Assembly: GCA_947446685.1 (NCBI GenBank)
Contig: CANFIC010000007.1
Span: forward strand, 1-35,428
Length of the DNA: 35,428 nt
Source of the DNA: Burkholderiales bacterium
GTDB lineage: Bacteria; Pseudomonadota; Gammaproteobacteria; Burkholderiales; Burkholderiaceae_C
Direction of reading: 5' to 3'
Shown: positions 1 to 35,428 of the stretch, in pieces
Layout: each line of letters starts with the position of its first letter
Numbering within the stretch: the stretch's first letter is position 1
Translations under genes and position numbers: made by a program
Notes under the pieces: generated by a model
Seen by the model: the letters and a program-made list of their open reading frames with translations, nothing else
What the model was told of the DNA's origin: nothing
Databases searched by the model: none

Positions 1-1
1 G

Positions 2-904
2 CGTTTTGCCGATTACCGTGACCCGGCATCGTTTGCCAAGCTGATCGATTCGCGCACCAAGGCGGTTTACTGCGAAACGATCGGCAACCCGCTGGGCAAT
101 ATCACCGATCTGGCAGCGCTGGCCGCAGTCGCTCATGCCCATGGCGTGCCGCTGATCGTCGACAACACGGTCGCCAGCCCCTATTTGTGCCGTCCGTTCG
201 AGCATGGTGCCGACATCGTCGTGCATTCATTGACCAAATACCTCGGTGGCCATGGCACGACGATCGGCGGCATCATCGTCGATTCGGGCAAGTTCCCCTG
301 GGCCGATCACAAGGAACGCTTCAAGCGTCTGAACGAGCCTGATGTCAGCTATCACGGCGTGGTCTATACCGAGGCTTTGGGCGCTGCCGCTTATATCGGC
401 CGGGCCCGCGTCGTGCCCTTGCGCAATATGGGTGCAGCCCTGAGCCCGATGGCGGCGTTCCAGATCCTGCAGGGGATTGAAACGCTGGCCCTGCGCATGG
501 ACCGCATCTGCGAGAACGCGCTGAAGGTCGCCAGGCATCTGCAATCTCATGCCAAGGTTGGCTGGGTCAACTATGCGGGTCTGCCCGAGCATCCGGACCA
601 TGGTCTGGTGAACCAGCTGATGGGTGGACGGGCGTCGGGCATCATCAGTTTCGGCCTCAAGGCCGCCGACAGTCTGGAAGCCGGGGCGCGTTTCCAGGAT
701 GCGCTGAAGCTGTTCACGCGACTGGTCAATATCGGCGACGCGAAGTCGCTGGCCTGCCATCCGGCTTCAACCACGCACCGTCAGTTGAATCCGGCCGAGT
801 TGGCCAAAGCCGGGGTGAAGCCCGATATGGTGCGCTTGTCGCTGGGTATCGAGCATATCGACGACCTGCTCGAAGACCTCGAGCAGGCGCTGGCCGCAGT
901 CTGA
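2..904 (+). CDS. metY: O-acetylhomoserine aminocarboxypropyltransferase/sulfhydrylase-like PLP enzyme (5' truncated by window edge)
   Basis: Frame is open from base 2 ([30 protein letters not shown]...), upstream of the listed ATG at 146. PLP-lysine motif [15 protein letters not shown] and Cys/Met-metabolism fold-type I C-terminus [14 protein letters not shown]...[20 protein letters not shown]. Confidence 0.9.
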
Positions 905-925
905 TCTGACTCGCAGGGCGGGTGA

Positions 926-1435
926 TTACATCCGCCAACCCGCCGTGCCCATCGCCGGGATGCGCAGCGCGGGTGCGGGTGGTATCGGACGGGCCGCAGC
1001 AGTCTCGCGGCTGATGCCGCTGTGCATCACCGCGGCCAAGCCGCTGAACATCTCGGCGCAGGCGTCGAGCATGTCGTCGAGTGAAACGATGCCGGTCAGC
1101 CGGCCTTCGGCATCGGTCACCAGCAAGCGGCGCACGCCGCTCTCACGCATCAGCGCAATCGCCGCCGAGATGTCCTGATCTTCGGTCACGCTGACCAACT
1201 CGCGTCGGGCCAGCTTGCCGATCGGGCCGTTGATGACATCGAGTCCGCGCGCCAGCACATCGATCGCCAGATCGCGGTCGGTGACCACGCCGGCAACGCC
1301 TGGCCCTTCAGGCGTCTGGCTGGTCACGACCAGCGCGCCGACATGCTGCTCGCGCATCAGCGCAGCCGCTTCGACCAATGAACTGCCAGCGTCGATGCTG
1401 ACGATGCGGCGGCTGCAAATCGATGAAATTTTCAT
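926..1435 (-). CDS. CBS domain-pair protein
   Basis: Two CBS repeats (SLVEAAALMREQHVGALVV...GVVTDRDLAIDV; DISAAIALMRESGVRRLLVTDAEGRLTGIVSLDDML). Confidence 0.88.
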   Translation of the reverse strand: MKISSICSRRIVSIDAGSSLVEAAALMREQHVGALVVTSQTPEGPGVAGVVTDRDLAIDVLARGLDVINGPIGKLARRELVSVTEDQDISAAIALMRESGVRRLLVTDAEGRLTGIVSLDDMLDACAEMFSGLAAVMHSGISRETAAARPIPPAPALRIPAMGTAGWRM

Positions 1436-1598
1436 ACCAGTCTCCTGACCATTGAGGGGCAGGATGATTGGCGCATTGCGGTCGAAGGCAGGACTTGATG
1501 GCGGTCAATCCTCGAAGCGTCCGGGCCGGACCATGCGCTTGCAAGGCGTCGAACAGCCGGTTCAGCCGCGCTGCGGCCAGCCTTTGCTCGTGAGTTTT

Positions 1599-2429
1599 TC
1601 AGAGCTTGCCGATGGGGGCCAGCGGTTCGAAATCGGCGGGCTGCTTGTCTTTCCAGGCGACGATCGCAAGACCCATTTCGGTCTGGTCGAAAATTGCGCT
1701 CTGCAGCAAGCTCATCTGCTGCAAGGAGGCCGCCACGCCATGGTCGCGTGCATGGTTCAGGGCCAGTTTGCTGCCGGCTACGGCCAGTGGTGATTTGCCA
1801 GCAATTTTCTTTGCGACCTGCATCACATGGGCCAACAGGCTGTCAGCGTCGGGCAGCACTGCATTGACCAGACCGACGGCCAGCGCGCGCTCAGCCGTCA
1901 GCCGCTCGCCGGTATAAGCCAGCTCGCGTGCCAGGCCAGACGGCATGATTCCTTGCAGCCGCTGCAGCACGCCGAGGTCGGCCGCCATACCGATATTGAT
2001 TTCCTGCACGCTGAAGAAGGCATCGGCGCTGGCATAGCGGATGTCGCAGGCCGCCGCCAGATCGAAGGCGCCGCCGATGCAGCCGCCCTGGATCGCGCAG
2101 AGCACCGGAAAGCGCGCTTCATCGAGCGCGGTGAAACAGTCCATCAAGCGGCGCAGCGAATCCTGGAAGCTCAGGCGTGCCCGCGGGCTGCTGGTGTCGA
2201 GCATCGACCCCTGACCGGCAAAGGTTTCCAGCGCCATGCCGGCGCAGAAATGCTTGCCGGTCGACGAGATCACCAGCACGCGCGCACTGCCGCTATCGTG
2301 CAGCTCGCGCAAGCTGTCGCGCAGCGCCGGGAAGAATTCCGGCACCATCTGGTTCATCCGTTCGGGCCGGTTCAGGACCAGATGGGCGACACCGTCCGGG
2401 TTCAGGTTCAGGCTGAAAAAATCGTTCAT
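1599..2429 (-). CDS. Enoyl-CoA hydratase/isomerase (crotonase) family, resembling delta3,5-delta2,4-dienoyl-CoA isomerase (ECH1-like)
   Basis: Crotonase oxyanion-hole segment GGCIGGAFDLAAACDIRYASADAFFSVQEINIGMAADLGVLQRL. The QE and AAD positions match ECH1-type KEVDVGLAADVGTLQRLP. Confidence 0.85.
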   Translation of the reverse strand: MNDFFSLNLNPDGVAHLVLNRPERMNQMVPEFFPALRDSLRELHDSGSARVLVISSTGKHFCAGMALETFAGQGSMLDTSSPRARLSFQDSLRRLMDCFTALDEARFPVLCAIQGGCIGGAFDLAAACDIRYASADAFFSVQEINIGMAADLGVLQRLQGIMPSGLARELAYTGERLTAERALAVGLVNAVLPDADSLLAHVMQVAKKIAGKSPLAVAGSKLALNHARDHGVAASLQQMSLLQSAIFDQTEMGLAIVAWKDKQPADFEPLAPIGKL

Positions 2430-2461
2430 TGCTCGAATACCGGGTTGTTGATTGCCAAAGC

Positions 2462-3361
2462 ATGCCTACACTTGCCCCCATGCGTAATTTGCGAACTGTC
2501 GACGGATTGCCGCTGCATGGGCGGCAATGGATCAAACCTGGCAATGGCAAGGCGCGCGGGACCCTGTTGATTGTGCATGGACTCGGCGAACATATCGGCC
2601 GCTATGAGGCCATGGCCGCGCGCTTGAATGCCAGGGGCTGGCATGTCGCCGGCTTCGACTTGCGCGGGCATGGGACTTCAGGCGGCGCGCGCGGCGATGT
2701 CGCCGATGCCGGGCAGCTGTTGCAGGATCTGGCGCTGGTGATCGACGCGGTGCGCGACGATGCCTTGCTGGGCACCGTACCTTTGCTGCTGCTGGGCCAC
2801 AGCATGGGCGGTTTGATCGCGGCGCGATTTGTCGCCGGCGGCTTGGCCGGAGCGCAGCTGGAAAAACTGCCGCAATGGTTCAGGCCGGTCGACGGGCTGG
2901 TACTGAGTTCGCCGGCGCTCGACCCTGGCATGTCGCTATGGCAGCGCCTGCAACTGCGCCTGGGTGTGGCGCTGGCGCCGCATCTGGCGGTCAGCAATGG
3001 GCTCAATCCCGAATGGATTTCACGCGATGAGGCGGTGGTGCAGGCCTACAAGGCCGACCCCTTGGTGCATGACCGCATCACGCCGGCGCTGGCGAAGCTG
3101 ATCGTCGATGGCGGTCTCCATTTGCGAGCTCATGCGCCGGCCTGGAAAATGCCGACCTTGCTGCTCTGGGCCGGCAGCGACCGCTGCGTTGCGCCGGCTG
3201 GCAGCGCAGCCTTTGCCGCTGCTGCGCCGCCGGCCTCATTGCGCGCGCTATGCTTTGAGGCCATGTTTCACGAGATCTTCAACGAAACCGAATGCGAGCA
3301 GGTCTATGCCGCGTTGGAGTCCTGGTTGAACGACTGTTTTGATCGATTGGAGCCCCCATGA
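2462..3361 (+). CDS. Alpha/beta hydrolase, monoacylglycerol lipase/lysophospholipase-like
   Basis: HGLGEHIGRYE, FDLRGHGTSGG and nucleophile elbow GHSMGG. The ORF opens at 2429; in-frame ATGs at 2462 and 2480 are more likely starts. Confidence 0.87.
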   Translation: MPTLAPMRNLRTVDGLPLHGRQWIKPGNGKARGTLLIVHGLGEHIGRYEAMAARLNARGWHVAGFDLRGHGTSGGARGDVADAGQLLQDLALVIDAVRDDALLGTVPLLLLGHSMGGLIAARFVAGGLAGAQLEKLPQWFRPVDGLVLSSPALDPGMSLWQRLQLRLGVALAPHLAVSNGLNPEWISRDEAVVQAYKADPLVHDRITPALAKLIVDGGLHLRAHAPAWKMPTLLLWAGSDRCVAPAGSAAFAAAAPPASLRALCFEAMFHEIFNETECEQVYAALESWLNDCFDRLEPP

Positions 3362-4833
3362 ATGCACGTGACTTGTCGCTGCCCTTGCAGCCTGATGACA
3401 ACAGCGCTATCGGCGCATTTGCCGCCCGCCTCTGGGATGAGGAGATTGTTCCGGCAATGACCCGCTATATCGCGATTCCGGCCAAGAGCCCGATGTTCGA
3501 TGCCGATTGGGAGGCCCATGGCCATATCGATCAGGTATTGCGCGAGGCGGCCGCCTGGGTTGAAGGCTGCAAGGTAGCCGGGCTCAAGCTCGAAGTCATC
3601 CGCCTGCCGGGCCGCACGCCGGTGATCTTCTTCGAGGTGCCGGCGACCAAGGCCGATTGCACCGACACGGTGCTGCTTTACGGCCACCTCGACAAGCAAC
3701 CCGAGTTCAACGGCTGGCGCAATGACCTCGGGCCCTGGACACCGAAATATGAGGACGGCCGGCTTTACGGTCGCGGTGGTGCTGACGATGGCTATGCGGT
3801 TTATGCCTCGCTGACGGCGATCATGGCGCTGGACCAGCAGGGCATTGCGCGCCCGCGCTGCGTCGGCCTGATCGAGACCTGCGAGGAGAGCGGCTCTTTT
3901 GATCTGCCGGCCTATATCGAGTTGTTGAAAGACCGGCTCGGCCAGGTCTCGCTGGTGGTCTGCCTGGACTCGGGCGCCGGCAATTACGAGCAGCTCTGGT
4001 TGACCACCTCGCTGCGCGGCATGGTCAGCGGCGTGCTCAAGGTCGAGGTGCTGACCGAAGGCATCCATTCGGGCGAAGGTTCGGGTGTGGTGCCGTCGAG
4101 CTTCCGCGTGCTGCGCCAGTTGCTCGACCGGCTCGAGGACAGCAAGACCGGGCGCCTGCTGCCCGACAGCTTCCACTGCGCGATCCCCGCCAATCGGGTC
4201 GAACAGGCCGCAGCGACTGCGGCGATCCTCAAGGACGAGGTCTACAAGCGCCTGCCCTGGGCTTGCGGTGCCGATGGTGGCCCGGTGTTGCCGGTGACTG
4301 ATGTGCCGGTCGAGGTCTTGCTCAACCGCACCTGGCGGCCGACTTTGTCGGTCACCGGTGTCGACGGCTTGCCCGAGATGCAAAGCGCCGGCAATGTGCT
4401 GCGGCCGCATACCGCTTTCAAGCTGTCGCTGCGCTTGCCGCCACTGATCGACGGCAATGAGGCGGCGCTGCGCTTGAAGGCCTTGCTCGAGGACAACGCG
4501 CCCTACAACGCCAAGGTCACTTTCGTGCCCGACGGCCGCGCCGGCGCTTATGGCGCGACCGGCTGGAACACGCCCGAGCTATCGCCCTGGCTCAGCGCGG
4601 CGGTCAATGCCGCCAGCCTCGCGCATTTCGGTGCGCCGGTCGGCTATGTCGGGCAGGGCGGCACGATTCCCTTGATGAGCATGCTGCAGAACTGTTTCCC
4701 CGCAGCGCAGATGATGGTCTGTGGCGTGCTGGGCCCGAAAAGCAATGCCCATGGCCCGAACGAGTTCCTGCATGTGCCCTACGGCAAGCGCCTGACCGCT
4801 GCAGTGGCGCAGGTGATGGCGGCCCATCCCTGA
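3358..4833 (+). CDS. M20 family metallopeptidase/dipeptidase
   Basis: YGHLDKQPE metal-ligand motif, GRGGADDGYA, ETCEESGS, and C-terminal SNAHGPNEFLHV. Start overlaps the previous stop by 4 bp. Confidence 0.9.
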   Translation: MNARDLSLPLQPDDNSAIGAFAARLWDEEIVPAMTRYIAIPAKSPMFDADWEAHGHIDQVLREAAAWVEGCKVAGLKLEVIRLPGRTPVIFFEVPATKADCTDTVLLYGHLDKQPEFNGWRNDLGPWTPKYEDGRLYGRGGADDGYAVYASLTAIMALDQQGIARPRCVGLIETCEESGSFDLPAYIELLKDRLGQVSLVVCLDSGAGNYEQLWLTTSLRGMVSGVLKVEVLTEGIHSGEGSGVVPSSFRVLRQLLDRLEDSKTGRLLPDSFHCAIPANRVEQAAATAAILKDEVYKRLPWACGADGGPVLPVTDVPVEVLLNRTWRPTLSVTGVDGLPEMQSAGNVLRPHTAFKLSLRLPPLIDGNEAALRLKALLEDNAPYNAKVTFVPDGRAGAYGATGWNTPELSPWLSAAVNAASLAHFGAPVGYVGQGGTIPLMSMLQNCFPAAQMMVCGVLGPKSNAHGPNEFLHVPYGKRLTAAVAQVMAAHP

Positions 4834-4837
4834 GTCT

Positions 4838-5590
4838 TTAGCGCATTGTGAAACCGGTCTCGACCAGATTGCCCTGCAAGTCCTGCAGCAAGTGGGTCAG
4901 CGGCGACAGCTGCACATAACGCGTCGAGACCTTGATCGAATAGGCCAGCAAGCGCGCTATCCGTTCGGCATCCGGCGTCTGGCTGCCGGCCTGCTTGCGG
5001 CGGCAGCATTGGCCCAGTTGTGAAAGATGGCGCTGCAGACCGGTCCATTCGAGCTGGCGCCAGAACTCACCGAAGTCGGCATCGACCGGCAGGCCAGCGC
5101 GGCGCGCCTGCTCCCAATAGCGCACGGCCCAATCGAGTTCTTGCTCTTCGTCCCAGCTGATGTCGGCATCGCGCAGCAAGGCGGCCAGGTCATGGCTGAT
5201 CGGCCCGAGCATCGCGCCACCCGCAGCACAATCGCCATGCATGGCCAGTTTCGGCTGGGCGCTGAGGTTGTCGATCAGCATCTGGCAGCTGTGCTGCCAC
5301 CATTTGGCCTGGGTTTCATTCCACTGCCTGCCGAACTCGACTTGCACGCAGCTGTCGACAAATTGCTGCAACTCGCGCTGCACCACCGCGGCATCGAAAG
5401 CAGGCAGACTTGTCGCATCGACATCGAGCTGCCATTGCAGGAGCGATTGAGTGGCGCCCCGCATCAGCCGGTCGCAGGCGGCCGGACCTTGCGCTTGCGC
5501 GGCGCGCAGTGCAGGCAGTGGCAGCAGCGGCCGCAACCAGGCGAGAAAGCAGTCTTCGCCGGCTTGATCAGCATTGTCTTGAGGATTCAT
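4838..5590 (-). CDS. Degenerate AmgK-like (aminoglycoside phosphotransferase fold) protein; predicted pseudokinase
   Basis: C-terminal half matches the AmgK scaffold (LGPISHDLAALLRDADISWDEEQELDWAVRYWEQARRAGLPVDADFGEFWRQLEWTGLQRHLSQLG...VETGFTMR). It lies in the canonical AmgK position divergent from lptD. The N-lobe and the HRDxHxxN/DFxD segments are absent. Confidence 0.75.
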   Translation of the reverse strand: MNPQDNADQAGEDCFLAWLRPLLPLPALRAAQAQGPAACDRLMRGATQSLLQWQLDVDATSLPAFDAAVVQRELQQFVDSCVQVEFGRQWNETQAKWWQHSCQMLIDNLSAQPKLAMHGDCAAGGAMLGPISHDLAALLRDADISWDEEQELDWAVRYWEQARRAGLPVDADFGEFWRQLEWTGLQRHLSQLGQCCRRKQAGSQTPDAERIARLLAYSIKVSTRYVQLSPLTHLLQDLQGNLVETGFTMR

Positions 5591-5615
5591 CTGGGTCCGT
5601 TGTCGGTTGTTCGGC

Positions 5616-5629
5616 GAGGCCCGGGCCTC
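5616..5629. repeat. Perfect 14-bp palindrome in the divergent AmgK-like/lptD intergenic region
   Basis: GAGGCCCGGGCCTC read directly from sequence; self-reverse-complementary. Confidence 0.6.
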
Positions 5630-5711
5630 ATGGATAATCGATTTTACTTTTCCGTCGGCTTAGCCCCGGTCGGGCCCGCAAACTTCCCCTTCGTCCATTC
5701 ACCCAGACGCC

Positions 5712-8099
5712 GTGCTGCGCCAATTCCCTTCGTCCTTATCTCGATCGATTCCGGCCAGCTTCTGGCGCCGGTGGGTCTGGGCCTGCTTGCTTGCGCCGGC
5801 GCTGCTCAGCGCTGCGGAGTCTGGGCAGGACGCCGTCGCCTTGAACCTGCGACCGTCCAGGGTGCTGGGTGCGAGCGGCAAGTCAGCCAGCAAACCCGCG
5901 TTGGTGTTGAGCGCCGATCGCTTGAGCATTCCGATCGATCAGACGGCCACGGCGCAAGGTGATGCCGAGTTGCGCTTCGGCGAGTTGCTGCTGCGCGCCG
6001 GTAATGTCAGCTATGACCCCGGCAACGATCGGGCGCATGCCGAGGGCAATGTCTCGATCAGCCGTGCCGGTAGCGTGTTCCGCGGGCCGGAGCTGACGCT
6101 CTATGTCAATCGCTTCGAAGGCGAATTTCTGTACCCCACGTACTTTTTTTCGCTGACCGGTGGTGGTGGCAAGGCTGACAAAATCACCTTCATCGACGCT
6201 GACCATCTGCGCGCCGATGGCGCGAGCTACAGCAGCTGCCCGATCGATCAGGATCAGCAGCCGGCCTGGCAGATCAGCGCGAAGAAGTTGAACATGGATT
6301 TCGAGCGCAATGAGGGCGTTGCCAGCGGCGCCGTGCTGCATTTTCAAGGGGTGCCGATCCTGGCCGCGCCGGCCTTGAGCTTCCCTCTCGGCGGTCAGCG
6401 CAAGTCAGGATGGTTGCCGCCCAATATCAGCCTGGACAATCGCAGCGGCGTCGAGCTGGGGCTGCCCTATTACTGGAACCTGGCGCCACAACGCGATGTT
6501 ACTTTGACACCGTTCCTGATGACCAAGCGAGGCGCAGGTCTGGACAGTGAATTCCGTTATCTTGAGGCGGCCCATGAAGGCAAGATCAACCTCAACTTGT
6601 TGCCCGGCGACCGGGTGGCGGAGCGCTCGCGCTGGGCGCTCAACTTGCTGCAGGATGGTGATGCCGGCGCTGATTGGCGTTATCGCATGCGCGCCGAGCG
6701 CGTCTCCGACGACAACTACTGGAAGGACATGCCGGGGCGCATGCAGAGTCAGACCCAGCGGCTGCTGGCAGGGGACTTTCAGCTGAACCGTCGCCAAGAC
6801 CTGTCTTGGGGCGAGTTGCAGACTTATGCCAGAACCCAGCGTTGGCAAGCCTTGCAGGGGGCGGACCCGTCAGCCCGTTTCGTTACACCCTATCAGCGCT
6901 CGCCGCAGGTCGGCATGAGGGTGACATCTGACGCCGATGCTGCGCTGCTGGAGGGGTTCCAGCCTTGGGGGCGGAGCGCCCGCCTCGAAGGCGCGCTGGA
7001 GTTTGAATACAACCGTTTCGATCTGTCGCCGGACGCATTGCAGAGCCAACTGCAGACCGGTCAACGCGTGCACCTGCTGGGGCATCTGAGCTTGCCGCTG
7101 GGCGGCCCGGCTTGGTGGCTGGTACCGAGCTTGGCGGTCAACGCTGCCAGCTACACGCTTGACCAGCAGCAGGCCGATGGACGGCGCAATATGGGCCGGG
7201 TTCTGCCGACCTTCAGTGTCGATCACGGCTGGGTGTTCGAGCGCGACACCCAGATGTTCGGGGTGAAGCTGCGCCAGACGCTCGAGCCGCGTCTGCGCTA
7301 TATCAACACGCCTTTTGTTGCGCAGCAAAACCTGCCTAATTTCGATTCCGCTCCGAAGGATTTCAACTTTGATTCAATCTATGCGGAGAACCAGTTTTCC
7401 GGCGTCGATCGGGTTTCCGATGCGAACAAGTTGACCTTGGGTGCGACCAGCCGCTGGGTCAATCCGGAAAAGGGCGAAGAGTTGCTGCGTCTGGGGCTGG
7501 TGCAGCAATTCCTGTTTCGCGACCAGCGCATCACGCCCGATGGCGTGCCGGTAACGCAAAAAGTATCCGACCTGTTGCTGCTCGGCGCCGTGCATCTGGA
7601 TCAGCAATGGTGGGCCGATGGCACGCTTGAATACAACCCGGAAACCCGCCGCATGGTGCGTAATGTTTCGCGCCTGCGCTATTCGCCAGGGCCGTTTCGC
7701 ACGGTCAGCCTGGCCTACCGGCTGGCCGCGGGCCAGAGCGAACAGGTCGAACTGGCTTGGCAATGGCCGTTATCCAGCCAGGATGCTGGGCGAAATCGCA
7801 GCTCCTGCAGCGGCGCCTGGTACAGCGCCGGCCGACTTCAGTACAGCTTGCGAGATGCCAGGTTGACCGATTCGGTGCTGGGCTTTGAATACGATGCTGG
7901 CTGCTGGCTGTTGCGTATCGGCGCCGAGAGGCTCTCGACTGGCTTGGCTGAAACGAACACGCGCTTGATGTTGCAATTGGAGTTGGTGGGCCTGTCCCAA
8001 CTGGGTTCCAACGCGCTCAAGGTCTTGAGGGACAATATCCCTGGTTACCGACAGCTGAGCTCCGACCGCTCTGCAAGCACACAAGCTCCCTATGACTGA
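5712..8099 (+). CDS. lptD: LPS-assembly outer membrane protein LptD
   Basis: OstA/LptA-like N-terminal domain (LSADRLSIPIDQTATAQGDAELRFGELLLRAGNVSYDP), RKSGWLPPNIS, C-terminal FEYDAGCWLLRIGAERLSTG...LQLELVGLSQLGSNALKVLRDNIPGY. GTG start; surA follows. Confidence 0.94.
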   Translation: MLRQFPSSLSRSIPASFWRRWVWACLLAPALLSAAESGQDAVALNLRPSRVLGASGKSASKPALVLSADRLSIPIDQTATAQGDAELRFGELLLRAGNVSYDPGNDRAHAEGNVSISRAGSVFRGPELTLYVNRFEGEFLYPTYFFSLTGGGGKADKITFIDADHLRADGASYSSCPIDQDQQPAWQISAKKLNMDFERNEGVASGAVLHFQGVPILAAPALSFPLGGQRKSGWLPPNISLDNRSGVELGLPYYWNLAPQRDVTLTPFLMTKRGAGLDSEFRYLEAAHEGKINLNLLPGDRVAERSRWALNLLQDGDAGADWRYRMRAERVSDDNYWKDMPGRMQSQTQRLLAGDFQLNRRQDLSWGELQTYARTQRWQALQGADPSARFVTPYQRSPQVGMRVTSDADAALLEGFQPWGRSARLEGALEFEYNRFDLSPDALQSQLQTGQRVHLLGHLSLPLGGPAWWLVPSLAVNAASYTLDQQQADGRRNMGRVLPTFSVDHGWVFERDTQMFGVKLRQTLEPRLRYINTPFVAQQNLPNFDSAPKDFNFDSIYAENQFSGVDRVSDANKLTLGATSRWVNPEKGEELLRLGLVQQFLFRDQRITPDGVPVTQKVSDLLLLGAVHLDQQWWADGTLEYNPETRRMVRNVSRLRYSPGPFRTVSLAYRLAAGQSEQVELAWQWPLSSQDAGRNRSSCSGAWYSAGRLQYSLRDARLTDSVLGFEYDAGCWLLRIGAERLSTGLAETNTRLMLQLELVGLSQLGSNALKVLRDNIPGYRQLSSDRSASTQAPYD

Positions 8100-9411
8100 T
8101 ATGTTGATCCGTTCTTTCACAATGGCTGGCGCCACCTTGCTGGCAACGCTGACGCTGGCCGTCGATTCCCGAGCTGCGCAATTGCTGCCTGGCGATTACA
8201 TCGCTGCGGTGGTGAATCAGGACGTCGTGGCTGCCACTGAAGTGGTGCAGCGTACCGAACGCTTGCGTCAGGACGCCAAGCAGCGGGGCGAATTGATGCC
8301 CGATACGCTGGTGCTGCGCAAGCAGGCGCTGGAAGCGCTGATCGAGGATCGCGTGCTCGTCACCTACGCCCGCGAAAGTGGAAGCAAGGTCGATGAGCCC
8401 GAACTCGACCGGGTGGTCGGCAATGTGGCGGCCCAGAACAAGCTGACGCTGGAGCAGTTGCGCGAGCGACTGAAGATCGAAGGCATGGAGTTCCGGCGTT
8501 TCCGCGAGAACCTGCGTGACCAGTTGCTGACCGAGCGGGTGCGCGAACGCGAAGTGCAGGCCCGCATCCGCATTACCGATGGCGACATCGACCAGTACCT
8601 GGACAAGCGGCGCGAACAATTGAGCGTGGGCGGACAGTTGAACCTGGCGCAGATTCTTGTGACCGTGCCCGAAGGTGCTGCTGACAGTCTGGTGGCCGAA
8701 CGCAGGGCTCGCGCAGAAAACGCCTTGGCAAGGATCAAGGCTGGCGAGGACTTTGCAAAAGTTGCCAAGGAAATCTCTGAAGACGGCAACAAGGAACGCG
8801 GCGGCGAGATTGGCTTGCGGCAGGCTGATCGTCTGCCTGACCTGTTTATCGAAGCGATCAAGGGCGTGAAAGTCGGCGAGATGAGTCCGCAATTGCTGCG
8901 GTCGGGCGCAGGATTTCATCTGCTCAAGCTGCTCGATCAGCAAGGCGCTGCTTCACTGACATCGGTGGTCCAGACCCGCGCACGGCATGTGTTGCTGCGC
9001 CCTTCACCGCAGTTGACCGCCGAGGTGGCGGCGCGTCGTCTGGCCGAGTTAAAGCGCTTGATCGAAACGGGTGAGGTCAGTTTCGAGAAGGTCGCGCGCG
9101 AAAATTCCGAGGATGGCAGTGCGGCCGAAGGGGGCGAGTTGGGTTGGACTGCGCCAGGCGGGTTCGTGCCCGAGTTCGAAGAGGCGATGAATGTCTTGCC
9201 GATCGGCGGCATCTCCGCGCCGGTGCTGTCGCGCTTCGGTGTGCACCTGATCCAGGTGCTGGAACGCCGTACGACCGAGATCGAAGTCAAGCAATTGCGT
9301 GAGCAAGCGCGTACCGCTTTGCGTGAGCAAAAGTACGACGATGCCTACAAGGACTGGGTCAAGGATCTGCGTGCCCGCGCCTTCGTCGAGTTGCGCGAGT
9401 GGCAGGACTGA
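8092..9411 (+). CDS. surA: Periplasmic peptidyl-prolyl isomerase/chaperone SurA
   Basis: Signal peptide followed by SurA N-domain ([15 protein letters not shown]...[16 protein letters not shown]) and two parvulin domains ([64 protein letters not shown]). Confidence 0.95.
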
Positions 9412-9415
9412 CTGC

Positions 9416-10204
9416 GTGGCCAAGCATTTGGCGCGCAAGCGCTTCGGCCAGCATTTCCTGACCGACGTCAACATCATCGAAGCCATCGTTGACGCCATCG
9501 ATCCGCGCCAAGGCGATGCGCTGGTCGAAATCGGCCCTGGCTTGGGCGCGATGACGCTGCCGCTGCTCAAACGTATCAAGCCCTTCAGCGTGATCGAACT
9601 CGATCGCGATCTCGCTGCGCGCCTGCGTCAACGCGAGGGGCTTGACGTGATCGAGTCCGACGTGCTTCGCGTCGATTTCGCTGCGCTGGCCGCTGCGAAG
9701 GGAAAGAAGTTGCGGGTGGTCGGCAACCTGCCCTACAACATCTCGACGCCGATCCTGTTCCATTTGCTCGGCTTCGTCGACCATGTCGTCGATCAGCATT
9801 TCATGCTGCAAAAGGAAGTGGTCGACCGCATGGCCGCAAGCCCGGGTTGCAAGGATTTCGGCCGTTTGACGGTGATGCTGCAATGGCGCTATGCGATTGA
9901 ATCGGTGCTGAACGTGCCGCCCGAAGCTTTCGATCCACCGCCCAGAGTCAACTCGGCAATCGTGCGCATGCAGCCCTATGCAAGGCCGCCAGTCGTGGAT
10001 CCGGTCTTGCTCGGTTCACTGGTGACAGCGGCTTTTTCACAACGCCGCAAGTTGCTGCGCCACAGTCTGGGTGTCTGGCTGACCGCGCGTGGTTTCGCTG
10101 GGGAGTTCGATCTGCAACGCCGCGCCGAAGAGGTGCCGGTGGCCGAATATGTGGCATTGGCACAGGCAATAACTTCAACCTCGGCCGCAGCACCAAGCGC
10201 CTGA
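9416..10204 (+). CDS. rsmA: 16S rRNA (adenine1518/1519-N6,N6)-dimethyltransferase RsmA/KsgA
   Basis: [50 protein letters not shown]. In-frame GTG at 9416 ([14 protein letters not shown]) is a better start than 9299. Confidence 0.95.
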
Positions 10205-10210
10205 TCTCTT

Positions 10211-11191
10211 TCATTCGGCCTTCAGGCCGGCCTTGTCGATGACGATTTTCCAATCGCGAATACCCGTCTTGATTTGTTCGGCCATCGAAGACGTGGGTGC
10301 ATGCACGGTAGTCCAGCCCTGCTCGAGCAAGGCGTTCTTGACCTCCGGCATCAACAGGATCCGGCTTACATCGGCGTGAATTTTCTCGATGATTGCCGGT
10401 GCCGTGCCGGCCGGGGCAAGCAAGCCGTACCAGGATGCGACCCGGTAGCCTGGCAGCCCCAGCTTCCTGATCGGTTGCACGCCAGGCAAGATTTCGATTT
10501 GATTTTCAGCCGTCACCGCCATTGCCCGCAGGCGCCCGGATTTCACGAACTGGACCACTGACGGGACAGTGGAGAAGATCATGTCGATGTCGCCGGCGAG
10601 CAAGGCAGAAGCCGCCGGAGCGCCGCCACGGTAGGGAACATGCAGCATGTCCACGCCGGCTTGCTGCTTGAAGACTTCGCCGGCCAGATGGCCGGTGGTG
10701 GCGATGCCTGAAGAGCCGAACTTCAACAGGCCCGGATTGGCCCGGCCGTAGGCAATCAGTTCGGGCAGGGATTTGGCCGGCACCCGGTCATTGACCACCA
10801 GCACGTTCTCGACATTCACCAACATGGCGATCGGCGCGAAATCCTTCTCCGGGTCGTAAGGCATCTTCTTGACCAGGCTCGGCAGCACTTCCATCGGCCC
10901 GACCGAACCAAGCAGCAAGGTATAGCCATCGCGCTCGGCCCGCGCTACGGCAGTCCCGGCGATCAGTCCGCCCGCACCGCCCTTGTTGTCAACGATAACG
11001 GTCTGGTTCCAGGCTTCGCCGAGTTTTTGCGCCAGGATCCGCGCCAGGATGTCAGTGGCGCCACCCGGAGCGAACGGGCTGATGATCTTGACCGGACGAT
11101 TCGGGTAATTTCCTGCCGGTTGTGCTTCGGCGCCGGGCGCCAGCAGCAAAGCCGCGACCGAAATCAAGCAAGCTGTCAGTGCTGTTTTCAT
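10211..11191 (-). CDS. Tripartite tricarboxylate transporter (Bug family) periplasmic substrate-binding protein
   Basis: Signal peptide plus YPNRPVKIISPFAPGGATDILARILAQKL, VDNKGGAGG, FGSSGIATTGHLAGEVFKQQAGVDMLHVPYRGGAPAASALLAGDIDMIF. Confidence 0.93.
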   Translation of the reverse strand: MKTALTACLISVAALLLAPGAEAQPAGNYPNRPVKIISPFAPGGATDILARILAQKLGEAWNQTVIVDNKGGAGGLIAGTAVARAERDGYTLLLGSVGPMEVLPSLVKKMPYDPEKDFAPIAMLVNVENVLVVNDRVPAKSLPELIAYGRANPGLLKFGSSGIATTGHLAGEVFKQQAGVDMLHVPYRGGAPAASALLAGDIDMIFSTVPSVVQFVKSGRLRAMAVTAENQIEILPGVQPIRKLGLPGYRVASWYGLLAPAGTAPAIIEKIHADVSRILLMPEVKNALLEQGWTTVHAPTSSMAEQIKTGIRDWKIVIDKAGLKAE

Positions 11192-13690
11192 TCAGTTTCC
11201 GGTGACCGGTGCAGCTTTCACATATTTGTCGAACCAGCGAACCATCTCGTAGATCAACTGTTCATTCGACTCCATTGCCGTATACCAATGGGGTTCATGC
11301 GGCAACATGACCAGGCGGGTGATGCCGCCGTTGCCGCGGACGGCCTCGTAGAGTTTGCTCGCTTGCAATGGCGTTGTGCCGGGATTCGCATCGTCGGCGC
11401 CGTGAACGATCAGTAGGGGCGATTTCAACTTGTCTGCGAAAAAGAATGGCGAGACTTTCCGGTAGACATCGGGCGCCTCCCAAACCGATCGGCGTTCGCT
11501 CTGGAAACCGAACGGTGTGAGTGTCTTGTTGTAGGAACCGCTGGTGGCTACACCGGCCCGGAACAGGTCAGAATGGGCCAGCAGATTTACCGTCATCAAG
11601 GCGCCATGGCTGTGCCCGGTGACGCCAATGCGCTGCGGGTCTGCAACGCCAAGACGGACTGCCTCGTCGACCGCTGCCTTGGCATCGGCGACCAGTTGTT
11701 CAAGATAGTTGTCATAGGCCGACTTGGGATTTCCGACGATGGGGAATGAGGCGTTGTCGATGATTGCATAGCCGGCCAGCAAGAGAAGTCGGTATTGCCG
11801 CAGTCTTGTGAAAGTCGCTTGAGATCCGGCGACTTGCCCGGCCTTCGCAGCGTCAGCAAAGTCGAGCGGATAGGCATACAGAATCGTCGGCACGCTGACG
11901 CCTTCCTTGTAGCCCGGCGGGGTGTAGAGCGTGAACGACAAGTCCAGGCCATCCGCACGCTTGTACTTGACTAGCCGTTTCTTGATGGCTCTGACCGAAG
12001 GCGTTGGATCTGCAATCTGCGTGACATTGGCTTTGGCCGAGGCAAATGAGGCTTCCCCGGCTGCTGCTTCGACCCGCTGGCCTAGTGACCGCAGCAAGGC
12101 ATTCGGCGGATCGATCGCCGATTGGTGCCAGGTCAGAAACTTGCTCGAGTCGGGACCTGCGAAGGCGAGGAACCGCTCATAGGCTTCCTTGCCGCTGCGA
12201 AACAAGCGTTCGGATGTCCGGGTCTTCAAATCAAGCCGGTCCAGGAACGGGCGATCTCCGTCCGGCGAGGATCCCGTGCCGGACAGGTAGATCGAATCGC
12301 CTTCTGTCCGCAACAGCCAGGATCCGTTGGCTTGCTGACGATACAAAGGGTTGCCGGGATTGGCATACTTTTCCTCAGTGCTGAGGTCCCAGAGCAGGCT
12401 GGGAGCTTGTTGCCGGTTATCGACGTTGATGACAAAGCTCCGGCGCCAATGCCGGTTATGGTCGTATTCATGCAGCAAGGCGAGGCCTGGTCTTTCCGAC
12501 CATGACAGGCCCCGGAAACGCTGCTCGGTCCGGGCGATCTCGACGGCGGGTTCCTTGAAGGGCGCTTTGAGCATCAACAACTTGTCGCGAGTGGGAACCT
12601 TGACGTTCCAATCACCTTCGTCCATTGCTTCCACCCAGACCAGGGTTGCAGGTGCATCGGCACGCCAGGAGAACTGACGCGGCCCCAGCGGAACGCCGTG
12701 GATCGGGACGCGATCGGCCAGCGGCAGGGAGGCAATTCGCTGAGCGACAGGCTTTGATTTATTGGCTGTATCCCACACCTCGATCTCATGCGGGAACCGC
12801 TCATAGGTCGTCACATAAGAGTAGGGCTTGCTGATCGAAGTGACGAGCAAATGCCGACCGTCCGGCGCCGGCTCGACGGCTTCGAAGTTGCCTGGTTTAC
12901 CAACTCGCGTGATGACCGAATTGCCCGCATCGATAAAGGCCAGTTGTGCGGCGGCGTAATGGTCGAACAGGTCTTCGTCATGCTTGTTGTTCAGCGTGTC
13001 GCGATTCTCATAGGTGCTGCTCTGACCTTTTTCGCCCACTGCCTCCTGGATGCTCGGGCCGCGGGGCACCGATGGCGTTGGCGGAGGTGGGCCCATTCCG
13101 GAGGGGACAAGCTTGACCAGCAGCGTTTTTTGGTCCGGCATCCATTGCAACTCGCCATTGAACATCGGGTTCAGGCTTGCCCCGGGCACCTGGTGCAATT
13201 TGCCGGTCTTGGCATCGCCAATCCAGAGTTCGACCGAAGTCGGTGCGATGTTCGCGAACGCAAATCGCTGCCCGTCAGCTGCCCAGACGGGTGTGTCAGG
13301 ACAGGCGCCGGCGGGCAGGCCGACCTTGGTGCGTTTGCCGTCTGCAATCCGGACCAGTTCGAATTCAATGGCGCAGGACTTGATCCCGTAACCGCCCGGG
13401 GTGTCATGCTTGCTGTGATTTTTCGGCTCGACACGCGCTCCTGCGAGTCGCAAGAAAGGTGTGGCCACGCGCGCTATCGAGGGGTATTCCTGCCAGGACA
13501 CAAGCAGGATGGTCTGCTGTGTCGGGCTGACATAGGGGACCGGAGCTGCGGGCGCCCTCATGACATCGAGGATTTCCTTTGGCGGCTGGTCGTAGCCTGA
13601 CAAAGGCTTGGTCTCGGCATCGGCCTGCTTGGCAATGGCCGCCGTAGCAGCGATCGCGGCTACAAAAATGATGATGATCTGGCGCAGCAC
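11192..13690 (-). CDS. Secreted S9 family (prolyl oligopeptidase / glutamyl endopeptidase-like) serine peptidase
   Basis: N-terminal signal peptide, beta-propeller-like region, C-terminal alpha/beta hydrolase with GVTGHSHGALMTVNLLAHSDLFRAGVATSGSYN (Ser), HGADDANPGT (Asp), LPHEPHWY (His). Confidence 0.9.
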   Translation of the reverse strand: MLRQIIIIFVAAIAATAAIAKQADAETKPLSGYDQPPKEILDVMRAPAAPVPYVSPTQQTILLVSWQEYPSIARVATPFLRLAGARVEPKNHSKHDTPGGYGIKSCAIEFELVRIADGKRTKVGLPAGACPDTPVWAADGQRFAFANIAPTSVELWIGDAKTGKLHQVPGASLNPMFNGELQWMPDQKTLLVKLVPSGMGPPPPTPSVPRGPSIQEAVGEKGQSSTYENRDTLNNKHDEDLFDHYAAAQLAFIDAGNSVITRVGKPGNFEAVEPAPDGRHLLVTSISKPYSYVTTYERFPHEIEVWDTANKSKPVAQRIASLPLADRVPIHGVPLGPRQFSWRADAPATLVWVEAMDEGDWNVKVPTRDKLLMLKAPFKEPAVEIARTEQRFRGLSWSERPGLALLHEYDHNRHWRRSFVINVDNRQQAPSLLWDLSTEEKYANPGNPLYRQQANGSWLLRTEGDSIYLSGTGSSPDGDRPFLDRLDLKTRTSERLFRSGKEAYERFLAFAGPDSSKFLTWHQSAIDPPNALLRSLGQRVEAAAGEASFASAKANVTQIADPTPSVRAIKKRLVKYKRADGLDLSFTLYTPPGYKEGVSVPTILYAYPLDFADAAKAGQVAGSQATFTRLRQYRLLLLAGYAIIDNASFPIVGNPKSAYDNYLEQLVADAKAAVDEAVRLGVADPQRIGVTGHSHGALMTVNLLAHSDLFRAGVATSGSYNKTLTPFGFQSERRSVWEAPDVYRKVSPFFFADKLKSPLLIVHGADDANPGTTPLQASKLYEAVRGNGGITRLVMLPHEPHWYTAMESNEQLIYEMVRWFDKYVKAAPVTGN

Positions 13691-13749
13691 AGGTTTCCTT
13701 GTCCGAATTTTGTGGCTTGAACGGCCAGCGAAGGCCGGCGGCTGATCCT

Positions 13750-13767
13750 ACAGCAGTCGTCTGCTGT
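13750..13767. repeat. Intergenic inverted repeat/stem-loop between the cytochrome c gene and the S9 peptidase gene
   Basis: ACAGCAG-TCGT-CTGCTGT: perfect 7-bp stem with a 4-nt loop. No T-tract on either side, so not a clear intrinsic terminator. Confidence 0.5.
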
Positions 13768-13790
13768 CTCCGGTTGGAAGCTTGCCTGAG

Positions 13791-14276
13791 CTATTGTGCT
13801 GGCCGTCCCGGGCCTTGCGTGCCCTCGGCGCGCGCGGACAGGAAGGCGTAGAGATCGACGATATGGGCGCTGACGCGCGGCTCGCCCTGCCAGACCGGCA
13901 TTGTCAATGAGTAGCTGTCCTTGCGCTGCTCGAGCAGGTCAATCAAGGCTTCGCGATCGGCTGGCGCGTTGCTGAGCGGACTCGGCGCGAGGTTCCAGTC
14001 GTAGCGCTTGAGTACCAGACCGATGAAGCGGCGCGAGCCCATATTGCGGACCCGCGGCAGCAGGTCGGGAGCGCCGTTGGTGCCGGTTGCTGCCTGCCCA
14101 TGGCAGGCAGCGCAGCGATCCTGGAAGATGCGCCAGCCGGTATAGATGGAGCCGGGTGGCTTCGAGCGTTGCGCAAGCTCCCTGGCCGGTTGCAGGTTCT
14201 GTACTTCGACGGCGCATCCGGCCAACAACAAGCCGGCACACAAGGTGTAAATCGACAATCGGGTCATTCTCGTCAC
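13791..14276 (-). CDS. c-type cytochrome lipoprotein
   Basis: Lipobox LLLAGC and heme-binding CAACH (FQDRCAACHGQAATGTNGAPDLLPR). Confidence 0.85.
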   Translation of the reverse strand: MTRMTRLSIYTLCAGLLLAGCAVEVQNLQPARELAQRSKPPGSIYTGWRIFQDRCAACHGQAATGTNGAPDLLPRVRNMGSRRFIGLVLKRYDWNLAPSPLSNAPADREALIDLLEQRKDSYSLTMPVWQGEPRVSAHIVDLYAFLSARAEGTQGPGRPAQ

Positions 14277-14341
14277 CTCCGGCTGGTTGGCCTTGTCGAT
14301 TGTGGCGATTGGCGTCCGGAAGGGACTTGCCGAAGATCAGT

Positions 14342-15718
14342 TCAATGAATGGTCATCAGGGTCTGCTCCACCTCGGCGAACAGCGGGCGGGCTCCCGGCG
14401 AGTCCTGAAAGCAGGCGCATTTCAGATCGTCGAGCAGCTTGATCGCTGCACCGTCATCAGCCGATCCGGCCGAGCTGCTGCAGCGAGCCAGCAGTTCTTC
14501 CAGCAGGCAGGCAAAAGCGCGTATTTCCAGCCGCTGCATGGCCTCGGCCTGCTGCTTGTCATCGAACGCCAGAAATGAAGCCGCGCCAAAGTCTCCCAGC
14601 AGGACCGTGCCACAGCCTTTGTGCAGGATGTTGTGTGCGTACAGATCGCCATGCATCAGCCCTTGAGCATGCAGATGCCTGGCCGCCGATGCGATGCCTT
14701 GTGCAATCAGCAGCAACTCGCGCAGCGCAAAGCCGGCGTCCGGCTCATAGATGTCGCGGGTGCAGGACTCCAGGCTGGGAGGCTGGGCCAGGTTGCGAAA
14801 AGCGGGGTCGATCAGGGGCATCACCATCGCGCATTGATCGGCCGGATGCCCCACCACCTGCCCGAGCATCTGGATCAGTTGCTGGTGGGATCCTGCGTTG
14901 ATGCAGGCGGCCAGTTCAGAGCCTGGCAGGCCGTCGCTGGTGACATCGCCCTTGAACAGCTTGACCGCAACCGGCAGCAAGCGGTCCCCTTGCTGCCATT
15001 GCGCTTGGTGGATGACGCCCGAAGCGCCCTCGCCGAGCTGCTGTTGCAGGCGCAGTTCCTGCCAATCAATCCTGGCCATCGGCGCAGCGCTGATCGCGGC
15101 TTGCTCGCGCTGTTCGCAAAAGGGATTGCCCGCATAAGCCAGCCAGGACAGGCGCGGCAGCTCAAGCAGAAATGCCGGGAATTCGCCCAGCTGATTGGCT
15201 GAAATCCTCAGCAATTCGAGCGCCTTGCAAGCCGCCAGTTCCGGCGGCAAGGCGCGCAAGCGGTTGCCGGCCAGCATCAGCTTTTGCAACTGCGTGCAGC
15301 GCCCGATGTCGGCGGGCAGCGCCTCGAGCTGGTTGTCAGTGAGGATCAGCCAGCGCAAGCCAAGGGGGATCGATCCGCCGGGAATTGAACTGATCCGGTT
15401 GGCCTTGAAGCCGATCATGCTCAGTTGCGGGCATTGGCCCAGAACTGCTGGCCAATCAGTGAAGTTGTTGCCCGAACAAAACAAGACGCGCAGCCGCTTC
15501 AGCCGAGGCAGATCAGCGGGAAGACTGGAGAGCCTGTTGTTCGACAGGTCGAGGATCTCCAGGCTGTCGGCAAGCGCAAAAATCTCTGGCGGAAATTCCT
15601 CCAGACCGCATGCCAGCGTCAACCGCTTGGCGCCGAGCCATGAACCTGAGCGGAGAGATGCGAGACTGCTGATCGAAGCGCTTTCCGGCGTGGCCCGTGC
15701 TTCAGAGCTCGAAGTCAT
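14342..15718 (-). CDS. Leucine-rich-repeat protein with C-terminal Ser/Thr protein kinase domain
   Basis: About seven LRRs (LEILDLSNNRLSSLPADL..., LRWLILTDNQLEALPADIG..., LQKLMLAGNRLRALPPEL...). Kinase motifs: LGEGASGVIHQA, PVAVKLFK, HGDLYAHNIL, LGDFGAA. Confidence 0.9.
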   Translation of the reverse strand: MTSSSEARATPESASISSLASLRSGSWLGAKRLTLACGLEEFPPEIFALADSLEILDLSNNRLSSLPADLPRLKRLRVLFCSGNNFTDWPAVLGQCPQLSMIGFKANRISSIPGGSIPLGLRWLILTDNQLEALPADIGRCTQLQKLMLAGNRLRALPPELAACKALELLRISANQLGEFPAFLLELPRLSWLAYAGNPFCEQREQAAISAAPMARIDWQELRLQQQLGEGASGVIHQAQWQQGDRLLPVAVKLFKGDVTSDGLPGSELAACINAGSHQQLIQMLGQVVGHPADQCAMVMPLIDPAFRNLAQPPSLESCTRDIYEPDAGFALRELLLIAQGIASAARHLHAQGLMHGDLYAHNILHKGCGTVLLGDFGAASFLAFDDKQQAEAMQRLEIRAFACLLEELLARCSSSAGSADDGAAIKLLDDLKCACFQDSPGARPLFAEVEQTLMTIH

Positions 15719-16484
15719 AGTCGATCGTCAGCGGCGCATGGTCCGAGAAACGCGTCTCGGTGTAGATGCATTCGCGCCTTGCCAACGCGGCCAAGCCGGG
15801 TGTGGCGAGGTGGTAATCGAGCCGCCAACCGACATTTTTGGCATAGGCCTCACCGCGGTTGCTCCACCAGGTGTATTGCTCTGCCTTGTCGTTCAAGGTA
15901 CGGAAGACATCGACCAGCCCCTCCTGCTCGAACAGGCCCGTCATCCAGGCCCGCTCCTCGGGCAGGAAACCACTGTTTTTCAGGTTGCCTTTCCAGTTTT
16001 TCAGGTCAATTTCCTTGTGGGCGATATTGACATCGGCCACCAGGATGAACTCGCGTTCGGCCTTCATCGCCTGCAGATGCGGATGCAGCGCGGCGAGGAA
16101 ACGGAACTTGACTTGCTGGCGGTCCTCGCCGCTCGAGCCGCTGGGGAAATAGCAGCTGATCAGGCTGAGCTTGCGCCCGGGTTTGTCAAAGCGCTTCTCG
16201 ATCCAGCGGCCCTCATGGTCGAACTCTTCTATCCCCAAGCCGGTGATGACATCGCTCGGTTCTTCTTCGGTGTACAAGCCGACGCCCGAATAGCCCTTCT
16301 TGTGCGCATAGTGGAAATGACCCTTGAGCTTGCCGGGGCTGCAGAAGATACCGTCGATATGCTCATGCTGGGCCTTGACTTCCTGCACGCCCAAAGCATC
16401 GGCATCCTGCAAGGCCAGCCAGTCAAAAAATCCCTTGCTCGCAGCCGAGCGGATGCCGTTCAAATTGGCGGTGATAAAACGCAT
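15702..16484 (-). CDS. xth: Exodeoxyribonuclease III
   Basis: MRFITANLNGIRSAASKGFFDWL, GVQEVKAQ, YSGVGLYTEEEP, DVNIAHKEIDLKNWKGN, C-terminal FSDHAPLTIDYDFEL. Confidence 0.94.
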   Translation of the reverse strand: MRFITANLNGIRSAASKGFFDWLALQDADALGVQEVKAQHEHIDGIFCSPGKLKGHFHYAHKKGYSGVGLYTEEEPSDVITGLGIEEFDHEGRWIEKRFDKPGRKLSLISCYFPSGSSGEDRQQVKFRFLAALHPHLQAMKAEREFILVADVNIAHKEIDLKNWKGNLKNSGFLPEERAWMTGLFEQEGLVDVFRTLNDKAEQYTWWSNRGEAYAKNVGWRLDYHLATPGLAALARRECIYTETRFSDHAPLTIDYDFEL

Positions 16485-16605
16485 GCTGTAACCCTGCTGG
16501 TGTCGATTGACGATCTTGAAGGGCGCAGTATCGCAGCCGGGCGCTGGCGCCCAAGCCGGGCTGCAGTCGGCCCCTACAATCTTGGCATTCCGCTACAGGT
16601 TCCCC

Positions 16606-17277
16606 ATGACAGCCCTTGCACCTCCCGATCAACTGGCCCAGGATTTCGTCGCTTTTGCAGTCGAAGCCGGCGTGCTCAGCTTTGGCCAGTTCCAGACCAA
16701 GGCCGGCCGGCTGAGCCCCTATTTCTTCAACGCCGGGTTGTTCAATGACGGTGCCACACTCGGCCGCCTGGCGCAGTTCTATGCGCAGCGTCTGATCGCT
16801 TCCGGGCTGCAGTTCGACATGATCTTCGGCCCGGCTTACAAGGGCATCACCTTGGCAGCGGCATTGGCGGTCGAGCTGGCGCGGCAAGGGAAGAACGTAC
16901 CTTTTGCCTACAACCGCAAGGAAGTCAAATCGCATGGCGAAGGCGGCAACCTGGTCGGTGCGAAGGTGCAGGGCCGGGTGCTGATCATCGACGATGTGAT
17001 TTCGGCCGGCACCTCGGTGCTTGAGTCGATCGCGATGATCCGGGCCGCCGGCGCCACGCCTTGCGGCGTCACGATTGCACTCGATCGCCAGGAGAAGGCT
17101 GCCGAGGCCGGGGTCGAAATGAGCTGGTCAGCGGTGCAGTATGTCACCCAGCAGCTGCAGTTGCCGGTGCTGGCGATTGCCGGTTTGTCCGACCTGCTGC
17201 AATTTCTGCGCAGCGATCCTGCGGCGGTGGCGCATTCGGTCGCTGTGCAAGCCTACCGGGACCGCTACGGCGTCTAG
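16606..17277 (+). CDS. pyrE: Orotate phosphoribosyltransferase
   Basis: PRTase motif VLIIDDVISAGTSV, NRKEVKSHGEGGNLVG, GPAYKGITLA. In-frame ATG at 16606 (MTALAPPDQLAQDFVAFAVEAGVLSFG) is the likely start. Confidence 0.95.
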   Translation: MTALAPPDQLAQDFVAFAVEAGVLSFGQFQTKAGRLSPYFFNAGLFNDGATLGRLAQFYAQRLIASGLQFDMIFGPAYKGITLAAALAVELARQGKNVPFAYNRKEVKSHGEGGNLVGAKVQGRVLIIDDVISAGTSVLESIAMIRAAGATPCGVTIALDRQEKAAEAGVEMSWSAVQYVTQQLQLPVLAIAGLSDLLQFLRSDPAAVAHSVAVQAYRDRYGV

Positions 17278-17288
17278 GCAGAGCCTCC

Positions 17289-19382
<2,094 letters not shown>

Positions 19383-19456
19383 CTAGCCTGTGGCGAGTTT
19401 GCCGGCAGGTTTGGGGGGTTTCTTGACCCTAGTGCCCAAGCAAGGTAATTGACCGG

Positions 19457-19840
19457 TCAAGCGCGCGACAGCAGCGTCCGGCAGCGCTTTTCATGCTGGC
19501 TGATTTCGGCCAGGGTGACCTCGATGTCATCGAGTTGCTGCTCGAGTTGCCGGCGATGTTGTTGCAGGATTTCGAGAAACGCTTTCAACTGTGGAGCCGC
19601 ATCGGACTCGTCGTCGTACATGCCGACCAACTGCTTGATTTCCTGCAGCGACAGCCCGAGGCGTTTGCCACGCAGCGTCAGCTTCAGTCTTGTCCGGTCG
19701 CGCTGCGTGTAGACGCGGTTGCGGCCGGCGCGCGAGGGTTGCAGCAGCCCCATGTCCTCGTAGAACCGGATCGTTCGGGACGTGATGTCGAACTCCGCAG
19801 CCAGTTCGGTGATCGTGAATAAACGGGGATCATGGGTCAT
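19457..19840 (-). CDS. MerR family transcriptional regulator (LiuR-like)
   Basis: N-terminal MerR HTH (FTITELAAEFDITSRTIRFYEDMGLLQPSRAGRNRVYTQRDRTRLKLTLRGKRLGLSLQEIKQLVGMYD) followed by a coiled-coil dimerisation helix. Confidence 0.87.
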   Translation of the reverse strand: MTHDPRLFTITELAAEFDITSRTIRFYEDMGLLQPSRAGRNRVYTQRDRTRLKLTLRGKRLGLSLQEIKQLVGMYDDESDAAPQLKAFLEILQQHRRQLEQQLDDIEVTLAEISQHEKRCRTLLSRA

Positions 19841-19859
19841 GGCTAAACTGGCGGCTCAT

Positions 19860-19881
19860 TTGACGTTGACGTAAACGTCAA
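19860..19881. promoter_or_regulatory. Inverted-repeat operator, probably bound by the adjacent MerR-family regulator
   Basis: TTGACGTTGACGTAAACGTCAA: 10 of 11 base pairs are symmetric. It lies in the divergent intergenic region between the merR-type gene (start 19840, minus) and the MBL-fold gene (start 19914, plus). Confidence 0.7.
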
Positions 19882-19913
19882 TTTTATGCTCGGCGTGCCC
19901 AAAAATATCAATC

Positions 19914-20984
19914 ATGGCCAATCTCAGAGAATCAGAACTGCATTACCCGCTGGGCGACGCCTTGCCGGCGCCGGGCAATGTGCTTGAAGTCGCCCCAGGA
20001 CTGCGCTGGTTGCGCATGGGCCTGCCATTCGCGCTCGACCATATCAATCTGTGGCTGCTGCGCGATGAGATCGACGGCCGGCAGGGCTGGACCATCGTCG
20101 ACTGCGGCATCAGCAACGAGCTCACCCGCGCCAACTGGGAGCTGATCTTCGCCAGGCATCTCGACGGTCTGCCGGTGCTGCGCGTGATCGTTACCCATTT
20201 CCATCCCGACCATATCGGCTTGGCTGACTGGCTGACCCGCCGCTGGGATTGCCGCTTGTGGATCAGTGCCACCGATTTCAATCTGGCGCGCTTGGCCAGT
20301 GGGTCGACGGTCGGGATGGGGGGTGCCGCCGCCGCCGATTTCTTTGCCAGCCATGGACTGACCGATGCCGATGCGCTCGCACAGATCCGTTCGCGCAGCA
20401 GCTATTACCCGAGCATGGTGCCGGCGGTACCCGACAAGTTCCGCCGTTTGATGAATGGTGACGGCATTGTGATCGGCGGACGAACCTGGGTCTGCATTGC
20501 AGGCTTTGGCCATGCGCCTGAGCATATGAGTTTGCATTGCCAAGCGGCAGGGCTGCTGATTTCCGGCGACATGGTGTTGCCGCGGATCTCGACCAATGTC
20601 AGCGTCGTCGATGTCGAACCCGAAGCTGATCCATTGAGCCTCTACCTGACATCGATCGCGCAAATGCTCGCATTACCCGCCGACACCTTGGTCTTGCCTT
20701 CGCATGGCAAGCCCTTCACCGGCTTGCATGCCCGTGTCGACCAACTGCAGCAGCATCATGACGAGCGGCTGGCCGATGTGACGCTGGCCTGCGCGGCCAA
20801 ACCCTGCCATGCCGCCGAGCTGCTTGACCTGCTATTCAGGCGCAAGCTCGATCTGCATCAGACGACCTTTGCGATGGGTGAGTCGGTGGCGCATTTGAAC
20901 GCGCTGTGGCTGGCCGGGAAACTGACCCGGCAGCAAGATGCCGACGGCATCTACCGGTTCGCCGCTGCGATCACTGCGCGATGA
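19914..20984 (+). CDS. MBL-fold metallo-hydrolase
   Basis: HxHxDH motif (VTHFHPDHIGLADWL), downstream ligands GFGHAPEH, SGDMVL, LPSHGKPF. Confidence 0.88.
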   Translation: MANLRESELHYPLGDALPAPGNVLEVAPGLRWLRMGLPFALDHINLWLLRDEIDGRQGWTIVDCGISNELTRANWELIFARHLDGLPVLRVIVTHFHPDHIGLADWLTRRWDCRLWISATDFNLARLASGSTVGMGGAAAADFFASHGLTDADALAQIRSRSSYYPSMVPAVPDKFRRLMNGDGIVIGGRTWVCIAGFGHAPEHMSLHCQAAGLLISGDMVLPRISTNVSVVDVEPEADPLSLYLTSIAQMLALPADTLVLPSHGKPFTGLHARVDQLQQHHDERLADVTLACAAKPCHAAELLDLLFRRKLDLHQTTFAMGESVAHLNALWLAGKLTRQQDADGIYRFAAAITAR

Positions 20985-21792
20985 TGGACTCCGCGCGCAG
21001 ATGTTCGCGCGCGGCTTCGAAGTCCGGCACCACCGATCGCACCACATCCCAGAAGCGTGCGCTGTGATTCATTTCGCGCAGATGCGCCAGTTCATGGGCA
21101 ACCACATAGTCGATGATCGCCGGGGTGAAGTGGATCAAACGCCAATTCAGCCTGACCTTGCCATTGACGCTGGCGCTGCCCCAGCGGGTCTGTGCCGAAC
21201 TCAGGCTCAATTGCGGCATGGCCACACCGAGTGCGGTAGCGAAATGCTGGCAACGCGGCAGGAACCAGGCCTTGGCACTGCGCTGCAGCCAGGCTTGCAC
21301 GGCATCGCGAATCTGCGCTTCGCTGGCGCTGGATGGCAGGCCTACGGCCAGCAGGCCATCGGCCTCCAGCAGCGTCACGCCTGAGCGCGCAGGGTCGAGG
21401 CTCAATTTCAAGACGCGGCCGAGGTAGGCGAGATCGGCACCATCGCACCAGGACTGTCGCGATGCCTGCACCCGACGGGCACGATCGCGCTGCTCGATCA
21501 ATTTGCGCAAGATCCAGTCGGACTTTTGCTGCAAAGCGCGGTCGATGTCCGCCTGCGGCAACCAGCGCGGCGCGCTGACTCGCAGGCCTTCGGCGCCGAC
21601 GACAAAGCCGATGCTGCGGCGCCTTGCCCGCTTCAATTCATAGTCGACCCGGTGTTCACCCAGGCATAACTCGCGCATTGCGCGGGGTTTGTTGAAAGCG
21701 TCCAGCGAGGGCTTTGCCGGCGTTGGTTCCGGCTCGGCTTCGAACAGCGAAATCTGCTTGTCCTGCAGCAAATTGGCCAGTCGTTTCAGCAT
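20971..21792 (-). CDS. YgjP/SprT-like zinc metallopeptidase (DUF45 type)
   Basis: HExxH motif VAHELAHLREMNHSARFWDVV with upstream WGSASVNGKVRLNWRLIHFTPAIIDYV. Confidence 0.88.
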   Translation of the reverse strand: MLKRLANLLQDKQISLFEAEPEPTPAKPSLDAFNKPRAMRELCLGEHRVDYELKRARRRSIGFVVGAEGLRVSAPRWLPQADIDRALQQKSDWILRKLIEQRDRARRVQASRQSWCDGADLAYLGRVLKLSLDPARSGVTLLEADGLLAVGLPSSASEAQIRDAVQAWLQRSAKAWFLPRCQHFATALGVAMPQLSLSSAQTRWGSASVNGKVRLNWRLIHFTPAIIDYVVAHELAHLREMNHSARFWDVVRSVVPDFEAAREHLRAESIIAQ

Positions 21793-21806
21793 CGCTTGCC
21801 TTCCTG

Positions 21807-22574
21807 TCAGAGGGTTGCTGCCGGTAAATAGGCTTCCGGATCGAGCCGGCGCATTTCGGTCTCGATCCAGGCTTCGACTTCTTGCATCAGCTCACCGGCC
21901 TTGCGCCCGTCAGAAGAAATCGGCTTGCCGATCGAGATGTCGACCATACCGGGGCGCAGCAGGAAGGTCTTGCGCGGCCAGCAGCGTGCCGAAGTGACAG
22001 CGATCGGCACGACCGGCACGCCGCTGGCGATCGCCAGGCGGCTGCCACCGGTTTTGTATTCGCCTTTTTGGCCACGGGCGATGCGCGTGCCTTCAGGGAA
22101 CATGATGACCCAATGACCCAAGGACGCCAGGCGGCGACCCTGCTCGGCGACCTTGTTCCAGGCCTGCGCGCGCTTGCTGCGGTCGATATGGATCATGTCC
22201 ATTCGGGCCATGGCCCAGCCGAAAAACGGGATGTAGAGCAACTCCCGCTTGAATACATAGGCCAGCGGATGCGCCATCAAACCTGGAAAAGCCAGAGTCT
22301 CCCAGGTGCTCTGGTGCTTGGCGAGCAAGACAACGGCAGCCTTGCTGTCGGTCTTGTCGGGCAGGTTTTCCATGCCCTGGATGCGGTAGCGGACGCCGCA
22401 GATCAGACGTGCGCCCAGCGTGGCGGTACGCAGCCAGCCAACGCAGGACCAGTAGACCGGGTCGCCCCGGACGAATAGCGAAATCAGCACGACGGCCAAG
22501 GCCCAGGGCACGACCGTGACCACCAACCAGACGATGTAGAGCAGTGAGCGTATTGCAGCGAGCAGCGTCGACAT
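21807..22574 (-). CDS. plsC: 1-acyl-sn-glycerol-3-phosphate acyltransferase
   Basis: LPLAT motifs: AKHQSTWETLAFP, FPEGTRIARGQKGEYKTGGSRLA, GVPVVPIAV. Confidence 0.9.
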   Translation of the reverse strand: MSTLLAAIRSLLYIVWLVVTVVPWALAVVLISLFVRGDPVYWSCVGWLRTATLGARLICGVRYRIQGMENLPDKTDSKAAVVLLAKHQSTWETLAFPGLMAHPLAYVFKRELLYIPFFGWAMARMDMIHIDRSKRAQAWNKVAEQGRRLASLGHWVIMFPEGTRIARGQKGEYKTGGSRLAIASGVPVVPIAVTSARCWPRKTFLLRPGMVDISIGKPISSDGRKAGELMQEVEAWIETEMRRLDPEAYLPAATL

Positions 22575-23218
22575 CAGTTCAGTTCTCCATTGCGGACAGT
22601 TTGCGGCAGAGTCTCGCCGCGGGCATCGGCTTTGCTGCGGCGGCCCTGCTTGATCAAATATTCGGCAAAGGCACTGAGATTGGTATGGATCCTGGTGCCC
22701 GGCACCTGGGCCGCCAAGGCCGCCAGCTGGGCCTCATCGATCGCACCGAGCCGGTCGCTGCGCAGCAGATGCGGTTGGCAGCCCGCGGCATGGGCGGTCT
22801 GGATGTCGCCGAGCGAAGCGCCCACCACATGCACTGTGGCCAGGTCAACGCCGAAGCGCTCGCCGATCTGCTGCAGCATGCCTGGCAGCGGCTTGCGGCA
22901 TTCGCAATTTTCCTCGGGAGTGTGCGGGCAGAAGAAGGCCGCGTCGAGCCTGCCGCCTTTTTCGGCCAGCAGTTGATTCAGGCGGATGTGGATCGCGTTC
23001 AGCGCCGACATGTCGAGCAGGCCGCGGCCGATGCCGGGCTGATTGGTGGCCAGCACCGTGTGCCAGCCGGCATGGTTGAGCCTTGCCACCGCTTCCAATG
23101 CACCCGGCAGGGGCTGCAACTCTTCGACCGACTTCACATGGTCATCGCGGTATTGATTCAAAGTCCCGTCGCGCCCCAGCACGACGAGTTTCATGGCATG
23201 ACTGTGGTCGATCCTCAT
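22574..23218 (-). CDS. gmhB: GmhB-like HAD family protein (D-glycero-D-manno-heptose-1,7-bisphosphate 7-phosphatase homologue) with substituted catalytic residues
   Basis: GmhB architecture: MKLVVLGRDGTLN, ATNQPGIGRGLLDM, zinc loop CPHTPEENCECRKPLPGM, VVGASLGDIQTAHAAGCQPHLL. Motif I is GRD instead of DRD, and motif IV is GAS instead of GDS. A start at ATG 23194 (MKLVVLG) is also possible. Confidence 0.82.
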   Translation of the reverse strand: MRIDHSHAMKLVVLGRDGTLNQYRDDHVKSVEELQPLPGALEAVARLNHAGWHTVLATNQPGIGRGLLDMSALNAIHIRLNQLLAEKGGRLDAAFFCPHTPEENCECRKPLPGMLQQIGERFGVDLATVHVVGASLGDIQTAHAAGCQPHLLRSDRLGAIDEAQLAALAAQVPGTRIHTNLSAFAEYLIKQGRRSKADARGETLPQTVRNGELN

Positions 23219-23231
23219 CCAGGCTCCTTGT

Positions 23232-25340
23232 TCAGGTCGCCAGGCGAGCCAGATCGGCCACCCGGTTCATGGCTTCGTGCAGGCATTTCAGCAGGCCCAG
23301 CCGGTTGGCGCGCAATAGCGGGTCTTCGGCATTGACCATCACATGGTCAAAGAAGGCGTCGACTGGGTCCTTCAAGGCCGCGAGTTCGCGCAGCGAAGCC
23401 GCATATTCGCCGTTATGAAACAGCGCATCGGCGAGCGCCTGCGCGCTGGTCAGCGCGGTCGCCAGATGCTGCTCGGCGGGCAATTGCAGCAGCGCTGGAT
23501 CGATCCGGGCGAGCACAGTCGTATCGCTCTTTTTCAGGATATTGCCGATGCGTTTGTTGGCAGCCGCCAGCGATGCGGCCTCGGGCAGCGTTGCGAATTC
23601 GCGCACCGCTTGCAACCTCGGCGTCACATCGGCCAGGCGCTGCGGTCGCAGCGCCAGCACCGCGTCCACTTCCTGGGCGCTGAAGCCTTGCTCACGCGCG
23701 GCGCCGGACAGGCGGTCGAAGATGAAATCAGTAAGCGGCTGCGTTGGGTCTTCGATCAAGCTGCCGAAGGCCGGCAAGGCGGCGGCGATCAAGGCGTCGA
23801 GCTGCAGCCGGCCGGCACGTTCGCCGAGCATGCGCAGCAGTCCCAAGGCGTGGCGGCGCAAGGCAAACGGATCCTTGTCGCCGGTCGGCAATTGGCCGAT
23901 ACCGAACATGCCGATCAGCGTCTCGAGCTTGTCGGCCATCGCGACGATCAAGCCGACCTGATTGCGCGGCAAGGCGTCGCCGGCAAAGCGCGGCTTGTAA
24001 TGGTCTTCGATCGCGATCGCGACTGCTTCGGGCAAGCCGTCATGGCGGGCGTAATAAGCACCCATGATGCCCTGCAATTCGGGGAACTCGCCGACCATGT
24101 CGGTCAGCAAGTCAGCCTTGGCCAGCTGGGCGGCAGCGTCGACCTGACTCGCCAGCGCAACTTCACCGAGCTGTGCGGCGATCGCTTGGGCAATCGCACG
24201 TACCCGCTCGGCGCGGTCTTGCTGGGTGCCGAGTTTGCCGTGGTAAACGACCTTGGCCAAGCCTGGAACGCGCTCAGTCAGCGATTTCTTGCGGTCCTGG
24301 TCGAAGAAAAACTTGGCATCGGCCAGACGTGGGCGCACGACGCGCTCATTGCCCTGGATGACGGCGCTGGCGTCAGCCGGGCTGATGTTGCTGACGACGA
24401 GGAACTGATGGGTCAGCTTTCCCGCGCTATCGAGCAAGGGGAAATATTTCTGATTCGCCTTCATCGTCAGGATCAGGCATTCCTGCGGCACGGCGAGGAA
24501 CTCCGGTTCGAACTGGCAGCTCAACACATTCGGCCGCTCGACCAGTCCGGTGACTTCGTCGAGCAAGGCGCTGTCGTCGATCGGCGTCAGGCCTTGCGCG
24601 TCCGCTGCTTCATGCAGTTGCCGCAAGATTTCGGTGCGGCGTTCGTCAAAGCTGGCAATCACTGCGCCTTGCTCGAGCATCTGGCTGGCGTAACTGTCAG
24701 CCGACTGGATTTCCAGCACCTCGACCTTGGCCTCGAAGCGGTGGCCGCGCGTCTGCCGACCGGCGCTCAAGCCCAGGGCCTGCACCGGCAGGATGTCGCT
24801 GCCATGCAGCGCAATCAATCCATGCACCGGGCGAACGAACTTGACATCGGTCCAGCCATCGGCCAACTGGTAAGTCATCACTTTGGGAATCGGCAGCTTC
24901 GCCAAGGCTTCGAGCAGGGCTTTTTGCAGACCCTCGAGCAGAGTGACACCGGCGACGACCGAGTCAAGGAACAGCGCGTCGGCTTTTCCGTCCGCTACCC
25001 GCTTGAGTTGCGGCAGCAAGGCCGGCACTGCGCTGGCCTCGATGCCCAGACTGGCAAGCTTCTTGATCAATGCCGGTGTCGCCTGGCCTTCTGCGCCGAT
25101 TGCTACCGCCACCGGCATCAGCTTTTGCAGCAGCGCCCGGTCGGCAGCTTTCGCCGCGACACCGGTAAGGTGCACGGCAAGGCGGCGTGGCGAAGCGAAT
25201 GGCGTGACGGCGCTGTTCGCCTCGAGCAGGCCCTGCGCCTTCAGGCTGTCGGACAGCAGGGCGGCGAATGAATCGCCAAGCTTCTTCAAGGCCTTCGGGG
25301 GCAGTTCTTCAACAAACAATTCAATCAGCAGATTGCTCAT
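23232..25340 (-). CDS. glyS: Glycyl-tRNA synthetase beta subunit
   Basis: MSNLLIELFVEELPPKALKKLGDSFA..., LTMKANQKYFPLLDSAGKLTHQFLVVSNI, RPRLADAKFFFDQDRKKSL, GKLGTQQDRAERVRAIA. Confidence 0.96.
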   Translation of the reverse strand: MSNLLIELFVEELPPKALKKLGDSFAALLSDSLKAQGLLEANSAVTPFASPRRLAVHLTGVAAKAADRALLQKLMPVAVAIGAEGQATPALIKKLASLGIEASAVPALLPQLKRVADGKADALFLDSVVAGVTLLEGLQKALLEALAKLPIPKVMTYQLADGWTDVKFVRPVHGLIALHGSDILPVQALGLSAGRQTRGHRFEAKVEVLEIQSADSYASQMLEQGAVIASFDERRTEILRQLHEAADAQGLTPIDDSALLDEVTGLVERPNVLSCQFEPEFLAVPQECLILTMKANQKYFPLLDSAGKLTHQFLVVSNISPADASAVIQGNERVVRPRLADAKFFFDQDRKKSLTERVPGLAKVVYHGKLGTQQDRAERVRAIAQAIAAQLGEVALASQVDAAAQLAKADLLTDMVGEFPELQGIMGAYYARHDGLPEAVAIAIEDHYKPRFAGDALPRNQVGLIVAMADKLETLIGMFGIGQLPTGDKDPFALRRHALGLLRMLGERAGRLQLDALIAAALPAFGSLIEDPTQPLTDFIFDRLSGAAREQGFSAQEVDAVLALRPQRLADVTPRLQAVREFATLPEAASLAAANKRIGNILKKSDTTVLARIDPALLQLPAEQHLATALTSAQALADALFHNGEYAASLRELAALKDPVDAFFDHVMVNAEDPLLRANRLGLLKCLHEAMNRVADLARLAT

Positions 25341-25343
25341 GGC

Positions 25344-26282
25344 TCAGGCCACCTTCTTCTTGTCGATCTGCGCCAGCAGTTCTGCGGCCCATTCCTTCGG
25401 CGCCATCGGGAAGCCGAGGCGCGCGCGGCTGTCCAGATAGCTCTGCGCCACGGCGCGGGCCAGATTACGGATCCTGCCAATATAGGCGGCGCGCTCGGTC
25501 ACGCTGATCGCGCCGCGCGCATCGAGCAAATTGAAGCTGTGGCCGGCTTTGAGCAACTGTTCATAAGCGGGCAGGGCGAGGCTTTGCGCCATCAGATACT
25601 TCGATTGCCGTTCATGCGCTGCGAACGCGGTCAGCAGGAATTCGACGTCGCTATGCTCGAAGTTGTAGGTCGACTGTTCGACCTCGTTCTGATGGAACAC
25701 ATCGCCGTACTTGATGTCGGGTGCACCGTTTCGGCCCTCGACATAGACCAGGTCGTAGACGCTCTCGACGCCCTGCAGGTACATCGCCAGACGCTCCAGG
25801 CCGTATGTGATCTCGCCGGTGATCGGTTTGCAGTCGATGCCGCCGACCTGCTGGAAGTAGGTGAACTGGGTCACTTCCATGCCGTTCAGCCAGACCTCCC
25901 AGCCGAGGCCCCAGCAACCAAGAGTCGGGTTTTCCCAATCGTCCTCGACGAAGCGCACATCGTTCTTTTTCAGGTCGAAGCCCAGCGCGGTCAAGGAGCC
26001 CAGGTAGAGCTCGAGAATATTGGCCGGAGCCGGTTTGAGCACGACCTGGTACTGGTAGTAATGTTGCAGCCGGTTCGGATTCTCGCCATAGCGCCCGTCT
26101 TTTGGGCGACGGCTTGGTTGCACATAGGCAGCGCGCCAGGGCTCGGGGCCCAGCGCGCGCAGAAAGGTCGCTGTGTGGCTGGTGCCGGCGCCGACTTCCA
26201 TGTCATAGGGTTGCAACAAGGCGCAGCCTTGGCCGGACCAATAGTCCTGCAGGGTCAGAATAATTTGCTGGAAGCTCAGCAT
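25344..26282 (-). CDS. glyQ: Glycyl-tRNA synthetase alpha subunit
   Basis: [49 protein letters not shown]...[28 protein letters not shown]. Confidence 0.97.
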
Positions 26283-26334
26283 GGAATGGGGCGATCAGCG
26301 ACGGGCTGACGATGATTGAGAGGCGGGGTCGATT

Positions 26335-27810
26335 CTACGAGGCCCGGCGCCGCGCCAAGGTGAGCGCCAGTCCGGCCACGATCAGCAGCCACAGCGGCCA
26401 GAGGCCGAAGGCCTGCAACCAACGGGCATAAGGTGTGCTGCCTTTGCGGCCTTCAACCTCGGCCTCGAGCTGCGTACGCATCGCCGGCGCCGCTTTCACA
26501 AGCACCTGACCACGATGGTCGATCACGGCGGTGGCCCCTGTATTGGTGGCGCGAATGAAGGGCCGCTGGAATTCCAGCGCGCGCATCTGCGAGAACTGAA
26601 GATGCTGATCCTGCACCATCAGCGTTCCGAACCAGGCCAGATTGCTGACATTGATCAGTACCGTGGCGGCGTCATGCCCGGTCATGCTGTCGACAAAATC
26701 TTCGCCGAACAAATCTTCGTAGCAGATCAACGGTCGCAAGCGCTGGCCTGCCACGGCAAAGGCGCGCTGATGCTGGCCCCGTGCCTGATCGTCGAGCGGA
26801 ATGTTCATCGCCCTTGCAAACCAGTGGAAGCCCGGCGGGATGAACTCGCCGAATGGCAGCAGGTGGCGCTTGCCATAGCTGTAAGGCGCGGCGCTGCCGA
26901 AGCTGACCAGCGAGTTGACATAGCCGCTGGTCTCATCACCGAGGAAGATTCCCAGCAGCAAGGGTCGCTGGGCTGCCGCCTGCCGGATCCGCTGCAGATA
27001 GTCGGGCGACAGATAGTCCAGTGGCAGTGGCACCACCGATTCAGGGGTGACGACCAGTTGTCCACGGGCGGCCTCGATCTGTTGCGCCAGCAGGTCGAGG
27101 TTGGCATCCATCAAGGAGCGGTCGAATTTTTCGTCCTGGCGCACATTCGGTTGCAGCAGAGAGACCTGCAGGCGTCCGCTGCTTGACGTGAACTCCTGCG
27201 GCAAGAGCGCGCCCAGGCCCAGCAGCAAGACCGGCCAAGCTGCATGTTGCCATTGGCGGCTCGCTGTCAAGGCGACCCCAGACGCGGCGATCGCCGCAGC
27301 GATGGCGCAGATGCCGTAGACGCCGATCCAGGGCGCCCAGGCGGCCAGAGGTCCGACGCTGTGCGCATAGCCACTGGCAATCCAGGGGAAGCCGCCGAAA
27401 AACGTCGCCCGCGCCAGTTCGGCCAGCAGCCAGCAACAGGCGAAGCTGAAGATCTTCCAGCCCGGATTCATTCCGGCAGACAAGCGTGCCCAAAGGGCCA
27501 GCGCAGCAGCGTAATAGCCGCTTAAAAAAATCGCCAGCAGCAGCACGGCCAGCCCAGCAGGGACCGCGGGGATATGGCCGAACTGATGCATGCTGATGAA
27601 CAGCCACCACAGTCCTGAAGTAAGCCAACCGATGCCGAACAGCGCGCCGAGGGCTGCCGCCGAGCGCGGCGCTGCCTGCCAGCTCAGGGCGGCCAGCATT
27701 GCCAGCGACAGCAGTTGCAGCCACCAGGCTGGCGATGGAGCAAAGGCGGCTGTCTGCAGCAGGCCGGCACAGAATGCCGCCAGCCACTTTGAAGGCTGGC
27801 CTTGCTTCAA
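26335..27810 (-). CDS. lnt: Apolipoprotein N-acyltransferase
   Basis: Polytopic N-terminus and nitrilase domain with E-K-C triad: VVTPESVVPLPLDYL, GKRHLLPFGEFIP, PLICYEDLFGEDFV. TTG start overlaps the upstream corC stop. Confidence 0.93.
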   Translation of the reverse strand: MKQGQPSKWLAAFCAGLLQTAAFAPSPAWWLQLLSLAMLAALSWQAAPRSAAALGALFGIGWLTSGLWWLFISMHQFGHIPAVPAGLAVLLLAIFLSGYYAAALALWARLSAGMNPGWKIFSFACCWLLAELARATFFGGFPWIASGYAHSVGPLAAWAPWIGVYGICAIAAAIAASGVALTASRQWQHAAWPVLLLGLGALLPQEFTSSSGRLQVSLLQPNVRQDEKFDRSLMDANLDLLAQQIEAARGQLVVTPESVVPLPLDYLSPDYLQRIRQAAAQRPLLLGIFLGDETSGYVNSLVSFGSAAPYSYGKRHLLPFGEFIPPGFHWFARAMNIPLDDQARGQHQRAFAVAGQRLRPLICYEDLFGEDFVDSMTGHDAATVLINVSNLAWFGTLMVQDQHLQFSQMRALEFQRPFIRATNTGATAVIDHRGQVLVKAAPAMRTQLEAEVEGRKGSTPYARWLQAFGLWPLWLLIVAGLALTLARRRAS

Positions 27811-28682
27811 GCCGGGCTGCGCTCGGCGCGGGTGACCTTGAACCAGCGCACCGCGCCACCGCGGGTCAGCATCACGGCAAAGCGCAGGCCATGCAACTCG
27901 ATCACCTCAGCTCGCCGGGGCACGCGGCCATGCTGTTGGGCGACCAAGCCCCCGATGGTGTCGAATTCATCTTCGGGCAGATCGGCCGAAAAACTGTGAT
28001 TAACGGCCGAAATCAAGGCATCGCCAGCGACCCTCTGGCTGCCGTCTGCCAGCGTGTAGATGCCCGACTCGCCGTCCTTGTCATCGAATTCATCCTCGAT
28101 CTCGCCGACGATTTCCTCAAGCACGTCTTCGATCGTGATCAGGCCGGCGGTATTGCCGAACTCGTCGATGACGATCGCCAGATGGTTGCGGTTCGAGCGG
28201 AAGTCGCGCAGCAACTCGTTCAGTCCCTTGCTTTCGGGTACGAAAACAGTCGGTCGCAGCAAGGTACGCAGGTTCAGCTCGGGTGCTCGCTGAACTTTCA
28301 GCAAGTCCTTGGCCAGCAGAATGCCGATGATGTTGTCGCGCTCGCCCTCGAAGACCGGAAAGCGGGAATGTCCAGAGTCGATCACCTGGTCCAGCAAATC
28401 GTCGTAGGCGGCCTCAATGTCCAGCGAGTCAATACGCGGTGCCGCGACCATCACGTCACCAGCGCATAGTTCGGCCATGCGCAGCACGCCTTCGAGCATC
28501 TGGCGCGATTCGGGTTCGATCAGATCCCGTCGCTCGGCGTCGGCCAATGCCGCCATCAGTTCGCTGGTCGAGTCCGGGCCTGGATGGAGAAATTCCAGCA
28601 TCCGGTCGAATAGACCGCGCTGCAATTCGGTTTGCTTCTGGCCCCCGCGTTGCGGGTGCCGGCTAGACTGGGGATCAGACAC
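27807..28682 (-). CDS. corC: HlyC/CorC family transporter-associated CBS domain protein
   Basis: CBS pair (DVMVAAPRIDSLDIEAAYDDLLDQVIDSGHSRFPVFEGERDNIIGILLAKDLL; NHLAIVIDEFGNTAGLITIEDVLEEIVGEIEDEFD) plus C-terminal CorC_HlyC domain. Confidence 0.93.
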   Translation of the reverse strand: MSDPQSSRHPQRGGQKQTELQRGLFDRMLEFLHPGPDSTSELMAALADAERRDLIEPESRQMLEGVLRMAELCAGDVMVAAPRIDSLDIEAAYDDLLDQVIDSGHSRFPVFEGERDNIIGILLAKDLLKVQRAPELNLRTLLRPTVFVPESKGLNELLRDFRSNRNHLAIVIDEFGNTAGLITIEDVLEEIVGEIEDEFDDKDGESGIYTLADGSQRVAGDALISAVNHSFSADLPEDEFDTIGGLVAQQHGRVPRRAEVIELHGLRFAVMLTRGGAVRWFKVTRAERSPA

Positions 28683-28815
28683 AGGGGCAGGCGTGTCGTA
28701 GTTGCACAGGGACGCAGAATAACCGATTGACTTCTGGCGAGTCTTGCGTGAGAGTCACACGCCCCCATATCGGGTTTGCCGAATGTCGGCCCCAATTCAC
28801 TTCTGAGACTTATCC

Positions 28816-29844
28816 ATGTCCAACGGCCTTATCCCTGTAACCATCCTGACGGGCTTTTTGGGTTCAGGCAAAACCACCCTGCTCAAGCGCGTAATGTCCG
28901 AAGCTCATGGACAGAAGATTGCGGTGATCGAAAACGAATTCGGCGAAGAGAACATCGATACCGAGATCCTGGTGGCCGAGACGCAAGAGCAGATCATCCA
29001 GATGAACAATGGCTGCGTCTGTTGCACGATCCGCGAAGATCTGCGCACGACCTTGAGCGACCTGGCGGCCAAACGGCGCCGCGGTGAACTGGTGTTCGAG
29101 CGGGTGATCATCGAGACCACCGGGTTGGCTGATCCGGGGCCGGTAGCGCAGACCTTCTTCATGGATGACGAAATTGCCGAGAGCTATCTGCTCGACTCGA
29201 TCCTGACCCTGGTTGATGCCAAACATGCCGATGAGCAATTGAATACCCGCCAGGAGGCGCGGCGCCAGATCGGTTTTGCCGACCAGATCTTCATCAGCAA
29301 GTCCGATCTGGTCGAACCTGAAGTCGTCGCCGCGCTGATGCACCGGATCAAGCATATGAACCCGCGTGCGCCACAGCAGCAGGCGCATTTCGGCGAGGTC
29401 AAATTGGCCAAGGTATTCGACTTGCGTGGCTTCAATTTGAACGCCAAGCTCGAAATCGATCCCGATTTCCTCAATGTTGATGCTCATGCGACTCACGAAC
29501 ATGAACATGGTGAGCATTGTGACCACCCTCACCATCATGTTCACGACGATGATGTGAAGTCGTTTGTATTCCGCTCGGATCGGGCCTTCAACCCGGCCAA
29601 GCTGGAAGATTTTCTTGGCGCCATCGTGCAGGTCTATGGCCCGAAGATGCTGCGTTACAAGGGTGTACTGAACATGAAAGGAACCGACAAAAAGGTGATC
29701 TTTCAGGGCGTGCACCAGTTGATGGGATCGGATCTGGGCCCGAAATGGATGCCCGGAGAAAAAAAGACGAGCAAGATGGTTTTCATCGGCATTGACCTGC
29801 CGCAGGAAATCCTGTTGCAGGGTCTGGAAGCCTGTTTGGCCTAG
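28816..29844 (+). CDS. CobW/COG0523 family GTPase (putative metallochaperone)
   Basis: Walker A GFLGSGKTTLLK, CxCC motif NNGCVCCTIREDL, His-rich insert HATHEHEHGEHCDHPHHHVHDDD, CobW_C domain. Confidence 0.94.
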   Translation: MSNGLIPVTILTGFLGSGKTTLLKRVMSEAHGQKIAVIENEFGEENIDTEILVAETQEQIIQMNNGCVCCTIREDLRTTLSDLAAKRRRGELVFERVIIETTGLADPGPVAQTFFMDDEIAESYLLDSILTLVDAKHADEQLNTRQEARRQIGFADQIFISKSDLVEPEVVAALMHRIKHMNPRAPQQQAHFGEVKLAKVFDLRGFNLNAKLEIDPDFLNVDAHATHEHEHGEHCDHPHHHVHDDDVKSFVFRSDRAFNPAKLEDFLGAIVQVYGPKMLRYKGVLNMKGTDKKVIFQGVHQLMGSDLGPKWMPGEKKTSKMVFIGIDLPQEILLQGLEACLA

Positions 29845-29859
29845 CCGCCGGAGTTAGTG

Positions 29860-29881
29860 AGCCATCGTTGGCGAGATGGCT
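29860..29881 (+). repeat. Stem-loop between cobW and dksA
   Basis: AGCCATC-GTTGGCGA-GATGGCT: perfect 7-bp stem with an 8-nt loop, starting 16 nt after the cobW stop. No clear U-tract. Confidence 0.4.
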
Positions 29882-29966
29882 ACAATCTGCGGCGCTTGCA
29901 AATGGCGACAAGTCCAGATCCTGATCTGTAGAGAGCAGGCATGAAGCCCCAAGCGAGGAGAGTTAA

Positions 29967-30689
29967 GTGAGCAAGACCCCGGTCCAGAAGAACAATCCGA
30001 CAGCGCCAACGCCAACGACGGCTGTTGCAGAGCCGCGCCCGGTGGCCGTCAAGTCAAAGCCTGTCAAAAGCGCCGCCAAGCTCAAGGCCGAGGCGCTCGA
30101 GTTGGCCAATGCGGCCTTTCTGGTCGCCGCGCCGCCGCCCAACAGCAGCCGTTTTGCCGACCGATTCGCGCCGCCGAAGCCGCCCACCAGGCAGACGGTT
30201 TCGACCGTGATCGAGAGCCCGCGGGTTCCCGCCAAGATCGACCCGAAGCTGGTTGGCGCCTGGAAGGCGAAGGCAGGCAACGAGCTGACCGATGCCGAGG
30301 TGCTGGCGATGCCCGAGGCGGAGTACATGAATGCCAAGCAGATCGAGTTTTTCCGCGACAAACTGACCGCCTTGAAGAACGGCGTGCTGTCGAATGCCGG
30401 CGAGACCACCGAACATCTGCGCGAAGACACATCGATCGTGCCCGATCCGGCCGACCGTGCGACGATCGAGGAAGAGCATGCGCTGGAGTTGCGCACCCGC
30501 GATCGCGAACGCAAGCTGTTGAAGAAGATCATGCAATCGCTGACCCGTCTGGACAATGGCGAATATGGCTATTGCGACGAGACCGGCGAGCCGATCGGCC
30601 TCGGCCGCCTGATCGCCAGGCCGACAGCGAACCTGTCGCTCGAAGCGCAGCAACGGCGCGAGATGAAACAGAAGATGTTCGGCGACTGA
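29967..30689 (+). CDS. dksA: DksA/TraR family RNA polymerase-binding protein with N-terminal extension
   Basis: Coiled-coil tip DxxDxA (VPDPADRATIEEEHALELRTRDRERKLLKKIMQSLTRLDNGEYGYC) and DksA C-terminus CDETGEPIGLGRLIARPTANLSLEAQQRREMKQKMFGD. Confidence 0.92.
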   Translation: MSKTPVQKNNPTAPTPTTAVAEPRPVAVKSKPVKSAAKLKAEALELANAAFLVAAPPPNSSRFADRFAPPKPPTRQTVSTVIESPRVPAKIDPKLVGAWKAKAGNELTDAEVLAMPEAEYMNAKQIEFFRDKLTALKNGVLSNAGETTEHLREDTSIVPDPADRATIEEEHALELRTRDRERKLLKKIMQSLTRLDNGEYGYCDETGEPIGLGRLIARPTANLSLEAQQRREMKQKMFGD

Positions 30690-30769
30690 AATCTATTGCA
30701 AGCGGGCGCCGGTTCTTGCGTCAGCCGCAGCCGCTTGTTCACCCATTCGCCAACAAGTTCCGGGCGACC

Positions 30770-31645
30770 ATGACATTGCCGAAAAATACCGGCGCTGCGC
30801 CGACCGGCTTGGTCTTGCGCCAGCGTCGGAATGACTCGTTGCGCGAGGCCGAGTTCGCTGCGCTGCGCGGCAAGCGCCGCGAGGGATTTTTGCCAGGCCC
30901 TGCCGCGCCAAACCCTGGCGGCGCTGGCTTGTCCGCCAGGCTCCATCACAGCGAACGGCCGACGGTTGGCGAAGCCACCACAAGGCCGGCAATGTTCGCC
31001 AGCAGCCTGCCGCCGCTGCAGCACTATCGCCATGACCCGCTGCTCGACCCGGTGGTGATGGCCTTTGCCATCGCCGAATTTTCTGCCTGCGAAACCGCCT
31101 TGGTCGAGTTGATCGGCCCGGGCGGCAGTCGTCAGCAGCATGCCCAGACCTGGTTGACGCTGTTTGACTTTTACCGCGCCATCGATGCCCGGTCAGGCTT
31201 TGACGCCCTGGCGATCGACTACCGTATCAACTTTGATGCCGCCCCGCCGCCTTGGAAGGCTTTGTGTGGTCGGCGTAGCGACGGCGCTGAAACCAGCTCT
31301 ACTGAGTCGAGCGGACCAGCGACTGACTTCATGCCGACGCTGCCGGGCCTGCCGGATGATGGAGGGTCAAGGATGCAGTTGGCCTTGCAAGGCCAACTGA
31401 GCGGCGACATCTCGGTGCTGCTGGATCGACTCAGCGCCGGGAAATCCGGGCATCTGACCGTTGACTGCCAAAAATTGCTGCGAATTGATTTTGCCGCCGC
31501 TGGCGATCTGCTCAATTGGGTCATGTGCCAGCGCAGCGAAAAAAGCCGTTCGGTCAAGTTCCAAGGCGTCAATCGCCTGCTGGCGTCGTTCCTGAATGCG
31601 GTCGGAATTGCCGCTCATGCCGAGGTTGAAGTCCGTCAGGACTGA
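30770..31645 (+). CDS. Uncharacterised protein with C-terminal STAS-like domain
   Basis: In-frame ATG at 30770 (MTLPKNTGAAPTGLVLRQRRNDSLREAEFAAL). C-terminus GKSGHLTVDCQKLLRIDFAAAGDLLNWVMCQRSEKSRSVKFQGVNRLLASFLNAVGIAAHAEVEVRQD resembles STAS/anti-anti-sigma folds. Confidence 0.75.
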   Translation: MTLPKNTGAAPTGLVLRQRRNDSLREAEFAALRGKRREGFLPGPAAPNPGGAGLSARLHHSERPTVGEATTRPAMFASSLPPLQHYRHDPLLDPVVMAFAIAEFSACETALVELIGPGGSRQQHAQTWLTLFDFYRAIDARSGFDALAIDYRINFDAAPPPWKALCGRRSDGAETSSTESSGPATDFMPTLPGLPDDGGSRMQLALQGQLSGDISVLLDRLSAGKSGHLTVDCQKLLRIDFAAAGDLLNWVMCQRSEKSRSVKFQGVNRLLASFLNAVGIAAHAEVEVRQD

Positions 31646-31651
31646 AACTTT

Positions 31652-32443
31652 TCAGAGCGCCAGACGGTGTGATTGCAATGCCAGCATGCCGTCGAAAATC
31701 AGTGAGTCGAGCAGTTCATGCCCAACCTCGAGCGTGGGTGAGACCTTCCAGCCAGCGCCGCCGGTCATCAAGGTCAGCGGTTCGCTACCAGTGCGGCGTT
31801 GCAGGTGGCGATGCATCCGCTCGATCGCCCCGGTGATCGCATAGGTGCCGCCACTGGTCAGCGCGTCCGAGGTATTGGTCGGAAATTCACGCACATCGCC
31901 GGTGGGCACGCGCAGCCCGGCCGTGCCGGCTTCGAGCGCGCGCAGCATGATGCCGTGACCTGGCAGGATCAGACCGCCCAGAAAAATCCCGTTGGCGTCG
32001 AGCGCATCGACCGTCACCGCCGTGCCGATCATCACCACCAGAGCCGCGCGCGGCAGGCCACGCGCCAGCACATGGGAGTGGGCGCCGATCAACGCGACGA
32101 AGCGGTCGACGCCAAGCCTGCCGGGATGGTCATAGCCGTTGGTGACGCCGCCCGCATGGGCGCTCGACACCACCCAGCTGGGATTGACGTCCCAGAGCTC
32201 GAGCTGTTCCTCGACTCTGCGGCGCACCGCATCGCCAGCCACATTGCAGCCCAAGACGCTGTGTGGCTCGGACAGATGGCGCCAGTCGTTGTCGGCAAGT
32301 TGTTCGATGTTTTCCAGAAATACCGCCCCTTGGGCCAGCAGCACTGCGCCCGGTTGGGGTGATGTGTAGACAGCCCATTTGAGGCGGGTATTTCCGATGT
32401 CTATGGCCAAAAAGCTCATGGCGGCTGAGTTGGAAGCTTGCAA
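31652..32443 (-). CDS. coaX: Type III pantothenate kinase
   Basis: [60 protein letters not shown]. Start may be internal at MSFLAIDIG. Confidence 0.92.
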
Positions 32444-32545
32444 GAGCCGCTAGCCTATCAGTAAAGCGGACTTGTGCCTCGCTGGCACGCCTGGGCCTGC
32501 TGCTAGACTTTCGCTCCTGCCTTCGCGAATGCAAGCCCTGACTGA

Positions 32546-34219
32546 ATGACCGAGATGCCCCGCCCGCCTGAGTCTTCATTGCCGATGCCTGGGCAGGCCA
32601 GGGCATCCGCGCCAGCGGTCTGGTTGCTGATGGCGGTGGTTCTGGCGGTCTGGTTCATGACGCTGAGCATCAGGCATCTGCTACCTTCGGACGAGGGTCG
32701 CTATGCCGAGATCGCGCGCGAGATGTTCGCCAGCGGCGACTGGGTGACGATCCGCTACAACGGCTTGAAGTATTTCGAGAAGCCGCCCTTCCATTTGTGG
32801 ATGACAGCGCTGGCTTATCAAGCCTTTGGCGTCGGTGACTGGCAAGCCAGGCTTTGGGTCGCAATCAGCGGCGCTGCCGGTCTGCTGCTGACGATGTGGG
32901 CGGCGCGGCGCTGGTACGGTGACCGGGTGAGTTGGTTCACCGGCCTTGCGCTGCTGGCGGCTCCGACCTGGAATATCGGCAGCCATTTCAACTCGCTCGA
33001 CATGGGCGTCTCGGGTGCCTTGGCCGGCGTGCTGGCCGGCTTCCTGCTGGCTCAGCATCCTCAAGCGAGCTTGCAAAGCCGCCGGCGCTGGATGTTGTTT
33101 GCCTGGGCTGCGATGGCCTTGGCGGTGCTGACCAAGGGGCTGATCGGCCTCGTGTTGCCGGGTCTGGTGCTGGTCGTTTACAGCTTGGTGGCGCGCGACT
33201 GGGTTTTGTGGCGCCGCTTGCATATCGTCAGCGGCACGATCCTCTTCCTGCTGCTGACGGCGCCCTGGTTCTGGCTGATTTCGACCCGCAACCCGGAATT
33301 TACGCAGTTCTTTTTCATCCATGAGCATTGGCAGCGCTACACCTCTTCGGTGCACCAGCGCGGCGCCCCCTGGTGGTACTTTGGACCGCAGCTGATTGCA
33401 GGATTTTTGCCCTGGCTGGGGCTGACGCCGCGCATCTGCGCTTTGCTGCGAAATTCTGGCCAGGCCAGGGAATTCAGGCCGGAGTTGCTGTTGGCCGTCT
33501 GGGCCGGCGCGATCCTTGTATTCTTCAGCCTGTCGGGTTCCAAGTTGCCCGGCTATATCCTGCCGGTCTTTCCGGCGCTGGCGCTGCTGGCGGCGCTGGC
33601 CCTCGACCGGATCGACGCCAAGGCCTGGCAGCGACAGTTGCTCGGCATGCTGCTGCTGGCTGGCGGCGGCTTGCTGGCGACGCTGCTGCTGCAACGCAGT
33701 GACGACTATGGGCTGTGGCTGGGAGCGGCTTGCCTGGTGATCCTGCTCGGCTTGCTGCTGGCTTGGCGTTGCAACCGAGGTGGCCAACTGGGCCTGAGTA
33801 TCACGCTGTTTGCGCTCGCCTGGTTCGGCGGCACGACGGTCGGGCTGGCCGGGCATCAGACGCTCGGGCGCAGCAATTCGGGCGTCGACCTGGTGCCAGC
33901 GATCGAGGCGGTGTTGACCCCGCAGATGCCGATCTATTCGGTACGCCGGCTTGACCACACCTTGCCCTTCTATCTGCGGCGCACCATGATCATGGTCGAG
34001 GCGCCTGATGAGCTGGCTTTCGGCGTCGAGCAAGAGCCGCAGAAATGGCTGCCAACGCTGGCCGCTTTCTCGGCAGCCTGGACCACCGGTCCGCCGGCCC
34101 TTGCGCTGATGTCGCGCGACAGCTATCAACAGCTGAAGGCCCAAGGGCTGCCGATGTTTGACCTGACCGGGGACGAAAAGCGCCTCGTTGTGACCAACTT
34201 TCCCGGTAAATCGCCATGA
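32546..34219 (+). CDS. ArnT-like (GT39/GT83, PMT family) integral membrane glycosyltransferase
   Basis: LLPSDEGRYAEIAREMFASGDWVTIRYNGLKYFEKPPFHLWMTALAYQAFGVGDWQARL and multiple TM helices. Confidence 0.88.
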   Translation: MTEMPRPPESSLPMPGQARASAPAVWLLMAVVLAVWFMTLSIRHLLPSDEGRYAEIAREMFASGDWVTIRYNGLKYFEKPPFHLWMTALAYQAFGVGDWQARLWVAISGAAGLLLTMWAARRWYGDRVSWFTGLALLAAPTWNIGSHFNSLDMGVSGALAGVLAGFLLAQHPQASLQSRRRWMLFAWAAMALAVLTKGLIGLVLPGLVLVVYSLVARDWVLWRRLHIVSGTILFLLLTAPWFWLISTRNPEFTQFFFIHEHWQRYTSSVHQRGAPWWYFGPQLIAGFLPWLGLTPRICALLRNSGQAREFRPELLLAVWAGAILVFFSLSGSKLPGYILPVFPALALLAALALDRIDAKAWQRQLLGMLLLAGGGLLATLLLQRSDDYGLWLGAACLVILLGLLLAWRCNRGGQLGLSITLFALAWFGGTTVGLAGHQTLGRSNSGVDLVPAIEAVLTPQMPIYSVRRLDHTLPFYLRRTMIMVEAPDELAFGVEQEPQKWLPTLAAFSAAWTTGPPALALMSRDSYQQLKAQGLPMFDLTGDEKRLVVTNFPGKSP

Positions 34220-34587
34220 CAATGCCCACCTTCTTGCTGATCCTGACCGGCGTGCTCTTGAACGCCGGCGCACAGCTGCTGCTGAAGGCGGGGGTGGCGC
34301 CGCTCGGTGCGCTGACGGTTGGCTGGTCGACCTTGCTGTCGACCGCTTTCCAAGTGCTGGGACAATGGCCGATCATCGCCGGCTTGACTTGTTATGTGGT
34401 CAGCGTGGCGGTCTGGATCATCGGCCTGTCGCGGGTCGAGGTCTCGATCGCTTACCCGATGCTGTCGCTGGGCTATGTCGTCAACGCGGTCGCCGCCTGG
34501 TGGCTGTTCGGTGAAGCGCTGGGTCCGATGCGCTGGACGGGTATGCTGCTGATCTTGGCCGGCGTCCTGGTAATGTCGCGCAGCTGA
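34216..34587 (+). CDS. EamA/SMR-like small membrane protein (ArnE/ArnF-like flippase subunit)
   Basis: 123 aa with four predicted TM helices: LLNAGAQLLLKAGV, SVAVWIIGLSRVEVSIAYPMLSLGYVVNAVAAWWLFGEALGPMRWTGMLLILAGVLVMSRS. 4-bp overlap with the upstream gene. Confidence 0.84.
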   Translation: MTMPTFLLILTGVLLNAGAQLLLKAGVAPLGALTVGWSTLLSTAFQVLGQWPIIAGLTCYVVSVAVWIIGLSRVEVSIAYPMLSLGYVVNAVAAWWLFGEALGPMRWTGMLLILAGVLVMSRS

Positions 34588-34609
34588 ATTTCACCGATTG
34601 CCTCGAGCC

Positions 34610-35428
34610 ATGAGTTTGCCCGCCTTTCTGCCTTTCACCAAGCCCGACATCGACGCCGAAACGATTGCCGATGTCAGCCTTGTGCTGGCTTCCGGCTGGA
34701 TCACTTCGGGACCGAAAGTGGCCGAATTCGAGGCGCAGTTGTCGGCGCTGTTCGGCGGCCGGCCGGTGCGCGCCTTCTCCAATGGCACGGCGACGATGGA
34801 GGTGGCTCTGCGCCTGGCCGGTATCGGCCCGGGCGACGAAGTCATCACCACCGCCATCACCTGGGTCGCCACAGCCAATGTGATCGTGGCGGTCGGTGCC
34901 AAGCCGGTGTTCGTCGACATTGATCCGCAGACACGCAATATTGACCTGGCAGCGGTCGAGGCCGCGATCACGCCGCGCACCAAGGCCATCATGCCGGTCT
35001 ACTTGGCCGGTCTGCCGGTCGATATGGATCGGCTCTACCGCATCGCCAAGCAGCATGGTCTGCGCGTCATTGAGGATGCGGCGCAGGCGATCGACTCGCA
35101 TTGGAACTCGCAGCGCATCGGCAGTTTCGGTGATCTGGTCAGTTTCAGCTTTCAGGCCAACAAGAACATCACCTGCGCCGAAGGCGGCTGCCTGGTGCTG
35201 AACAACGCCGCCGAGGCTGAAGCGGTCGAGCGGCTGCGCTTGCAAGGCGTGGTGCGCAGCGGCTTGGACGGCATGGACGTCGAGATTCCCGGTGGCAAAT
35301 TCAACCTGACCGACATCAATGCCGCGATCGGTCTGGGCCAACTGAAACATCTCGATGCGGTGACCCGGCGGCGCGCCGAACTGGCGCAAGCCTATTTTGC
35401 GGCCGCGGCCGCGACCGGTCTCGAGGCC
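34610..35428 (+). CDS. DegT/DnrJ/EryC1/StrS (ArnB-like) sugar aminotransferase, 3' truncated by window edge
   Basis: ATG at 34610 stays open to the window end: LPFTKPDIDAETIADVSLVLASGWITSGPKVAEFE, SNGTATMEVALRLAGIGPGDEVITTAITWVATANVIV, IEDAAQAIDSHW, PLP-Lys motif SFQANKNITCAEGG, KFNLTDINAAIGLGQL. Absent from the ORF list because it has no stop in the window. Confidence 0.9.
   Translation, partial: MSLPAFLPFTKPDIDAETIADVSLVLASGWITSGPKVAEFEAQLSALFGGRPVRAFSNGTATMEVALRLAGIGPGDEVITTAITWVATANVIVAVGAKPVFVDIDPQTRNIDLAAVEAAITPRTKAIMPVYLAGLPVDMDRLYRIAKQHGLRVIEDAAQAIDSHWNSQRIGSFGDLVSFSFQANKNITCAEGGCLVLNNAAEAEAVERLRLQGVVRSGLDGMDVEIPGGKFNLTDINAAIGLGQLKHLDAVTRRRAELAQAYFAAAAATGLEA

Follow-up and report, generated by a model that had tools for sequence, protein, structure and literature searches.

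The window, a stretch of 35,428 nucleotides from a Burkholderiales bacterium (assembly GCA_947446685.1, contig CANFIC010000007.1), carries on its minus strand a gene that had been proposed to encode a GmhB-like HAD phosphatase without its catalytic residues. It lies between glyS and plsC, as the original prediction had it, and this arrangement is conserved across 179 glyS-type GmhB loci (glyS upstream in 174, plsC downstream in 168). The features considered here, all on the minus strand, are as follows.

20971..21792: YgjP-like metallopeptidase, downstream of plsC
21807..22574: plsC-like acyltransferase, downstream of gmhB, with a start codon that overlaps the gmhB stop (TGATG)
22574..23218: candidate pseudophosphatase of GmhB fold, 214 amino acids, intact ORF (PRK08942 match, AF2 model, Foldseek)
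22805..22822: motif IV GASLGD, aa 133-138, with Ala in place of the Mg ligand Asp134; D138 kept
22889..22930: zinc loop CPHTPEENCECRKP, aa 97-110, including motif III Lys109, Cys/His ligands invariant
23039..23050: motif II region ATNQ, aa 57-60, Thr58 kept
23135..23152: loop after motif I, YRDDHV, aa 23-28, with Y/F23, R24, H27 and V28 fixed across GRDG proteins
23165..23176: motif I GRDG, aa 15-18, with Gly in place of the nucleophile Asp15; D17 kept
23232..25340: glyS, upstream operon neighbour by conserved synteny

Because the gene order is kept and the stop codon overlaps the plsC start, the role of the gmhB product may plausibly be tied to a glyQ-glyS-gmhB-plsC operon. Elsewhere in the window, an ORF at 14342-15718 has distant, sub-cut-off matches to repeat-containing models (the XopAC family and a Leptospira protein) and is probably just a leucine-rich-repeat protein, and 32546-34219 encodes a homologue of ArnT-like lipid A aminoarabinose transferase that scores under the equivalog cut-off.

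Active site of the window protein

The window protein matches PRK08942, the NCBIfam equivalog model of GmhB (NF006506), at 193.4 bits against a cut-off of 178. Its AF2 model (pLDDT 90, pTM 0.86) has as its best Foldseek match the crystal structure of Bordetella bronchiseptica GmhB, 3l8h (TM (target) 0.92, E 7.9e-20). When the two are aligned structurally, 48% of residues are identical, and the GmhB fold is predicted to be preserved. The protein thus resembles solved GmhBs (3l8h, 4pnh) in the fold predicted for it, in its zinc loop, in motifs II and III and in its position between glyS and plsC, but it has Gly in place of the nucleophile, Ala in place of the first motif IV Asp and a remodelled loop after motif I, and it often occurs in genomes without the heptose pathway. 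Motif I reads KLVVLGRDGTLN, with GGG as the codon of residue 15, and motif IV reads VVGASLGDIQT, with GCT at residue 134; a HMMER alignment places Asp at both positions in 4pnh (B. thailandensis) and 3l8h, so that both predicted substitutions are borne out. In HAD phosphatases, the Asp that corresponds to residue 15 is the covalent nucleophile, and D15 and D134 would be expected to be two of the three protein ligands of Mg2+.

The remainder of the site is as had been described, with an undisrupted ORF and an intact motif II (LATNQPGIG), zinc loop (CPH...C.C) and RKP. The zinc ligands C97, H99, C105 and C107 and the motif III Lys K109 are invariant, as are D17, T58, R108 and K109 within the GRDG clade, so the phosphate-binding side (T58, R108 and K109) is kept despite replacement of D15 and D134. 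The protein thus lacks the DxDG nucleophile and the complete GDxxxD pair of motif IV expected of GmhB while retaining the zinc loop, motif III Lys and predicted fold. As in pseudophosphatases in general, catalytic residues are gone from an ORF under purifying selection, and the predicted fold and part of the ligand site are kept; the literature searched contained no pseudophosphatase derived from GmhB. Coverage of that search was incomplete, and the novelty of a GmhB pseudoenzyme is accordingly provisional.

The loop after motif I distinguishes these proteins further. Position 27 is His in all 50 proteins of the GRDG clade, whereas, of the 96 homologues in which the Asp set is complete, 95 carry Phe or Tyr here and not one carries His. 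Position 23 is Tyr or Phe in nearly all GRDG proteins but mostly Asp in the enzymes; Arg at 24 and Val at 28 do not vary within the clade, and L34, H130 and T141 are additionally fixed in its Roseateles-type branch. The squiggle and flap that cover the active site of HAD proteins follow strand 1, where the loop with H27 lies.

Distribution and origin of the GRDG form

Both substitutions are real, and they are not accidents of one genome. Alignment with orthologues of close relatives showed GRDG together with VGA in 17 of 17 other genomes of the genus, with varying Gly codons (GGG, GGC, GGT and GGA). All 64 Roseateles-type loci, a group identified from named genomes as Roseateles/Paucibacter/Pelomonas/Mitsuaria/Inhella, have GRDG, and residue 134 is Ala in all except one, which has Val. 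Roseateles, Paucibacter and their relatives are bacteria of soil and freshwater. Azohydromonas lata and 15 family genomes of about 12 genera combine GRDG with a retained motif IV Asp; D15G is thus common to a wider clade, whereas D134A is confined to the Roseateles-type branch.

The GRDG proteins, from 50 genomes, group as a single clade in a 179-row GmhB tree (SH-aLRT 99). The clade retains support of 99/95 when the trait columns are masked (100/99 for the Roseateles-type part). Because Roseateles- and Azohydromonas-type proteins stay together in the masked tree, the idea that D15G arose twice, once in each group, is unsupported, and with about 25 genus codes of our sample in the clade the change is no oddity of one genus. 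Catalytic losses also occur elsewhere among Burkholderiales GmhBs. G033 has a separate Asp to Gly change and lacks H27, and other proteins have Asn or Glu at the second motif I Asp or Ala or Ser at the nucleophile. Two loci (L259 and L264, in G062 and G168) read ASDG or SSDG in motif I, another independent loss of the nucleophile. A second, separate GmhB clade of 16 genomes, found in genomes without hldE and hldD, has mostly DRDG in motif I with a VGSxxxH type of motif IV, in which Asp is changed to Ser or Asn, mostly along with Asp to His.

Loci of the VGSxxxH-type clade: L047-L052, L254, L257, L258, L260, L262, L266, L269, L270, L272, L273, L275

How the GRDG form came to be distributed is less clear. 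The rpoB tree, with its poorly resolved backbone, interleaves GRDG and DRDG genomes, as do trees of the neighbouring genes, which speaks against strict vertical descent, although one GRDG clade remained compatible with the data in an AU test (p 0.07). Unlike rpoB, the neighbour-gene tree (partial glyS/plsC) splits the Roseateles-type group, and it was not relied on for species relations. One locus (L173:1103-2295, in G150) holds two copies side by side between glyS and plsC, GRDG first and DRDG second; no other tandem pair of this kind was seen. The distribution could reasonably be explained by an ancient tandem duplication followed by differential loss, although transfer may instead account for it.

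Heptose synthesis and second GmhB proteins

It had also been suggested that heptose synthesis in this bacterium would be absent or would need another phosphatase, and both situations were found. We searched 60 relatives with profile models of gmhA, hldD, waaC and hldE and 150 family genomes with those of hldE and hldD. GmhA-model matches of 70-110 bits, which presumably represent a paralogous SIS-domain protein such as DiaA, were left out of the GmhA count. Among 178 Burkholderiales genomes with a glyS-type GmhB, the complete set of four catalytic Asp is present in 65 of 67 that have hldE and hldD, as compared to 21 of 84 that have neither, absence here being judged by profile search for these two genes. 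The association is strong when relatedness is ignored (Fisher p 2e-21) and borderline when independent pairs on supported branches of the neighbour-gene tree are compared (about five for, none against; median p 0.06). The two hldD-positive exceptions are G162 and G124, and in both of them a further GmhB copy keeps its motifs intact.

Within the genus, the profile search found no hldD match over the family cut-off; hldE and a second GmhB occur in the window's genome and five congeners, and neither occurs in the other twelve. Neither hldE, hldD nor another GmhB is present in close relatives such as G014 and G017. Every GRDG genome with hldE (19 of 19) carries a second GmhB in which both D[RK]DG and GDxxxD are preserved, and in many cases this copy adjoins hldE. 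Among 15 GRDG genomes checked that lack hldE and hldD, most have only the pseudo copy, with a second one in three (G086, G104 and G139).

The search for a second gmhB in the window's own genome found an intact copy on a different contig (G000:C379:2503-3117), next to a fused hldE. This protein shares the TIGR01656 domain with the window protein but is only 35% identical to it, keeps DRDG and GDxxxD and lies beside hldE. The contig that carries the pair is short (L278:1071-3117) and absent from the two closest relatives, and its content may conceivably be an accessory island or the result of misbinning. In enterobacteria the GmhB step is partly redundant (PMC9302095), and loss of this copy therefore need not abolish heptose synthesis.

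Selection, alternatives and a possible role

Across 65 Roseateles-type sequences, the median omega of gmhB was 0.246, as compared to 0.268 for glyS, 0.323 for plsC, 0.407 for ygjP and 0.090 for glyQ, and against the two closest relatives gmhB gave about 0.09. Purifying selection is equally strong on the GRDG gene and on the enzyme outgroup, no truncated or short copies were found among the homologues compared, and the gene is rarely lost, a GmhB match remaining in 70 of 74 family genomes without hldE. We thus regard the window protein as very probably a conserved pseudoenzyme, its lack of catalysis being read from the residues lost. That it is a GmhB-derived pseudophosphatase which, once released from heptose synthesis, was retained as a binding protein with no catalytic role appears probable, and a specific binding or regulatory mechanism can be offered only tentatively.

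The original prediction allowed for either a non-catalytic protein or a changed chemistry, and fixation, selection and the lack of broken copies favour the former, while the invariant His27 leaves room for the latter. A remodelled site made up of H27, R24, D17, R108 and K109 would then catalyse another reaction on a new phosphorylated ligand with no Asp nucleophile. The clade-wide fixation of H27 and Y/F23, the invariance of D17, T58, R108 and K109, and selection equal to that on the enzyme outgroup all agree with such an activity, but the HAD nucleophile is missing, a Mg ligand is missing as well in the Roseateles-type branch, and the context indicates no substrate, so we consider it improbable. 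Slow decay is distinctly improbable. According to this explanation the gene does nothing useful by itself and survives through translational coupling with glyS and plsC, which makes its loss costly, and both the stop/start overlap with plsC and the several kinds of catalytic loss in genomes without the heptose pathway are consistent with it. However, omega is as low as that of the neighbours, all copies seen are unbroken and novel residues have become fixed, which disfavours a degenerating pseudogene, and a purely positional role would not keep the zinc loop and motifs II and III at 100%. Although the source is a draft genome of 479 contigs, a sequencing or assembly error or a strain-specific mutation has practically no chance of being correct, because the same residues appear with different codons in dozens of independent genomes, including the 17 of the genus and the 64 Roseateles-type loci; frameshifted relatives, which would likewise have undermined the prediction, were not seen.

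Returning to the non-catalytic binding protein, we infer an order of events, ligand binding and a regulatory role along the following lines. In the simplest order, the nucleophile would have been lost first, from the glyS-linked GmhB of an ancestor of Roseateles- and Azohydromonas-type bacteria, and the first motif IV Asp next, in the Roseateles-type branch, which would leave two of the three expected protein Mg2+ ligands gone. These losses may have been tolerated because heptose synthesis was already lost or relied on a second GmhB of its own. Through these changes the protein would have retained its fold, its zinc loop and the residues of motifs II and III that bind phosphate, and would have gained the invariant loop Y/F23-R24...H27-V28 after motif I. 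It would now bind a putative anionic ligand or a partner protein without hydrolysis and have a regulatory or scaffolding function within the glyQ-glyS-gmhB-plsC operon. Because the T58, R108 and K109 side is kept, binding, presumably of an anion, is the most economical reading. Because D17 and D138 are retained, some residual or altered activity is conceivable. More speculative, and in our view doubtful, is that the nucleophile-free, remodelled GmhB pocket encoded in the glyS-plsC operon serves the whole lineage by sensing a new phosphorylated ligand or by acting on it catalytically. If true, this would represent a route that evolution could repeat, in which a phosphatase orphaned by the loss of LPS heptose becomes a regulator.

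The curated family model calls this protein an active GmhB, which would suggest heptose synthesis in a large environmental group; for many of these bacteria, both the name and the implied pathway look wrong. Heptose-free LPS in Roseateles-type genera was not reported in the literature searched, the coverage of which was incomplete. The invariant loop after motif I provides a testable handle on the function of the protein. The Burkholderiales form a natural series from intact enzyme through nucleophile loss to metal-ligand loss, with the tandem pair as a possible intermediate, and would be useful for studying how an orphaned enzyme turns into a conserved pseudoenzyme.
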